A stretch of 64,000 nucleotides of DNA, from positions 1 through 64,000 of the forward strand of contig NZ_JAUIRR010000003.1 of the NCBI RefSeq assembly GCF_030577135.1, given 5' to 3'. The translations under genes were made by a program, and so were the position numbers. Positions 1-64,000 of the stretch are shown one piece after another (positions within the stretch are counted from its first letter, which is position 1; each line of letters starts with the position of its first letter). Under the pieces are notes generated by a model. It was not told where the DNA came from. It did not search any database and saw nothing but the letters and a program-made list of their open reading frames with translations. The stretch comes from Sulfurimonas sp. hsl 1-7 (GTDB taxonomy: Bacteria > Campylobacterota > Campylobacteria > Campylobacterales > Sulfurimonadaceae).

Positions 1-95
1 TTTTCAATGATCTCAAACGTTAATCAGTAGCTTCAACCCGAAGTACTTCTGACCCTCTTTCGATGGCCTCTCATCGTTTGTGGACGGGAATTATA
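1..95 (-). promoter_or_regulatory. Strong promoter and structured leader, probably of an rRNA operon leaving the window
   Basis: Read on the minus strand, a perfect TATAAT (90-95) is followed by a GC-rich start region (TCCCGTCC), as in stringently controlled stable-RNA promoters. Downstream come a tight hairpin (CGATG/CATCG, 61-76), a second hairpin around CTTC/GAAG, and a boxA-like GATCATTGAAAA next to base 1. Upstream are A and T tracts that could act as an UP element. No open reading frame fits. The rRNA assignment is inference, because the gene itself lies beyond the window edge; a tRNA or other structured RNA operon is the alternative. Confidence 0.5.
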
Positions 96-696
96 GGAGA
101 ATATTCCTTACAGTTTTCTTAAAATATAAAAAACTTTTCTACATTTTTCTTTTTTTGTAAAAAAAGCATTTTTCTACTTCAAAACTACCCTTTTATAGCC
201 CTATGTTACAACAATTATCTATACAGTAATTATCTCTTAACTGTAAAATAAAGGTTGGAAGTTTTTATTGTAGTACTATTTTTATAAACTACAAATCAAT
301 TTTTAAACTTACTTATTAATTATTATGTATCTAAAATTCCAAATCACTCTACTTATTTATATAGAAGTAATAAGTTAGTAGAAAAAAGTTACTAGTTAAT
401 TGATAGATATAAAATAGGTTATATTGATTTTCTTTGAGAGGATAAAGAAACCTATATATATGTTTAATAATTACATGTGTTATATATAGAGTTATAAGTA
501 ATGTATAATTGATTCATACTTATATAGATACATTTACATAATCTGTATTTTCTTATTTACTATAGTAAATGTTGAAAAATTAAAATTATTTTCTAATAAT
601 ATAGAATATATTGTAAAAGTTAGTTTGTTAATTTTTAAAGATAAGATTTGTTTTGAAGTTTTAAAATAAAATTTGAAGAATTAAATGAAGTGGGGA
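96..696. other. AT-rich intergenic spacer, no gene seen
   Basis: About 600 bases of very AT-rich sequence lie between the leftward promoter and the end of rplS. No reading frame with a plausible ribosome site, no tRNA-like fold and no long repeat was seen. The first 80 bases beside the promoter consist of A and T runs. Confidence 0.6.
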
Positions 697-721
697 CTTA
701 GAAGAATTATTTTCTTCTAAG
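697..721 (-). terminator. Hairpin spanning the rplS stop codon
   Basis: CTTAGAAGAA (697-706) pairs perfectly with TTCTTCTAAG (712-721) around a five-base loop. The left part of the RNA hairpin is made from the last rplS codons. The sequence after it on the minus strand (TCCCCACTTC) is not a U-tract, so it may protect the 3' end rather than act as a classic intrinsic terminator. Confidence 0.45.
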
Positions 722-1066
722 CTCTTTAATACGTGCAGCTTTACCAGCTAGGTTACGTAAGTAGAAAAGTTTCGCACGACGAACACGACCGCGACGAATA
801 ACTGTGATTTCATTGATTGAATCAGTATAGATTGGGAAAATTCTCTCAATACCTACACCGTTAGCACCAATTTTACGTACAGTTACAGTTTCACCTGTAC
901 CTTGACCACGTCTTGCGATACAAACACCCTCGTAATTTTGAACACGAGTTTTGTCTCCCTCTTTAATAGTTACTGCTAGACGAACAGTATCACCAGCACG
1001 AAAATCTGGAATATTTTTGTCAGCGATTTGTGCTTTTTCAAAGTTTTCTATGTACTTATTTCTCAT
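707..1066 (-). CDS. rplS: 50S ribosomal protein L19
   Basis: L19 is a large-subunit protein at the 30S-50S interface. The 119-residue protein has the usual family length, with the typical early FRAGDTVRL segment and a basic C-terminus ([20 protein letters not shown]). It is the last gene of the rpsP-khpA-rimM-trmD-rplS cluster. Its ATG lies inside the end of trmD (11-base overlap), preceded by an AAGGAA ribosome site, so translation is probably coupled to trmD. The stop codon sits in a hairpin. Identification is secure. Confidence 0.97.
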
Positions 1067-1760
1067 AAGATTTCCTTGTTTTATGCTTTAACAGCTGCTC
1101 AGGTCTGAAGAACTTGGTCTTTGCTTCAGACAAGGCGAATTTTAGTGAGCGAATTTTACTATGATTTCCCTTTAAGTATTCTGATGGAACACTTATTTGC
1201 TCATAAGTCTGTGGTTTTGAGAAGCTTGGAGCTTCCAGTAATTCAGTCTCAAAGCTTTCAACTTCAAGCGATTCACTGTTTCCAAGTACACCTTCAACAT
1301 TTCTAGCAGTGGCATCACATATTACCATCGAGGCTAGTTCACCTCCTGTTAATATGTAGTCACCTATGCTAAAAACTTCATCAGCATATTTCTCAATTAC
1401 CCTCTCATCAATCCCTTCATAGCGCCCACTCACAAACGCTACATGTGATTTTTTTGCAAGTCTTTTCGCATCATTCTGCGTAAAAGGTTTTGCAACTGGA
1501 GTTAGAAAAACTATATGAACATCTTCATCTTTTTTTTGTAAATCTTCCAAACAGTCATAAAGTGGTTGAGGATTCATTACCATCCCTGCTCCACCGCCGA
1601 CTGCAGTATCATCTACTTTAAGATGTTTATTTTTTGAGTAATCTCTAGGGTTTAGATACTTAATATCTAAAATCCCTTTTTCGATTGCTCTTTTTAAGAT
1701 AGAGTCACCGAAATAACCCTCAATCAAATTTGAAAAAAGGGTTACAAAAGTAAAAGTCAT
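1056..1760 (-). CDS. trmD: tRNA (guanine-N1)-methyltransferase TrmD
   Basis: TrmD methylates G37 of tRNAs that read certain Leu, Pro and Arg codons, using S-adenosylmethionine, and prevents frameshifting. The 234-residue protein shows the trefoil-knot SPOUT motifs: GRYEGID near residues 112-118 and [11 protein letters not shown] near 131-141. It starts one base from the end of rimM and overlaps rplS by 11 bases, placing it in the ribosomal cluster, as in most bacteria. Confidence 0.97.
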
Positions 1761-2302
1761 TATGACGCTTCTAAGATATCAATCCCACCACTGATAGTGA
1801 TTGTTTTGCTATCTATATCCACACTCTTTTTAAACGGTTCTATAAAAGGAACCAAAAACCTTTTTGAGAACCCCTCTTTCACCAATGACTCATCAGTGTC
1901 AATTACTAAATAGTTTGTAATATTCAGACGTTGTACTTCGTACACTTTACCTAAAAGTTTTCCATCTTCAAAAACTTCACAATCTTCTAAGTCAAACCAA
2001 AAGTATTCGCCATCTTCAAGATGACAATTTTTTCTGGTATCTTCATAAGTTGTATAAAGTTTTGCATTTGTAAACTTTTTTGCATCTTCAGGATTGCTAA
2101 TATTATTAATCTTAACAAGCCCTTTTTCTAAATTTACTTCACTAAGAACAATTTTGTCGTTTTTATTGATAAAAAAACTTGCTCCTGAGATAAACTGCTC
2201 CGGAAAGTCACTTTGGATATGTAACTTCATATCACCTTTAATACCAACAGTTTTACCTATGGTAGCGATATGTAATAATTTTTTATTCAATTGGTTCGAC
2301 AT
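1760..2302 (-). CDS. rimM: 16S rRNA processing protein RimM
   Basis: RimM helps mature the 30S head domain and binds S19. The 180-residue protein has an N-terminal RimM domain (IGKTVGIKGDMKLH near residue 15) and a C-terminal PRC-barrel (GEYFWFDLEDCEV onward). It overlaps the end of the KH-domain gene by about 20 bases and abuts trmD, the conserved order of this cluster. Confidence 0.94.
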   Translation of the reverse strand: MSNQLNKKLLHIATIGKTVGIKGDMKLHIQSDFPEQFISGASFFINKNDKIVLSEVNLEKGLVKINNISNPEDAKKFTNAKLYTTYEDTRKNCHLEDGEYFWFDLEDCEVFEDGKLLGKVYEVQRLNITNYLVIDTDESLVKEGFSKRFLVPFIEPFKKSVDIDSKTITISGGIDILEAS

Positions 2303-2522
2303 TTATTCTGTAACTCACACCATCTTTAGCTTTACAGCCAGAGATAACAGTTTTAATAGCCCCTATCATCTTCCCGCTTTTACCGATAAGTTTACCGATA
2401 TCAGCTTGATTTGCATAAAGAACTATCTCTGTTACTTCGTCGCCTTCAATCACTTCAACTCTTACGTCTTCAGGATTTGAAGCTATAAGCTTTGCAAATT
2501 GTGCGACAAATTCAGCTATCAT
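2283..2522 (-). CDS. khpA: KH-domain RNA-binding protein, KhpA type
   Basis: This 79-residue protein is a single KH domain with the GxxG loop visible in IGKSGKMIG (about residues 44-52). KhpA proteins bind many RNAs and are usually encoded between rpsP and rimM, as here. It starts two bases after the rpsP stop codon and overlaps rimM by 20 bases. The family and position are clear; the RNA targets in this organism are not known. Confidence 0.9.
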   Translation of the reverse strand: MIAEFVAQFAKLIASNPEDVRVEVIEGDEVTEIVLYANQADIGKLIGKSGKMIGAIKTVISGCKAKDGVSYRINVEPIE

Positions 2523-2524
2523 GA

Positions 2525-2752
2525 TTATCTACCAGTAATCTTTTTAACGCGATCACTCATTTTAGCACCAACGCTTAACCAGTAATCTAATCTTTCGTTA
2601 TCAACTACTAGAGTTTTCTCTTCGTTCATTGGATTGTAGTGTCCAATTAACTCGATCCAACCACCATCTCTACGTTTACGGCTGTCAGTTACCGCGATAC
2701 GGTAAAATGGTCTTTTCTTTCTTCCCATACGAGTAAGTCTAATTACTGTCAT
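2525..2752 (-). CDS. rpsP: 30S ribosomal protein S16
   Basis: S16 is needed for 30S assembly. The protein has 75 residues, the usual length, with the typical start ([19 protein letters not shown]) and the [10 protein letters not shown] segment. It is the first gene of the operon. Upstream, between it and ffh, is a 261-base leader that contains a long inverted repeat, which may regulate the operon. Confidence 0.97.
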
Positions 2753-2775
2753 TTGTTTTCCTGTGTTTTATTTTT

Positions 2776-2917
2776 ACCTATTACTGGTTAAATCTGTGCA
2801 AGTTATAGTTATGAAGTTATTTGGGAAGTTGGCGTATAAGCCGTATTACATTTGTAGTAAGTCTTCCCTCTTAATCATCTCTATAGTTGGATGTACACAT
2901 TTAACCAGTAAATAGGT
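2776..2917 (-). other. Structured element in the rpsP leader: 18-bp inverted repeat enclosing smaller hairpins
   Basis: Bases 2776-2793 are complementary to 2899-2917 (18 pairs with one bulged base). Inside, on the minus strand, an inner 5-bp extension uses a G-U pair (GUGUA/UGCAC), which favours a minus-strand RNA. Further in, GGGAAG/CUUCCC closes a branch holding two small hairpins (UUAC/GUAA and GGC/GCC). A TATAAT (2971-2976) lies about 55 bases upstream on the minus strand, so the element would be in the rpsP transcript. No U-tract follows. It has no SRP RNA signature. The alternative is a MITE-like insertion with terminal inverted repeats. Confidence 0.6.
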
Positions 2918-2970
2918 TACAAACTTTCTTATCACAGAGGTATTGTTTAAGAAAATTTTTTTGAACTGGA

Positions 2971-2976
2971 ATTATA
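2971..2976 (-). promoter_or_regulatory. Candidate -10 box of the rpsP operon promoter
   Basis: A perfect TATAAT on the minus strand lies about 220 bases before the rpsP start. A weak TTTGCT lies 18 bases upstream as a possible -35. It would give a leader of about 210 bases carrying the inverted-repeat element. Confidence 0.4.
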
Positions 2977-3013
2977 TCTAAATATTTTATAAATAGCAAA
3001 TTCCATCTGTTAT

Positions 3014-4369
3014 CTATCTTGGGATACCGCCTAATCCACCAGGACCACCCATTTGTCCCATCATAGACTGGAGCTGTTTCATACCGTTTTTACCAGAAAA
3101 CTTCTTAGCCATTTTCCCGGCATTTTTAAACTGCTTGATCATACGGTTCACTTCAACAACTGTTAAACCACAACCTGTAGCGATTCTTTGTTTTCTTGAG
3201 TTGTTAAGAAGATCCGGGTCTTCTCTCTCTTTTAGAGTCATTGAGTTTACCATAGCTCTAATGTTTTTAAGCTCCGATGAGTTATCAAAGTCAAAATCTT
3301 TAATAGCTTTACTCATACCGCCCATACCAGGGATCATTCCCATAATAGAGCTCATTGAACCCATCTTCTTCATAGATTCCATCTGCTCAATGAAGTCGTT
3401 GAAGTTAAACTTCCCTTTTTGGATCTTTTTCGTTAATTTTTTTGCTTGTTTCTCATCGATAACGTTTGCAGTTTTTTCCGCAAGACCTTCAATATCTCCA
3501 AGACCCATTAAACGGTTAACGATACGCTCAGGTAGGAAAACTTCCAAGTCTTCCATCTTCTCACCAAGACCGATAAATCTTAGTGGAACTTCTACTTGAG
3601 ATGACAGTCCAAGAGCAACACCGCCTTTAGAATCACCGTCATATTTTGAAAGGATGACACCGTCAATACCGATTTTTTCTTTAAATGTAGTTGCAGTTCT
3701 TACCGCGTCTTGACCAGTCAGTGAATCTGCTACGTAAAAAATTTCATCAGGGTTTGCTACTTTTTTAACATTTTCAAGCTCTTGCATTAGCTCATCATCA
3801 ATAGCTAAACGACCTGCCGTATCTATTAAAACAACATCAAAGATTTTAGAGTTTGCATACTCTAACGCTGATTTTACTACTTCAACAGGATTTTTAGTCG
3901 CTTCATCTTCATAAAGCTCTACTTCGATCTGTGCAGTAATTTGACGTAACTGTTCAACCGCCGCTAAACGCTGCAGGTCGGCTGCAACGATCAGTACTTT
4001 TTTCTTTTTGTTTTTCAGGTAGTTTGCAAGCTTACCCGTAGTTGTTGTTTTACCAGAACCTTGCAGACCTGTCATTAAAATAGTTGTAGGAGGATTCGGT
4101 GCAAATACAAATCCTTTATTACCGCCAACTTCAAGTAGATCAGTTAATGTCTCACGAAGTGCCTCAAGGAATTGATCTTTTCCGATCCCCTTCTCTTTTG
4201 TACGGTATTCAACTTTAGTGATTAACTCTTTTACAACTTTATGATTAACATCCGCTTTTAATAAACTTTTTTTCAGCTCGTTTAACGCTTTTGATAATGC
4301 TTTTTCATCATCATGAAAACGGATCTTTTTTATCGCACTTGTAAAACTATCTGTTAATGTACCAAACAT
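3014..4369 (-). CDS. ffh: Signal recognition particle protein Ffh
   Basis: Ffh is the SRP54 GTPase that binds signal sequences together with 4.5S RNA and docks with FtsY at the membrane. The 451-residue protein has the N domain, the G domain with P-loop GLQGSGKTTT at residues 101-110 and DTAGR later, and a methionine-rich M domain (MESMKKMGSMSSIMGMIPGM) ending in a Gly-rich tail. It lies upstream of rpsP, a common arrangement. A TATAAT (4402-4407) precedes it. No SRP RNA gene was found in the window. Confidence 0.97.
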   Translation of the reverse strand: MFGTLTDSFTSAIKKIRFHDDEKALSKALNELKKSLLKADVNHKVVKELITKVEYRTKEKGIGKDQFLEALRETLTDLLEVGGNKGFVFAPNPPTTILMTGLQGSGKTTTTGKLANYLKNKKKKVLIVAADLQRLAAVEQLRQITAQIEVELYEDEATKNPVEVVKSALEYANSKIFDVVLIDTAGRLAIDDELMQELENVKKVANPDEIFYVADSLTGQDAVRTATTFKEKIGIDGVILSKYDGDSKGGVALGLSSQVEVPLRFIGLGEKMEDLEVFLPERIVNRLMGLGDIEGLAEKTANVIDEKQAKKLTKKIQKGKFNFNDFIEQMESMKKMGSMSSIMGMIPGMGGMSKAIKDFDFDNSSELKNIRAMVNSMTLKEREDPDLLNNSRKQRIATGCGLTVVEVNRMIKQFKNAGKMAKKFSGKNGMKQLQSMMGQMGGPGGLGGIPR

Positions 4370-4401
4370 AAACTACCCTCTTCGTCGGATTAATTTTCGC
4401 G

Positions 4402-4407
4402 ATTATA
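4402..4407 (-). promoter_or_regulatory. Candidate -10 box of the ffh promoter
   Basis: A TATAAT on the minus strand lies 33 bases ahead of the ffh start codon in the 100-base gap after the ygjP-like gene. The -35 region is not recognisable. The same gap has a run of seven T just after the upstream gene's stop, with no strong stem. Confidence 0.4.
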
Positions 4408-4469
4408 GCAAAGGAGTGCTTTTTCTTTGCTTTATTAAAATATTCTCTAAAGTCAGAAAAAAAGAGCCT

Positions 4470-4985
4470 CTAATTGTTCCAAATATCAATTTTACTGGCT
4501 ATATCTAGCTGTGTAAGATACAGACGCAGGTCAAATTCCACCTGGTGATACTCGCTAAACATATGTTCACACAGTTTATAAAAAGGCTTATTGTGTTCTT
4601 TTTCTTTAAAGTGAGCAAGTTCATGAACAACTATCATCTGTAAAAACTCTTCAGGTGTATTTTTAAACAGAGAGGCAATTCGTATCTCATTTTTTGCTTT
4701 GAGTTTTGAGCCCTGTACTCGAGATATAAAATGGTGTGTCCCCAAAGCGTTATGTATGACATTGATTTTCCCGTCATACACTGCCTTAGAGAGCGGCGAA
4801 GTTTTCTTCATATACTCATTTTTCATCTCTTGTACATATGAGAACAATGCTTTATCGTTTTTATAGCTATGAGGTGTCGGGTATTTATTCGTTAAGTAGC
4901 TCTCAAGCTTGTTTGCATCTATTAGAGCTTGAACTTGTTGTTGTACAGCTTGAGGATAGTGGTTTATATATTTTAATTTTTTCAT
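4470..4985 (-). CDS. YgjP-like zinc metallopeptidase (DUF45/SprT-like)
   Basis: The 171-residue protein carries a clear zinc-protease signature, HELAH at residues 121-125 with a further His at 131, typical of the YgjP/WLM family related to M48 peptidases. There is no signal peptide or membrane segment, so it should act in the cytoplasm. The natural substrate of this family is not established. The start overlaps the DUF188 gene by four bases (ATGA type), so the two are translationally coupled. It ends the long minus-strand chain before ffh. Confidence 0.85.
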   Translation of the reverse strand: MKKLKYINHYPQAVQQQVQALIDANKLESYLTNKYPTPHSYKNDKALFSYVQEMKNEYMKKTSPLSKAVYDGKINVIHNALGTHHFISRVQGSKLKAKNEIRIASLFKNTPEEFLQMIVVHELAHFKEKEHNKPFYKLCEHMFSEYHQVEFDLRLYLTQLDIASKIDIWNN

Positions 4986-5434
4986 TTTGTATATTTTGTT
5001 AAAAAAGCGTTGATCTGATTTGCGAATAGTTCGGCATCTTTACTAGAAAACGGTTTGGGACCTTTTGTGACCTCTCCACTCTCGCGAATCTTCTCCATCA
5101 AGTTTCTCATAGCAAGATACTGTTTAATATTATCGACACTATATAACTCCCCTCTATGATCTATCGCATGGGCATTTTTTGAGATTACACGATCAGCTAA
5201 CGGAATATCAGCCGTAATCACTAAATCACCCTCTTGTAGTATCTCCACTATTTTATTGTCAGCTTCATCTGCGCCTGCATCTACGATCATATACTCAACC
5301 AGGTTTGATTTGCCTATATTTATCTTTTTATTTGAAACCACGATAGTTTCAATTTTTAAACGCTCAACCTGCTTTAAAAGTATAGGCTTAAGCAGATTTG
5401 GAAAAGCATCACCGTCTACATATATTTTAAACAT
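4982..5434 (-). CDS. YaiI/YqxD family protein (DUF188)
   Basis: The 150-residue protein begins with MFKIYVDGDAFP, matching the DxDAxP start of the YaiI/YqxD family, followed by the ADIPLADRVI segment that is also typical. The fold is thought to resemble PIN/NYN-type nucleases, but a biochemical role is not established. It overlaps both neighbours by a few bases. The family call is good; the function is unknown. Confidence 0.85.
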   Translation of the reverse strand: MFKIYVDGDAFPNLLKPILLKQVERLKIETIVVSNKKINIGKSNLVEYMIVDAGADEADNKIVEILQEGDLVITADIPLADRVISKNAHAIDHRGELYSVDNIKQYLAMRNLMEKIRESGEVTKGPKPFSSKDAELFANQINAFLTKYTK

Positions 5435-6404
5435 TAATCAGCTCCAATTTTTCTTTTCGACTTAACTGCTTGATCACATACTCACGTCTAGTCGCATCTA
5501 CCCTGTCGTCACAATTCTCATAGTAAACCAACTCAACCGGTCGTCTCACCCTTGTATATTTTGCACCTTTAGGCGAATTGTTGTGCTCATATACCCTGCG
5601 CTCTAAATCAGTTGCTACACCGGTGTATAAACTGTCATCACTACATTTGAGCATATACACTTTCCACTTACTGATCGGAGTAACAAAAGTATCTACACCC
5701 TCTACTTGATAAAATTTTGCATCGTTGTATTTGCAATACCACATAGCATAACTACAGGTGATAGAATCCAAAAGATCTTCAAAGTCTTTAACTTTTTGCC
5801 CTTTTAACTCTGCAACATCTTGCTTTAGGATCGGATGGGAATGGAACTCTTTAAAAAGGTACTTTTTATAGATACCTAGCTGCTCTTTGATAAACTCGCT
5901 GCTACGCCCTTTTTTTCTTTTATAAGGCAATATCTGGTGGTTATGAAAGCATATAGCAATTGTGGAATGTGTATATACTTCGTAAATCACTTTCTCACTG
6001 CCGTAATCTCTATCAAAACCCTCTTCACGTAACTTTTCAAAAAGTTCTATGCTTCTAATCTTTGGAGAGTATTTACTAAGGAGTTTTTTGTTTGCAGGGA
6101 GCATTGAGATTTTATACTTTGCAAAATCTTTGTTGAAGTTTTTTTCGATCTCTCGGTTCCCGGTTTCATTTGGAACAACAAGCGGGGCATCTACACCGAC
6201 GTATATTTTATGATCTTTATATTGTAAAATCTGTTGAACTATCTCATCGATCGACTTTAAGAGTTTCAGCTCTAAAATTTTAAGTTTTTTTCCCTCAGGT
6301 TTTGCGACACAAAATCCGGAGAGATTTTTCTCTCCCCAGGCAAGGTCAATCCCTATATAAATGCTATTCAAAGTGGATAAAAGCCTTAGGTTCTGGAGAT
6401 ACAA
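5427..6404 (-). CDS. DUF429 protein fused to a C-terminal GIY-YIG nuclease domain
   Basis: Residues about 12-240 look like DUF429, a predicted RNase H-like family (YIGIDLAWG start, later YVGVDAPL). Residues 247-325 form a complete small GIY-YIG domain: VYMLKC, LYTGVATDLERRVYEH, and a RREYVIKQL helix with the metal-binding Glu. GIY-YIG domains of this UPF0213 type usually stand alone. The first start codon is TTG at 6404 with almost no room for a ribosome site; a TTG at 6371 overlapping the preceding stop is a good alternative and costs 11 residues. The fusion suggests a nucleic-acid-cleaving role, but no substrate can be named. Confidence 0.8.
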   Translation of the reverse strand: MYLQNLRLLSTLNSIYIGIDLAWGEKNLSGFCVAKPEGKKLKILELKLLKSIDEIVQQILQYKDHKIYVGVDAPLVVPNETGNREIEKNFNKDFAKYKISMLPANKKLLSKYSPKIRSIELFEKLREEGFDRDYGSEKVIYEVYTHSTIAICFHNHQILPYKRKKGRSSEFIKEQLGIYKKYLFKEFHSHPILKQDVAELKGQKVKDFEDLLDSITCSYAMWYCKYNDAKFYQVEGVDTFVTPISKWKVYMLKCSDDSLYTGVATDLERRVYEHNNSPKGAKYTRVRRPVELVYYENCDDRVDATRREYVIKQLSRKEKLELINV

Positions 6405-7098
6405 ACTCCATACCGAGTAGTCTTACTTTATGAGCATGCAGCATTACCCTTTTTGCACGACGACCGCCGTATTGCTCATCACCGATAATTGAATGTTCAA
6501 TATATCTGGCATGTACACGAATCTGGTGGGTACGTCCGTGATGGATGATAACTTTTGCTTTTGTTTTTTTCGCACTTACCTCTTCAGGATAAAACTCTGT
6601 AATTGCAGGTTTTCCTTTTCCTGAAACATTTGAGTAAGCTTTGTTGTTTTTCTTTTGCGTCATGATCGGCTTATCAACAGTTACCGGTTCAGCCAAAGTT
6701 CCCTCTAACCAAGCAATGTACTCTTTATATACTTTATCCTGTGCAAACTCTTTGATCGCTTTTTCACGAAACTCTTCATTTTTTACAAGCATCAATACGC
6801 CGCTTGTTTCACGGTCAAGTCTATGAAGCAGTCTTGCCCCTTTAAACTGACGCTCTAACTCATCAGAGTTTACATATGCAGGTTTATCAACAACCACAAT
6901 ATCATCATTTTCAAAGATAATTTTCGGCTTTTCAACTTTCTCTATACGAAAAATTGTTTTAACATCAATCTCACCACGAGCAATCATAACTTTTTTATTG
7001 CCCACATAAACAAGTCCGCGATCGATCATTGACTTGGCTTGAGAATTTGAAATCCCCTCTTGCTGTGCTACGAGTTTATATGCTTTTTCAGTTGCCAT
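6364..7098 (-). CDS. RluA-family pseudouridine synthase
   Basis: The 244-residue protein converts a uridine in RNA to pseudouridine. It has an N-terminal S4-like RNA-binding segment (about residues 1-50) and the RluA motif II HRLDRETSG at residues 92-100, with catalytic Asp95. GRTHQIRVHARYI near residue 190 is also typical. Whether it acts on 23S rRNA or tRNA cannot be told. It overlaps waaA at its start and the DUF429 gene at its end. Confidence 0.9.
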   Translation of the reverse strand: MATEKAYKLVAQQEGISNSQAKSMIDRGLVYVGNKKVMIARGEIDVKTIFRIEKVEKPKIIFENDDIVVVDKPAYVNSDELERQFKGARLLHRLDRETSGVLMLVKNEEFREKAIKEFAQDKVYKEYIAWLEGTLAEPVTVDKPIMTQKKNNKAYSNVSGKGKPAITEFYPEEVSAKKTKAKVIIHHGRTHQIRVHARYIEHSIIGDEQYGGRRAKRVMLHAHKVRLLGMEFVSPEPKAFIHFE

Positions 7099-8263
7099 CG
7101 TTTTTTATTTCCTTTATTTTTTCTATAACTTTTTGCAAATCTATCTTTTCCTCAACCATTGATGGGGGAAGCTCACTTGCATTTTGAAGTGCTTTTAAAA
7201 TTTCATCACTCTCTACATACTGTACATGATGTACATATTTAAAAAGCTCTTTTTGATGAAAAAAATGTTTTCCGGTAATGATTTTACATCCAAAGTGTGC
7301 CGGTTCAAGCGGGTTATGTCCACCTACGTCTTTTCTAAATGCACCACCTAAAACGGCAATATCACTTACAGCGTAGATATTGTTTAACTCCCCCATCTTA
7401 TCGACTAGGATCATATCACTACTAAAATTTTGTGTCTCAGAAAATCTCTCTAGAGAAAAATTATGCTTTTGAGCATACTCTTCCATCAGTTTATATACAC
7501 TCTCAAAGCGTTCAGGATGACGAGGAACAACAATAAGCTTCGCATCATTTGTTTTACGATACTCGACAAAAGCTTCCAGTATGCTTTCCTCTTCTGTAGG
7601 GTGGGTACTTCCACCCACTATCACTTCACATTCCGGTTTAGTATACTCTTTAGTACTTGTTATCTCACCTGCTAGTTTGATATTGCCTACTACTTCTATT
7701 TTTTTAGCACCCAAAGCCAAAAATCTGTTTTTATCCACTTCACTTTGTGCATAGATAATCTCTACACGGGAGAGCATCTTTTTGTAAAACCAAGCAAACT
7801 GCAGGTAACTTTTTACACTTTTATCTGAGATTCTTCCGTTTAAAAGTATAATCTTTGCACCCCTGTTAAATGCTATCACAAATAAAAGGTACCAAAATTC
7901 CGCTTCTAAAACCACTAGAACTTTTTGTTTTTTTATCCAAAACGGTAAAAATATCTCATAAGGCAAGTATCTTACCTCCGCATTGTACTTTTTTGCTTCC
8001 TCTTGACCCGTATGGGTAATTGTAGTGATACAAACTTCTTGATCAAGCTCTTGTAAAATCGGCTTTAATGCTCTTGCTTCACCGAGAGAACATACATGAA
8101 ACCAGATCTTGTTAAGAGAGTTAAAACTAGGATTTTTAAAAAGAAAAAAACGAGCAGGAATAGATTCTTTATACTTGTATTTAAAAGATAAAACAAAAAG
8201 AAGTGGCAGTGCTATGATATATAGCACTACACCTAAGATGTAGTAAAAAAGAGTAAACGGCAA
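7088..8263 (-). CDS. waaA: 3-deoxy-D-manno-octulosonic acid (Kdo) transferase WaaA
   Basis: WaaA adds Kdo to lipid IVA during lipopolysaccharide inner-core synthesis at the inner-membrane face. The 391-residue protein starts with a membrane anchor (about residues 5-26) and has the glycosyltransferase features GGSTHPTEE and GGAFRKDVGGHNPLEPA seen in KdtA. It begins three bases after the zinc-ribbon gene ends. Length fits the family. Whether it adds one or two Kdo residues cannot be read from sequence. Confidence 0.93.
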   Translation of the reverse strand: MPFTLFYYILGVVLYIIALPLLFVLSFKYKYKESIPARFFLFKNPSFNSLNKIWFHVCSLGEARALKPILQELDQEVCITTITHTGQEEAKKYNAEVRYLPYEIFLPFWIKKQKVLVVLEAEFWYLLFVIAFNRGAKIILLNGRISDKSVKSYLQFAWFYKKMLSRVEIIYAQSEVDKNRFLALGAKKIEVVGNIKLAGEITSTKEYTKPECEVIVGGSTHPTEEESILEAFVEYRKTNDAKLIVVPRHPERFESVYKLMEEYAQKHNFSLERFSETQNFSSDMILVDKMGELNNIYAVSDIAVLGGAFRKDVGGHNPLEPAHFGCKIITGKHFFHQKELFKYVHHVQYVESDEILKALQNASELPPSMVEEKIDLQKVIEKIKEIKNDGN

Positions 8264-8266
8264 AGC

Positions 8267-8980
8267 CTACTCTTCGCTAGCTTTCACGTAAAGGATACGA
8301 CCACAGTGTGGACATGTAGTAATATCTTCTCCACGAATTACGTCAGAGTATACTTTATCCCCTATTACCATGTGACAACCCATACATGCTTGTTCTTCTA
8401 CAGGAACTACTGTTGTATTTTTTGCCCAACGACGAATTTTTTGATAGAAAGCTAAACCTTTTTGGTTTATCTCTGAAAGCAGTTTCTCTTTTTTCTTGAA
8501 AACTTCTTGACGATCAGTATTGATTTTTTCAAGTTTTCCATCAACTTCAGCTTTTACATTTTCTAAAGAAGCGTTTAACTCTTCTAAGCTAGATTTTGAT
8601 GATTCGATCTGCTCTTTTTTCATCTCGATAATTTTTTCTAAACGTTCAATCTCTTCATTTGCGAAAGTGATTTGCTCTTTTGCAATCTCCTCTTCTAGTT
8701 GAAGTGATTTCATCTCACGCTCAGTTTTTACTTCTGCCGCTTTTTTAGCATTTTCTTCAAGTTTTGCCGAAAGTTCAGCGAGGTGAAGTTCATTTTTCGA
8801 TTTTTTTACTTCTTCCTCTTTTATCTCAGTTGTTAAGTTTTCAATATCAGATTCTATGCTGCTAGTTTTTGCAAGTGCAGCTTCATACATATAGTTAGCT
8901 TCTTCTATCTGAGGCTCAAACGCATCGATCTCTTTGTCCACTATTGAAAGGTCGATAAGTTGTTTAAGGTGCTTATTCAT
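8267..8980 (-). CDS. Coiled-coil protein with C-terminal C4 zinc ribbon
   Basis: The 237-residue protein has a long Glu/Lys-rich coiled coil (about residues 20-175) and ends with a zinc ribbon, CMGCH and CPHCG separated by about 23 residues. This is the layout of the predicted nucleic-acid-binding CT398/CdsZ family of Campylobacterota and relatives. It sits between the nif3-like gene and waaA, in the usual order for this group. The molecular role is not established, although the ribbon suggests RNA or DNA binding. Confidence 0.85.
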   Translation of the reverse strand: MNKHLKQLIDLSIVDKEIDAFEPQIEEANYMYEAALAKTSSIESDIENLTTEIKEEEVKKSKNELHLAELSAKLEENAKKAAEVKTEREMKSLQLEEEIAKEQITFANEEIERLEKIIEMKKEQIESSKSSLEELNASLENVKAEVDGKLEKINTDRQEVFKKKEKLLSEINQKGLAFYQKIRRWAKNTTVVPVEEQACMGCHMVIGDKVYSDVIRGEDITTCPHCGRILYVKASEE

Positions 8981-9028
8981 TGGGGTCCTTTAGGAGTTTT
9001 ACTTCTACCATTTTTTCTAAAAACATAC

Positions 9029-9751
9029 TTAAATATATGTAAATGGATTTTCTGATGACGCAATTATAACTTTTAAACCTAAATTTTTCAAATGTTTCGC
9101 TAAAATTTCTGCAAAAAAGTGTTCACTTTCATAATGTCCAATGTCAATAAGTGATAAATTTATACTTTTTGCTTCCATCGCATCATGATATTTTACATCA
9201 CCCGTTAAAAAACAATCTGCATGTAAACTTCTCATCAATGAACATCCCGAACCGGTTGTTAGAGCTGCTGTTTTTACCTCATCTAAGCACTTCACACATT
9301 TTGCAAACTTCAACCCTAAAGCAGAAGATATTTTTTTAGCAAATGTATCAAAATCTTCATTTACCTCTAAATACGCTACAAAACCGTCTTTCTCTTTGAT
9401 CTCGTATCCTAAAATCTCAGTTGCTACATACTCATTAAGATGTGTCTGATCAAAGTTTGTATGCATAGCAATATTTGAGATATTTTTTTGGATCATTTTT
9501 TGGATCAAGTTTGCGGGGTATTTACTAAATTCAAGCTGCTTGAGTCCTCCGAAGATGATCGGATGATGCGTAATCAGTAGAGTATTTTCTTCCAATGAAT
9601 CGATCAGAGCCTCATCTACATCTATGCTTAGAGCTACCGTTTTTATGTCATGATTAAAATCCCCTACCAAAAGACCAGAATTATCCCAAGACTCTTGAAG
9701 TTCAAATGGGGAGAGCTGATTTAAAAAGTCGTAGATCTCTAAAACTTTCAT
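9029..9751 (-). CDS. Nif3-like dinuclear metal centre protein (GTP cyclohydrolase I type 2 family)
   Basis: The 240-residue protein shows family hallmarks: a SWDNSGLLVGD start, the metal-binding THHPIIF segment, HTNFDQ, and a DIGHYESE motif near the C-terminus. Members form hexamers with two metals per subunit; the substrate is unresolved. It overlaps the TPR gene by four bases and lies upstream of the zinc-ribbon protein. Length matches the short form of the family. Confidence 0.88.
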   Translation of the reverse strand: MKVLEIYDFLNQLSPFELQESWDNSGLLVGDFNHDIKTVALSIDVDEALIDSLEENTLLITHHPIIFGGLKQLEFSKYPANLIQKMIQKNISNIAMHTNFDQTHLNEYVATEILGYEIKEKDGFVAYLEVNEDFDTFAKKISSALGLKFAKCVKCLDEVKTAALTTGSGCSLMRSLHADCFLTGDVKYHDAMEAKSINLSLIDIGHYESEHFFAEILAKHLKNLGLKVIIASSENPFTYI

Positions 9752-10311
9752 GATATTTTCTCCAGTTCCTCTTTTGCCTCTTTAAAATCACTGTCTAATT
9801 CTAATGCTTGTTGATACATCTCTTTAGCATCTTCAAACTCTTTCATATCAACAAGTAAATTTCCGTAGTTGTAGTAAGTGATCGGATTTTTATCATTAAT
9901 AAGTAATGATGAATCAAGATGATACTTTGCTTTTTCAAAATTTCCTTGTGTTCTATATGCCGAAGCGAGTGCCTGATGGATAGCAGGAGAATTATCATCA
10001 AGTTTTAATGTATCTTGATAGTACTCAATCGCTTCATCAACTCTGTCTTGCTGCATTAAAGCAAAACCCATTTTAAAAAGTATCTCGGCATTGTTTGGCA
10101 GTTTGTAATTAGCCTCGCTGTAGATAGCCAGTGCTTTTTGAAAATCACCGTTTTGCATCTCATCATCTGCCTGAGAGATTAACGATTCTATTTTGTCTGT
10201 TTCTGTATGCTGTATATCATCTTCATCATCTTTAAGTGTTTGAATATGTTCGTAAATTTTAAATGCAAAAAACGCCGAAGCCCCGAGCATTAATAGTTGA
10301 AAAAAAGTCAA
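9748..10311 (-). CDS. Membrane-anchored TPR protein
   Basis: The 187-residue protein starts with a hydrophobic segment (residues 3-20) followed by an acidic linker and about four tetratricopeptide repeats from residue 45 to the end (patterns such as ALAIYSEANYKLPNNAEI and EAIEYYQDTLKLDDNSP). TPR arrays are protein-binding scaffolds. It overlaps the M23 peptidase gene upstream and nif3 downstream by four bases each, so it is probably made with the peptidase. A partner in cell-envelope work is an inference. Confidence 0.8.
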   Translation of the reverse strand: MTFFQLLMLGASAFFAFKIYEHIQTLKDDEDDIQHTETDKIESLISQADDEMQNGDFQKALAIYSEANYKLPNNAEILFKMGFALMQQDRVDEAIEYYQDTLKLDDNSPAIHQALASAYRTQGNFEKAKYHLDSSLLINDKNPITYYNYGNLLVDMKEFEDAKEMYQQALELDSDFKEAKEELEKIS

Positions 10312-11177
10312 TTGTTATCCTTTAAAATTTGTGTATTTAGTAATGAGATAAGTTGCAGAGGATCAACTTGTATACCGTTAATACGTGCTGAAAAATGGAG
10401 ATGCGGCCCTGTTACTCTGCCACTTTGCCCACTTAGACCTATCACCTGCCCTTTTTGTACCAGCTCCCCCTCTTTAACATCAAACTTGCTCATATGAAAG
10501 TAACAGGTATATATCCCATATCCGTGATCAATGAGTATCGTACCGCCTGAGTAAAACCTTTTTGCGACAAGTACAACTTTACCGTCATTACTCGCTTTAA
10601 TCGGTGTCCCAACTTTTGCACGGAAATCTGTCCCGCTGTGGTACCCTTTGAGCGAGCCGTTATAGATTCTGGCTTTTCCGAAATCTGATGTTATTTTACT
10701 CTCTAGGGGCATATCAAAAGGTTTCGATATATAAAGTTTAGGTGTTACGGTATTGTAAATTTTCATCGCCTGATTGTACTCTTTTGCGACTCTTCTTTGT
10801 ACCAGTTTTGATTTTGGATTTACTTTTGAACTATCTACAAGTATCTCTTCATGTTTATAGATACCTGTTCGCACATCTAAAAAGAGAAGTTTTGACGCAC
10901 GCTCTTTGCCTTGAAGATAGTTCACGTAAAACTCTTTGGATTCTGCCTTTTCATAATAACTTACAGGCAAAAGAACAAAATAACTCTCTTTGTCTAAAGG
11001 GGAGTTGATAATAGGGAACTCTTTCTTTCCAAAAGTCACACTCTCATACTTAATCCCCTCTTGCTTCGCAAAAGTAATAAGTGCTGTTTTACCATTTTCA
11101 ATCTCATTGTCAATAGTGCGCACATGAATAGCGAACAGATTGATAAAAAATAGTGTTAAAAATAGTAATAATCGCAT
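10308..11177 (-). CDS. M23 family peptidoglycan metallopeptidase
   Basis: The 289-residue protein has a signal peptide (hydrophobic residues 2-17). Its C-terminal M23/LytM domain carries the zinc ligands in YHSGTDFR and HLHFSARING and the usual GTPIKASNDGKVV strand. It should cleave peptide cross-links of peptidoglycan in the periplasm. The catalytic residues look intact, so it is likely an active hydrolase rather than an EnvC-like activator. It overlaps smpB by one base and the TPR gene by four. Confidence 0.9.
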   Translation of the reverse strand: MRLLLFLTLFFINLFAIHVRTIDNEIENGKTALITFAKQEGIKYESVTFGKKEFPIINSPLDKESYFVLLPVSYYEKAESKEFYVNYLQGKERASKLLFLDVRTGIYKHEEILVDSSKVNPKSKLVQRRVAKEYNQAMKIYNTVTPKLYISKPFDMPLESKITSDFGKARIYNGSLKGYHSGTDFRAKVGTPIKASNDGKVVLVAKRFYSGGTILIDHGYGIYTCYFHMSKFDVKEGELVQKGQVIGLSGQSGRVTGPHLHFSARINGIQVDPLQLISLLNTQILKDNN

Positions 11178-11629
11178 TAATAATCCTTCATTGCTCGAGC
11201 TATATCTCTTTTTTGATCTTTCTCTTTAAGATCGTGACGCTTATCGTGAAGTTGTTTCCCTTTTGCAAGTGCTATTTGCAGCTTAACAATATTTTTTGCA
11301 TTAAAATAAAGCTGTAAAGGTACAACCGTATAACCGTCACGTTCAATCGCTTTTTGAAGTTTTGCCAACTCTTTTTTATGGAGGAGAAGTTTACGAGTCC
11401 CTCGCTCTTCATGTCCATAGAACTGGTGAGTAGTATCAAGTCTGCCTATATGGGCATTAAATAAAAATGCCTCATCTTTTACAAACCGGACAAAACTATC
11501 TTTCAAGTTCACACGCCCGGCACGAATACCCTTTACTTCACTGCCGGATAGAACAAGCCCCGCTTCAAACTTCTCTTCTATAAAATAGTCATGATAAGCT
11601 TTTTTGTTTTTTGCGATCGTCTCGCCCAT
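11177..11629 (-). CDS. smpB: SsrA-binding protein SmpB
   Basis: SmpB binds tmRNA and brings it to stalled ribosomes. The 150-residue protein has the typical [19 protein letters not shown] opening, the [17 protein letters not shown] loop and a basic C-terminal tail ([17 protein letters not shown]) that enters the decoding centre. It abuts ispE and the M23 gene. The tmRNA gene is not in this window. Confidence 0.97.
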
Positions 11630-12435
11630 TATTTTCCTTCTCCTGAGTTTACTTCTTTTATTTTGAAAAAGCTGCTACCGCTTCCACTGAAAAAGTAGCC
11701 TTGTCTGTAATATTGTTTTAATTCCGGATACTCTTGTAATGCCGGAGCAAAAAGGTCATTTGCCTCTTGTGCTTTCATAGTTTGTAAAACCTGCTCAGAT
11801 TTCATATCTTTGAGCTTTTGTACCTCAAAACCGTCAATCGGCTCGTAAAAATTATCTCTGTAAGCGGTATATACCTTAGGCGTAGATATCTTTACATCTG
11901 GAGTATACACATCAAACTTTAGTAACTTCTCTTCAAAAGGCTCAACGATCTCACCGATACCGCCTACGTTTGCACTGTCATACCCATAGATAAAAAACGG
12001 CACATCTGCACCAACCTTTAATCCTATGGTTGCTAACTCATTCAAACTCAGACCTAAGTCTAAGACACCGTTACACATCTTTAAGTATGTTGCGGCATCA
12101 CTGCTGCCACCGCCTAAACCTGCAAAAGCTGGGATATTCTTCTCTACTTTAATAGCATGGGTCTGCATCAAGTTTTCGAGTGAGGATGATTTTGTGTACT
12201 CTTTGAGTGCAACATATGCTTTATAGATAGTATTTTGTGTAGTATCACACTCAAAATCACCTATAATTTTAAACTCGTTCATCTTTGCATCAAGTTCAGA
12301 TTTTGAGATAAACGAAAGTTCGTCATAAAGAGTGTCTACACGCATAAAACGGGAAATAATCTCGTGATAGTTATCTCTTTTGCCTGTAATTTTCAGAAAA
12401 ATATTTACTTTAGCATATGCTTTATATTTTTTCAT
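11629..12435 (-). CDS. ispE: 4-diphosphocytidyl-2-C-methyl-D-erythritol kinase IspE
   Basis: IspE phosphorylates CDP-methylerythritol in the non-mevalonate isoprenoid pathway. The 268-residue protein has the GHMP-kinase glycine loop [14 protein letters not shown] near residue 105, and the N-terminal [11 protein letters not shown] segment that holds the catalytic Lys. It is slightly shorter than the enterobacterial form. It follows csrA by two bases and touches smpB. Confidence 0.95.
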
Positions 12436-12437
12436 CT

Positions 12438-12668
12438 CTATTTTCCTAGGAGTTTTCCTAAAGATTTGAGTTCATCTTCATCACTTTTATACAAAGCGGC
12501 TTTATTGCTAAGAGCTACTTCACGTGCTAGTTCATCTCTTAGTATTGCAACATCTTTTGGAGCATCAATTCCAAGTTTTACTACGCCGTTTTCAACAGCA
12601 ACAACTTTTACGACTATATTGTCTCCGATTACGATCGATTCATCCACTTTTCTTGCTAAAACTAACAT
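12438..12668 (-). CDS. csrA: Carbon storage regulator CsrA
   Basis: CsrA is a dimeric RNA-binding protein that recognises GGA motifs in leaders and controls translation of motility and metabolism genes. The 76-residue protein has the classic start MLVLARKVDESIVIGDNI and the AILRDEL segment, but carries a longer C-terminal tail than the 61-residue enterobacterial form, as is usual in Campylobacterota. Its start overlaps the end of truB by seven bases. No FliW gene lies nearby. Confidence 0.95.
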   Translation of the reverse strand: MLVLARKVDESIVIGDNIVVKVVAVENGVVKLGIDAPKDVAILRDELAREVALSNKAALYKSDEDELKSLGKLLGK

Positions 12669-13483
12669 GCTATTCTCCCTAATTCATATGTTACTGAACC
12701 ATCTTCTATTGTGATGATCGAGATGTTATCTCCATTATCAAGGAAATAGGTTCCCGCTTCTTGCACTTTTAAATCTTCTAAAGCAAGAACTCTTCCATAC
12801 TTCACATTCTCTTGATCACCGAGGTAATAGTTTTGAGGTATATTTAAAGAGCTCTTTATATCCAAAGCTTGTTCATCTTCATAAACAAACTGCCCTTCGC
12901 ACAATCTTTCTAACGCACTTAAACTTCCCGCTTCAAGCCCAAGCTTCTTTGCGATTAAAAGACCGAGTGAACGAATATATGTCCCCTCACTTACCGTAGC
13001 TTCAAATGTAACAAAAGGGTGGCAGTAGTGAAGCAGTTTCATCTCATATATTGTAGAGTGAATCTTGTTTAAAACCACCTCTTTACCTGCACGAGCCAGA
13101 TCATATGCACGCTGTCCGTCTATCTTTTTTGCACTAAAGATAGGGGGCTCATACTCTAACTCACCCTCTAAAGATTTTACCGCTGCTAAAATATCTTCTT
13201 GCTTGAACTCGTTTAATATTTTAACATCTTCGATCATCTCTGTATCTAAAGAATCACTTTTTGCACCAAGCCAAAGAGTTGCACGGTATGTTTTTGGCGT
13301 TTTGTTTAAAAAACGAAACAGTTTCGTATGTGAGCCAAAACCGATCACCAATACACCTTTTGCAAAAGGGTCCAAGGTACCGGAGAAGCCTGCTTTTTTT
13401 ACCTGATATTTTCTTTTTAGTTTTGAGAGGAAAAGATTTGAACCTATCCCTGCAGGTTTATACGCTACAAATAAACGATTCAT
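12662..13483 (-). CDS. truB: tRNA pseudouridine(55) synthase TruB
   Basis: TruB makes pseudouridine 55 in the T-loop of tRNAs. The 273-residue protein shows the catalytic motif GFSGTLDPFAKGVL with Asp38 and the YKPAGIGS start, plus the GTYIRSLG segment. It overlaps the helicase gene by four bases and csrA by seven, a tightly coupled stretch. Confidence 0.96.
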   Translation of the reverse strand: MNRLFVAYKPAGIGSNLFLSKLKRKYQVKKAGFSGTLDPFAKGVLVIGFGSHTKLFRFLNKTPKTYRATLWLGAKSDSLDTEMIEDVKILNEFKQEDILAAVKSLEGELEYEPPIFSAKKIDGQRAYDLARAGKEVVLNKIHSTIYEMKLLHYCHPFVTFEATVSEGTYIRSLGLLIAKKLGLEAGSLSALERLCEGQFVYEDEQALDIKSSLNIPQNYYLGDQENVKYGRVLALEDLKVQEAGTYFLDNGDNISIITIEDGSVTYELGRIAC

Positions 13484-15537
13484 AGTTTCTCTACGAAAGA
13501 TGCAAGGATCTCCCTTTTACTTCCTGCAAAATTGATGTTGAGTTTAAATTCACGACCCGATTTACTCACCCCAAGCACACGCCCTGTTCCGAAGATCTTA
13601 TGACGAACAAGATCACCTTTTTTGTACGCCGTATTTTTCTCTAGCTTAAGCGAGCCCTCGCAAAGCCCCGCTTCGTTAAAAAATCTACTCTTAGCAAGGT
13701 CACTTCTTCGCCCCTTGTAAAATCTGCTTCCCGCATGAGAGAGCGTCAGAGTCTCTTTTGCACGTGTAAAAGCAACATACCCAAGGCGACGCTCTTCTTC
13801 TAGGTCACTTCCGTCACCTACAAGCGGTAAGAAGCCCTCTTCCATACCGATTACAAATACATGTTCAAACTCTAACCCTTTTGAAGCATGGATACTCATC
13901 ATATAGATAGAGTCTCCTTCAACCTCATCTTGATCACTTTGAAGCGTTAACTCGTTTAAGAACTCATCTAAAGAGGTCTCAGGATGGTTTTTCACAAAGT
14001 CTCTAAAAAGTGCATAGAACTCATCCATGTTAAGAATGCGTTCTTGTCCATCAGGCATTGCCGCATAAATATCTTTTAGATGGAAAGTATCTTCCAGTAC
14101 TTCTACAAACTCATATGTAGCATCTTTAGCAACTGCTGCGACGTTTTCAAGGTTTGTTATAAACTCTTTGAGGGTATTTGCATTTTTCTTCTTAACCAGG
14201 GTTACAAGCTCTTCTAACTCTGCCGTTTTAATATACTCATAGATTGAACTTCCCTTTTGGTGCGCTGCGAGTTCTATCTTATCTAAACTCGCTTTTCCAA
14301 GACCACGTTTTGGTTTGTTTGCTATACGCTTGAAGGAGAAGTCATCGTGATGGTTTGTAATCACACGGATGTATGAGATAAGGTCTTTAATCTCCGCACG
14401 ATCGTAGAAACGTACACCGCCGACAACTTTATAGCCGATACGTGCTCGATTTAGCCCCTCTTCAATAGAACGGGAAAGTACATTCACACGATACAAGATT
14501 GCTATCTCGCTTGCTTTTACTCCGGCATCTAAAAGCTTTTGAATAGCCGTAGCTACTTTTCTTGCTTCCTCATTTTCATCTTGAGAGTTAAGAGTGGAAA
14601 CCTCTTCCCCCTCTCCACGAGTTGCAATCAGCTCTTTGCCCAAACGTGAACGGTTATGTTCGATCAGGGCATTGGCAACTTTTAATATGGGTGAGCGTGA
14701 ACGGTAGTTCTCTTGCAGTTTAAAAACATTTGTCCCTTCAAAATCTTCGTCAAATTCCATAATGTTTCTGATGTGCGCACCACGCCAACCGTAGATCGAC
14801 TGGTCATCATCCCCAACCACACAAATATTGTTATGTGTCATACACAGTTTTTGTAAAAGTTTGAGTTGCAGCTCATTAGTATCTTGATACTCATCGATCA
14901 TAATATACTGATACTTTTGACTTGTAGCTTCAGCCAACTCTTGGTTCTCGTCTAGGAGTTTATATGTGAGTGCTATAAGATCATCAAAATCTACAAGATT
15001 ATTCTCATGGAGATATTTCTCATACTCCCCGTATACTTCAGCAATCTGTTTGTAGTTAAAAAGCTCTGCCTGTTTATAAGCATCATCGGGAGTCATCAAA
15101 GAGTTTTTATATCTTGAGATCTCAGAAGCTATCAGCGGAGTCGGAAGTTCAGAGTTTATTTTTTTAATAATACGCTTTTTATCATCGGTATCGATCACGA
15201 CAAAATTGTTTTGGCGACCTAAAAGATGGATATTGAACTTTAAAAATAGAAGACCGAACTTATGGAAAGTACAAAGCAGTGGTGGGTATGCAGCATTTTG
15301 TATCATTGCCATTGAGCGCTCTTTCATCTCACGAGCAGCTTTATTTGTAAATGTAAGTGTTAGTGTGTTTGATGCAGGGATACCTACTGCTTGTATCAAA
15401 TACGCTAAACGTGAAACAATTGTGGTAGTTTTTCCACTTCCTGCACCCGCTAAAATTAAAACCGGACCCTCTGTTTGTTTAACAGCAGCACTTTGCGATT
15501 CGTTTAATCGTTCAAATATCTTTTCCATTTCATCCAC
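13480..15537 (-). CDS. UvrD/Rep/PcrA-type ATP-dependent DNA helicase
   Basis: The 685-residue protein is an SF1A helicase: Walker A GAGSGKT at residues 31-37, TLTFTNKAAREMKER, Walker B DEYQDTNE, VGDDDQSIYGWRGA, the QENYRSR motif and the C-terminal SIHASKGLEFEHVFVIG motif. It should unwind DNA 3' to 5' in repair or in removing roadblocks at replication forks. Rep, PcrA and UvrD cannot be separated by eye. It is the first gene of the long minus-strand chain and diverges from the LysR gene. Confidence 0.93.
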   Translation of the reverse strand: MDEMEKIFERLNESQSAAVKQTEGPVLILAGAGSGKTTTIVSRLAYLIQAVGIPASNTLTLTFTNKAAREMKERSMAMIQNAAYPPLLCTFHKFGLLFLKFNIHLLGRQNNFVVIDTDDKKRIIKKINSELPTPLIASEISRYKNSLMTPDDAYKQAELFNYKQIAEVYGEYEKYLHENNLVDFDDLIALTYKLLDENQELAEATSQKYQYIMIDEYQDTNELQLKLLQKLCMTHNNICVVGDDDQSIYGWRGAHIRNIMEFDEDFEGTNVFKLQENYRSRSPILKVANALIEHNRSRLGKELIATRGEGEEVSTLNSQDENEEARKVATAIQKLLDAGVKASEIAILYRVNVLSRSIEEGLNRARIGYKVVGGVRFYDRAEIKDLISYIRVITNHHDDFSFKRIANKPKRGLGKASLDKIELAAHQKGSSIYEYIKTAELEELVTLVKKKNANTLKEFITNLENVAAVAKDATYEFVEVLEDTFHLKDIYAAMPDGQERILNMDEFYALFRDFVKNHPETSLDEFLNELTLQSDQDEVEGDSIYMMSIHASKGLEFEHVFVIGMEEGFLPLVGDGSDLEEERRLGYVAFTRAKETLTLSHAGSRFYKGRRSDLAKSRFFNEAGLCEGSLKLEKNTAYKKGDLVRHKIFGTGRVLGVSKSGREFKLNINFAGSKREILASFVEKL

Positions 15538-15653
15538 TATAACTATAAATTAAAAATATTATAACAAAAAAAGCTAAAATTATTACAAAGCTATTGCAAT
15601 AATTATAATAATGAGTTATAATTTTAGTATTATTATTACTTATAGGAATTATT
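15538..15653. promoter_or_regulatory. Divergent promoter region between the helicase and LysR genes
   Basis: The 116-base spacer is almost all A and T. It has two TATAAT-like boxes on the plus strand around 15604-15625 and an ATTGCAAT palindrome near 15592. These could be the LysR promoter and an autoregulatory site. A TTATAGGAATTATT ribosome site precedes the LysR ATG. The operator assignment is a guess. Confidence 0.4.
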
Positions 15654-16556
15654 ATGTTAAGAGATTTCGCAAAATTACAAACTTTTTTGATGGTTATAAA
15701 AGAGAAGAGTTTTTCAAAAGCATCGGCTAAACTAGGTATCTCTCAACCTGCTGTTACGCAACAAATTAAATTTATCGAAGACTATTTAGACACTAAAATC
15801 GTTGATAGAAAAAAGAATGGAATTATCCTTACAAAAGAAGGTGAAGATCTATACAGAATTGCTCAAAGATTAGAAAAAGCTATTCAAAACTCTGAAAAAG
15901 ATCTTTTAAAAATTATTAACAAAGAGTTTACATTTGTTATGGGTGCATCTTTCGCGATCGGAAACTACATCCTTCCAAACTATCTTGGTGAAATTAAAAA
16001 GAGAATCGATAACGAAGTATTTATGAATGTTGATCTCTCATGCAATATCATCGAACAACTTGAAGATAAAAAAATTGATGTTGCACTGATTGAATCGCCT
16101 GTATTTAAAGATGGAATCATCTATAGAGAGTGGGTTGAAGATGAGCTGGTAGTATTCTCAAACCAACCTATTAAAAAACACCTAAGTGCTGATGATCTAT
16201 TAGAATTCGACTGGATCTGTAGAAATGAAGAATCTCATACAAGAAAACTTACAAGTGAAGTATTTGAAGAGATGGGTGTTCAGTGTAACAACTTCAATGT
16301 TTTAGGTGTATTAGGGAGTCCGACTGCAATTAAAGAGACTATCATGAATGCTGATAAAAATGCGGAAAGACCGATAGTATCAATCATGTCAAAACACGTT
16401 ATTAAAAACGAACTTGAAAAAGGGACTCTTTATGAAGGGCGTCTTAAAAACCATAAAATTACAAGAGAATTTTATATCGCATACTCAAAAGAGAGAAAAC
16501 ACGATGCCTTTGTTGACAACGTTGTAAACTATCTTTTATCTCTTCATAGAGTGTAG
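15654..16556 (+). CDS. LysR-family transcriptional regulator
   Basis: The 300-residue protein has the N-terminal winged helix of LysR regulators (FLMVIKEKSFSKASAKLGIS then QPAVTQQIKFIEDYL) and a C-terminal periplasmic-binding-like effector domain. It diverges from the helicase gene. The target is unknown; cysK lies about 1.1 kb downstream on the other strand, and CysB/CysL-like control of sulfur metabolism is one possibility, not shown by the sequence. It converges on the SspB-like gene across a hairpin-rich spacer. Confidence 0.9.
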   Translation: MLRDFAKLQTFLMVIKEKSFSKASAKLGISQPAVTQQIKFIEDYLDTKIVDRKKNGIILTKEGEDLYRIAQRLEKAIQNSEKDLLKIINKEFTFVMGASFAIGNYILPNYLGEIKKRIDNEVFMNVDLSCNIIEQLEDKKIDVALIESPVFKDGIIYREWVEDELVVFSNQPIKKHLSADDLLEFDWICRNEESHTRKLTSEVFEEMGVQCNNFNVLGVLGSPTAIKETIMNADKNAERPIVSIMSKHVIKNELEKGTLYEGRLKNHKITREFYIAYSKERKHDAFVDNVVNYLLSLHRV

Positions 16557-16592
16557 GGTTATACTATAAAAAACACTTAGTTTACTTGTAGA

Positions 16593-16656
16593 GCAAACCC
16601 TTTTTCCACTCCGGCTAAACTTTTCTTTGAAAAGTTTGCTCGTCGCGGAGGTTTGC
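16593..16656. repeat. Nested inverted repeat in the convergent spacer after the LysR gene
   Basis: Three stems nest: GCAAAC (16593-16598) with GTTTGC (16651-16656), CTCCG (16609-16613) with CGGAG (16646-16650), and AAACTTTT (16617-16624) with AAAAGTTT (16630-16637). Part of the element (GCTCGTCGCGGAGG) is notably GC-rich for this genome. No clear U-tract follows on either strand. It may end transcription of both convergent genes, or be a short interspersed repeat. Confidence 0.5.
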
Positions 16657-16660
16657 CCCA

Positions 16661-16702
16661 CAGAAAACTCTCAAGTTTACTTGATAAACTTGGAGTTTTC
16701 TG
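16661..16702 (-). terminator. 18-bp hairpin across the stop codon of the SspB-like gene
   Basis: CAGAAAACTC (16661-16670) and CAAGTTTA (16672-16679) pair with TAAACTTG and GAGTTTTCTG (16685-16702), leaving one bulged base and a five-base loop. The stop codon of the minus-strand gene (16677-16679) lies in the stem. No U-tract follows, so this may be a stabilising 3' end or a factor-assisted terminator. Confidence 0.5.
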
Positions 16703-17138
16703 GATTCGATAAAAATGTAGCCATTGAGTTCTCTAACCCCTCTTCATCAATCTCATCAGCTTTTACCTCTTGAGACTTTTCCGATTCAATAGCAAGATTA
16801 ATAAATACCGGTGTTTCATCTATAATAACTTGTAAAATACTGAGTAACGGTACACTTACAACACTTCCAAAATTTTCGCTTCCAAAACCCGCTTCAAACA
16901 GCAGATAGTTATCTTCTATTCTCGCACTCTCAAACGTATATCCGGCAAGGAAAAAAAGTGTTAAGGGGCGGAACTCAGCACTAATCTCTTCAGGTAGAGG
17001 AGGATTAAAACTTACATCTTCAATTTTACACAGAATCCCAAAGTTTTGCTCTTTTTCAAAGAATAAAACGATTAACTCTTGTATGTTTTTTTTCATTAAG
17101 TTCGTAAAATCTTTATCTTGTATCAAATTATCTAACAA
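16677..17138 (-). CDS. Candidate SspB-like ClpX adaptor protein
   Basis: The 153-residue protein resembles SspB in overall design. Residues about 15-115 suggest the tag-binding fold, with the most similar stretch being FEAGFGSENFGSVVSVPLLS against the RFGGxxxxVSVPL region of SspB. An acidic flexible linker follows (EKSQEVKADEIDEEG), and the protein ends in a short basic-hydrophobic tail, SKFIK, that recalls the ClpX-binding LRVVK tail of SspB. SspB delivers ssrA-tagged proteins to ClpXP. This is a weak-similarity inference. The gene overlaps the aminotransferase gene by seven bases and has a hairpin over its stop. Confidence 0.5.
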   Translation of the reverse strand: MLDNLIQDKDFTNLMKKNIQELIVLFFEKEQNFGILCKIEDVSFNPPLPEEISAEFRPLTLFFLAGYTFESARIEDNYLLFEAGFGSENFGSVVSVPLLSILQVIIDETPVFINLAIESEKSQEVKADEIDEEGLENSMATFLSNPENSKFIK

Positions 17139-17710
17139 ATTGTATCCTCTAAATTATCTGACGTAATTATATCAAAATCTATCATAGCGTTCATAAGAGC
17201 TATTTTTTGAAACTTTGAAATATCTTTATATGAGATATATGTAGCAAATATTTTCTTCTCATCAAGCAGCTTGGCACGCATAGTACCTTCTAGCAAAGGT
17301 TGTTTTGGAGTCAGCCAGATATCTCCATCAAAAAAAGCGATATTAGCAATAGAAGTATCAGTTACGAGTCCATCTTTAACAATTAAAACATCATCACACT
17401 CTTCTCTTTGCTCAAATAGTTTGTTGATATGTTCCCTGTCTCCATACTTTTTACTGTACTCGATTGTATCGTCAAAAACTAATTTGAGCTTTTTTATCTC
17501 ACGTTTTTCATAAGGGATGTATTCTATTGAGGCATTATCTTGATCGTAGAGGATTCGGCATCGTAATAAACCCGATTCTTCGGGTTTAATAAGGGAGAAT
17601 AGATCTAGTTTCCCCTCCCCTATTGTTCTATCAACCCGAGCTTGATGATAATCTAAATTATAAACTTTTCGATCAAGAATCTTTATGGTTTCGAGGTATT
17701 GTTTATTCAC
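17132..17710 (-). CDS. Aminotransferase class IV protein, possibly aminodeoxychorismate lyase (PabC-like)
   Basis: The protein belongs to fold-type IV PLP enzymes: the conserved Lys-region start VYNLDYHQARVDRT, the ECDDVLIVKDGLVTDTSIAN segment and PLLEGTMRAKLL are typical of PabC-type lyases that release p-aminobenzoate. At about 192 residues it is shorter than E. coli PabC (269), common in Campylobacterota. A GTG at 17710 overlapping the cysK stop is the better start; the longer frame to 17749 has no ribosome site. The exact substrate is uncertain. Confidence 0.75.
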   Translation of the reverse strand: MNKQYLETIKILDRKVYNLDYHQARVDRTIGEGKLDLFSLIKPEESGLLRCRILYDQDNASIEYIPYEKREIKKLKLVFDDTIEYSKKYGDREHINKLFEQREECDDVLIVKDGLVTDTSIANIAFFDGDIWLTPKQPLLEGTMRAKLLDEKKIFATYISYKDISKFQKIALMNAMIDFDIITSDNLEDTIC

Positions 17711-18626
17711 TAAAAAGCTCTGTTGAGAGGTATCTCTCTCCTGTATCACATAGAATAGTTACAATAGTTTTTCCTTGAAATTCAGGACGCTTACCAACTT
17801 GCATAGCAGCATATACATTTGCACCGCTTGAGATCCCAACTAAAAGTCCCTCTTTTTTTGCAAGCATTCTAGCAGTTTCAAGAGCATCTTCATTGCTTAC
17901 TTTTATCACTTCACCATATACAGATGTATCTAAGATATCAGGTACAAAACCTGCACCTATCCCTTGAATTTTGTGTGGAGATGGTGCTTCGCCCGATAAT
18001 ATGGCACTAGCTTCAGGCTCTACCGCGAATATAGCTATATTTTGCACTTCCTCTTTTAAAACTTTTGAAGTCCCAGTAATAGTTCCACCCGTACCCACAC
18101 CAGCTACAAATGCATCTAACTCTCCATCAGTATCGGCTAAAATTTCACGTGCAGTTGTCAATGTATGGATCTCAGGATTTGTCGGGTTTTGAAACTGTTG
18201 TAAGATGATAGAGTTATGTGTAAGTGCTTTTAACTCTTCAGCTTTAGCAATCGAGCCTTTCATCCCTTTAGCTGCCGGTGTTAAAACAAGCTCAGCTCCT
18301 AATGCTTTTAAAAGGTTACGGCGCTCAACACTCATAGAATCTGGCATAGTTAGAATCAACTTTAATCCCAATGCTGCACAGTTTGCTGCAAGAGCAATCC
18401 CTGTATTCCCACTTGTTGGTTCTATGATCGTAGTATCATCTTTTATCACACCACTCTCAATTCCGCGACGGATCATATTCATCCCGATTCTATCTTTTAC
18501 AGAACTTGTAGGATTCATAAATTCACATTTACCGATAATATTTGCACCTGAGAGTTGTGATGCTGTATTGATCCTTACAAGTGGAGTATTTCCAACTAAT
18601 TCCGTAATGTTTTTTGCTATTTTCAT
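17703..18626 (-). CDS. cysK: Cysteine synthase (O-acetylserine sulfhydrylase)
   Basis: CysK makes cysteine from O-acetylserine and sulfide with PLP. The 307-residue protein has the PLP-binding Lys44 in SSVKDRIGMNM, the TSGNTG substrate loop near residue 70, and GTGGTITGTSK for the phosphate. CysK and CysM are hard to separate by eye, but the length and motifs fit CysK. It lies 13 bases after the phosphatase gene and just before the PabC-like gene. Confidence 0.93.
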   Translation of the reverse strand: MKIAKNITELVGNTPLVRINTASQLSGANIIGKCEFMNPTSSVKDRIGMNMIRRGIESGVIKDDTTIIEPTSGNTGIALAANCAALGLKLILTMPDSMSVERRNLLKALGAELVLTPAAKGMKGSIAKAEELKALTHNSIILQQFQNPTNPEIHTLTTAREILADTDGELDAFVAGVGTGGTITGTSKVLKEEVQNIAIFAVEPEASAILSGEAPSPHKIQGIGAGFVPDILDTSVYGEVIKVSNEDALETARMLAKKEGLLVGISSGANVYAAMQVGKRPEFQGKTIVTILCDTGERYLSTELFSE

Positions 18627-18639
18627 CTCTTATATCCTC

Positions 18640-19086
18640 TTAGTTTTCAAATTTTATCTTAAAAATGTTATTCACACAAATATCAACCATCTTATACACC
18701 TCTAAAAAACCTTCAAAGCCGTTAAAGAAGTATGGATCGGGTACATCTGCACCATCATAACCAAACTCCCCTAGTTTGACAAGATTTGTAGCTCCCATGC
18801 GTTGTAAATCACTGTAATTGCTATCATCTAAGGCAACTACTAAATCAAATTGGTCAAAATCTTTTTTTGTCACTTTTCTTGCACGGTATGATGAGATATC
18901 TACATCGTTTTGTCGTGCCACTTTTACCGAGTTCTCACATGGTGCTTCACCAAGATGCCAGTCACCCGTTCCTGCAGAGTCAATATTTATATTCAAGTTC
19001 TTTTCCTCTGCAATTTTTCTAGCAATTCCTTCAGCTAAAGGTGAACGGCAAATATTTCCTAAACATACAAATATAATTGAATTCAT
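18640..19086 (-). CDS. Low-molecular-weight protein tyrosine phosphatase
   Basis: The 148-residue protein carries the P-loop CLGNICR (C8-X5-R14) right at the N-terminus and the acid loop DVPDPYF with the general-acid Asp. These cytoplasmic enzymes remove phosphate from tyrosine (or arginine) residues. No cognate kinase is nearby. It diverges from a small gene at 19134 and precedes cysK by 13 bases. Confidence 0.92.
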   Translation of the reverse strand: MNSIIFVCLGNICRSPLAEGIARKIAEEKNLNINIDSAGTGDWHLGEAPCENSVKVARQNDVDISSYRARKVTKKDFDQFDLVVALDDSNYSDLQRMGATNLVKLGEFGYDGADVPDPYFFNGFEGFLEVYKMVDICVNNIFKIKFEN

Positions 19087-19133
19087 ACAATTACCTATTT
19101 TTTGATATTATTATACTAAAAAAAGAGAGTCTA

Positions 19134-19391
19134 ATGGCGACATATTATAGTGACGGTAAAAAACTTGTTGATGTAGAGTACGATACAATCGTAGAGGTTG
19201 GTGATATAGTAGACGGAATGAGAGTTCTCTCTACCAATGCAAAATCTCACGATGAGTATGCAGTATTTTTACTTGAACCAAATACTAGAGTTACTTGTTA
19301 TGTGTTTGATGAAGTGTTTATTATCGGAAAGATGGATGGTTTTGAAAACCTTGCACAAGCAGCTGAAGCTTGGAATAATGATGAGATATAA
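19134..19391 (+). CDS. Small conserved-looking protein of unknown function
   Basis: An 85-residue acidic protein starts at the ATG at 19134, preceded by AAAAGAGAG. The longer frame from 19077 would run through the divergent promoter region. No signal peptide or membrane segment is visible. Its middle is rich in beta-strand-like alternation (VEYDTIVEVGDIVDGMRVL, VTCYVFDEVFIIG) and it ends with an Ala/Glu helix. I do not recognise the family. It ends two bases before the convergent GGDEF gene. Confidence 0.7.
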   Translation: MATYYSDGKKLVDVEYDTIVEVGDIVDGMRVLSTNAKSHDEYAVFLLEPNTRVTCYVFDEVFIIGKMDGFENLAQAAEAWNNDEI

Positions 19392-19393
19392 TC

Positions 19394-21715
19394 CTATTTT
19401 ATAGTAATCTTATCTCTACCACTATTTTTTGAAATATACAGAGCATCATCTGCTCTTACAAGACATTTTTCGACATCTTCACCAGCCTGATATACACTGA
19501 TACCCATACTGACAGTTATTTTATAGGTCTTGTTAAAAAGATGTTGAGATACTTTATCTTTTAAATTTTTAGCAAAACTTTCAATATCATCTTTTTCAAG
19601 ATTAGGTGCAATGATCAAAAACTCTTCTCCACCCCATCTACCGATAATATCCGATATTCTCGAGTTTTCTTTTAAAAGTGCACTTAATTCTTGTAAAACG
19701 ATGTCACCTACATGATGTCCATAGGTATCATTAATAAGTTTAAAATAGTCAATGTCTAAGATAATAATCCCAAAACTACCTCCATAACGATCGATTCTGT
19801 TTTTTTCCATACTCAATACTTCATCAAGCTTATGTCTATTATATAACTGTGTTAATTTATCGGTAATCGCTATCTCCTGAAGTGATTCATATGCCACTTC
19901 AAGTTTGTCATTTGCCTCTTGTAAGCGTCCTTTTAAGAGTTGCTGTTTTCTGTAAAAATAATATCCTACTACAAGTATAAAACTGAAAAAAGCAACGACT
20001 TTCCATAAAATAGTATAATCTATCTCTTGATCATATTTTATTGAAATCCATTTATTAAATATTCTTCTATTTTCTTCTTCTGAAAGACTATTTACTGCTT
20101 TTTGTAAAACACTCAATAATAACGGATCGTCATTACGTACACCTATACCAAGCGTCCAGGATTCTTCAATTTTTCCGGTAATTTTCAGTTTACCAATATA
20201 GTTATTTTGTAATTTATAACCAATACTTGCAAGAGTCCCTATATAACCGAACAGTTCTCCATCACTTACCCGTTTGAGTCCGTCATCTATATCTTCAACC
20301 TCAACTATATTCAAAAAGGGGTATTTCATTTTTAAAAGCTCTGCAAAAGCATATCCCTTACATATACCAACTTTTTTCTTTTCTAAATCTTTGATATCAC
20401 TTACAAAAGGTACTTCCAGTTTTGTTGCTACAACTAAAGGTATCACTAAATACGGCGACGTAAAATTCATGTATTCTTTTCTTTTAGGGGTTTCCATCGC
20501 CAAAGAAAAGATATCACATTTACGTTGCTTTGCAAACTCTATAGACTGCGTCCAAGTCTGCGTTGGAAGTACTCTGAAGCTTGTTGCCAGTGTTTTTTCA
20601 AATGCTTTAAAATAATCTGCCGTCATCCCTTCATATTTTCCATCTTTATTGAAATGTTCAAAAGGCATCCAATTAGGGTCAATACACATCGTAATCTCTT
20701 GACGTTTAAGTAAATACTTTTTTTCTTCTGTTGTTAGTTCTGTATCTAAAGCATAATCACTATAGAGTGCTCCGCGAAGATCTATCTCTTTTTGCACTAA
20801 TCCTAAAAGTTTATAAACATCATAAATTCTTTGTAGTTTCTGCTTTTCAACAGTACCTAGTTTATCTGTTGCATAATAAGCTAATTTTTTTAATTCTTCT
20901 GCTTCATAATGGAGTGCTTCTTTTGTCTTATGCAAAGAGTTGTATTTAGTATAGATAAGCTCTACTGTTTCATCTATATGTTCAAAAGCATATTTCCAGC
21001 CTTGTAATGATGCTTTTCTAAAACGCTTTACCTCTTGAGGATTATCCTGTATATATTCTTGACTTGTTATGAGCAGATCGCTGTAAAAATCAAATCCGTA
21101 ATCTTTTGGATTAAAAATAACCGGTTGACCGCCTAAAGATTTTAAAACATATGCCTCATTTGAAATATAAGCAGCTATGAGATCTGTTTTACCGTTTAAA
21201 AGATCTGCAGCCTTAAACGATGGCTGTATAACCTTTACATCTTTAGGCGTAATTCCTTGAGAAAACATCATTGAGAACAATGATATATCTATATCTCTCG
21301 TTGCCATGATTCTCTTATTTTTTACATCCTGGATACTCTTGATATGAGAGCTCTTATCTGCTAATAGGACAAGAGGGCTTGATTGGAAGATCGATGCAAG
21401 ATATACAATCTTCTTGCCGTTTGAGATATCTATTAAAGAAGTTGCTCGACATGTAGCATACTCACTTCTACCTTGAATAACATCATCTTCCATATGGATT
21501 CCATGTTGCCATTCTTTTAGAGTTACGTCAAGACCGGCTTTTTTATAAAAGCCTTTCTCTTTTGCCATAATATAACCGGCAAATTGAAACTGATTTTTCC
21601 ACTGTAACTGTAGAGATACTTTTTTCAAATCTTCTGCGGCAATAACACTGCTAAAGAGTAACAACAGTGCTAATATATTTACAAATCTCACCATCTTATT
21701 TTTCCCGAAGTTCAT
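19394..21715 (-). CDS. Diguanylate cyclase with two periplasmic substrate-binding domains
   Basis: The 773-residue protein has a signal peptide, an NMT1/ThiY-like binding domain (about residues 28-300, starting LQLQWKNQFQFAGYIMAKEK), a second family-3 solute-binding domain (about 335-565, MCIDPNWMPFEHF), one membrane segment (about 575-595) and a cytoplasmic GGDEF domain. The active motif is GGEEF (about 693-697), and an RISD inhibitory I-site lies five residues upstream, so it should make cyclic-di-GMP with product feedback. The ligands are unknown; thiamine-precursor-like and amino-acid-like molecules are typical for the two families. It overlaps the PAS-HD-GYP gene by 20 bases. Confidence 0.88.
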   Translation of the reverse strand: MNFGKNKMVRFVNILALLLLFSSVIAAEDLKKVSLQLQWKNQFQFAGYIMAKEKGFYKKAGLDVTLKEWQHGIHMEDDVIQGRSEYATCRATSLIDISNGKKIVYLASIFQSSPLVLLADKSSHIKSIQDVKNKRIMATRDIDISLFSMMFSQGITPKDVKVIQPSFKAADLLNGKTDLIAAYISNEAYVLKSLGGQPVIFNPKDYGFDFYSDLLITSQEYIQDNPQEVKRFRKASLQGWKYAFEHIDETVELIYTKYNSLHKTKEALHYEAEELKKLAYYATDKLGTVEKQKLQRIYDVYKLLGLVQKEIDLRGALYSDYALDTELTTEEKKYLLKRQEITMCIDPNWMPFEHFNKDGKYEGMTADYFKAFEKTLATSFRVLPTQTWTQSIEFAKQRKCDIFSLAMETPKRKEYMNFTSPYLVIPLVVATKLEVPFVSDIKDLEKKKVGICKGYAFAELLKMKYPFLNIVEVEDIDDGLKRVSDGELFGYIGTLASIGYKLQNNYIGKLKITGKIEESWTLGIGVRNDDPLLLSVLQKAVNSLSEEENRRIFNKWISIKYDQEIDYTILWKVVAFFSFILVVGYYFYRKQQLLKGRLQEANDKLEVAYESLQEIAITDKLTQLYNRHKLDEVLSMEKNRIDRYGGSFGIIILDIDYFKLINDTYGHHVGDIVLQELSALLKENSRISDIIGRWGGEEFLIIAPNLEKDDIESFAKNLKDKVSQHLFNKTYKITVSMGISVYQAGEDVEKCLVRADDALYISKNSGRDKITIK

Positions 21716-22811
21716 TTCTAATAGCTAAAAACTGGTCTAAATGTTCAAAAAACAGATCCACTAACTTAGGGTCAAACTGCTTACCCTTTTCCTCTTTAAA
21801 AAGTTGAAATATTTTTTCATCTTCCCACGCGTTTTTATATACCCTCTCAGATCCCAGGGCATCAAACACATCTGCTAAAGCAGTTATTCGCCCGTAGATA
21901 TGTATATCTTCACCTTTAAGTGCTCTTGGATAACCGGTACCGTCATACTTTTCATGATGTTCATGCGCAACTATCGCTGCCGCTTTTAAAAGTTCACGCT
22001 TAGAGTTTATAAAAAGAGTATGCCCTTTTGTAGCATGTGTTTTCATAATAGCGAATTCTTCTTCAGTCAACTTACCCGGTTTGAGTAAAATCGAATCGGA
22101 AATAGCAATTTTTCCGATATCGTGCATCGGAGAAGCCATACGTAAAAGTTCTATCTCCTCCTCTTCAAGTCCGTAAAGTTTTGCCAGTAGTGCTGAGTAC
22201 TCCGCTACACGTTTTACATGGTAACCAGTCTCTTGAGAACGACTCTCTGCTAGTTCCCCCATTCTCTCAAGGATCTCACGCTGCGTTTCGGTAATCTCAT
22301 TTTGAAGGTTATAAATCTCTGTAACATCTTGTCTAATTGCGATATATTCAACAATGTTGTCATAAGAATCAAGTATAGGCTTTATTGTTGCCTGAACAAT
22401 ATAGGTACTGCCATCCTTTTTTCTATTTTTTAAGATCCCTTGCCACGTTTTTTTGTGCCTGAGGGTACCCCACATCTCTTTATATAGATGTGATGGCATA
22501 TCTTCATGTCTTACAATTTTATGAGGTTTGCCTAAAAGTTCCTCTTGAGTATAGCCACTGATTTTACAAAACTGTTCATTCACGTAAATGATGACCCCTT
22601 TTGCATCTGTTTTTGAGATAATAGTCCCTTCATCAACGGCATCTTTATATTGGCGCAGTAATAGTTCATTATCATTCAAGTAACCTTGCAGTTGTTGATT
22701 TGCATGGTATAAATCAAGTGTAGTTCGCTCTAGGATATGTTCAGTTTCCTCTCTTGCTAGGCGTTCTCGCTCCAACATTCTAAGTAAAACATCTTTAGGA
22801 AGGTTATGCAT
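21696..22811 (-). CDS. PAS-HD-GYP cyclic-di-GMP phosphodiesterase
   Basis: The 371-residue protein has an N-terminal coiled segment, an Aer-type PAS domain (about residues 55-175, with GKPHKIVRHEDMP) and a full HD-GYP domain (about 180-370). The HD pair (MHDIGK near residue 228), THATKGH and the GYP motif (DGTGYPRALKG) are intact, so hydrolysis of cyclic-di-GMP is expected. It has no membrane segment. It overlaps the H-NOX gene by eight bases and the GGDEF gene by 20, which suggests that the three are produced together. Confidence 0.9.
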   Translation of the reverse strand: MHNLPKDVLLRMLERERLAREETEHILERTTLDLYHANQQLQGYLNDNELLLRQYKDAVDEGTIISKTDAKGVIIYVNEQFCKISGYTQEELLGKPHKIVRHEDMPSHLYKEMWGTLRHKKTWQGILKNRKKDGSTYIVQATIKPILDSYDNIVEYIAIRQDVTEIYNLQNEITETQREILERMGELAESRSQETGYHVKRVAEYSALLAKLYGLEEEEIELLRMASPMHDIGKIAISDSILLKPGKLTEEEFAIMKTHATKGHTLFINSKRELLKAAAIVAHEHHEKYDGTGYPRALKGEDIHIYGRITALADVFDALGSERVYKNAWEDEKIFQLFKEEKGKQFDPKLVDLFFEHLDQFLAIRNELREK

Positions 22812-23385
22812 TGTTTTTTACCTCAAAGACATACACCTGACACTCTATATTGTTAATTACTCTATAACGTTTGGTTTCATTCATCGTTAGTCTTGAAGAG
22901 TCATTAAAATACTTTAAACATCCACGCATTAAACCACATACAAAACCTGGAATATTTCTAGGACTAGCATATTCTATAACAATATGTTCATCCCCTTTTC
23001 GTTCGATAATGAACTTAGGGAATTTAGCGTCCGGATATAATTTTTTAAGTTCATCAAAATGAATTACATTAAGCTTTTCAAGAAAATCGTAAGGGTTATT
23101 TACATGTAAAGGGGTATTTGCCCCTTTGTAGGAGTGTTTAAACATATTTAAAAGATATTTAAAAGCATACTCTCCGAATGCTTCTATAACCTTTTCTCGG
23201 GAGTTGTCAAATAATCTTGTAGATCCGTCAATGAGTGAGAACAGGTACTCACTACTATAGTTAGCAGCGCTGGAAAAACCACCTTTGTTTGGATACTCTT
23301 TCTCATTTAAAAGTTCATCTAAAGTAGTGTACCCAAACTTATCTTTTATAAAATCTATATATGTTCTAAATATTATTCCACGCAT
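22804..23385 (-). CDS. H-NOX (heme NO/O2-binding) sensor protein
   Basis: The 193-residue protein matches the stand-alone H-NOX fold in length and key residues: the proximal heme ligand is probably His109 (LNVIHFDEL), and the heme-propionate motif YxSxR is Tyr139, Ser141, Arg143 (YASPR). H-NOX proteins bind NO, and some O2, and pass the signal to a partner in the same operon, often a GGDEF/EAL/HD-GYP enzyme or a histidine kinase. Here it overlaps a PAS-HD-GYP gene, so control of cyclic-di-GMP breakdown by NO is likely. O2 binding cannot be judged. Confidence 0.85.
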   Translation of the reverse strand: MRGIIFRTYIDFIKDKFGYTTLDELLNEKEYPNKGGFSSAANYSSEYLFSLIDGSTRLFDNSREKVIEAFGEYAFKYLLNMFKHSYKGANTPLHVNNPYDFLEKLNVIHFDELKKLYPDAKFPKFIIERKGDEHIVIEYASPRNIPGFVCGLMRGCLKYFNDSSRLTMNETKRYRVINNIECQVYVFEVKNNA

Positions 23386-23437
23386 CTTTTCTTATCATCT
23401 TATGTTTTTCTCATTATACAGATAAGCCCTTGTAAAA

Positions 23438-25831
23438 CTACTTAGGAATTGTACTTAATGGTTTACTACAGTGATACCCTTGAGAGTAACCAATCCCTAA
23501 CTCTTTTACTTTTAGAAGTATCTCTTCATTCTCAACAAATTCGGCAATTGTTTTAATCCCCATTTTTTTAGCGAAATCAACAATAGTTGAGACAACAAGT
23601 TCTGCATCTATATTAGTATCAATATCTTTAATTAACGAACCGTCAATTTTAATATAGTCGGTTTTTAAACGCATCAGGTATTCAAAGTTACTGTATCCGG
23701 TTCCAAAATCATCAATAGCTATTTTACAGCCGTAATTTTTCACATTACGAATAAACTCTAAAACCTCATCAAAGTTCTCTATAGATTCCGATTCTACGAT
23801 CTCAAAAACAACACGTTCACCGATACTGTACTTTTGTAACATTTTACAAATAAAACTTTTGATCTCATCATTTAAAATATCTTCTATCGTCAAATTGAGT
23901 GAAAACTCTACATCTTTCTCATGAAAAACCGCAAATGATTTTTCAATCATAATCTGAGTAATCTCAATATAGTGTTTTGTTTTTTTCGCAATATCCAGAA
24001 AGAAAAACGGTGATATCAACTGTTCATTATCTTTAAGTCTTACCAAACACTCATATTTTTCCCATTTACCGTTTTTATTATTAACAATCGGCTGAAAAAC
24101 GGGAACTATATTATCATTTGCTATCGCCTCTTTTATTTTCTTAGTCCATTTGATATTGTTTTTATACTCATCATTTAGCGAGATATCGTCATGATAGGTT
24201 ACAATATCTTGATTATGTCTTTTTGCAATTCTCAGTGCCATATCTGCCGTTGTTAAAAGTTTCTCTTTTGGCTCATAAGAGATTGACATTGAAAAGTTAA
24301 AAGTGATCAACTCTCCGTCTATATCTATCTGTACTTTTGAAATCTCTTCCTTTAAAGCCAATAAAGCATTGCTAAATACTTTTGGTTCAATACGAGGATG
24401 AAAGATTACATACTCATCACCTTGAAGATGGTACACTTGAAGCTCTAAGTCGCACTTACAACTACCCATCTTCTGACCAAACTCTTTGATCACATAATCT
24501 CCAACTTCATGACCGTAAAAATCGTTAATTTGGGAAAAATTGTCTATATTTAGAATCGCCAAGGCACCTTGTGTACTCTCTTGTATATCGTTTACAAGTT
24601 TGTATCTACTTCCAAGACCGGTTAAAAGATCGGTATTTAACATCTCGTCAAGTTGTTTTTGTTGTTCTATCATCTTTGTAACATCATGTCTTACTGCAAT
24701 GTATTCAATGATGTTATCCTCTTCATCCAAAATAGGCAAGATAACAATATCTACCCAATAATCCTCTCCAAATTTATCTTTATTTTTTAGTGTTTGTTTC
24801 CACACTTTTTTCGCTTCAATTGTTTTCCACAGATCGCGAAAGAGTGACTTTGGATTATCAGGGTGTCTTAAAATATTATGAGGACGTCCTAATACTTCGG
24901 TTCTAGTATATCCGGTAATTCTGCAAAAGTTGTCATTTACATAGGTGATATTTCCGGTTCGATCTGATTTACTTACAATACTTGATTCATCCATAGCAAG
25001 TTTGTGACTTTTAAAAAGGGAGAGTGTTTTTTCTAACTCAATTTCAACCTCTTTTTGATGTGTAATATCTTGAATAGTACCAACAGTTTTGATCGCATTA
25101 CCATCTTTATCGTAATAATGTTCCCCTGTTTCTTCAACATACTTTATCCTGTTATCTTTCATCAATAATCTATGTTGAATAAGATACTTCTTTTTTTTCT
25201 CTAAAGAGTTTGCATACGCTTTATCAACTAATTTACGGTCATCAGGATGTACTGCATTTAAAAACAACTCATACGAAGGGGTTGTAATCGCTTTATCTAG
25301 CTCAAAAAGTTTATATACTTCATCTGACCAAAAGAGTTGATCATTAGCTACATCATAATCCCAGTTTCCAAGGTTTGCCAAAGCCTGAGCAGCCTGAAGC
25401 TTCTCCTCATTCTTAATTGCCTTTATAAGATTCTGTTCACCCTCGGTAACATCAATAAGATAACCTATAAAATGGGTAATATTTTCATCTTCATCGTAGA
25501 AAATTGTTGTAGTGTCTTGAACCCATCTATCTTCACCATTTCCATTTTTTATTCTGTAAGGTTCATGCGTAAAAGATTTTTCTCGTTTTTTACAAGCATT
25601 TTGCACTTCATTTTTTACACGCTCAATATCATCCTTATGTACTAAATCTATATACACAAGTTCACCCTCTAAAAACTCTTTAGGGTCATAATGAAAATTT
25701 TCTTTTATATTTCCGGAAACTGTTTCAATACTCCAGTTAGCATCGTTTTTCCAAACAAATGAAACCATCGGTCCCAAGTTGAAAAAATCACTGGTTATAA
25801 AAGAAAAATAATCTTTCAATTTTGTGCGCAT
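23438..25831 (-). CDS. PAS-GGDEF-EAL protein, probable cyclic-di-GMP phosphodiesterase
   Basis: The 797-residue cytoplasmic protein contains three PAS domains (about residues 15-135, 145-265 and an Aer-type one at 275-395 with GRPHNILRHPD), then GGDEF and EAL domains. The GGDEF signature is degenerate (LQGDEY, near residue 470), so cyclase activity is doubtful. The EAL domain keeps its essential residues: Glu of ECL in YECLVRL, FSLNLTIED, DDFGTGYSN and YIKIDGSLIK. It probably degrades cyclic-di-GMP. It lies 52 bases upstream of the H-NOX gene on the same strand. Confidence 0.88.
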   Translation of the reverse strand: MRTKLKDYFSFITSDFFNLGPMVSFVWKNDANWSIETVSGNIKENFHYDPKEFLEGELVYIDLVHKDDIERVKNEVQNACKKREKSFTHEPYRIKNGNGEDRWVQDTTTIFYDEDENITHFIGYLIDVTEGEQNLIKAIKNEEKLQAAQALANLGNWDYDVANDQLFWSDEVYKLFELDKAITTPSYELFLNAVHPDDRKLVDKAYANSLEKKKKYLIQHRLLMKDNRIKYVEETGEHYYDKDGNAIKTVGTIQDITHQKEVEIELEKTLSLFKSHKLAMDESSIVSKSDRTGNITYVNDNFCRITGYTRTEVLGRPHNILRHPDNPKSLFRDLWKTIEAKKVWKQTLKNKDKFGEDYWVDIVILPILDEEDNIIEYIAVRHDVTKMIEQQKQLDEMLNTDLLTGLGSRYKLVNDIQESTQGALAILNIDNFSQINDFYGHEVGDYVIKEFGQKMGSCKCDLELQVYHLQGDEYVIFHPRIEPKVFSNALLALKEEISKVQIDIDGELITFNFSMSISYEPKEKLLTTADMALRIAKRHNQDIVTYHDDISLNDEYKNNIKWTKKIKEAIANDNIVPVFQPIVNNKNGKWEKYECLVRLKDNEQLISPFFFLDIAKKTKHYIEITQIMIEKSFAVFHEKDVEFSLNLTIEDILNDEIKSFICKMLQKYSIGERVVFEIVESESIENFDEVLEFIRNVKNYGCKIAIDDFGTGYSNFEYLMRLKTDYIKIDGSLIKDIDTNIDAELVVSTIVDFAKKMGIKTIAEFVENEEILLKVKELGIGYSQGYHCSKPLSTIPK

Positions 25832-25922
25832 AACTGTTCCCTTTTAAATATATTATACAATTCTTAATTTATTTTTTTAATTATATTATTTATATCATAA
25901 TATAGCTTTTAAATCTCATTTA

Positions 25923-26501
25923 TTATAACAATGTTTCTAAAGAGGTCATCTTTTTTACATTCATCGGCTTTATCCCTTTAGAGATTAAAGAGTTTTTCAA
26001 CCCCTCCCCTATTTGTGAACTGACAAAAAGATTGACATTATACTCTGCAAATATTTTCGGTAAAACGATTGCCAGTTTCTTTTTATCGCTATATACGGGA
26101 TTTTCCAGTTTTTCGAGCAAAGAGATATTCCCCGGTGCCATTTTATATATAAATATATATTGCTCCATCGGTGTGATCTTCTCAAAATTCTCTTCGTTCT
26201 CCATACAAATAGCTACAACAAGTTCCTCTTTATCATCCTCTATCTCTATCTTATAGCCGCCCACTATCCCTAAAGATAGTTTATATCGGGCATTTTTTAG
26301 GATTCTTGTAAATGTCGGACGGGAGATTCCCATCTTTTGGGCAGCCTCCTCTTGATACAATCCTAAAAGATCCATCAGATATATCGCTTCGATCTCCTCA
26401 TGCAGTAAAGTAACTTTCCCCTCCGGCTTCACGCCTTCGGGGACAAATTTTTTATACTGCGGTTTAAAATTTAAAGTTCTGCTACTCTTTGTTCTTGCCA
26501 T
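25923..26501 (-). CDS. DUF134-type HTH regulator with C-terminal NifX/NifB-like domain
   Basis: The 192-residue protein has an N-terminal DUF134-like region with a sigma-like HTH (EEAAQKMGISRPTFTRIL, about residues 52-70), and a C-terminal half resembling the dinitrogenase iron-molybdenum cofactor-binding (NifX) fold (VAICMENEENFEKITP and later KIFAEYNVNLFVSSQIGEG). It diverges from the cydAB operon, which ends with another NifX-type protein. It may sense a metal cluster or redox state and control cyd through the repeated ACATATGT sites between them. That role is inference. Confidence 0.75.
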   Translation of the reverse strand: MARTKSSRTLNFKPQYKKFVPEGVKPEGKVTLLHEEIEAIYLMDLLGLYQEEAAQKMGISRPTFTRILKNARYKLSLGIVGGYKIEIEDDKEELVVAICMENEENFEKITPMEQYIFIYKMAPGNISLLEKLENPVYSDKKKLAIVLPKIFAEYNVNLFVSSQIGEGLKNSLISKGIKPMNVKKMTSLETLL

Positions 26502-26550
26502 GATTTACCCTTTAATATTACAATCTTAGCAGATGTTAATTTAAATTTTC

Positions 26551-26595
26551 TTGACATATGTTCATAATGATGGCATAATTTGGACATATGTTCAT
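26551..26595 (+). promoter_or_regulatory. cyd operon promoter with two identical operator-like repeats
   Basis: TTGACA (26551-26556) and CATAAT (26574-26579) are spaced by 17 bases, a good sigma-70 promoter. The 13-base sequence GACATATGTTCAT occurs twice, at 26553-26565 and 26583-26595, exactly 30 bases apart (about three helical turns). Each copy contains the palindrome ACATATGT. The first overlaps the -35 and the second covers the predicted start site. That layout fits a repressor, most simply the divergent DUF134 protein. Confidence 0.7.
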
Positions 26596-26607
26596 TAAGG
26601 AATAGTT

Positions 26608-26817
26608 ATGAATAATATAAAATTAATTTATAACTTCTATCTGGACGGGTTTAAAAACATGAAAACAGGTAAGACTTTATGGAAGATAATCTTCTTAAAG
26701 CTGGCTGTAATTTTCCTGTTTTTAAACTACTTTATTCACGATAGATCGTTAGATACAGAGTATAAAACAGAAGATACGAAAATCAATTTCGTATATAACA
26801 ATTTAATAGGAGAATAA
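26608..26817 (+). CDS. DUF4492 small membrane protein of the cytochrome bd operon
   Basis: The 69-residue protein has one membrane helix (about residues 27-44) after an amphipathic, basic start (YNFYLDGFKNMKTGKTLWK), matching DUF4492, a family found just upstream of cydA in Campylobacterota and Bacteroidetes. It ends one base before the cydA ATG. An oxidase assembly or accessory-subunit role is likely but not established. Confidence 0.8.
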   Translation: MNNIKLIYNFYLDGFKNMKTGKTLWKIIFLKLAVIFLFLNYFIHDRSLDTEYKTEDTKINFVYNNLIGE

Positions 26818-26818
26818 G

Positions 26819-28345
26819 ATGGAAGAACATTTAGTCGATTGGTCTAGAGCTCAGTTTGCTCTGACTGCAATCTATCACTTTTTATTTGTTCCACTTACAC
26901 TTGGGCTTGGATTTATAGTCGCTATTATGGAGACTATTTATGTAAAAACAGGTTCACAAGAGTGGAAAAAGATCACACAGTTTTGGATGACACTTTTTGC
27001 GATCAACTTTGCCATCGGTGTTGCAACAGGACTTATTATGGAGTTTGAATTTGGTACAAACTGGGCAAACTACTCTTGGTTTGTAGGTGATATTTTCGGT
27101 GCACCTCTTGCTGTTGAGGGTATACTCGCCTTTTTTATGGAATCTACATTCTTTGCAGTAATGTTTTTCGGCTGGAATAAAGTTGGTAAAAAGTTTCACC
27201 TCCTTTCAACATGGCTTGTAGCGATTGGTTCAAACCTTTCAGCTTTATGGATCCTTGTTGCAAACGGCTGGATGCAATATCCTGTGGGTATGACATTTAA
27301 CCCTGACACTGTTAGAAACGAAATGACAAACTTTTGGGACGTACTTTTCTCACCTGTTGCAATCTCTAAATTTTTACATACGATCGGAAGCGGTTATGTG
27401 ATCGCAGCTCTTTTTGTTGTAGGGATCAGTGCATACTATCTTCTTAAAAAGAGAGAGGTATCTATTGCTAAAAAATCTATGATCGTAGGTGCTACGTTTG
27501 GACTTATCACATCTCTATTTTTAACACTTAGCGGTGATGAATCTGCACACCAGGTAGCTCAACACCAACCTATAAAACTTGCGGCTATGGAGGGATTGTA
27601 TGAGGGAAGAACTGAAGCCGGAATCGTGGCCGTTGGTATGTTAAATCCTAAAAAAACTTTAACGAATGAAGCAGAGCCTTACCTATTTGAACTTGAGGCT
27701 CCATATGCTCTTTCACTGCTTGGATATCATGATATAGATGCTTTTGTACCGGGACTAAACGATCTTGTATATGGGAATAAAGAACGCGGTATTATGAGTG
27801 TAGAAGAGAAAATGGCTCGCGGTAAGATCGCAGTTACAGCTTTAGAAGACTACAAAGAGGCGAAAAAAGCAAACAATGAGCAAAAAGCTTTTGAAGCAAA
27901 ACAGATTCTTGATCAGGATATGAAATATTTCGGGTACGGGCATATTAAAGCACCTGAAGATGTAGTACCGCCTATTGGACTTACATTTTACGCATTTCAC
28001 ATCATGGTTTCACTGGGCGGATGGTTCTTGGTACTCTTTAGTGTACTGCTGTACCTCTCAACTAAAAAGGATATCTCACGCTATACACTGATCTTAAAGT
28101 CAGCAGTGCTTTCTATCCCTCTTGGATATATTGCGGCTGAAGCGGGATGGATTGTCGCGGAAGTTGGTCGTCAGCCATGGGCTATTCAGGATTTAATGCC
28201 TGTAAATATTGCCGCAACTCAAATAGCGACAACAAATATACAGATCAGTTTTTGGATGTTTGCATTTTTATTTACGCTTCTGCTTGTAGCAGAGATAAAA
28301 ATTATGCTCAAACAGATTAAAATCGGACCAAATGGAGGACACTAA
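26819..28345 (+). CDS. cydA: Cytochrome bd quinol oxidase subunit I
   Basis: CydA oxidises quinol and carries hemes b558, b595 and d. The 508-residue membrane protein shows a His20 heme ligand (AIYHFLFVPLT), the SKFLHTIGSGY His ligand region, the YAFHIMV Met ligand region, and the GRQPW motif (EVGRQPWAIQ). The periplasmic Q-loop is long (about residues 250-380). The enzyme supports microaerobic respiration and resists NO and sulfide. Its stop codon lies close to the cydB ribosome site. Confidence 0.96.
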   Translation: MEEHLVDWSRAQFALTAIYHFLFVPLTLGLGFIVAIMETIYVKTGSQEWKKITQFWMTLFAINFAIGVATGLIMEFEFGTNWANYSWFVGDIFGAPLAVEGILAFFMESTFFAVMFFGWNKVGKKFHLLSTWLVAIGSNLSALWILVANGWMQYPVGMTFNPDTVRNEMTNFWDVLFSPVAISKFLHTIGSGYVIAALFVVGISAYYLLKKREVSIAKKSMIVGATFGLITSLFLTLSGDESAHQVAQHQPIKLAAMEGLYEGRTEAGIVAVGMLNPKKTLTNEAEPYLFELEAPYALSLLGYHDIDAFVPGLNDLVYGNKERGIMSVEEKMARGKIAVTALEDYKEAKKANNEQKAFEAKQILDQDMKYFGYGHIKAPEDVVPPIGLTFYAFHIMVSLGGWFLVLFSVLLYLSTKKDISRYTLILKSAVLSIPLGYIAAEAGWIVAEVGRQPWAIQDLMPVNIAATQIATTNIQISFWMFAFLFTLLLVAEIKIMLKQIKIGPNGGH

Positions 28346-28346
28346 G

Positions 28347-29480
28347 ATGGGTTTTGGAGATTTAGAACTTTTAACATTACAACAATACTGGTGGTTCATC
28401 GTTTCACTGCTTGGTGGGCTTTTTGTATTTATCATGTTTGTCCAGGGTGGACAAACACTGATCGATACACTCTCGGAGAATGAAACTGAAAAGACGATGC
28501 TCATTAACTCAATCGGTAGAAAGTGGGAACTTGGGTTTACTACCCTCGTACTTTTTGGCGGGGCTCTTTTTGCAGCTTTTCCACTCTTTTACTCAACTAG
28601 CTTCGGCGGTGCGTACTGGGTATGGCTTGCAATTTTATTTTGTTTCATTATCCAGGCGGTAAGTTACGAGTATAGAACAAAGCCTAACAACTTTTTAGGG
28701 CAAAAGATTTATGAGAGTTTTTTAAAAATAAACGGTAGCCTTGGGGTATTTTTACTCGGTGTTGCTATCTCTACATTTTTCAGCGGTGCAGAGTTTCACC
28801 TAAACGACAATAATTTTGTTCTTTGGGATAACTCGTTAAGAGGTCTTGAAGCACTTGCAAACCCTTATAACTATTTACTAGGTTTTGCTTTAGTTTTTTT
28901 AACAAAGATCTCAGGCGCGCTTTACTTTTTAAACAACATTGACTATCAGCCTATTCGTGAAAGAGCGGTGAGTTCAATTAAGTTCAATATGCCTATCTTC
29001 CTGATATTTTTCGTAGGGTTTACAGCTTGGCTACTTTTAAAAGACGGTTACGCGGTAGATTCTAACAGTGTTGTTGTGTTAGAGCACCACAAGTACCTCA
29101 ACAACTTCCTTGAAATGCCTGTAGTTCTCGGTATGTTTATTGTGGGTGTAGCTATGGTTGTGATCGCCGTATTTGTTGCCGTTGTATATGGATTTACTTG
29201 TTGTATCAGAACTGCGGGAGTCGGAACAGTTGTTACCGTTACAGCCATTTTACTCAATGTGGGTTATAACAATACCGCATACTACCCTTCACTTACAGAC
29301 TTGCAAAGCAGTTTAACAATTATGAATTCATCTGGGAGTCACTACACACTGATGGCTATGAGTTATGCTTCATTGATGGTACCGTTTGTTTTAGCATATA
29401 TCGCTTATGCTTGGTACTCAATGGACAGAGTAAAAATTACAAAAGAAGAGATTGAAGCACCAGATGCTCACAACTACTAG
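28347..29480 (+). CDS. cydB: Cytochrome bd quinol oxidase subunit II
   Basis: CydB is the partner membrane subunit of CydA. The start is taken as the ATG at 28347, eight bases after a GGAGG that lies at the end of cydA; a frame from 28332 would begin inside that ribosome site. The protein has 377 residues with about nine membrane helices and typical segments (QYWWFIVSLLGGLFVF, RAVSSIKFNMPIFLIFF). It is followed six bases later by a 37-codon gene. Confidence 0.95.
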   Translation: MGFGDLELLTLQQYWWFIVSLLGGLFVFIMFVQGGQTLIDTLSENETEKTMLINSIGRKWELGFTTLVLFGGALFAAFPLFYSTSFGGAYWVWLAILFCFIIQAVSYEYRTKPNNFLGQKIYESFLKINGSLGVFLLGVAISTFFSGAEFHLNDNNFVLWDNSLRGLEALANPYNYLLGFALVFLTKISGALYFLNNIDYQPIRERAVSSIKFNMPIFLIFFVGFTAWLLLKDGYAVDSNSVVVLEHHKYLNNFLEMPVVLGMFIVGVAMVVIAVFVAVVYGFTCCIRTAGVGTVVTVTAILLNVGYNNTAYYPSLTDLQSSLTIMNSSGSHYTLMAMSYASLMVPFVLAYIAYAWYSMDRVKITKEEIEAPDAHNY

Positions 29481-29486
29481 GAGTCT

Positions 29487-29600
29487 ATGATGGAATATTT
29501 AGCAGAATTGGGTTGGCTGAGTCTTTGGCCAATCGTCATATATTTAGGTTGGAAGTTTAGTGTAAAAAATGTATTAAAATTTGAGGAGAAAGAGTCATGA
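29487..29600 (+). CDS. 37-residue single-helix peptide, CydX-like candidate
   Basis: A short frame begins at ATG 29487 (or 29490) and ends in TGA at 29598-29600. It starts MMEYLAELGWLSLWPIVIYL, so one membrane helix, and ends in a charged tail (FEEKES). It follows cydB by six bases with a GGAG ribosome site and shares ATGA with the next gene, so it is translated within the operon. Position and size match the small third subunit CydX/CbdX of bd oxidases, but the CydX sequence signature is not evident. Confidence 0.65.
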   Translation: MMEYLAELGWLSLWPIVIYLGWKFSVKNVLKFEEKES

Positions 29601-29983
29601 TCGCAATTCCCGTAAAAACGAACAATGAAAATCCGGCACTCAGCCCGCTCTTTGGCAAAGCAAAATGGTTTGCATATGTAGATAGAGATGGTAATATCTC
29701 AATTGAAAAGAACGAAACGCAAAGCGGTCGTGTAGTAGTTGATAATATGATCGCAAAAGGTGTAGATACTATTGTATTTAATCATATGGGAGCAAACCCT
29801 TTTATGCTTCTGCAAAAGGCAAATATGGAGTGTTTCTACGGTGGTGATGAGAGAATCTTGCTGCAAGATTTACTCTCTAATCTACAAAATGAAGAACTTG
29901 TAAAAGTTGATAGCACAAATATGACACAATATCTTGAAGAGGGTAAACACGATCACTCTCATGATCATTCACACCATCATTAA
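29597..29983 (+). CDS. NifX/NifB-type (dinitrogenase iron-molybdenum cofactor-binding) protein with His-rich tail
   Basis: The 128-residue cytoplasmic protein has the NifX-like fold pattern: MIAIPVKTNNENPALSPLFG start, GRVVVDNMIAKGVDTIVFNH, and a GGDERILLQDLL helix. It ends in a histidine-rich tail (HDHSHDHSHHH) that should bind metals. No nitrogenase genes are nearby, so a role in metal or Fe-S handling linked to cytochrome bd is more likely. Its ATG overlaps the stop codon of the 37-residue gene. Confidence 0.8.
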   Translation: MIAIPVKTNNENPALSPLFGKAKWFAYVDRDGNISIEKNETQSGRVVVDNMIAKGVDTIVFNHMGANPFMLLQKANMECFYGGDERILLQDLLSNLQNEELVKVDSTNMTQYLEEGKHDHSHDHSHHH

Positions 29984-30055
29984 ACAACTTTTTTAGACAA
30001 TTACTATAGATTATATGTGTATAATATAATCTATAGTGTCTTTAAAGGAGTCAAG

Positions 30056-30610
30056 ATGAAAAAGCTCATTACAATAACTACCCTCTCTACTCTCCTCTTC
30101 ATCAATGCCAATGCTCAAGAGCATAACTACATTGGATTGGATATAGGCAATACTACAGCAAAATATACAGTTACATCAATTGGATTAGGTATCAATGAAT
30201 CTAGCAATGATGATGGCGGCTCACAAACACTAAAGCTTGGTCACTATTTCAATGACAACCACAGAGCTGCAGTGCTTTATCATAATATCAATGCAGACGA
30301 TGCAAAATTTGGAATGTTGTGTCTGGAATACAATTATCTAATTGGAGAAAATCCGCTCAAACCTTTTGCAGGTGTAATACTTGGATATGGAAGATATGAT
30401 CTGGATAATTATGATTTTAATATAGACGGTGCGATGTACGGTGTTCAGGCCGGTCTTAATTATGAGATAAACTCATACTTTTCTCTTGAAGCGGGATACA
30501 GGTTTATAAAATCTACAATGAATGAAACCTATCGTGAATCAGGATATGATGCCGACTTTAAAGTTAATGACTTTCGCAATTGGTTTGTAGGTTTTAATTT
30601 TAATTTTTGA
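30056..30610 (+). CDS. Outer-membrane beta-barrel protein
   Basis: The 184-residue protein begins MKKLITITTLSTLLFINANA, a clear signal peptide cut near Ala20. The rest alternates polar and hydrophobic residues as a small eight-strand barrel and ends in FVGFNFNF, with the C-terminal Phe typical of outer-membrane proteins. An OmpA/Opa-like family is likely; the function is unknown. The start at 30056 follows AAAGGAG; a longer frame from 30017 adds residues that do not fit a signal peptide. A TATAAT-like box lies about 30 bases upstream. Confidence 0.8.
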   Translation: MKKLITITTLSTLLFINANAQEHNYIGLDIGNTTAKYTVTSIGLGINESSNDDGGSQTLKLGHYFNDNHRAAVLYHNINADDAKFGMLCLEYNYLIGENPLKPFAGVILGYGRYDLDNYDFNIDGAMYGVQAGLNYEINSYFSLEAGYRFIKSTMNETYRESGYDADFKVNDFRNWFVGFNFNF

Positions 30611-30638
30611 TTTAAAAATGAATATTGTAGAAGTTTAA

Positions 30639-30723
30639 TGGTGCGATCGGAGGGATTTGAACCCTCACACCCGTAAGGCACTACCCCCTCAAGGTAGCGT
30701 GTCTACCGTTCCACCACGATCGC
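30639..30723 (-). tRNA. tRNA-Leu (anticodon GAG)
   Basis: The minus strand folds as a class II tRNA: acceptor GCGATCG/CGATCGC, D-arm starting GTGGAACGGTAGACAC, anticodon stem CTACC/GGTAG with loop TTGAGGG (anticodon GAG), a variable arm, and T-arm GAGGG-TTCAAAT-CCCTC. The CCA end is encoded (30639-30641). It lies 15 bases beyond the strong atpE terminator. Confidence 0.95.
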
Positions 30724-30738
30724 ATTGTAAAAAGAAAA

Positions 30739-30767
30739 AAAGTTTAACTCAAAAAGAGTTAAACTTT
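30739..30767 (-). terminator. Rho-independent terminator of atpE
   Basis: AAAGTTTAACTC and GAGTTAAACTTT form a perfect 12-bp stem with a five-base loop. On the minus strand the stem is followed by TTTTCTTTTT. This is the clearest intrinsic terminator in the window and lies 27 bases after the atpE stop. Confidence 0.9.
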
Positions 30768-30794
30768 GAGGTACTTTTAGATAATCGTTAAAGA

Positions 30795-31109
30795 TTAACC
30801 TAAAAATGGGTTAGCGTAAAGAGCGATTAATGCAACAACTAGTGCATAAATAACTTGCGCTTCGATCATTGCTAAAGCGATGAACATTGTAGTCATAAGT
30901 TTAGCACCTAGACCTGGGTTACGTGCAGTACCAGCGATAGTTGCAGCAGCAGTGTGACCCATACCGATAGCACCACCAAGTGCAGCTAAACCAAGACCTA
31001 GACCAGCAGCGATCATAGAGTAAGCTTTAAGAGTTTGGTTAGCAACTTCACCCTCGTTAGCTAAAAGTGCAGCAGAAAATGCTACTAAAAGAAAAAGAAT
31101 TTTTTTCAT
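30795..31109 (-). CDS. atpE: ATP synthase F0 subunit c
   Basis: Subunit c forms the proton-driven rotor ring of F1F0 ATP synthase. The 104-residue protein has two membrane helices joined by the ARNPG loop (residues 62-66), with the ion-carrying Glu83 in AMIEAQ. An N-terminal signal-peptide-like extension (about residues 1-17) precedes the usual start, as in other Campylobacterota. Helix 1 lacks the Gln of sodium-type rings, so proton coupling is expected. The gene stands alone, apart from other atp genes, with its own leader and terminator. Confidence 0.95.
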   Translation of the reverse strand: MKKILFLLVAFSAALLANEGEVANQTLKAYSMIAAGLGLGLAALGGAIGMGHTAAATIAGTARNPGLGAKLMTTMFIALAMIEAQVIYALVVALIALYANPFLG

Positions 31110-31224
31110 AATATATCCTTAAAAGTATTACAATCCGTTCGGATAGCGTAACCTCATCACAAGATGAAGCAACCTAAACATAAATGCTCAGATTTCCCTA
31201 CTAGAAATTGATAGCGCAATTTTA
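31110..31224 (-). promoter_or_regulatory. atpE promoter region and hairpin-bearing leader
   Basis: A TAAAAT box (31219-31224, minus strand) would start a leader of about 100 bases. The leader contains two small hairpins, TCATC/GATGA (31154-31167) and the ATCCGAACGGAT palindrome (31133-31144), ahead of an AAGGA ribosome site. The structures may stabilise this abundant message. Confidence 0.4.
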
Positions 31225-31264
31225 CAAGAGAAGTGCTAAATAAAAACTTATACTGCTAAAGTTT

Positions 31265-33901
31265 TTATTTTTCTGATACTAACTTTGAATCAAATCTGTT
31301 TTTCACATCCAAAAAGCTGTCAAGATTTTCAAAGAAGAGATCAATTAAATCGGGATCGAAATGTTTCCCTCGCTCCTCTCTAAAAAGTTCAAGTATTTTC
31401 TCAAGTTCCCATGCTTTTTTATACACCCTGTCGTGTCCTAAAGCATCAAATACATCGGCAACAGCAGTGATACGACCGAAAATATGGATATCACTCTCTT
31501 TTGTGCCTTGCGGATAACCTGTTCCATTCCATTTTTCATGATGGGTATATGCTACCATTGCAGAAGCTTTAAGAATGTCTCTTTCTGAGTGTTTAAGCAT
31601 CTCATACCCTATTTCGGCATGTGTCTTCATAACCTCATACTCTTCGTCTGTTAATTTACCCGGTTTGTTTAAAATACTATCCGGTATACCTACTTTTCCA
31701 ATATCATGCATTGGACTTGCTTGTTTTAGTAAAATAGCTTCCTCTTCACTTAGACCATAATACTTTGCCAACATATAAGAGTACTCAGCAACCCTTCGAA
31801 CATGATCTCCAGTTTCTTTACTACGAGTTTCACCGATTGCACCCATTTTTTCCACTACTTCTTTTTGAGTGTTTACAATCTCTTCATTAAGTCTATAAAT
31901 ATCTGTTACGTCAAACATCACTTGTATAAACTCTACAATTTCACCACTTGTATCTTTAACAGGATAAAATAGTGTCTTTGTAATAAATTCGCTTTTGTCT
32001 TTTGCAATATTGGTAATAACTTCTTTTACAGTCTTTTTACTCATTAAAGTATGAAGTATCTGATCACATAAACCTTTTTCTTGATGTTTTTTATGTCTAA
32101 TATCTCCACAGTTTCTGCCAACAAGTTCTTTTCTTGTATATTTACTGAGTTTAAGGAACTTGTCATTTACATATTTAATATTGTTATGAACATCTGTTCT
32201 TAAAACAGCAGTTGATAGGTTGATTGCCTCTTCATATTGTTTAAAGTAATAGAGATTCTCTTCCAAGTTCTCTCTAGAAGACAATACTTCATTTTGCAGA
32301 ATCTGTTTTACGGCTTCAAGTTTGGTTACATCATTTCTAATACCTATATATTCTCTAAAGCTTCCATCTTTATAATAAATAGGAGCTACTTCAGAAACCA
32401 CCCAATAATCAGCCCCCTCTTTTGTTCTGTTTTTCACCAGTCCTTTCCATATTTTTCCTGACTGAATCGTCTTCCACATATCTTTGAAAAGTTTAGAATC
32501 GGTATCTGGATGTCGCACAATATTATGAGGTTTTCCAATGAGTTCATCCCGTGTATATCCTGAAATCTTTTCAAAGTTTTTATTTACGTCGGTAATCTTA
32601 CCCCCACTGTCCGTAGTTGAAAAAATTGATGCTGAGGCTACCGCATTTTTAAACTGTTCCAAGTAATGGATATTTTCATCAAGATCTTTACTCGTCTCTT
32701 TAATCAAGGTTGTTAAAGCAGATAAACGTACCTCTTCATCACTCACTTCTTCTTCTGTTATATCCATATCCAGACTATTTGAATTCTCTTCATTTTCATT
32801 CAATGTAACGTATGTTGTAGTAATATTTAAAAGATTGTTATCACAACTAACACTGTTATGAAAAAATTCACCATATGTTATAAAACCTGAACTTACTCCA
32901 ATAGAGTTGAGTGTTTTTATCTCTTTGTTTAAAAAGTTTCCAAGCATCTGACGTCTTGCCCCACAAGTATAAACAAAGGTTGCTTCATTAACTTTCTGAT
33001 TATGTGCTTTTAAGTGCTCAATATTTTTATGTTCAATCGTACCAAGGTCTGCAAAACCAAATCGTACATATTGACCTTCTGGTATATTACCTGCAAATGT
33101 AATGCTTCCCTCTTCATAATTAAATCCTACAAGTGCTCTTGCAACTTCGGTGTCTCCAATATTAAGCACTAATGGGAACTGGGAACCGTGTTTTAATAAG
33201 TCATCACGAACCGTTTTACCTAAATATTTTTCAAAAATATCAATTACAGGTACATGATCAAGTTCATACACCGTAGGTCCGATTGCTTTTGTTACAAGCA
33301 TCTCTTTACCGATCGTTTCCCAATTAAATAAGTAGTCTGCATTTACTTTCAAAACTTTAGAATCTATGATTGCAAATACGATATCACTATCGTCATTATC
33401 ACTAGAGCTTATGTAGTTAGAATGAAACTTAAAATCATCGCCGGCATTACCGCCAACAACAACTAAATTTGGATTCTCTTTAGCAAGTCTTTGAAGTAGT
33501 TCGGATGCATCAATTTTAAAAGTGTTTGCAAATGCGATCAGGAGTTTTGTATCATCGGTAATATAATGTAGTTTTAAATCGTTAATGATCTCTTCTGTGG
33601 AACTATCATAGTAACCTATATTTTTAACACTAGAGTTCTCAAAAACTGAAAATGATAAAATTATTTTATTATCCGATATTTGCCCGTCATGTACTATACC
33701 GGCGGTTGTAGCAGTAATTATCGAAGCATTCTCTAGTAAAGATTTAAGCTCATTTTTGATTTTTGAAATCTCTATATAGAGTTTGTTTGAAGTAAAAAGC
33801 TGTACCAATATTTTAGTATGATCATCAAACTGAAAATTTTGACTAATAAACTTCTCTAAATCATCTTTATTAGTATATTCATAATTGATTTGTTTCATCA
33901 A
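31265..33901 (-). CDS. FIST-PAS-PAS-HD-GYP sensor phosphodiesterase
   Basis: The 878-residue cytoplasmic protein has an N-terminal FIST sensory region (about residues 1-375; ITATTAGIVHDGQI and LVVVGGNAGDDFKF are typical), two PAS domains (about 410-530, Aer-type with GKPHNIVRHPD, and 545-660, divergent), then a complete HD-GYP domain (MHDIGK near residue 728, and NGTGYPQG). FIST domains are thought to bind small ligands such as amino acids. It should degrade cyclic-di-GMP in response to a ligand and to redox state. It stands alone, about 310 bases after pnp. Confidence 0.88.
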   Translation of the reverse strand: MMKQINYEYTNKDDLEKFISQNFQFDDHTKILVQLFTSNKLYIEISKIKNELKSLLENASIITATTAGIVHDGQISDNKIILSFSVFENSSVKNIGYYDSSTEEIINDLKLHYITDDTKLLIAFANTFKIDASELLQRLAKENPNLVVVGGNAGDDFKFHSNYISSSDNDDSDIVFAIIDSKVLKVNADYLFNWETIGKEMLVTKAIGPTVYELDHVPVIDIFEKYLGKTVRDDLLKHGSQFPLVLNIGDTEVARALVGFNYEEGSITFAGNIPEGQYVRFGFADLGTIEHKNIEHLKAHNQKVNEATFVYTCGARRQMLGNFLNKEIKTLNSIGVSSGFITYGEFFHNSVSCDNNLLNITTTYVTLNENEENSNSLDMDITEEEVSDEEVRLSALTTLIKETSKDLDENIHYLEQFKNAVASASIFSTTDSGGKITDVNKNFEKISGYTRDELIGKPHNIVRHPDTDSKLFKDMWKTIQSGKIWKGLVKNRTKEGADYWVVSEVAPIYYKDGSFREYIGIRNDVTKLEAVKQILQNEVLSSRENLEENLYYFKQYEEAINLSTAVLRTDVHNNIKYVNDKFLKLSKYTRKELVGRNCGDIRHKKHQEKGLCDQILHTLMSKKTVKEVITNIAKDKSEFITKTLFYPVKDTSGEIVEFIQVMFDVTDIYRLNEEIVNTQKEVVEKMGAIGETRSKETGDHVRRVAEYSYMLAKYYGLSEEEAILLKQASPMHDIGKVGIPDSILNKPGKLTDEEYEVMKTHAEIGYEMLKHSERDILKASAMVAYTHHEKWNGTGYPQGTKESDIHIFGRITAVADVFDALGHDRVYKKAWELEKILELFREERGKHFDPDLIDLFFENLDSFLDVKNRFDSKLVSEK

Positions 33902-34214
33902 AACCCCGCTTTTTTATTTTACCGCTATTTCAATCAGAATCTTTAAAATTTAATTATTTTATCATACAAATAATACCACATTCTCTATTTGTTAGCCTAA
34001 AAATAATACATCAGGACTATTTTTTAAATTTTGAATCTATTTAATAAGTCGCATATTGGGCGAATGTAGCGTATATGTAGAAGCTTTATACTTTAAGGAG
34101 ATTCCTCTACAATTGAAATATACACATACTATTCCATACTGTAGATGATTAAAAGTTAGCCCAACTGAGAGTTGGGCAAAAAGAGATTTAGATAAGAGGG
34201 GAAATCTTAGGAGA
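33902..34214. other. Intergenic spacer between pnp and the FIST-PAS-HD-GYP gene
   Basis: The 313 bases hold the pnp terminator (34159-34177) and an imperfect long stem further on: GTATATGTAG (34071-34080) pairs with CTAC (34107-34110) and ATATAC (34118-34123), with an inner AGGA/TCCT hairpin. A 72-codon frame crosses the terminator hairpin and is not credible. No other gene was seen. Confidence 0.5.
34159..34177 (-). terminator. Terminator after pnp
   Basis: GCCCAACT and AGTTGGGC form a perfect 8-bp GC-containing stem with a three-base loop. On the minus strand it is followed by TAACTTTT. It lies 38 bases after the pnp stop codon. Confidence 0.7.
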
Positions 34215-36389
34215 TTATACCATTGATAAAGAGATTTTATTCCCTTTAAACTCAATGATTTCTACTGTCACTTTGTCACCTTCATTTAACACATCTTTAA
34301 CATTTTCTACTCTATCTTTAGAGATTTTAGAGATATGTAACAGTCCGTCTGTACCATCTGGAAGTTCAACAAAAGCACCAAAATCAACTATACGCTTTAC
34401 AGTACCTTCATATTTGTCACCAACTTCGTACTTGATTTTTGCTACTTTTGGTTTTGAGACAATAGAGTTGATATGCTCTTTTGCACCTTCAATACCCGCT
34501 TTATTTGTACCTGTAATTTTAACTTTGCCCTCTTTTTTATCTATATCGATAGCAACTTCAAACTTCTCGATAATTTCACGGATAGTTTTTCCTGCCTGAC
34601 CGATAATCTCACCGATAAAACTAGGATCGATATGGAAGAAATCAGTTGTTGGAAGTACACCGTCATTGAACTCGATTTTGCTTTGAGCTTCAAGCATAAT
34701 GTCGATAATGTGAGTACGACCCTCTTTTGCTTGGTAAAGTGCCTCTTTTAAAACTTCCAGTGAGATACCACCAAGTTTTATATCCATCTGCATAGCAGTG
34801 ATTCCGTCTTTTGAACCCGTTACTTTAAAGTCCATATCACCGTCGTGATCTTCAAGTCCCATAATATCTGAAAGAATAGCATACTTGTCACCTTCACTTA
34901 CCATACCCATCGCAATTCCGGCAATAGTATCTGAAGTATCGATATCAGCAGCTTTAAGTGCCATATATCCACCACATACAGTAGCCATTGAACTTGAACC
35001 GTTTGACTCTAGAATCTCAGAAACTAAACGGATAGTTTTTCCGTCTGTGTCTACGATCGGCTCTAACGCACGTTTAGCTAAATTTCCGTGACCGAGTTCA
35101 CGACGCTTTGTTCCCATGATCGGGCTTGCTTCACCAACAGAGAAACCTGGGAAGTTATAGTGCACCATAAAGTTTTCGTTTTGTGTACCTTCATCAGTCA
35201 ATGTTTCAAACATTTGCGCATCTTTTGGCCCACCTAATGTAAGTACTACAAGAGCCTGTGTTTGTCCACGTGTAAACAGACAAGATGCATGAGCGGCAGG
35301 AAGTACGTTTGTATCGATCGTAATTGGTCTTACCTCATTTAAAGCTCTTCCGTCTGCACGCACTTTTTCGTTAAGAATTTGAGAACGAACTTGAAGTTTT
35401 TTTACACTCTCGATTGCAGCTTTTAACTCTGATTCATCCCAATCCTCTTTTGTTTCTAAGATTGATTTTCTTAAGTTTCTAAGAGCTGAAGAACGTTCAG
35501 ATTTTGCCATCTGGTTCATTGCATCTTTAATATCCGTCATATGGTTTTGCTCTACATAACTTACCATCTCTTCATTAAGCGGATTAACATTTAACTGTAA
35601 TGGCATCGCCTCTTTTTGAAATGGTGCAAAACTCTCTTCATATTTGCTGTTTGCTTCAAATAAAACCTCTTGAGTTTTTCCAAGGATTTCAATCAGCTCA
35701 TCTTCTGCAAGAGCATTTGAAAGGTGTGTATCTATCACAACACCGCCCATACCTGCATTGATAGGATCAAGCATAGGCTCGATGCTAGGCTCAACTTCTA
35801 CGTTTTCACTACCGATTGAACGCATCTCAATCATTAAAAGATCCTCTTTTGTCCCTGAAAGGTAAAGATCTAATGTTGAGTTGTTTAACTGTGAAAGTGT
35901 TGGATTTAAAACTAATTCACCGTCAATTTTAGCAGCACGAACAGCACTTACACTTCTGTTAATATCAATATCTGAAACATATAAAGCAGCTGATGCAGCA
36001 TTAAGTGCCAATACTTGTAAATCAGCTTCTTTATCTACACTAAACACCATGATAGTTATCTGTGTCGGATGTCCAAACCCTTTTGGAAATAGAGGACGTA
36101 AACTTCTATCTACGATTCTTGACGTAAGTGTTTCAAAATCACTCGGTTTTGCTTCACGTTTAAAAAAACCTCCAGGGATTTTTCCCGCTGCATACGTTTT
36201 TTCTATATATTGTACAGTAAGTGGTAAAAAGTCTTCACTTACCGTTTCATTCTCTTCAATAACAACTGTTGCCAGTATTACAGTATCTCCAGATTTTAAC
36301 CAAGCAGCACCATTTGCTTGGCGTGCTACATCGTTAAAGCTATATTCTTCTATTTTATTTTTTAATTCTACATTTACATCGTATTTCAT
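34215..36389 (-). CDS. pnp: Polyribonucleotide nucleotidyltransferase
   Basis: PNPase degrades RNA 3' to 5' using phosphate. The 724-residue protein has two RNase PH-like halves, then a KH domain (IGEIIGQAGKTIREIIE, about residues 590-605) and an S1 domain (about 645-724, VDFGAFVELPDGTDGLLHIS). It overlaps the phosphoribosyltransferase gene by four bases. Length and domain order are normal. Confidence 0.97.
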   Translation of the reverse strand: MKYDVNVELKNKIEEYSFNDVARQANGAAWLKSGDTVILATVVIEENETVSEDFLPLTVQYIEKTYAAGKIPGGFFKREAKPSDFETLTSRIVDRSLRPLFPKGFGHPTQITIMVFSVDKEADLQVLALNAASAALYVSDIDINRSVSAVRAAKIDGELVLNPTLSQLNNSTLDLYLSGTKEDLLMIEMRSIGSENVEVEPSIEPMLDPINAGMGGVVIDTHLSNALAEDELIEILGKTQEVLFEANSKYEESFAPFQKEAMPLQLNVNPLNEEMVSYVEQNHMTDIKDAMNQMAKSERSSALRNLRKSILETKEDWDESELKAAIESVKKLQVRSQILNEKVRADGRALNEVRPITIDTNVLPAAHASCLFTRGQTQALVVLTLGGPKDAQMFETLTDEGTQNENFMVHYNFPGFSVGEASPIMGTKRRELGHGNLAKRALEPIVDTDGKTIRLVSEILESNGSSSMATVCGGYMALKAADIDTSDTIAGIAMGMVSEGDKYAILSDIMGLEDHDGDMDFKVTGSKDGITAMQMDIKLGGISLEVLKEALYQAKEGRTHIIDIMLEAQSKIEFNDGVLPTTDFFHIDPSFIGEIIGQAGKTIREIIEKFEVAIDIDKKEGKVKITGTNKAGIEGAKEHINSIVSKPKVAKIKYEVGDKYEGTVKRIVDFGAFVELPDGTDGLLHISKISKDRVENVKDVLNEGDKVTVEIIEFKGNKISLSMV

Positions 36390-37042
36390 TTATTTTCCTC
36401 TAAAATTTTTTCTACAGTTTCGTCATCTACTTTTTCTAATTTTTTATAGTAAAGTCCAGTTTCTACATAATCATCAATTTCATGCAGAAAGAATATATCA
36501 TCTACAAAAGTTTCCAAAGTTTCCAGTACATCACTTGGAATCACAGGGACAGCTATGTAAACTGCTTTTGGAGATTGTGCTAACACCGTCTTTAAAGCAG
36601 TCATCAACTTCGTACCGGTTTCACTTCCTTCATCAATTAAAAGAACTATCTTATCTTTCATAGATGCAAAAGGTCGTCCTTTTCTAAACTTATATATATT
36701 GCTAAGTATACCCTCTTCATGCTTTCTATGTGCTTCACCATAGACATAATCGAGTTTAATTTCAAAAGACTCGATCAGGTTCTCCTGGATAACAATCTCT
36801 TCTGTTTCACTTACACGTGCAACTTCACATTCAGGATTGTTTGGTGCCATAATTGGTTCTAAAAAAAGGATATCTATACGGTTTTTTAGTCTTCCTCTGA
36901 TATAGGTACTTAGCTCTAAACCGCCATGAGATACGGCGATCAATTCCCATCGCTCATCTTTAAGCTTGTTCATAGGGATCACTTCGGTAAGTTTTTTAGC
37001 GGCATCTTGTCTGTTTTGTAATATCTCTTTATACTGTTTCAT
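36386..37042 (-). CDS. Phosphoribosyltransferase-domain protein
   Basis: The 218-residue protein has the PRPP-binding signature IVLLIDEGSETGTKLMTAL (about residues 131-149), which marks type I phosphoribosyltransferases, and an AVSHGGLELS segment near residue 37. The substrate cannot be told. It starts one base after lptD ends and overlaps pnp by four, so it belongs to the purD-rdd-lptD-prt-pnp transcription unit. Confidence 0.8.
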   Translation of the reverse strand: MKQYKEILQNRQDAAKKLTEVIPMNKLKDERWELIAVSHGGLELSTYIRGRLKNRIDILFLEPIMAPNNPECEVARVSETEEIVIQENLIESFEIKLDYVYGEAHRKHEEGILSNIYKFRKGRPFASMKDKIVLLIDEGSETGTKLMTALKTVLAQSPKAVYIAVPVIPSDVLETLETFVDDIFFLHEIDDYVETGLYYKKLEKVDDETVEKILEENK

Positions 37043-37043
37043 T

Positions 37044-39221
37044 TTAATTACTCACTTGCTCTTCTAACTTATACTCTATCAGAGCATTATTTGGATCAGG
37101 TTTCATAAACGGTTTTAACACTACACTTATAAATACATACCTGTCTTTGATCGAAGAAGCATCTCCGTTTGCATCCAAAATAGGTCTTGTATTTTCACTA
37201 TATTTTACACCGAAATCCCAACATCTCTTTTTATACATAAATCCGACTGACGCTGTTTTTACCTGTTTTAGTTCAATATCATAATTATATATTGCAGAAA
37301 AACTGTAATGTCTATTGTAATCATACTCTAATGATGATGTTAAATACTTTGTAAAAGGATCTTCTAGTGTATTTACTTTTGCTATATCATACTTAAATAG
37401 ATGAGATAGGTCTAACTTTAGTCCGTAATCATTATACGTTATAGAGTTGAAAATTTTTGTAAAACGATGCTGTTGATAATTATAAAACATATTATTATAA
37501 AAAGAAAGATGTTTGCTCAATTTATAATCTAATTCATTTTCAAGCTCACCCAGTTTGTCTTTCCCTGTTTCATATGAAAGTTGTTGAGAAAGTCTGTGGT
37601 AAAGAAATTCATTCGCTGCACTATCGAAAAAATATTGTGTAAAGTCTAGGTATGCTTCATTGTCTATTGCATTAATATTATAAAACTCACATCTTGCATC
37701 GTTTTGATTCTCCTCTAGGGAACAAAAATCAGCAACTTCATCATAATAACCTGTTTGCACACTTTGATCAAATCGGTTATATCTTGCAGAAAATCCCATA
37801 ACATGTATGAAATCATCAAACGCTTTTGTGAGTTGCGTAGAAACACTCAAAGTATGATAGTTTCTTAAGAAGTATCCATCTTGATATTCGTAGTTTGGTA
37901 ATGCAGTAGTAGATCCGCGAAATGCAGAGTGCTGCATATAGATATTAGCTTTATATGCAAGGTTCAAATATTCATCAAATAGATCTGTTTGCAGAGTAAC
38001 AGGCAGATTAATATCTGTTTGCACTACACTCGTATCTATTCGTCTATAGATATTTTTACTCTGCCCATCTAAAGAATAAAGGAGATGATCTTTTAAAAAT
38101 GTGTCTAAATAATAATGGTAATGCAGAGTCGGCAGCTGCTGTAGTACATTTGCATTCGTCTCTTGTTCTAAATCTTGATAGTATTTAAAATATGTTGCGA
38201 TATAGTTATCATCAGTATTATAAAAAGCATTGATTCGAGAAAGAACTTGGTTTGACGTTACCTGTGATTGCGCACTGTTTGAAGCGAGGTTAATATACTC
38301 AACATCATTCATATGACTCACATCAACATATAGGCCTGACTGCCCCTCTAGTTCTGTTGCAAACCATTGATTAAGAACGTCACTATTTTCATATTTAAAG
38401 TTCACACCGTAATGTTTATCATTTTTTAAACTGATTAAACTTGAGTTTAAATAAGAATCATACTCTTTAAAGTAACCTAGATTTATCTCACCTTTAGAGG
38501 TTTGAGAGTCAACGAAACGAAATTTTGAGTAAATCCCGTTTCCTCTGTTTGTACGTGCTTGTGGTTTTAGCTCTAAATCCCACCAGTTTTGCTCTGCGAT
38601 ATATATAGGTTGTTCATAATAGAACCCTTCTGTTGAAGAGAGTCCTAGAGAAGGCATTAACAAACCTGTTCTACGTGTTGTATCTAAAGAGTACCCAAAG
38701 TACGGTGTATAAAATATAGGAATATCATAAAAATAGAATCTTGCATTATAGAGGTTCAGCCATTTTGTCTGAGCATTATAATCTGATGAGCTAAATGCCA
38801 TTTTCCAAAGCGGATCAATTGGATTACATCCACTTACCATTCCGCTTTCAACATCTATATCATAATCTTTGGCATACCCGCTTTTACCGCTCATCCATAC
38901 TTCTGAAGAGGTATCTAGCATATAAAACGGTTTAAACTCTTTCTCTTTTTTTGCTAAATTAAGTCTTGCATATTCTCCTAGAAGTTTATAGTTACCTTTG
39001 TAGTTCACTTTTATATTATCAAACAATTCGAGATCAGAAGTATCTCTGTTATATATTGCTCTTTTTGCCGTTAAAAAATAATCTTGATATATAACAGTTA
39101 CACCATTCTCGGCAAATACCGTAGAACCGTTTGTATCCATATGTGAAGCATACACTTCAACCTTCGATGAAGCATAAACCGAAGATAATAAAAGTGTAAA
39201 AAGGAGGAGAGTTTTAAGCAT
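37044..39221 (-). CDS. lptD: LPS-assembly protein LptD
   Basis: LptD is the outer-membrane barrel that inserts lipopolysaccharide into the outer leaflet with LptE. The 725-residue protein has a signal peptide (MLKTLLLFTLLLSSVYA), an N-terminal OstA/LptA-like jellyroll (about residues 20-130) and a long barrel domain with the early PIFYTPYFGYSLDTTRRTG segment typical of the family. It overlaps the RDD gene by eight bases. The Cys pattern differs from that of E. coli. Confidence 0.92.
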   Translation of the reverse strand: MLKTLLLFTLLLSSVYASSKVEVYASHMDTNGSTVFAENGVTVIYQDYFLTAKRAIYNRDTSDLELFDNIKVNYKGNYKLLGEYARLNLAKKEKEFKPFYMLDTSSEVWMSGKSGYAKDYDIDVESGMVSGCNPIDPLWKMAFSSSDYNAQTKWLNLYNARFYFYDIPIFYTPYFGYSLDTTRRTGLLMPSLGLSSTEGFYYEQPIYIAEQNWWDLELKPQARTNRGNGIYSKFRFVDSQTSKGEINLGYFKEYDSYLNSSLISLKNDKHYGVNFKYENSDVLNQWFATELEGQSGLYVDVSHMNDVEYINLASNSAQSQVTSNQVLSRINAFYNTDDNYIATYFKYYQDLEQETNANVLQQLPTLHYHYYLDTFLKDHLLYSLDGQSKNIYRRIDTSVVQTDINLPVTLQTDLFDEYLNLAYKANIYMQHSAFRGSTTALPNYEYQDGYFLRNYHTLSVSTQLTKAFDDFIHVMGFSARYNRFDQSVQTGYYDEVADFCSLEENQNDARCEFYNINAIDNEAYLDFTQYFFDSAANEFLYHRLSQQLSYETGKDKLGELENELDYKLSKHLSFYNNMFYNYQQHRFTKIFNSITYNDYGLKLDLSHLFKYDIAKVNTLEDPFTKYLTSSLEYDYNRHYSFSAIYNYDIELKQVKTASVGFMYKKRCWDFGVKYSENTRPILDANGDASSIKDRYVFISVVLKPFMKPDPNNALIEYKLEEQVSN

Positions 39222-39663
39222 CTATAACCAAAGTTTTTGCAGTTTTATCATGCCATGTCTGGCGAGCCGGGTCCATCATACCCCATAAAAATCCGAGGTA
39301 TAAAAACATCTCACTAATCACTCTAAAAATAGCACGATTAAGTGAACTGAGTACATTAGGATTATCTAATGTTCTAATCTCTATCACTTTAATTTTCATC
39401 ACAAGTTTACCGATAGTTGCACCGTACTGCATTACAAAGAATGCTTGATACACTATCTTCATCATCATAAACTCTAGAACGAACTGGTTTGTCGTATTTA
39501 TCCACTCTTCAATTGTAGTAGCTGCTGCAAAGTTATCGTACAATGCAATTATAAGTAAAAAAGAGAGCAACATCTCATCTATAAAAAAAGCCATCGCCCT
39601 TTTTTTTGTATCGGCTAAAGTTAAACCTTCACGATGTAATGTACTCTCTATATCTTCGTTCAA
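39214..39663 (-). CDS. RDD-family membrane protein
   Basis: The 149-residue protein has three or four hydrophobic segments and the RDD pattern: an early RAMAFFIDEMLLSFLL segment with the conserved Asp, and a later basic region (LNRAIFRVISEMFLYLG) followed by WHDKTAKTLVI. RDD proteins are small membrane proteins of unclear function, sometimes linked to ion transport. It lies between purD and lptD with an eight-base gap and an eight-base overlap. Confidence 0.82.
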   Translation of the reverse strand: MNEDIESTLHREGLTLADTKKRAMAFFIDEMLLSFLLIIALYDNFAAATTIEEWINTTNQFVLEFMMMKIVYQAFFVMQYGATIGKLVMKIKVIEIRTLDNPNVLSSLNRAIFRVISEMFLYLGFLWGMMDPARQTWHDKTAKTLVIDA

Positions 39664-39671
39664 AATATTTC

Positions 39672-40937
39672 CTATAACGCTTGATATGCTATATCTGTTC
39701 TAAATTTTTTCCCGGCAAAATGCACCTGGCCACATCTTAAATATGCTCTGTCTCTAGCTTCTTTGATTGTATCACCAAGACCTATACAAAGTAAAACTCT
39801 TCCACCTGTCGCATAAAGCTTATCATCCTCTTTAGAAACACCTGCAAAAGAGATATGTGTATATTTTTCAATATCTTCATGATGAACATCATCTAAGATA
39901 ATCTCTGCCGGTGTTGAACTTCCGTACGGATAGTTCTCACTAGCCATTACAATACCAACTGCATATTGTTTAGAGAAACTCACCTCAATCTCACCTAAAC
40001 GGTTTGTTGCAGCTTTATAGAACATATCGCTTACACTTGAAGTCATAAGCGGCATTAAAATTTCACATTCAGGATCACCGAAACGTACATTAAACTCTAG
40101 TGTGATAGGCTCACCGTTTACAACCATAATTCCAATGAAAAGTACACCTTCAAAAGGAGCACCTTCAGCTTTCATACCATCAAGTGTCGGGCGGATAATT
40201 CTATCTTTTACTTTTTGGTAGAGAGTTTCGTCTACAAGCGGTGTTGGAGCATATGCACCCATTCCACCCGTGTTTGGACCAGTATCGCCATCACCTATAC
40301 GTTTGTGGTCTTGTGCAGCAGGAAGTAAAATATAGTCATCACCGTCACATACTGCAAACATTGAAAGCTCATATCCGTCTAAGAACTCTTCAACGATAAC
40401 TTTCTTTCCTGCATCACCGAATGCTTTTCCGCTGAGCATCTCACCGATAGTCTTTTTAGCTTCATCATGTGACTGCGCAATAATTACACCCTTACCGCCA
40501 CAAAGCCCGTCAGCTTTTACAACGATAGGTGTACTTAGTGTATCTGTAAATTTATAAAGTTCTTCGATCGAGTCACTCTCAATATAAGCGGCCGTAGGGA
40601 TATTGTACTTCGCTAAGAAGTTTTTCATATAAACTTTAGAACCCTCTAGCTGTGCAGCTTCTTTACTTGGTCCGAAAATTGTCAAACCGTTTGCTTTAAA
40701 AATGTCTACAACACCGTCAACTAGTGGAGCTTCAGGTCCAACAATTGTAAGTTCTATTTCATTGGCTTTTGCCCATGATGCAAGTTCATTATAATCTTTA
40801 ATATCGATATTTGTACCAAGTTTATCTGTTGCACCGTTTCCAGGTTGAAAGAACAATTCATGCCCGGCATTTTCATTATCAATTGCCAAACCTATAGAAT
40901 ACTCACGACCACCAGAACCTAAAATCAAAATTTTCAT
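39672..40937 (-). CDS. purD: Phosphoribosylamine-glycine ligase PurD
   Basis: PurD joins glycine to phosphoribosylamine in purine synthesis using ATP. The 421-residue protein starts with the Rossmann segment [16 protein letters not shown] and contains the ATP-grasp region ([20 protein letters not shown], then GGMGAYAP). It follows the 6S-like RNA gene, which lies about 150 bases upstream on the same strand. This linkage is known in epsilonproteobacteria. Confidence 0.96.
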
Positions 40938-41022
40938 TCACTTCTCCACTAAAAAATATAATGAACCTAGCTGTTTGCTAAACTCAGTATATTTTTCTTC
41001 TTTTATAATTTGAGGGGATTGT

Positions 41023-41038
41023 AAGGACTTAAGTCCTT
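41023..41038. repeat. Perfect 16-base palindrome between the 6S RNA and purD
   Basis: AAGGACTTAAGTCCTT is fully self-complementary. It lies in the spacer between the 6S RNA and purD. It could be a hairpin in the purD leader, a weak terminator of the 6S transcript or a protein-binding site. No U-tract follows on the minus strand. Confidence 0.4.
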
Positions 41039-41060
41039 GCCTCTAATAACAGGCTTTGTC

Positions 41061-41084
41061 ACTATTTAGCTCTCACCAAATAGT
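41061..41084 (-). other. 3' flanking hairpin of the 6S RNA gene
   Basis: ACTATTT and AAATAGT form a 7-bp stem with a ten-base loop, directly touching the closing stem of the 6S RNA. It may be part of the precursor and removed in 3' processing. Confidence 0.45.
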
Positions 41085-41280
41085 AGCCCAGATGGCCGTC
41101 ACACTAATGGCTTTGGTTCTAGAAAGCCTAATTTGTGTGAAGGGAGACCCGTTTTAGGCGGCAATTTCTCGGCAGAGTTAACATACCTCAAACAAAACCA
41201 CCGACACACAACAGGTCTACAGGTTCACGATATGAATATGTAGAACCCTCATATATGTGCTGGCACGAGCCATCCAGACT
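41085..41280 (-). ncRNA. ssrS: 6S RNA (SsrS), the epsilonproteobacterial purD-associated form
   Basis: On the minus strand, AGUCUGGAUGGC at the 5' end pairs with GCCAUCUGGGCU at the 3' end over 12 bases, closing a 196-base rod-like RNA. Inside is a hairpin around GGUUCUACA, then a segment (CGAGAA followed by GCCUAAAAC, and GAACCAAAGCC) resembling the arm after the central bubble of 6S RNA. A TATAAT (41290-41295) lies ten bases upstream. A hairpin (41061-41084) immediately follows the 3' end. 6S RNA holds sigma-70 RNA polymerase in stationary phase. Size and the known purD linkage support the call. Confidence 0.85.
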
Positions 41281-41289
41281 ATTAATAAT

Positions 41290-41295
41290 ATTATA
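41290..41295 (-). promoter_or_regulatory. -10 box of the 6S RNA promoter
   Basis: A perfect TATAAT on the minus strand lies about ten bases before the predicted 5' end of the RNA at 41280, in the short spacer after hemD. No clear -35 is visible, as is usual in this group. Confidence 0.6.
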
Positions 41296-41323
41296 CAAAA
41301 AATTAGTTGATTTTTCTTTGAAA

Positions 41324-41959
41324 CTAGAGTGTTTTTGCTATTTTGACACAACTCTCAATAGTTGTTTCACCGGAGATCACAAAGTTAACATTTTTTGGTA
41401 AAGATTTTGCCGTTGTTTTCCCTATTACTACCACTTTTTGGGTTTGTTTTATCTGATTATTTTGCAAAAAACATTTTACACTTGAGGGGGATGTAAAAAT
41501 GAGTATTCCATCCTCTTCTACTTGGGGCGTTTTAATCTCTTTGGAACAGGAGGTTTCATACACAATAGCTTCATCTATTATGTATCCATCGTTTTTAGAG
41601 TTCTCAACAAAATTCGATGCCACCTCTTTTGCTCTGAGATACAACCATTTTGTATCTTGTGGATATCTTTGAATAACCTGTATTAAATTATCCCCGTAAC
41701 CACTTCCAAGCTCTAAAACTTTTCCCCCTAATTCTTGATAACTTTTTGCACTTTGCAAAGAGACACATAAAGCAGGGAGTTTTATATAACTTTCTCGTTC
41801 ATACCCCTCAAGAGCCTTGGCAACTTGTTTTGATGTAATAATTAAATAATCGTAGTTCGAAAAATCGATTGAAGGTGTAAAAAGTGTTGTATCTAAAGAG
41901 TTTATATGGATAGTATCGGGATATGAAGATGTAGAAAAAAGGTAGATATTTTTAGACAT
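41324..41959 (-). CDS. hemD: Uroporphyrinogen-III synthase
   Basis: HemD closes and inverts ring D of the linear tetrapyrrole to give uroporphyrinogen III for heme and siroheme. The 211-residue protein is weakly conserved like the rest of its family but shows the LYLRAKEV and ILIFTSPSSVKCFL segments and the VVIGKTTAKSL region. It follows guaA by 18 bases and ends just before the 6S promoter. Confidence 0.8.
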   Translation of the reverse strand: MSKNIYLFSTSSYPDTIHINSLDTTLFTPSIDFSNYDYLIITSKQVAKALEGYERESYIKLPALCVSLQSAKSYQELGGKVLELGSGYGDNLIQVIQRYPQDTKWLYLRAKEVASNFVENSKNDGYIIDEAIVYETSCSKEIKTPQVEEDGILIFTSPSSVKCFLQNNQIKQTQKVVVIGKTTAKSLPKNVNFVISGETTIESCVKIAKTL

Positions 41960-41977
41960 AAGAGAAAGCCTTTTGGC

Positions 41978-43528
41978 TTACTCCCATTCGATAGTAGCCG
42001 GCGGCTTACTACTAATGTCATATACAACTCTATTAATACCGTCAACTTCGTTGATAATTCTTCTAGAGATTCTCTCTAGTAAGTCATGCGGCAAGTGCGC
42101 AAATGTTGCTGTCATACCGTCAACCGCTTCAACTACACGTACACAAATAGTGTTGTCATAAGTTCTGTTATCACCCATAACACCAACAGATTTTACGTTT
42201 AGTAAAACTGTAAATGCTTGCCAAGTTCTTGTGTAGTAACCGCTTGCTTTAAGCTCGTCTAACATAATTACGTCAGCTTCACGAAGCAGATCAAGATCAG
42301 CTTGGTTAACATCACCCATAATACGGATTGCAAGACCTGGACCAGGGAATGGATGACGGTTAATCATAGACTCAGGAAGACCTAACTCTAAACCGATTTT
42401 ACGAACTTCATCTTTGAAAAGTTCACGTAAAGGCTCAATCAGTTCAAAATCCATCCAATCAGGAAGACCACCAACATTATGGTGAGACTTAATAACTTCA
42501 GATGGTCCGTTTACAGAGATAGACTCGATAACGTCAGGGTAAAGTGTCCCTTGCGCTAAGAATTTAATACCGTCATGTTTTTTTGCTTCTTGCTCAAATA
42601 CTTCAATGAAAGTATGACCGATAATTTTACGTTTTTGCTCAGGATCAGAGATACCGGCAAGACGACCTAAAAATAGATCAGCTGCATCTGCAACTACTAA
42701 AGGAGCTTTAAGATTTACTTTAAAGATCTGTTCAACTTGCTCACGCTCACCTTTACGTAAAAGACCGTTGTCAACAAATACAGGGATAAGTTGATCACCA
42801 ATCGCTTCGTAAAGCATTGCAGCAACAACTGAACTATCAACTCCACCACTTAAACCACAAAGAACTTTACCGTCACCAACTTTTTCTTTGATGATTCTGA
42901 TTTGCTCTTTTAAGAAGTGTTCCATTTTCCACTTCTCATCAACACCACAAATCTTCTTTGCGAAGTTACGAAGCATTAAGTAACCCTCTTCCGAGTGTTG
43001 TACTTCTGGGTGGAATTGCATTGCATATACATTTCTTTCTTCATTTGCGATAGCTGCAAATGGAGAATTTGCTGAAGTTGCGATCACTTCAAAACCTGCA
43101 GGAAGTTCATCAACTCTGTCAGAGTGAGACATCCATACAATACGGTCATTGTCACAATCTTCAAAAAGTTTTGATGCATTTGTTTCGTAATTATTGATAC
43201 TTAATTCTGCTTTTCCATATTCATGGTGATCAGAACGGATAACACTTCCACCGAAGTCAACAGCAATTCTTTGCATACCATAACAGATACCAAGAACAGG
43301 GATACCCATTTCGTATACACCTTGATCTACTTCATAAGCATCTTTGTTATAAACTGAAGATGGACCACCTGAAAGAATTACACCTTTAGGATTTTTTGCT
43401 TTAATATCTTCTACCTTTGTATGGTAAGGAAGAATTTCACAATAGATTTGATCTTCACGAAGACGGCGAGCTATAAGCTGAGTATATTGAGAACCAAAGT
43501 CCAATACAATAATGCTAACATTTGTCAT
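41978..43528 (-). CDS. guaA: GMP synthase (glutamine-hydrolysing)
   Basis: GuaA converts XMP to GMP with glutamine nitrogen. The 516-residue protein has an N-terminal class I amidotransferase domain with Cys82 in GICYGMQ and a His-Glu pair later, an ATP-pyrophosphatase domain with the SGGVDSSV loop (about residue 230), and the C-terminal dimer domain ending [18 protein letters not shown]. Length is normal. Confidence 0.97.
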
Positions 43529-43619
43529 TAAAATGCCTTTAAAGATAATTAATTGTGAAAGGATACTATAAAAAAGATTAAGATTTGATGAGTAAAAAAA
43601 GTGAAGTAGTTATTGAGGC

Positions 43620-44972
43620 TTAGTAAAGCCCCATAACCTCAAATTGTAAATACCAGATAACGATAGATACTAAATAACCTACAAGGATAGTCCAAGCATG
43701 TTTCATATGTGCACCGAATGTATAGATACCATGAAGTCTACCCATTACACCAACACCTGCAGCTGAACCAAATGAGATTAAACTACCACCAATACCTGCT
43801 GTCATTGTAACAAGCATCCATTGATCCAGTCCCATCTCTGGAGATGATTTTAATATAGCACTCATAACCGGAACATTATCTACTATTGCAGAAAGGAAAC
43901 CAACACCGATATTTGATGCTGTTGAACCCATCATTCCATAAAGATCGTGAATGTAGTGTAAGAAACCTAAAAAGTGTAAAGCACCAACTGCTGAAAGGAT
44001 ACCAAAGAAGAAAAGAAGTGTGTCATTTTCTACTTTTTGCATATTTACAAAGATATTAAAACTTTGTCTTCCTCTTTTTGTAAGAAATACAGAATACATT
44101 TTAAGAATTGCCAGACCAAACATCATACCCCACATTGCCGGGAAATGGAAAAACTGGTGACCAAGAACTGCGATTGTAATAGTAGCTACACCAAGATATA
44201 CAGTCCCCATTGCACCATCTAAAAGCTCAGGTTTTTTCTCTGTACTCGCATCAAATTCAGGTTGCCCTTTTGGAACTGACATAGAAAGAAGATAAGCAGT
44301 TACTAACCAACCAGTAACTGATGCCGGGAATAAGTATAAGAAATCAACAAATGTACCTTTACCTGCTGTCCATGCCATTAGAGTTGTAATATCTCCAAAC
44401 GGTGACCAAGCACCACCCGCATTTGCCGCAACAACAATATTTATCGCACCTGGAACTAAGAAAGAAAGGTTTTTCTTATCGATTGTAAAAAGTACAGTTG
44501 AAAGGATAAGTGCAGTTGTTAAGTTGTCTGCAACCGGAGAGATAAAAAATGCTAAAAGACCTGTTAACCAATACAGTTTTTTATATGTATAACCCTTAGA
44601 TACAAGTTTATACTTCATAAGATCAAATACACCGCGTTCTATCAGTGTCTCAATAAATGTCATAGCAACAAACAAGAAGAAGAAAATTTCAGCGATCTCT
44701 AAAATTAAAGTCTCAAGCTCATCGTGTAAACCACTTGGATTCATTCCATTGATCGCAAAATAGATCCCAACTAACATAAACATAAATGTACCCGCAAAAA
44801 GTGCAGGTTTTGCTTTATTTACTTCGAACTTTTCCTCTGCAGCAATAAAATAATATGCTACGATAAATACAATTAAACTTAACCAACCTACCCATGTTGT
44901 AGCTAAGTTTATATCTGTTGCTGCATGAGCAACTGCATTTGCAGTAGTTTCAACCACCGAACTGTTTTCCAT
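43620..44972 (-). CDS. nhaD: NhaD-type sodium/proton antiporter
   Basis: The 450-residue protein has about 12 membrane helices and belongs to the ion-transporter superfamily. Segments such as ISPVADNLTTALILSTVLF and GGAWSPFGDITTLMAW match the conserved acidic and polar residues in NhaD transport helices. It should export Na+ in exchange for protons, useful in marine or saline settings. It begins at the base after the nadB stop codon. Confidence 0.9.
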   Translation of the reverse strand: MENSSVVETTANAVAHAATDINLATTWVGWLSLIVFIVAYYFIAAEEKFEVNKAKPALFAGTFMFMLVGIYFAINGMNPSGLHDELETLILEIAEIFFFLFVAMTFIETLIERGVFDLMKYKLVSKGYTYKKLYWLTGLLAFFISPVADNLTTALILSTVLFTIDKKNLSFLVPGAINIVVAANAGGAWSPFGDITTLMAWTAGKGTFVDFLYLFPASVTGWLVTAYLLSMSVPKGQPEFDASTEKKPELLDGAMGTVYLGVATITIAVLGHQFFHFPAMWGMMFGLAILKMYSVFLTKRGRQSFNIFVNMQKVENDTLLFFFGILSAVGALHFLGFLHYIHDLYGMMGSTASNIGVGFLSAIVDNVPVMSAILKSSPEMGLDQWMLVTMTAGIGGSLISFGSAAGVGVMGRLHGIYTFGAHMKHAWTILVGYLVSIVIWYLQFEVMGLY

Positions 44973-46424
44973 CTAATTCTCCTCTTGTATGGTGTGTACA
45001 CCTATCGATTCTGTTCTATTTAACGCTGAGAGTACAATCTCTCGAGCAGTTAGTAAACGAAATTTTAACAGTTTACCAATTTTTTCATTTAAAAGAGCAT
45101 TAATTGTCTCTAAAGCGTCGGTTAAACCCCTCTTCGTACGAATAATTGAGACATTTTCCCACATTATTTTACGCAGTTGATTCTTTTTCGCTTTATCATC
45201 TTTATAACTCATCACCTCATCTTCAATACCAAACTCTGTGATCTGGTCATTGAAGTTATTGTTTTCTAAAATATCATCAACTGCTATTTTTGCAAAAACC
45301 AAACCTTCAAGTAAAGAGTTTGATGCAAGTCTATTTGCACCGTGAACTCTTGTTGAAGCCACTTCTCCAACAGCATAAAGCCCTTCGATATTTGGCACCC
45401 TACCTTTTAGGTCTGTTTTTATACCGCCGATTGCATAATGAAATGCCGGTGAAATAGGTACTCTCTGCTCTGGAACTTTAAACCCTAAAGCACGCATATT
45501 TTTATAAATATTTGGAAATCTATGAGCAAAATACTCTTCACTGAAATTATCAAAATTGAGATAAATATTCAAACCTGTTTTCTTTCTGTACAGATAGATA
45601 GATTTACTTACAATATCACGAGAAGCAAGCTCGCCGCGTTCATCATATTCAAATAAAAAACGCTTTCCGTTTTCATCTGTAATGGTTGCACCCTCACCAC
45701 GAAGAGCTTCTGTTAAAAGCATCTTTTGTGCATTAGAAGAATTTACAAACACTGTCGGGTGAAACTGCAACATCTCCATGCGATCAAGTTCGATCCCTTT
45801 CATAACACAAAGACCTTGCATATCTGCACTTATACACGGTGCATTAGTATGATACTCATAAAGGGAACCTACACCCCCACTTGCAATAATTACATTATCT
45901 GCATAGATATTTTTTGTCTCTCTGTGATCGAGTACCGTTACACCGTAACACTTGTTGTCTTTGATAAGAAGATCGACTACACGTGCATCACTGAGCATTG
46001 CGTGTTTATTTTGAGAAAGCAAAAAGAAATGGAGGTATCTTCCCGTTGCATCACCGCCTGCATGGACAATTCTTTCACAAGAGTGTGCAGCTTCTTTCGT
46101 GTAAAGTATATGTCCTTCATTGTCTTTATCAAATTCAAAACCGTTATTGACAAGATCATCAATCGCTTCGATCGAATGTTCACTTAAAACTTTTACCGCT
46201 TCTTCATCACAAAGACCGTCACCTGCTGCTAAAGTATCTTTTACATGGAGAGGGATATCGGCTTCATCACGAGCCAAAGCGATCCCCCCTTGTGCATAAA
46301 AGGTGTTACATTTAAAAGTTTCACGCTTGTTAATGATCAAAACTTTTTTATCTTCGGGTAACTTCATAGCGGCGTAGAGTCCTGCAACTCCTGCACCTAC
46401 TATTATTACATCATATTTATACAT
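44973..46424 (-). CDS. nadB: L-aspartate oxidase NadB
   Basis: NadB oxidises L-aspartate to iminoaspartate in NAD synthesis, and can use fumarate as electron acceptor without oxygen. The 483-residue FAD protein begins with the dinucleotide motif VIIVGAGVAGLYAAM and has the flavin-binding HAGGDATGRYLHFFLL and the EVASTRVHGANRLASNSLLEG segments. It lies between the LptM-like gene and nhaD with no spacing. Confidence 0.94.
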   Translation of the reverse strand: MYKYDVIIVGAGVAGLYAAMKLPEDKKVLIINKRETFKCNTFYAQGGIALARDEADIPLHVKDTLAAGDGLCDEEAVKVLSEHSIEAIDDLVNNGFEFDKDNEGHILYTKEAAHSCERIVHAGGDATGRYLHFFLLSQNKHAMLSDARVVDLLIKDNKCYGVTVLDHRETKNIYADNVIIASGGVGSLYEYHTNAPCISADMQGLCVMKGIELDRMEMLQFHPTVFVNSSNAQKMLLTEALRGEGATITDENGKRFLFEYDERGELASRDIVSKSIYLYRKKTGLNIYLNFDNFSEEYFAHRFPNIYKNMRALGFKVPEQRVPISPAFHYAIGGIKTDLKGRVPNIEGLYAVGEVASTRVHGANRLASNSLLEGLVFAKIAVDDILENNNFNDQITEFGIEDEVMSYKDDKAKKNQLRKIMWENVSIIRTKRGLTDALETINALLNEKIGKLLKFRLLTAREIVLSALNRTESIGVHTIQEEN

Positions 46425-46616
46425 TTAGTTACAACTCTCATTATTATCAAATTTTTTCTCTTGCATGTGAAACTCAACATTCTCATCACTTTGTGGAGCT
46501 GCTTTTTCATAATAAGGGGGCGCTTTATAACCGCATCCACTCATACTTAACAAAAAGCTTGTTATAATTAGCATATGAAAAATGCTACTGATATTATAAA
46601 AATTATTCAAAATCAA
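46425..46616 (-). CDS. Small LptM-like lipoprotein
   Basis: The 63-residue frame has a hydrophobic signal segment ending in the lipobox LSMSGC, followed by GYKAPPYYEK. That start resembles mature LptM/YifL (CGLKGPLYFP), a lipoprotein that helps LptD fold. The tail is acidic and polar. The first codon is TTG with no room for a ribosome site; a TTG at 46610 six bases after GAGG is better, and an ATG at 46574 gives a shorter signal. It is translated immediately before nadB. The LptM link is inference from one short motif. Confidence 0.6.
   Translation of the reverse strand: MILNNFYNISSIFHMLIITSFLLSMSGCGYKAPPYYEKAAPQSDENVEFHMQEKKFDNNESCN
46563..46575 (+). promoter_or_regulatory. -10 box positioned for a leaderless transcript of the DUF721 gene
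   Basis: TATAAT at 46563-46568 is followed by six bases and then the ATG at 46575, so the expected transcription start coincides with the start codon. The divergent gene has a possible ATG on the other strand in the same CATATG. No ribosome site precedes the ATG. Confidence 0.5.
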
Positions 46617-47024
46617 CCTCAGTTTTCTAAACTATCTCATTTTCATTGCATAAAAAAGATACAGTCTCTTTTTAATCTACCACTCCAAAAGATGGTAAAA
46701 TTTGCCTACATAAAAAATCAAACACTTTTTTTTGTGCTAAATCATCCTGGGGCTAAACAAGAGTTTGATAATAATATACAATCTATTAAAAGCGCTTTAA
46801 AGTTTGTCACTCCTGATGAGTGTAAGGAGCTTTCTATCATAGATATAAGAGCTTTCGTAACACATACCCCAAGTTTTAAACCTCCAAAGCCGTTAGTAAA
46901 AGAAACTGCTCCCCATTACACAGAAAGAGCAAGCGGTGAGATTTCAGTAGATATAAAAGATGAAAGGTTAAACCAACTTGTCAAATCAATTTTTGACATT
47001 ATAAAAGAGAAAAATGGATCTTAA
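46575..47024 (+). CDS. DUF721 (DciA-like) protein
   Basis: The 149-residue protein has the DUF721 pattern: a helical start, then [19 protein letters not shown] and a later [21 protein letters not shown] strand region. DciA, the founding member, is the common bacterial helicase loader, binding DnaB. The C-terminal half is Pro-rich then helical. It overlaps uvrC by 11 bases. The DciA function is inferred from family only. Confidence 0.75.
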
Positions 47025-48813
47025 AAGCACGATCAAACAACTCCCCACATCTCCCGGGATCTACCAATATTTCGATAAAAATGGCAGGCTCTTATATGTA
47101 GGAAAAGCAAAAAATCTTGCCAACAGAGTAAAGAGTTACTGGCATTTTACACCTGAACTTCGTCCAAACCCGACACTCTCTGCAAGAATCACTAAGATGC
47201 TGCATCAGACAATCTCTTTGGAGTATATTGTAGTAAACTCTGAGCATGATGCTTTGATCCTGGAAAACTCTCTGATCAAACAACTTCATCCAAAATACAA
47301 TATCCTGCTGCGCGATGATAAAACATATCCATATATCTATCTCGATAACTCGGAAAAATATCCCAGATTAGATATAACAAGAAAAATAATCAACTCAAAA
47401 GAGATCACCTACTTCGGCCCCTACTCTGTAGGTGCAAGAGATATTTTAAATTCGGTCTACAATATAGCGAAACTCGTCCAAAAAAAAGGGTGCCTGCGTT
47501 CTAAAAAACTGTGTCTGTATTACCAGATCGATAAATGTTTAGGACCGTGTGAGCTCCCTATATCTAAAGAGCGTTACCAACAAGAAGTTGATTTAGCCGT
47601 TTCTCTAATCAAAAATAAAAAAACGCTGATCAAAAAACTGCAAGAGAAGATGGAGTTTTATGCTGAAGAACTTCGTTTTGAAGAAGCAGCAGAACTCCGT
47701 GATACGATCGATAAAATTTCTCGTTCGGAAATCAATTCCGAAATAGATTTTGCAAGCAATGAAAACTTCGACATATTTGTTGTAGAGCATAATGAAGTGC
47801 GTGCGGTACTTGTTAAAATATTTATGAGAAACGGGAAAATCATCTCCTCTTCCCATGACTATATCAATTTAAATGAAGGTTTTGATGAAAATGAGATTTT
47901 TACGCAGGCTTTAGTAGACTTTTATAAAGATGAAAAGCCACCTATTGTAGCCCCGATACTTGTAAATATGGATTTTGAAGACAAAAACTTAATTGAAGAA
48001 CATTTAAGTCAGGTATTTGAGAAAAAAACTTCGCTCTCTGTACCTCAAAGGGGAAAGAAAAAAGACTTGGTATCTTTAGCCCTACTCAATGCACAAGAGC
48101 TTCTTAAAAAACAGAATAATACAAATCAAAAACTACTCCAAGAGATCAAAGAGTTATGTCATTTAGAAGTGATTCCAAACAGAGTTGAAGTATTTGACAA
48201 CTCTCATATGGCTGGAATGGCTACGGTTGGAGCTATGATAGTTTACGAAAACGGGAAGTTTGATAAAAAATCGTACAGAACTTACCATCTTGAAGCTAAA
48301 GATGAATATGCCCAAATGAGAGAAACACTCTCAAGAAGAGTTGAGAGTTTCATAAAAAACCCGGCTCCTGATCTTTGGGTTCTTGACGGAGGGGCTACGC
48401 TTTTAAAACTAGCACTCGATATTTTAGAATCAAACGGCGTAACGATAGATGTAATTGCTATATCGAAAGAAAAGATTGATGCTAAAGCACATCGTGCAAA
48501 AGGGAAAGCAAAAGATATTATCTACACAAAAGATGAAACTTATAGACTTCAAGAATCTGACAAAAGACTTCAATGGATTCAAAACCTTAGAGACGAAGCA
48601 CACCGTTCGGCAATCACCTTTCATAAGAAAACGAAACTTAAACTTGATCAAGAGAGCAAACTCTTAAGTTTACACGGTATTTCTGCCCCAAAAATCCAAA
48701 AATTACTCAATCATTTCGGAACTTTTGAAAATATAAAAAGTGCTTCTGTAGAGGATTTAACGACAATTTTGAACAAAAAAGATGCAAAAAACATCAAATT
48801 GCTTTATAAATAA
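47014..48813 (+). CDS. uvrC: UvrABC nuclease subunit C
   Basis: UvrC makes both incisions in nucleotide excision repair. The 599-residue protein has an N-terminal GIY-YIG domain ([20 protein letters not shown]), a UVR motif ([15 protein letters not shown], about residues 213-227), the RNase H-like endonuclease region ([13 protein letters not shown] and WVLDGG) and a C-terminal helix-hairpin-helix. Its start overlaps the DUF721 gene by 11 bases. Length is normal. Confidence 0.97.
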
Positions 48814-48883
48814 GTTTTATTTTTATTTCCTTATGATATATTTGTGACAATTCTAAAATTTTTGCTAACTATAAGGTTTAGAG

Positions 48884-49300
48884 ATGGAAAAAGTGACTCC
48901 TATTGATGAAGAGTACATGTTTGATGATTTGGTCATAGTAAGTCAAACAGATGAAAAAGGTATTATCACTTATGCAAACAAGGCATTTTGTGAAGTTTCT
49001 GGTTATAGTGTAGAAGAGCTTGTGGGACAACCGCATAATATCATTCGACATCCAGATATGCCCGCAGCCGCATTTGAAAAAATGTGGAGTACTATTCAAG
49101 GTGGCCAAGCATGGAACGGTATTGTAAAAAACCTGAGAAAAGATGGTAAATACTACTGGGTAGATTCAGAAGTCTTACCTATCAAAGATAGCGATGATAA
49201 TATCACCGGCTTTATCGCTGCAAGGCGTGCCGCATCAAGAAAAGATATAGTGGATACTGAAGAAGCTTATCAAAAAATGTTAGAAGCAGTAGAGAAATAA
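48884..49300 (+). CDS. Single Aer-type PAS domain protein
   Basis: The 138-residue cytoplasmic protein is a single PAS domain very like that of the aerotaxis sensor Aer, which binds FAD: GQPHNIIRHPDMPAAAFEKMW and WNGIVKNLRKDGKYYWV. It has no output domain, so it must act through a partner. It lies at the head of a plus-strand cassette with an Hpt protein, a hybrid kinase and a receiver, six bases before the Hpt gene. A redox or oxygen input to that relay is likely. Confidence 0.87.
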   Translation: MEKVTPIDEEYMFDDLVIVSQTDEKGIITYANKAFCEVSGYSVEELVGQPHNIIRHPDMPAAAFEKMWSTIQGGQAWNGIVKNLRKDGKYYWVDSEVLPIKDSDDNITGFIAARRAASRKDIVDTEEAYQKMLEAVEK

Positions 49301-49306
49301 GGGGTT

Positions 49307-50947
49307 ATGATGCTGATATATAATTATAAAAAAGAGTTTATAGGAATCGATGAAAAGGACTTAAAAACGTTAGGAGTTGAGGACTTAGCTCAATTACGTA
49401 CAGAAGCTGCTGATTTTGCTGATCTTTTTGTAAAAACACCTGGATATGTACATAACTTCCAACATGTGCACTGGATCGACTATATCGCTTGTGCTGATTC
49501 TACTGAACAACCTAAAGTTGTAATCAATGCAAAAGGCAACCTTTTTAAAGCAGATGTAACTATAGCTACATGTTACCTTGCAGACAACCCTGTAGAAAAA
49601 GCTTATCTTGTCAACCTTAACCACTTAAGAGTTCTTACAGATGCAGAAAAGAGTACAATCTCCGGAGATATACTTGACAAACATCCATCTACAGCAGCTA
49701 CTGAAATTACTCCTATCCATTTTGAAAGCGTTACTACACCGACACAACCACAACCTACTATTACCGAAGAGGTTTTAGAAGATGAATACGATACAAGTGC
49801 AATAGCAGAGGTAACACCGGTGGAAGAAGAATACCACCATCCATTAGATGTTGGTGACTTAAGTGTTGATGACGTCGTTGATGATTCACTTGATCTGCAT
49901 CCTGAATTAATGCCGCAAGAAGAGACTCCAGTAGAGACACCTGAGTCACTTGAACTCCCTGAAGTATTTGAAACAGAAGAAATAAAAGAGGTTGTTGAAC
50001 AACCGACTGCTGCTCCAGCGCATAAACATAAAGAACTAGATGCAGACCTTGAAAAAGCAATTCACAGTGACTATGTTTACAATCCGCAAATAGCATCTGA
50101 TGAACTTGGATTACCATTAGACCTTATTGAAGAATTTATTGAAGACTTTATCAATCAAGCCAAAGAGTTTAAACCTAGTTTATATAACGCCTTAGATGAA
50201 GGTGATATTGATAATGTAAAAATTCTTTCTCACAAACTTAAAGGGGTTGCTGCGAACCTTCGTATTGAAGATGCTCTTGAAGTATTAACAACAGTTAATA
50301 CAACTTCTGATCTTAATATAATTAAGAAAAATCTTGATATTTTCTACATTATCATTGCAAAACTTGCAGGTGAAGAGATTAATTTTGATGAACCTGATGT
50401 TGAAGATGATGAACTTATCCTTGACTTTAAAGATGAACCAAACGACACTTTTGAAGTAGCAGAAGAGATTACAATAGCAGACGATGATGTACCTGAACAA
50501 ATTGAGATCCCTGAACTAGCAGATGACAATTTTGTAGCACAAGATGATATGCCTATAGAGTTTGCTAATGATCTTGAAGCTGATAAACTTGAAATGGAAC
50601 TTGATGAGCCGTTATCACTAGATGAAACGACTCCGGATCAAACATATAAAAGAGATACTATTGCACAAGAGATAGGACTTGACAGTGAAAGCTTTAACGA
50701 ACTACTTAATGAGTTTAGCGGTGAGTCTCAAGAGATTATAGCAAGTATGAAAACTGCTATACAAAATTCAGATCTTGATTTTGTCAAAGATCAAGCTCGC
50801 CAACTTAAAAGTATGAGTAACAATATCAGATTCTCAGACTTATCAAGTGAACTCCAACAGCTTTTAGATTCTGATTCAACAGATCAGATATCTTTTTCGC
50901 TAACTAAAGTTGAAGAACTTTTACAACAAATCTCTACAGAGGATTAA
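49307..50947 (+). CDS. Dual Hpt-domain protein with one degenerate domain
   Basis: The 546-residue protein has an N-terminal PAS-like alpha/beta domain (about residues 1-115), a long acidic linker, and two histidine phosphotransfer bundles. In the first (about 260-345), His309 lies in the canonical SHKLKG motif. In the second (about 455-540) the matching position is Arg498 (ARQLKSM), so it cannot carry a phosphate. Highly acidic spacers separate the parts. It probably relays phosphate between the hybrid kinase and the CheY-like regulator encoded next. Starts at 49307 or the adjacent ATG. Confidence 0.78.
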   Translation: MMLIYNYKKEFIGIDEKDLKTLGVEDLAQLRTEAADFADLFVKTPGYVHNFQHVHWIDYIACADSTEQPKVVINAKGNLFKADVTIATCYLADNPVEKAYLVNLNHLRVLTDAEKSTISGDILDKHPSTAATEITPIHFESVTTPTQPQPTITEEVLEDEYDTSAIAEVTPVEEEYHHPLDVGDLSVDDVVDDSLDLHPELMPQEETPVETPESLELPEVFETEEIKEVVEQPTAAPAHKHKELDADLEKAIHSDYVYNPQIASDELGLPLDLIEEFIEDFINQAKEFKPSLYNALDEGDIDNVKILSHKLKGVAANLRIEDALEVLTTVNTTSDLNIIKKNLDIFYIIIAKLAGEEINFDEPDVEDDELILDFKDEPNDTFEVAEEITIADDDVPEQIEIPELADDNFVAQDDMPIEFANDLEADKLEMELDEPLSLDETTPDQTYKRDTIAQEIGLDSESFNELLNEFSGESQEIIASMKTAIQNSDLDFVKDQARQLKSMSNNIRFSDLSSELQQLLDSDSTDQISFSLTKVEELLQQISTED

Positions 50948-50950
50948 CAG

Positions 50951-53900
50951 ATGCAACTAGGACTTAAAAATAGACTTAGATTAATTTCATTACTGCCTAT
51001 TATTATTCTATTTTCTATTACGAGTTACTTCGTTTATGATTCGTATGAAAATTATAAAGCTGCGCAACAATTGCAAGACAGACTTTCGGCAAACAGAGAG
51101 TTAAATACACTCGTAAATAATATATCTCGTGAAAGAGGTATGACGGTAATGTATCTTGGAAATTCATCTCCAAATACATTAAAGTCTCTTATAAAGCAAA
51201 GAAAAATAGTTGATGATCAAGCTAAACTCTATTTTGAACACATCTATGCACAAGCTGATAAAGAGCATTCAACTACTTTAAAACAGGAATCAAAACTACT
51301 TGAAGATGCAATCAAAAAAATTGTAGCAACACGTCATTTAGTTGATGAACAAAAAACAAACTTTACAGATGTATATGAAAAAATTTACGGTGCTGCGCAA
51401 ACTATAGCAATCAAACAACTTGAAGAGATCACTTATGATCAGCTCGATTCACAGATCAATGACTACTCTTTTAAATATCTTACATTAGTTAGAGCAAATG
51501 AGTTTACGGCAGCGGAAAGGGACTTTATCTCTTTTGCAATTGCACGTTCGACGGAGCTGGATGAGGAAGAGGTAAATAGATGGATTCACCTTGTCTCTAA
51601 AGCAGATGCTATCACTTACGATACATTAAGAGATGAAAAACTCATCAAAGCACTAGATGCAATTTTTGTTAATGAAGACGCAATGGAACTTTTTGATGAT
51701 ATCAATACTGAAAGAGCTTCAGTAATGATTTCAGCAGCAGCAGGTGAATATGAGACAAATGCGGGTATCTGGTTCGCAATGCTTTCTGAAAAGACAAACC
51801 TTTTATCTCAAGCACAGGAAAAAGTTTTAAGTGCGATGGATAAAAGAGCAATTGCAGTAAAAACTGAAGCTCTTCAGTTTCTTACAATCACACTTACAGT
51901 TTGGCTTGTTTCAATTCTTCTTGGTATTTTAGGATATTTACTTTCAAATGAGATTGCTAAAAATATCAAAAACCTTGAAGAGGTTCTTATCCGTGTTGCA
52001 GAAGATGCGACTGAACATGATGCTGAAAGTATCAATCTTGATACCGCAAGAGGTACTACTGAAGCGTATAACCTGCTTGAAAAAATTATTGAGCAAACAA
52101 GACTTGATAAAGAGATGGCTCAAGAGGCTAGTGAAGCAAAATCTATGTTCTTGGCAAATATGTCACACGAAATTCGTACACCTCTTAACGGTATTGTTGG
52201 ATTTACTGAACTTCTTAAAGATACTGGTCTTAAAGAGGAGCAACAGGAATTTGTTGAGATTATTGAAAAATCATCAGAAAACCTTCTTGAAATTATCAAT
52301 AATATTCTTGACTTATCTAAAATCGAGTCTAATAAACTTGAAATTGAAGATATTGTTTTCAATCCTATTGAAGAGTTTGAGAGTGCTGTTGAAGTATACG
52401 CTGTTCGTGCAAGTGAAAAACATATCAACCTTGGATGTTTTATTGATCCGGAACTTGAGACACCTATCAAAGGGGATCCTACAAAAATTAAAGAGGTTAT
52501 TATTAACCTTCTTTCAAATGCTGTTAAATTCACAAGTAGTTCAGGTTCTATTAACGTTGATATTAGAAAACTTGAAGCACCGCAAGAGGGAATCACTCGT
52601 GTTAGATTTGAGATCCAAGATAGTGGTATCGGTGTAACAAGTGAACAAAAAGCAAGAATTTTTGAAGCATTCTCTCAAGCCGACACCTCAATTACACGTA
52701 AATACGGTGGTACTGGTCTAGGGCTTACAATTTCATCTAGATTTATTGAGCTAATGGGTGGTCAACTTGATCTTCACAGTGAACCTGGGGAAGGAACAAC
52801 ATTCTTCTTTACAGTTGATTTTGAAGAGGTTGAACCTACACAAGACTCTGCAAAAGGAGCATTCTCAAGTATCAACGCTCTTGTACTTGAATCAGCTCAT
52901 AAACAAAAAAGTCAAGATAGATACTTACGTGAATACCTTGATTTTTACGGTGTTAGTTATACATTATTCAAAGACCTTGCTGAGCTTGAAACATTACAAA
53001 GACAGGTAAGTTACGATCTTTTATTTATAGATTTTGATTATACGAATGAAAATGACTTAAATGCATTTAGTTCTATGCCGGAAGAGTTAATACTCTTAAC
53101 AAAATCGTACTATATGAGACAGATAGACTCAATGGGTCTAGATATTTTTAAAACACTTTATGAACCGCTCAATAATACAAAGTTAAAATTAACTCTTGAA
53201 AACTTTAGTAGTTCAAACTTTAGTGCAAAAAAATCTAAAAAAGTTAATCGTAAAAAATATAATGCAGAATCGGCAAGATTTAATGCGAATGTATTGGTTG
53301 CTGAAGATAACATCATTAACCAGAAACTTATCAAAAGAACGTTAGAAGATCTAGGTTTAACAATTGACATAGCATCAAACGGTCTTGAAGCATTCCAAAA
53401 ACGTAAAGATGGAAACTACGATTTAATCTTTATGGATATCCAGATGCCTTTCTTAGATGGTATGGAAGCTACTCAAGAGATTTTAGAGTATGAAGAGGTA
53501 TATAATCAACCTCACGTTCCGATCTTAGCCTTAACGGCAAATGCTCTTAAAGGAGATAGAGAAAGATTCCTTGAAGCAGGATTGGATGAGTATACGACAA
53601 AACCTCTAGTTCGTGCTGAAATAGTTACCCTATTGAACCACTTCCTAAGTGATTATATTGTTTATGAAGAGGAGATTACGGATAGTGCCGAAAACGGTGA
53701 TGAAGCTCCTGTTGAATCTGCTCCTGAAGTAGCTGAAATAGCTGAAGTTGAAGAGGTTCAAGGTCTTGAAGCAGAAATGCCTCAAGAGTTGACACAAGAA
53801 GAGACAGAAGCTATGCAATATGATGCAGATGTATTGATTGCAAACTATAGTAAATTTAATACAAAACTATTTGCCAAAATATTAACAGACCTTTCATTTG

Positions 53901-54085
53901 AATATGATACTGCTAATACACAAGAGGTTCTCAATGAGAAACTAGACAACTATAAATATAAAGTGATATTAGCTGATACATTATTTAAAGATGCAGTAAA
54001 AGATCACACCGACACAGATGTACTGGTTTTCGAAGATTCGGTTAACAAAGATAAATTAAAAGATTTATTAAAACAATATATGTAG
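50951..54085 (+). CDS. Hybrid histidine kinase with NIT sensor domain
   Basis: The 1044-residue protein has a membrane helix (about residues 8-28), a periplasmic NIT nitrate/nitrite-sensing domain (about 40-300, with [13 protein letters not shown]), a second helix (about 308-330), a HisKA domain with His406 ([11 protein letters not shown]), an HATPase domain ([10 protein letters not shown], then GTGLGL), a receiver-like domain lacking normal features (about 640-750), a true receiver with Asp829 (IFMDIQMPF) and a third degenerate receiver-like tail. It should sense nitrate or a related anion and feed the adjacent Hpt and CheY-like proteins. Confidence 0.87.
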
Positions 54086-54096
54086 AGGAATAAATT

Positions 54097-54474
54097 ATGA
54101 CACAAAAAGACTTAGTAGTACTTGCCGTAGATGATGATATGATTAACTTAAAGTTATTAAAATCGATGCTTTTAAAAACTGGTAACGTTAAAGAGGTTAT
54201 TGAAGCTAAGAACGGTTCAGATGCTATCGGTGAGCTCAAAGGACGTAATGATATTGATTTAATTCTTTTAGATATCATTATGCCTATTATGGGTGGAATT
54301 GAAATGCTGAAAGTTGTACGTGCAGATGATTCTCTTCGTCAACTTCCTATCATTGTATTAACAACAGATGAAACTAAAAAAGCTGAAGCACTAGAAGCTG
54401 GAGCAAACGGCTTCTTAATGAAACCGATTAGAAATGACGAATTAATCGCAAAAATGGATACTGTAATCGTTTAA
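54097..54474 (+). CDS. CheY-like single-domain response regulator
   Basis: The 125-residue protein is a lone receiver: acidic pocket in VDDDM (residues 10-14), phosphorylation site Asp59 (LLLDIIMP region), the IIVLTTD switch residue and the conserved Lys in FLMKPI. It has no output domain, so it acts by protein contact, perhaps at the flagellar motor or as a phosphate sink. It begins 11 bases after the hybrid kinase gene and ends at a shared terminator with lon. Confidence 0.92.
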   Translation: MTQKDLVVLAVDDDMINLKLLKSMLLKTGNVKEVIEAKNGSDAIGELKGRNDIDLILLDIIMPIMGGIEMLKVVRADDSLRQLPIIVLTTDETKKAEALEAGANGFLMKPIRNDELIAKMDTVIV

Positions 54475-54483
54475 TCTTCTTCT

Positions 54484-54516
54484 TTAAAACAAGTTCTATA
54501 CAAGAACTTGTTTTAA
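54484..54516. terminator. Bidirectional terminator between the CheY-like gene and lon
   Basis: TTAAAACAAGTTCT and AGAACTTGTTTTAA form a perfect 14-bp stem with a five-base loop. The stem ends contain A and T runs in both directions. The last lon codons and its stop (54496-54498) lie inside the hairpin. Confidence 0.8.
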
Positions 54517-56913
54517 CACCTCTTCTATTCTTTTAACTCCAACTATTTCCATAGCATCTTTAACCTCTTTAGGTATCTCATCAAGATCTCTTTCATAGTT
54601 TTTCTGTGGTATCAGTACTTTTGTCATATCTGCTTTGTGTGCAGCTATAAGCTTCTCTTTAAGTCCGCCGATTGGAAGAACATCACCGTTTAAAGAAACC
54701 TCACCCGTCATCGCTACGTCTGAACGTATTTTTGCCGAGCTTAAAATAGAAGCGATAACACTTACCATGGCAATACCTGCACTTGGTCCATCTTTTGGTG
54801 TAGCACCGTCTGGAACGTGAACATGTAGATCATAACGTTTATATACTTCACTTGGATCTACTTTGATATCATCCTCTTTCTCTTTAAATGTTACAGGGAT
54901 ATTTTCTGCCGATATTTTTAATTTTCTTGTATCTATTAAAGTCTTAACTACACTAAAAGCAATACGAGCAGACTCTTTCATAACATCACCAAGACTTCCC
55001 GTTAACTGCATAGTCCCCTTCCCTTTAATACGGATAGACTCTATTTTTAAAACATCTCCGCCTACAGCTGTCCACGCTAAACCATTAACTACGCCAACTA
55101 CAGGTACTTTATTTGTTTTTTCGATCTCAAAAACACTTTTATCAAAAAACTCATTTAAATTATTAACACTCACAGAGATCTTAGTAAGCTTATTGTTTTT
55201 GAGCATCATCAATGCCGCTTTTCGACTCATCTGAGCAATTCTACGGCGTAAATTACGCACACCCGCTTCACGAGTATAGCTATGAATCAACTCTTTAAGT
55301 GCCGGTTTTGAAATTGTCACTTCAGATTTTTTAAGTCCGTGCTTTTTTAACTCTTGCGGTATAAGATATCTTTTTGCTATCTCATACTTCTCTTGAGGTG
55401 TATATGAACTGACGGTAATAAACTCCATTCTGTCAAAAAGAGGTTTCGGAATACGCCCAACATCATTTGCCGTTGCAATAAAGATTACGTTTGAGAGATC
55501 AATATTAAAGTTTGTATAATAATCACGGAATTCACTGTTTTGTTCAGGGTCTAAGATCTCTAAAAGTGCCGCTGTAGGATCACCGCGTCCGTTACGAGTA
55601 ACTTTATCGATCTCATCAAGTACGATTACAGGATTCATTTTCTTTGCATCAATTAAACCTTGAACAATACGTCCCGGCATTGCACCTACGTATGTACGAC
55701 GGTGCCCGCGAAGCTCATTAACATCTTCCAAACCGCCTAAAGCAATACGTACTAGCGGACGCTTTAGCGCAGAAGCGATAGAGTTTGCCAAAGAAGTTTT
55801 ACCTACACCCGGAGGTCCTGAAAAACAAAGGATAGCACCCGCCGATTTTGTCTGCTTAATACCACGCAGTTCAAGTAACTCTTTCACTGCAAAATATTCA
55901 ACAATTCTATCTTTTGGTTTTTCAAGAGAGTAATGGTCTTTATTTAGCTGATCTTCAACCTTGTTAATATCTAAAGACTTCTTGCTTATAGAACCAAAAG
56001 GAATTTCCAATACCCAGTCAAGATAAGTTTGTGTCATTGATGCATCGGAAGAGTCTGGATGCATTCTTGAAAAACGCTCAAGTTGCTTAGAGATCTCTTT
56101 ATAAGCATCTTCAGTCATCTTTGATTTTTTCGATTCAAGTTTTTTACGATACTCTTCGATCTCTTCATCACGCGCCGTGTCAGTTCCAAGCTCTTTTTGG
56201 ATCTGTTTTAACTGCTCTTTTAAAAAGTACTCTTTGTTTACTTTTTCAATGTGAGTATGTACTTTAGAACGGATCTCTTTTTGCAGTTTATTTGCTTCAA
56301 TCTCATCAATAAGATAATCAATTAAATCTAAAAATCTTTTCTCCGTATCTGTTTCTATAAAGAGTTTATATGCCTGCTCTTTTTTTAATTTTACAGTTGA
56401 ACAGATAAGATCAATTATACGGTTATGGTCATGGTTTTCTTCAATCGTACGTAAAAGATCCGGTGGAAAATAGTTACTTACACCTGAAAGTGTACGCACT
56501 TTTTCACGAACAACTTCTAAGATTGCATCTATTTTTAAGCTGTTTACCTCAACCGATGGAATAACATCTACATGAGCTGTTAAAGGTTCATCTGAAACCT
56601 TATTCAACATTTTAGCGCGTGCTAAACCTTGAAAAAGTACTTTCACACGGCCATCAGGCAAGGAAACTTTTCTCATAATAGAACCAACAACACCTGCATC
56701 GTAAAGAGAGTCGTATTCTCTTTCACCGTCATGTTTAGGCTTTGTTGGACAAACAATCACCAAAGAGTTATCCTCTATCGCTTTTGTAGCAGCATTTATG
56801 TTTTTTTCATCACTTAAAAAAAGTGGAGATATCATAAATGGATATAAAAAAATGTCATCCTCTGCGATAACAGGAATATCAGCAGGGAATTCTCCGTAAT
56901 TACTTAGTTTCAT
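54496..56913 (-). CDS. lon: ATP-dependent protease Lon
   Basis: Lon degrades damaged and regulatory proteins. The 805-residue protein has the N-terminal substrate-binding domain, a coiled-coil linker, an AAA+ module (Walker A GPPGVGKTS, about residues 366-374, and VIVLDEIDKV) and a C-terminal protease domain with the Ser of DGPSAGIAM and the Lys of GGLKEKLIAAH. It follows bamD by 12 bases and its stop lies within a terminator. Confidence 0.97.
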   Translation of the reverse strand: MKLSNYGEFPADIPVIAEDDIFLYPFMISPLFLSDEKNINAATKAIEDNSLVIVCPTKPKHDGEREYDSLYDAGVVGSIMRKVSLPDGRVKVLFQGLARAKMLNKVSDEPLTAHVDVIPSVEVNSLKIDAILEVVREKVRTLSGVSNYFPPDLLRTIEENHDHNRIIDLICSTVKLKKEQAYKLFIETDTEKRFLDLIDYLIDEIEANKLQKEIRSKVHTHIEKVNKEYFLKEQLKQIQKELGTDTARDEEIEEYRKKLESKKSKMTEDAYKEISKQLERFSRMHPDSSDASMTQTYLDWVLEIPFGSISKKSLDINKVEDQLNKDHYSLEKPKDRIVEYFAVKELLELRGIKQTKSAGAILCFSGPPGVGKTSLANSIASALKRPLVRIALGGLEDVNELRGHRRTYVGAMPGRIVQGLIDAKKMNPVIVLDEIDKVTRNGRGDPTAALLEILDPEQNSEFRDYYTNFNIDLSNVIFIATANDVGRIPKPLFDRMEFITVSSYTPQEKYEIAKRYLIPQELKKHGLKKSEVTISKPALKELIHSYTREAGVRNLRRRIAQMSRKAALMMLKNNKLTKISVSVNNLNEFFDKSVFEIEKTNKVPVVGVVNGLAWTAVGGDVLKIESIRIKGKGTMQLTGSLGDVMKESARIAFSVVKTLIDTRKLKISAENIPVTFKEKEDDIKVDPSEVYKRYDLHVHVPDGATPKDGPSAGIAMVSVIASILSSAKIRSDVAMTGEVSLNGDVLPIGGLKEKLIAAHKADMTKVLIPQKNYERDLDEIPKEVKDAMEIVGVKRIEEVLKQVLV

Positions 56914-56925
56914 ATCTAGCCATCC

Positions 56926-57663
56926 TTATTTTGTCGAATTATTCTCTTGTACAGAGTTTCTTGAAACAACGCTTTGTGTTTCAGGTATCATGAATCCATA
57001 CCAACTTGCCGTTCCATCCCCTTCAAACCACTCTCTGTACCAAGGGCTGTTTGCTTTGTCTATTTCATCCCACTTGATCCAAGGCTCAGGTTTTATATCT
57101 CTATAATATTGGGCAGATTTATATTTATCTACTCTGTCATATAAAGAAGCTATCGTTTCATTTAAAGCAGCCTCTGAAAGATACAATTTTGTAAGCATAG
57201 AATCTACCAATGCATAATAATCAGAACCTGGATAGTTTCTCTTGAATGCTTCAGCAGCTTTAATAGCATCTTGAATAAGAACCTGATCACGTCTTGGATT
57301 TGGTAACGATAAATATTTTGCTTTAATCTTTAAAAATTCTGCAAACTCTCTCTCATTTTCATTAGCATATCTTTTTATATATTCATCTAAAAAATGTTCG
57401 CTTAAAAGATACTCTTCCTCATACATATGAGCAATAGCAAGTATCATTGTCGCTTCCGGTAACAAAGGGGAACCGATATGTTCACCTTGAAGTGATGAGT
57501 AATAATCATCCGCTTTATCTATATTTCCATCCGATATAGAACTGATGATCTTTCCATACCAATAGATAGCCGGTTTATTATACTCCTCAACATCTTTTGA
57601 ACAAGAGCTAAACAGTACAATAGCACTTACAAAGAAAAAGAAAAGCTTCAATCGATTTTGCAT
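56926..57663 (-). CDS. bamD: Outer-membrane assembly lipoprotein BamD
   Basis: BamD is the essential lipoprotein partner of BamA in outer-membrane protein insertion. The 245-residue protein has a lipobox (VLFSSC, Cys at about residue 21) and a row of TPR-like helices (KADDYYSSLQGEH, YLLSEHFLDEYIKRY, and AAEAFKRNYPGSDYYALVDSM typical of BamD). It lies just before lon on the minus strand and diverges from the MshQ-like gene. A linker rich in Ser and Asn ends the protein. Confidence 0.9.
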   Translation of the reverse strand: MQNRLKLFFFFVSAIVLFSSCSKDVEEYNKPAIYWYGKIISSISDGNIDKADDYYSSLQGEHIGSPLLPEATMILAIAHMYEEEYLLSEHFLDEYIKRYANENEREFAEFLKIKAKYLSLPNPRRDQVLIQDAIKAAEAFKRNYPGSDYYALVDSMLTKLYLSEAALNETIASLYDRVDKYKSAQYYRDIKPEPWIKWDEIDKANSPWYREWFEGDGTASWYGFMIPETQSVVSRNSVQENNSTK

Positions 57664-57899
57664 AAAATATTCCTATTTAATAATTAGTATTGTTATTTTA
57701 TCCAAAAGATATATAATAGTGTTTAAACACTTTTATTTTTAAGATATAAGATAAATAATCTATTACATTATATTTATTTAATTCTATTTAAGCTATACTT
57801 AAGTGATAAAGTTAGACAATTGAAGTGTAGGTAACTGTAACTTTACTACTGAAAGAAAGTAAAGTTTAGAGTAATTTTCTTACTAAAAAGGTGTTAGAG
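57664..57899 (+). promoter_or_regulatory. Upstream region of the MshQ-like gene with a leader hairpin
   Basis: The 236-base AT-rich spacer carries one clear stem, AACTTTAC/GTAAAGTT (57839-57866) with a 12-base loop, shortly before the gene. No c-di-GMP riboswitch core (GEMM-type motifs) is evident. Promoter boxes are uncertain. Confidence 0.4.
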
Positions 57900-60800
57900 A
57901 TGAGAAGTAAGATAGTTTTATTTTTATTTGTTTTTTCTTATTTCGTTGCTAATATTCATGCAGCAGAATATGTATGCCCAGGAGAATCTGTCCTTAATAT
58001 AGATGGGGCAAGTAATGATGCAAATGCAATATACAGTGAAGATTCTACAGGTTCTTATAAATCAAGATATTTTCAATTTACTCCTAGTGTTGGTGGAGAG
58101 ATGACTATATCTTATGGTCAAAACGGTACTTTAACTGAAGAAAAACAAACTTTTATTATAGGTACTTCGTGTGACAGTGACAATGTATATAAACAAACAA
58201 GTGGACTAACAAGTGACTCTGCAACGTTTTATGTCGCTGGTGGGCAGACTTATTATGTAAGAATTCAAGAAAAAAATGGTAATGATGCTTTAAGATTTAC
58301 AGCAAACTTTGAATTTAAAGCCATAAAAATTGGATTCGAAAACGCAGTATACAGTATTGCTGAGGATATCAACCTAGCGGATAATGACATACAAGCTCTT
58401 GCACTTACTTTAAAACTTACTCATCCTGCTACATTTGATATTAGTGTAACATACAGTACTATGGAAGCAACACCGCAATCAGCTATTTCTGAAGAAGACT
58501 TTCGAGCTTTAGTACAAACTGTTACTTTTGCAGCGGGAGAAACAGAAAAAACTGTTTACATTGATATCATCCACGACGTTCCTATTGAACTTGAAGAGAA
58601 CTTTTTTGTACAACTATCAAATATAACAGTAGATTCTGCTTATGCTAATGTAGTAAGTTTTGGTAACTATAACCCTACAGAAATAATTATCTTAGAACAA
58701 AACAATTCTCCAATATGTTACGATGAAGATTTTTCCGGAAATTTAGATACGGACTGGAGGCTCTTATATAGCCAAGGTGGGTACACACCGCAAATTGTAA
58801 ATGAAAGACTAAGAATGACTTCCGCAACTGGTGGACTTTCAACTGCGATGACGAAAGACTATGAGTTTGCCGCTGCAAATAATCTTATCTCTATCGAGTT
58901 TGATCACTTTGCTTATAATGGCAGTGGAGCAGATGGTTTTGCTATTGTTTTATATGACTCTTCAATTGGAGCTTCACCGGCTCCCGGTGCATTTGGTGGT
59001 TCATTAGGCTACGCACAAAAATGTCAAAGTGGTGTTTCTGGATGTAGTAGTGACTGTACAGTTTCTGGTGGCTGTCCAGGTTTTGAAGGTGGATGGCTTG
59101 GACTAGGACTTGATGAATTTGGTAACTATTCTAACCCTACTGAAGGAAGAATCGGGGGGACAGGCTTTATATCAAATGCTGTTGCTATCCGTGGTCAAGG
59201 AAGTGGTCAAACTGGCTATACATATTTAGCAGGAACAAGTACACTCAATCCTGTACTATGGTCTTCTACTACTAACTATTCCGGTGGTAGATTTAGAATG
59301 ACTGTAGACTCTAGAGATCCTACACATCTTTATATTACCTTAGAAAGAGATAGCAACAGAGATGGAACATATGAAAGTGTTATCATTAACAAATTTGATG
59401 CAATTGGAAGTCAAGGAGCATCACCAGAATATGTTAGACTGGCAGTAACTGCAAGTACAGGTGGTTCAAATGCTGTACATGAACTTGACGATCTTCTAGT
59501 TAAAGGTGTTTGTAGAGCATATTATCTTTCTTTACCAGATTTTTCAACTGGTTTTGTAGATGCTGTTGATACTTACAGTGATGCTACGTATACTGATGCG
59601 AATGGACCAGATTTAACAACAAAAATATCTACGAAAGACGGATACAATTTTGATGCTGTATATCTAGGCAGTGATGGAACAGGTGTAGAGACATATGCTC
59701 CTACTGGTACTTTTGATACGCTTCCACTAACAGTTGAAATCACACTTTCTGATTCAACATGTACAGAAGATATAGCACCTACAGCAGAAGATGGTACTCC
59801 TTATGGATGGGCAGAGATATTCCCTGGAGAGAGTTCTGGAACTACATTAAGCCCACTTACAATGCCATCATTAGCAATGAGTGATTCACGCTTAAAACTT
59901 AAAGCTTTGGACTGGAATAGCCTTTTTAATTCAATGAATGTTAGTAATAGCTGTAAGCAGAGTTCAACACACGGTTCTTTATGTGGTGTTCCAGCTTGTT
60001 TAGGTTCAGCTTTACAAGCGAATGAAGCATTTCCACCGGAAGACAATGCTACTAATGAGTATATTTTAACTGCATGTTACGGTTTGAGTGAAGATGGTTC
60101 GGGAAGTATTGGTGCAGATTCTCCTTGTCAAGTTAATAACTACACAGCTAACTGTGGTGGAGTTAAGGATGGTGCAACTATTAATCCACCTGAGTACTCA
60201 AATAAACTTGGTTGTCTAGCTTGTATTATGGGTGCACTTGCAGAATCAACATGTTCTGTTGATCATTTTGCACTAAGACCAAGTGCATTCCTCATCGATA
60301 GTTCTGAATCTGAATATCCAGACTTAATGCGTGCTGCACAAGAGTATAATACAACTATAACTGCTGTGGACTATGGAACTACAACACCAACTCAAGACTA
60401 CAACCAAACTTCTAGTTATATATCAGGGAATGGTATTATAAAATGGAATGCAGCAACTCCTCGAGCTGTCGACAATACTTTAAATGGAGCTGTTACTCTT
60501 GGTGATTTCAATATAACAAATGGTACATCTACATACAATGGTATAAGTGGGGAAGTTGCCAGTGTTTCATATAGTGATGTCGGTTTCATTACACTACATA
60601 TAGAAGATATCAATTGGTCTGCAATAGATTCAGATGATACTACTGGAGATTGTTCGGAAACTGGCAGATATATATGTGGAGATAAAAATGTCACATTTAT
60701 CCCACACCATTTTTCATTTGTCGATCTAAATATTACAAATAATGATGGAAACCCTGGTACATTTACATATCTTGCAAATCTAATTCCAGGGGACACATCA

Positions 60801-61757
60801 ACATATTCTATGGCAGCCAGAATTACTACACGTATAGAAGCAAGAAATAAATTAGATGCTGTAACTGAAAACTTTAGAGATGGGGAATTCTATGAAAACC
60901 CACTAGCGATAACTATATATTACAATGACGGTATTCATTCAGAAGCAAATGCATCTAATATCATCCCGGCAATTTTACTTGGTTTTGGAGTTGATAATGG
61001 CGATCTTAACGGTACTAGAACATTTCTTTGGAATGATGATAGTAACCTTTCGAAAGTATTAAGGTTCAACATCCCAAGAGTTGTCAATATACCTACAAAT
61101 CCTTTTGATATTAACGGTTCAGATTTAAACATTACAATTGCATCAGAATATACAGGAACTGCACCTATTGGAACTGTTACTATACAAGATGATGATAGCG
61201 GTATAGGAACAGCATCTGGCAAAGCTACAATGGCATATGGTAGGTCTCATGCAAGTAAACAAAGATATGAAATAACTACAGATGGTGAATTAAACAATGC
61301 CAATATTTATTATGAAACATATTGTTTTGGTCAAGATTCAACATTAGTGGACTGTAATACTACACTTATAATTCCATTCTCACTTAATTTACAAAGAACA
61401 GATGATATAAGATGGTATAGAAACACTAATCATGTTGCGCCAACACATGGTATGATTCTCAATGTAAGTGAAAAAGCCACTACAACACGAGTTAATACAA
61501 GTAACTTAAATAGCACTACAAATCCAAGTACAGTTGATCTAAGTTATGATGCTTCATTAGGATATCCTTACCAGACAACAATGGAGATTAATGCTTCACA
61601 ATGGCTTATTTACGATCCGGACAATCCAAATGCGACTCGTAATGAATTTCAAGCAGAATTCAATAAAATGAGTACAGGTTGGAGCGGTGAACATGAAACG
61701 AATAGTACAACAAATGTAGAGGCCGGGAAAAAAGCGAATAGGAGAATAAGTTGGTAA
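57900..61757 (+). CDS. Large MshQ-like secreted protein with Calx-beta and lectin-like domains
   Basis: The 1285-residue protein starts at ATG 57900, eight bases after AAGG; a GTG three codons earlier is less likely. A signal peptide ends near HAA. It has a short beta domain, a Calx-beta-like region (about residues 145-275), an L-type lectin-like domain (about 280-540, DEDFSGNLDTDWRLLY start), a Cys-rich region, and a C-terminal part with DHFALRPSAF, typical of the MshQ/DUF6701 family. MshQ is linked to MSHA pilus biogenesis or adhesion. The pseudopilin genes that follow directly support a surface appendage or tip adhesin. Confidence 0.78.
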   Translation: MRSKIVLFLFVFSYFVANIHAAEYVCPGESVLNIDGASNDANAIYSEDSTGSYKSRYFQFTPSVGGEMTISYGQNGTLTEEKQTFIIGTSCDSDNVYKQTSGLTSDSATFYVAGGQTYYVRIQEKNGNDALRFTANFEFKAIKIGFENAVYSIAEDINLADNDIQALALTLKLTHPATFDISVTYSTMEATPQSAISEEDFRALVQTVTFAAGETEKTVYIDIIHDVPIELEENFFVQLSNITVDSAYANVVSFGNYNPTEIIILEQNNSPICYDEDFSGNLDTDWRLLYSQGGYTPQIVNERLRMTSATGGLSTAMTKDYEFAAANNLISIEFDHFAYNGSGADGFAIVLYDSSIGASPAPGAFGGSLGYAQKCQSGVSGCSSDCTVSGGCPGFEGGWLGLGLDEFGNYSNPTEGRIGGTGFISNAVAIRGQGSGQTGYTYLAGTSTLNPVLWSSTTNYSGGRFRMTVDSRDPTHLYITLERDSNRDGTYESVIINKFDAIGSQGASPEYVRLAVTASTGGSNAVHELDDLLVKGVCRAYYLSLPDFSTGFVDAVDTYSDATYTDANGPDLTTKISTKDGYNFDAVYLGSDGTGVETYAPTGTFDTLPLTVEITLSDSTCTEDIAPTAEDGTPYGWAEIFPGESSGTTLSPLTMPSLAMSDSRLKLKALDWNSLFNSMNVSNSCKQSSTHGSLCGVPACLGSALQANEAFPPEDNATNEYILTACYGLSEDGSGSIGADSPCQVNNYTANCGGVKDGATINPPEYSNKLGCLACIMGALAESTCSVDHFALRPSAFLIDSSESEYPDLMRAAQEYNTTITAVDYGTTTPTQDYNQTSSYISGNGIIKWNAATPRAVDNTLNGAVTLGDFNITNGTSTYNGISGEVASVSYSDVGFITLHIEDINWSAIDSDDTTGDCSETGRYICGDKNVTFIPHHFSFVDLNITNNDGNPGTFTYLANLIPGDTSTYSMAARITTRIEARNKLDAVTENFRDGEFYENPLAITIYYNDGIHSEANASNIIPAILLGFGVDNGDLNGTRTFLWNDDSNLSKVLRFNIPRVVNIPTNPFDINGSDLNITIASEYTGTAPIGTVTIQDDDSGIGTASGKATMAYGRSHASKQRYEITTDGELNNANIYYETYCFGQDSTLVDCNTTLIIPFSLNLQRTDDIRWYRNTNHVAPTHGMILNVSEKATTTRVNTSNLNSTTNPSTVDLSYDASLGYPYQTTMEINASQWLIYDPDNPNATRNEFQAEFNKMSTGWSGEHETNSTTNVEAGKKANRRISW

Positions 61758-62365
61758 TCAGAATGAACAATTTAAGAAAAAGAACTGCTTTTACCATGAT
61801 TGAGTTAATTTTTGCTATTGTTGTTATAAGCATTGTTGTTTTATCTGTACCTACTTTTATGCAGGTATCGGAACAAAATGTAGAAAATAATCTGGCACAA
61901 GAGGCTATATTCGCAGCTTCTGCAGAATTGATGGGTGCAACTAGTGTTTATTGGGATGAGAACTCCATGCAAGATTCGAACTTCAGTGCATTATCAAGAG
62001 TTATCGATATCAGTAATGACTGTAATTCTACTACGAATTTACGTCCCGGTCATATTAATCAGCCATTTCACAGAAGATGTTTAGATAACCTCACGACTTC
62101 TCCAGCCAATAGTAACGGTGGTTCAGTATATGATCTGAATGATCTTACACTCACCCCTCACACTGCTTTTACAGACACAAAAGGTCCATCTGGATATAAA
62201 ACAGACTATCTGAGCACATTAAGCGTTACACAAAAAAGTACAGATAATAATGTGAAAATTGTGACTGTAACAATTACAGATCCTGATAATAATCCGATAA
62301 CTAAATTAAAAGCAGAAGTAGCAAATATTGGTGAAGTTGAACCATATAAGAAAAGGATGTTCTAA
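61751..62365 (+). CDS. Type IV pilin-like protein (pseudopilin)
   Basis: The 204-residue protein has a class III prepilin signal: a short basic leader then A-FTMIELIFAIVV, with Ala instead of Gly before the cleavage site and the conserved Glu5, followed by a long hydrophobic helix and a soluble domain. The TTG start at 61751 has GGAG six bases upstream; the ATG at 61763 lacks a well-placed site. It overlaps the end of the MshQ-like gene and abuts the next pseudopilin. Confidence 0.85.
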   Translation: MVIRMNNLRKRTAFTMIELIFAIVVISIVVLSVPTFMQVSEQNVENNLAQEAIFAASAELMGATSVYWDENSMQDSNFSALSRVIDISNDCNSTTNLRPGHINQPFHRRCLDNLTTSPANSNGGSVYDLNDLTLTPHTAFTDTKGPSGYKTDYLSTLSVTQKSTDNNVKIVTVTITDPDNNPITKLKAEVANIGEVEPYKKRMF

Positions 62366-63267
62366 TGAAAAAAAATGCTTTTACTATGTTAGAACTAATA
62401 TTCGTAATAGTAGTAATGGGAATTCTTGCAAAGTTCGGTGTAGAACTTCTTGCTCAAATTTATAATAATTTTGTACACAATAGTGTCAATAGCTCTCTCC
62501 AAGAAAAAAGTCAAAACGCAGTAGAATTAGTTGGTTCGCGTTTACAGTATAGAATTAAAGAATCAATTATCGCCAGAAAAAGTTCTGACGATACGAACTT
62601 TACCTCATTGTCTACTGCAAATAGTGATGATTATAATATACTTGAATGGGTGGCGACCGATATTGAAGGTTTTAGAGGAAGTACAAAACCTCTATGGAGT
62701 GGTATCATCGATCTTGATAACTCAAATGCGACCCTACTCAAAACTCCTGAAACCAACACTACAGCTATAAATGATTTAATAGATGCTCTTTCTAATGGTA
62801 ATTCAAGTTTAGCAAATGCAGCTATCTATTTTCCAGGTTCTAATACAAATGTACATACCGATTATGGTTGGCAACGTCCAACGATAAAATTCACTGATCA
62901 AAACCATACTATGCATCCTGTCAAAGCCGGTGCAATCGATGAACTTGTCCCTCGAAATGCAGACACTAATGCTATAAATAGTTTGAGTGGCATTGATATC
63001 TATGAAAACTATCAACTCGCGTGGACTGCATATGCAGTTGGTATAGATGATTATAATGACTCAACAAATACGGGTACTTTAAAACTTTGGTACGATTATC
63101 AGCCTTGGGAAGGTGAAAAATATAGTGACGGTACTGAAGTTAAACTTATGGAGAATGTTAGTACGTTTAGATATAGAGCGATAGGCTCTGTTGTTCAGAT
63201 CCAAGTATGTACAAATTCCGATCTTATAGAGGATTACTCAATATGCAAAGAAAAAACAGTATTTTAA
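62365..63267 (+). CDS. Type IV pilin-like protein, PilW/MshO-like minor pseudopilin
   Basis: The 300-residue protein begins MKKNAFTMLELIFVIVV, a prepilin leader and N-terminal helix with Glu5 and Ala before the cleavage point. The large C-terminal domain with a Cys pair at the end (VCTNSDLIEDYSIC) suits a minor pilin. It starts at the base of the previous stop codon (one-base overlap). Confidence 0.82.
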   Translation: MKKNAFTMLELIFVIVVMGILAKFGVELLAQIYNNFVHNSVNSSLQEKSQNAVELVGSRLQYRIKESIIARKSSDDTNFTSLSTANSDDYNILEWVATDIEGFRGSTKPLWSGIIDLDNSNATLLKTPETNTTAINDLIDALSNGNSSLANAAIYFPGSNTNVHTDYGWQRPTIKFTDQNHTMHPVKAGAIDELVPRNADTNAINSLSGIDIYENYQLAWTAYAVGIDDYNDSTNTGTLKLWYDYQPWEGEKYSDGTEVKLMENVSTFRYRAIGSVVQIQVCTNSDLIEDYSICKEKTVF

Positions 63268-63710
63268 AAAGCCATAGAAATGGTTTAGCCATGATTATGG
63301 CTATAATTGTAATGGTTCTCATAGGAACAATTGGTGCATTATCATTACGTTTAATCACACAAACGACTAAAACAACAACAGATATTTATCTTTACGAACA
63401 AGCATCTATTTATGCAAAAAGTGCTGCAGAACTTACACTTTTAAAAATTGCAAAAGACGGCTGTTTAAATAACTATCTTATAACTTTCGGTGAAACTTCA
63501 GATATCCAATATGATGCAAACGTTACTATGCAATATATCTACACAAATAATTCAGGGCCTGTCGGATGTAATGTCTATACTCAAACAACACCTGTAACAA
63601 CTCCCGAACAAAACGGTTCAGTATTGATGGATGTCACAGTTACACTTCATGATGTAAACTTAACTACAGAACCTATCAGATACTTCCGTAGAAGCATCCA
63701 AAAACTGTAA
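63243..63710 (+). CDS. PilX-like pilus assembly protein
   Basis: Starting at ATG 63243, inside the end of the previous gene, the 155-residue protein has a basic N-terminus followed by a long helix (GLAMIMAIIVMVLIGTIGALS), the pattern of PilX-type proteins that lack a prepilin cleavage site, and a soluble domain with two Cys. Part of the earlier frame from 63207 is unlikely to be used. It probably joins the minor-pilin complex. Confidence 0.7.
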   Translation: MQRKNSILKSHRNGLAMIMAIIVMVLIGTIGALSLRLITQTTKTTTDIYLYEQASIYAKSAAELTLLKIAKDGCLNNYLITFGETSDIQYDANVTMQYIYTNNSGPVGCNVYTQTTPVTTPEQNGSVLMDVTVTLHDVNLTTEPIRYFRRSIQKL

Positions 63711-63741
63711 ACTTCTTGGTTATTTCTAAACTTATAAATGC

Positions 63742-63747
63742 TATAAT
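63742..63747 (+). promoter_or_regulatory. -10 box of the hibernation factor promoter
   Basis: TATAAT lies 21 bases ahead of the ATG at 63769, with AAAAGG as ribosome site between them. This gives a very short leader. A -35 is not evident. Confidence 0.5.
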
Positions 63748-63768
63748 CTAATAAAAAAGGATTATAGT

Positions 63769-64000
63769 ATGAATATATCTTTAACTGGTAGAGGTTTAGA
63801 ACTTACAGATACTATCAAAGATCATATGAGAAGCTCGATCGAAGCTCTTAAAAAATACAATATGGACATCATCTCTGCAAACGCAGTTGCAAGTTCTCAA
63901 CACAAAAAAGGGAAAGAGCATTTTAATGTTGAGTTTGTTTTAAATCTTCCTCAAAAACATACTATTGTTATTAGTCAAAATGACGGCGACCTTCATGCTG
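63769..64000 (+). CDS. hpf: Ribosome hibernation promoting factor, N-terminal part (gene runs off the window)
   Basis: The frame opens at ATG 63769, 8 bases after an AAGG site, and is open to the window end (77 codons). It starts MNISLTGRGLELTDTIKDHM, matching the HPF/YfiA ribosome-associated family that dimerises or inactivates 70S ribosomes in stationary phase. The rest of the gene, and whether it is the long or short form, cannot be seen. Confidence 0.88.
   Translation, partial: MNISLTGRGLELTDTIKDHMRSSIEALKKYNMDIISANAVASSQHKKGKEHFNVEFVLNLPQKHTIVISQNDGDLHA

Follow-up and report, generated by a model that had tools for sequence, protein, structure and literature searches.

What controls the genes for cytochrome bd in this Sulfurimonas genome, and is the controller encoded by the gene that faces them? 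The question arises at positions 26551-26595 of the window, the whole 64,000-nucleotide stretch of DNA that was analysed. The original prediction held that a 13-base word is exactly duplicated there, 30 bp apart, with its copies on the -35 hexamer and the start site of a TTGACA-17-CATAAT promoter, facing a gene for a DUF134 helix-turn-helix (HTH) protein with a NifX-like half whose DNA target had not been characterised. Whereas that prediction saw one promoter, the comparisons summarized here support a predicted DUF134 operator that would be a family-wide code. The claim of an uncharacterised target fits the literature as far as open-licence PMC papers go, where none of the titles listed announces a DNA target site for DUF134 / UPF0251 (COG1342, PF02001); UPF0251 turns up there in a mutation table, and the papers naming COG1342 or PF02001 are, by title, on other subjects. 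Among the entries listed for oxygen and cyd expression in Sulfurospirillum, nothing was usable, and a term search of one review of respiratory regulation in Campylobacterota found cydAB and cytochrome bd in the reference list only (PMC6682613).

The repeat and the genes around it

The promoter and the operators predicted on it are laid out as follows.

26551..26564, + strand: predicted operator 1, TTGACATATGTTCA, with core CATATG at 26555-26560; overlaps the -35 hexamer
26551..26556, + strand: -35 hexamer TTGACA, common to operator 1
26574..26579, + strand: -10 hexamer CATAAT, from the promoter scan
26581..26594, + strand: predicted operator 2, TGGACATATGTTCA, at the expected transcription start

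Both copies of the 13-mer GACATATGTTCAT are exact (26553-26565 and 26583-26595, 30 bp from start to start), just as had been claimed, and they form the sole exact 13-mer direct repeat in the window with starts 13-60 bp apart, in a scan from which low-complexity words were excluded. The promoter, which runs from TTGACA (from 26551) over a 17-bp spacer to CATAAT (to 26579), matches the consensus at 11 of 12 positions and is the best among nine promoter-like sites in 25700-27000, where shuffled sequences lead one to expect 5.8. Copy 1 overlaps the -35 hexamer and copy 2 occupies bases 4 to 16 past the -10 hexamer, where transcription should start, so that the coordinates agree with the predicted placement given this deduced start. 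The type of operator 1 is kept where an orthologous regulator faces a cyd-type or NifX-type promoter; operator 2 is conserved as well, with some promoters keeping only a CATATG variant.

Within the whole genome (2,281,222 bases, 15 contigs), GACATATGTTCAT occurs exactly at these two places only and with one mismatch at three more. Up to two mismatches, it is found 47 times on the forward and 43 times on the reverse strand, compared with 39 and 47 for the reversed control, and since these counts are close to the control level it is the exact pair alone that stands out. A larger regulon in this genome was considered and rejected: the palindrome TGAACATATGTTCA with up to two mismatches occurs 20 times per strand as against 11 in the control, and the best of these away from the cyd promoter, at 4556-4569 of the window, falls within a reading frame and was put down to chance. 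The target claimed is therefore the cyd operon only, and the pair looks like a real operator.

The genes on either side are the following.

25923..26501, - strand: DUF134-FeMo-Co fusion, predicted repressor, 192 aa (Pfam)
26608..26817, + strand: DUF4492 small protein, first gene of the cyd operon (82.7 bits, cut-off 27)
26819..28345, + strand: cydA, cytochrome bd subunit I (550.7 bits, cut-off 26.2)
28332..29480, + strand: cydB, cytochrome bd subunit II (231.2 bits, cut-off 35.6)
29490..29600, + strand: 36-aa ORF, possible CydX-like peptide, between cydB and the NifX-like gene
29597..29983, + strand: stand-alone NifX-like (Nitro_FeMo-Co) protein (38.2 bits, cut-off 26.3)

With CydA and CydB both above their Pfam cut-offs, the operon is identified as one for cytochrome bd. 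The coordinates of cydB are counted from the first ATG of its frame; its true start may be a later ATG just past the cydA stop. The 36-aa ORF has no Pfam match, and nine ORFs resembling it occur in 152 fetched regions; its position and look make it a possible CydX-like peptide. The stand-alone NifX-like gene probably closes the operon. Two genes downstream of the DUF134 regulator lies an H-NOX gene (haem-NO-binding, PF07700, 104 bits; 22804-23385, - strand), whose neighbours are genes of the PAS-GGDEF-EAL (23438-25831) and PAS-HD (21696-22811) types; it may connect the cyd region to NO.

Distribution of the site and of DUF134 genes

The order-wide comparison supports the operator and its link to DUF134. 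Specifically, exact pairs of the 8-mer ACATATGT (pattern ACATATGT-13 to 26-ACATATGT) were found in 64 of 398 genomes versus 5 for the reversed control, and the regulator protein was matched in 118, partial and DUF134-only matches included. Pair and DUF134 occur together in 62 genomes, the pair alone in 2, DUF134 alone in 56 and neither in 278 (Fisher P 9e-37, uncorrected for relatedness; many of the genomes are close relatives, and the counts are not independent events). The two pairs among the 280 genomes without a DUF134 match are an intragenic one (L250) and an intergenic, unexplained one (L263). Fifty-six of the 72 pairs lie at most 250 bp upstream of a DUF134 match.

The upstream regions themselves give a similar picture. 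Of the 138 DUF134 matches, some are partial or weak (E up to 0.001); the 250 bp upstream were compared for 136, the other two having too little sequence. There, ACATATGT is the commonest 8-mer, present in 114 regions and missing from 22, before long fused forms (54/63) as well as others (60/73), and its density reaches 5.1 per kb as opposed to 0.024 per kb in the remainder of the regions. The palindrome CATATG is found in 125 of the 136 (11 are without it), followed by TTTAAA as the next six-base palindrome with 84. Two CATATG cores stand 18-40 bp apart in 87 regions, and the spacings of neighbouring cores fall into two classes, 22-23 bp (16) and 29-36 bp (75), with none at 24-28 bp and 8 others. 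Furthermore, 58 of 71 loci from named records, nearly all with Campylobacterota titles, carry ACATATGT within 300 bp upstream, two of the 71 regions (L303 and L312) having at most 60 bases there. The original prediction had staked itself on the repeat recurring beside DUF134 or cyd genes in relatives, and so it does: the pair is kept across the order, and the CATATG palindrome is found in other phyla.

Within the genus, the operator tracks regulator-adjacent cyd promoters and not cyd promoters per se. DUF4492 yields 17 matches among 80 genus genomes, 16 of them above cut-off, and three of the 17 loci have the pair: those of this genome and of G031, which adjoin a DUF134-FeMo-Co gene, and that of G008, where the contig ends inside a divergent frame beginning MSREKS, like DUF134 starts. 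Thirteen of the others are without ACATATGT (the G014 locus has 90 bases upstream) and one has a single site at -271; most DUF4492-bearing genomes of the genus are without the operator. A DUF134 frame is near only one of these 14 loci, that of G019, whose DUF4492 match is below cut-off and whose region lacks ACATATGT and carries, some 730 bases upstream, two CATATG cores at a distance of 22 bp. At the genome level, DUF134 is matched above cut-off in six of the 13 (G007, G014, G019, G027, G029, G033) and below it in G011, and G023 has no match; the other five (G429, G433, G441, G447, G458) were outside the whole-genome search.

The 16 of 72 pairs that are distant from DUF134 genes, in 15 regions, were all inspected. 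Orphan pairs are followed by FeMo-Co or MinD-type genes in L254, L257, L259, L260 and L261, by cyd in L262 and by a POR-domain gene in L251 and L252, and are without a clear target in L253 (before a DUF2202 gene), L255, L256, L258, whose region includes a cyd operon that does not lie behind the site, and G421 (within L162). In G327 the pair lies on the cyd operon and the DUF134 gene, which has a different divergent partner, on a second contig; both loci are close to contig ends. For L251, a 1189-aa PFOR gene was discarded as the target as it ends ahead of the site.

Several observations were made alongside. The pair of L251 and L252 (about 4001-4041) stands past the end of a PFOR gene and about 145 bases upstream of the POR-domain gene, which encodes 187 aa in an oxidoreductase operon, and DUF134 is located elsewhere in both genomes. 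The L258 pair (4001-4060) precedes a short cysteine-rich frame starting MEALLACNNNKCVKKEDC. Three proteins that look alike (175-201 aa, hydrophobic at the start) are encoded beside operators (L128:3356-3961, - strand; L187:4409-4936, + strand; L255:3446-3979, - strand), and the two that were scanned (L128 and L255) gave no Pfam match. Divergent from the DUF134 gene of G327 (L124 / L064), one operator precedes a frame starting MTNEKVTPTPYRIKRYWFYLLVTVVAIVLPWITIDG, which we take to resemble an oxidase accessory protein of the CcoG type.

The operator code, TGARCATATGYTCA, recurs in other phyla. At DUF134 loci above the Pfam cut-off, the CATATG core is present in 25 of the 30 loci read in the phylum of G466 (44 genomes passed the cut-off), in 10 of all 15 in the phylum of G463 and in 3 of all 6 in the gamma class, one of these three (L373) being without palindromic flanks. 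Loci below the cut-off gave 0/11, a weak control, as numerous match starts apparently fall within other frames. As a separate observation, a variant, TGTGCATATGCACA, was seen at the other-phyla DUF134 matches L389, L400, L403, L406-L409, L419, L421 and L428, none of which has the TTGACA spacer arrangement described below. The family occurs in bacteria and archaea, with two methanogens among the controls.

DUF134 as the candidate reader of the site

Pfam and structure comparison agree with the earlier description of the divergent gene product as a DUF134 HTH protein with a NifX-like half. The window protein matches DUF134 / UPF0251 (PF02001) over residues 2-87 (64 bits, cut-off 27) and Nitro_FeMo-Co (PF02579) over residues 115-189 (31.7 bits, cut-off 26.3), with the HTH at about 37-75 and the NifX-like domain at about 92-192. 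An AlphaFold2 model (pLDDT 89.2, pTM 0.76) was compared with known structures, and residues about 92-192 align with TM1816, TA1041, PH0822, NafY, NifX and ORP at Z 11.5-12.7. Viral integrases and RuvC were matched by the C-terminal half too, ranked under the FeMo-Co folds, a likeness that we attribute to a common arrangement. For the N-terminal half, the fold search shows a resemblance to sigma region 4 (Z about 7), and in sequence this region alone is matched, below the sigma-70 cut-off (20 vs 25.7 bits). The fusion also stays below the NCBIfam cut-offs for NifX (TIGR02663, 18 bits vs an equivalog cut-off of 112) and MrpORP (16.4 vs 450 bits). With E up to 0.1 allowed, 14 Pfam families were matched, and they include neither the Rrf2 domain of IscR and NsrR nor a sugar-binding domain such as the large effector-binding domain of SorC/DeoR, whose place is taken by Nitro_FeMo-Co in the C-terminal half.

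How such a protein might read the site is suggested by kinship with DeoR. The sequence profile of the regulator's HTH matches the DNA-binding domain of Bacillus subtilis DeoR (7bhy) over 38 residues (E 8.7e-4), a link seen at the profile level, with DeoR absent among the fold-search matches listed. R61 and R66, invariant across 24 aligned proteins (alignment A1), align with R34 and R39 of DeoR, a mapping of our own from the alignment and the five-residue distance, and the domain is thereby assigned to the DeoR-type HTHs with base-contacting arginines. The DeoR study describes, at limited resolution, contacts of R39 with bases T14 and G4 and of R34 with base T12 in the left operator half, base-specific contacts in the TTGAACA part of the operator, and, for an earlier 15-bp structure, contact of R39 with the backbone alone on one side (PMC11229326). 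As given there, the operator contains TTGAA-6-TTCAA on the left and ACATATGTTCAA on the right (PMC11229326).

Co-variation offers a second, likewise indirect connection between protein and DNA. A Gly after SRxTF goes with a G beside CATATG (21/22 vs 8/121, in three genome groups), and a Ser/Thr in SR-X-T goes with a C one base further out (23/45 vs 3/98). Their weight as proof was scaled down once they had been mapped onto a tree of 139 sequences from which the helix was left out. Of the five residue changes for Gly, three share their edge with a base change (P about 0.0005), but a test of gain rates is negative (base gains on 1/41 Gly-lineage edges vs 5/235, P 1.0). For Ser/Thr, one of five edges is shared (P about 0.2), and base gains fall on 6/83 vs 3/193 edges (P 0.024). 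As such, the sequences hint, weakly after tree correction, that bases flanking CATATG co-vary with recognition-helix residues.

A predicted cytochrome bd switch and its relation to known systems

The original prediction had offered a metal-cluster or redox switch for cytochrome bd as a model. On the comparisons made here, DUF134-FeMo-Co is probably a one-component repressor of the cyd operon that acts through the operator pair and would sense through its NifX-like half. The N-terminal HTH, probably in dimers, would bind the palindromes (T)TGAACATATGTTCA(A), one dimer covering the -35 hexamer and a second the start site, and would thereby exclude RNA polymerase from the operon DUF4492-cydA-cydB-ORF36-NifX and perhaps affect the regulator's own promoter too. 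The NifX-like half would most likely report a metal-sulfur cluster or thiol state: the loaded or reduced sensor would repress, and loss of that state via oxygen, NO or metal shortage would free the expression of cytochrome bd and the NifX-like protein. The oligomeric state (dimer or tetramer), the ligand and the sign of the ligand's effect are conjectural in this model. The neighbouring genes and orphan-pair targets (cyd, FeMo-Co/MinD-type, POR) point to metal-sulfur metabolism. CydA is nearby for 20/63 long forms and 6/75 others, and MinD-type ATPases with ferredoxin inserts are near 26/75 other forms and 0/63 long forms; none of FeMo-Co, MinD-type or CydA is nearby in 12/63 long and 15/75 others. 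Going by gene content, oxygen or NO stress would be a natural trigger.

A serious competitor, given somewhat less than an even chance, is that the protein binds the operators, carries no cluster and senses via a single-Cys thiol switch or by touching the separately encoded NifX-like protein of the operon. In the window protein, Cys99 is the only Cys and there is one His, and a Cys lies at residues 97-101 in 53/63 long forms. An invariant Cys as the sole sensor was rejected, since nine of the 63 have none, including G186, which is divergent from cyd (a tenth row without Cys, L135, has a stop preceding that point). The contact version gains from the proximity of FeMo-Co genes: 105/138 DUF134 matches (50/63 long, 55/75 other) have a stand-alone one no more than 4 kb away. 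Against both versions, the fold is that of cluster chaperones, and the sites of several genomes precede Fe-S ATPase or other FeMo-Co genes.

It is unlikely that the bound protein activates cyd, or both activates and represses it. Some activators act at the -35 region, where operator 1 lies. Operator 2, however, covers the expected start, and the geometry elsewhere argues the same way: among cyd-type and NifX-type promoters, TTGACATATG(T/C)CCA or TTGACATATGTTCA forms the -35 and a second palindrome lies over the start (degenerate in L141 and L166), and outside Campylobacterota 16 of 41 operators are a single palindrome, TGAACATATGTTCA or TGAGCATATGCTCA, that fills the 16- to 18-bp spacer between TTGACA-like and CATAAT-like hexamers, in the phyla of a MAG labelled Aminicenantes and one labelled Ignavibacterium. 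Operators in either position would block polymerase, and it is from this geometry that repression of cyd by DUF134-FeMo-Co is preferred to activation. An unlinked regulator that binds ACATATGT, with DUF134 merely adjoining, is very improbable: although co-variation and the DeoR match are all that ties the protein to the bases, the site follows DUF134 across phyla and neighbourhoods, for short and long forms alike, and hardly any genome without a DUF134 match holds the pair. A chance repeat can be dismissed, as near matches at control level say only that there is no large regulon, while the exact pair is unique and conserved adjoining DUF134, with the order-wide, upstream and genus contrasts all against chance.

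The repressor model stays in front, and a wider generalization is put forward tentatively: DUF134 could be a widespread repressor class with one CATATG-palindrome code across phyla and flanks set by two helix residues, its fused NifX-like domain serving as a metal-sulfur cluster sensor. If so, a nitrogenase-cofactor chaperone fold would have become a regulator's sensor. Cluster damage or supply would then bear on cytochrome bd and on FeMo-Co and MinD-type Fe-S proteins, and two genomes would add a second pyruvate/2-oxoacid:ferredoxin oxidoreductase operon to these targets. In any case, an orphan regulator family gains a predicted, scannable operator and predicted base-reading residues, and cytochrome bd in Campylobacterota gains a candidate controller. 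Additionally, roles of stand-alone NifX-like/ORP-like proteins outside nitrogen fixation become testable, because the same fold is fused to the regulator and encoded in operons behind the operators.

How, then, does this putative switch compare with known systems? IscR and NsrR are iron-sulfur repressors, that is, examples of cluster-bearing control of stress respiration or cluster assembly, and the logic proposed here is like theirs; the domain differs, Rrf2 not being among the Pfam families matched. NifX, NafY and ORP are cofactor-handling proteins and are not known as DNA-binding regulators; the domain in the window shares their fold over about 96 residues and, unlike them, is part of a predicted DNA-binding regulator. 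With B. subtilis DeoR (SorC family, 39-bp operator), the HTH shares the ISRPT motif, and the published operator shares the frame TTGAA-6 bp-TTCAA and the placement of two operator halves at the promoter. The partner domain, in contrast, is NifX-like here, whereas DeoR has a large domain that binds a sugar-phosphate effector, and the cores are spaced 22-23 or 29-36 bp apart here versus about 22 bp in DeoR by our own count. Finally, ORP-type genes, whose products have the FeMo-Co fold, are under dedicated transcriptional control in Desulfovibrio as well. The promoters of those ORP operons are reported to be sigma54-dependent and to need IHF (PMC3897727), whereas the predicted operators described here lie on sigma70-type promoters.
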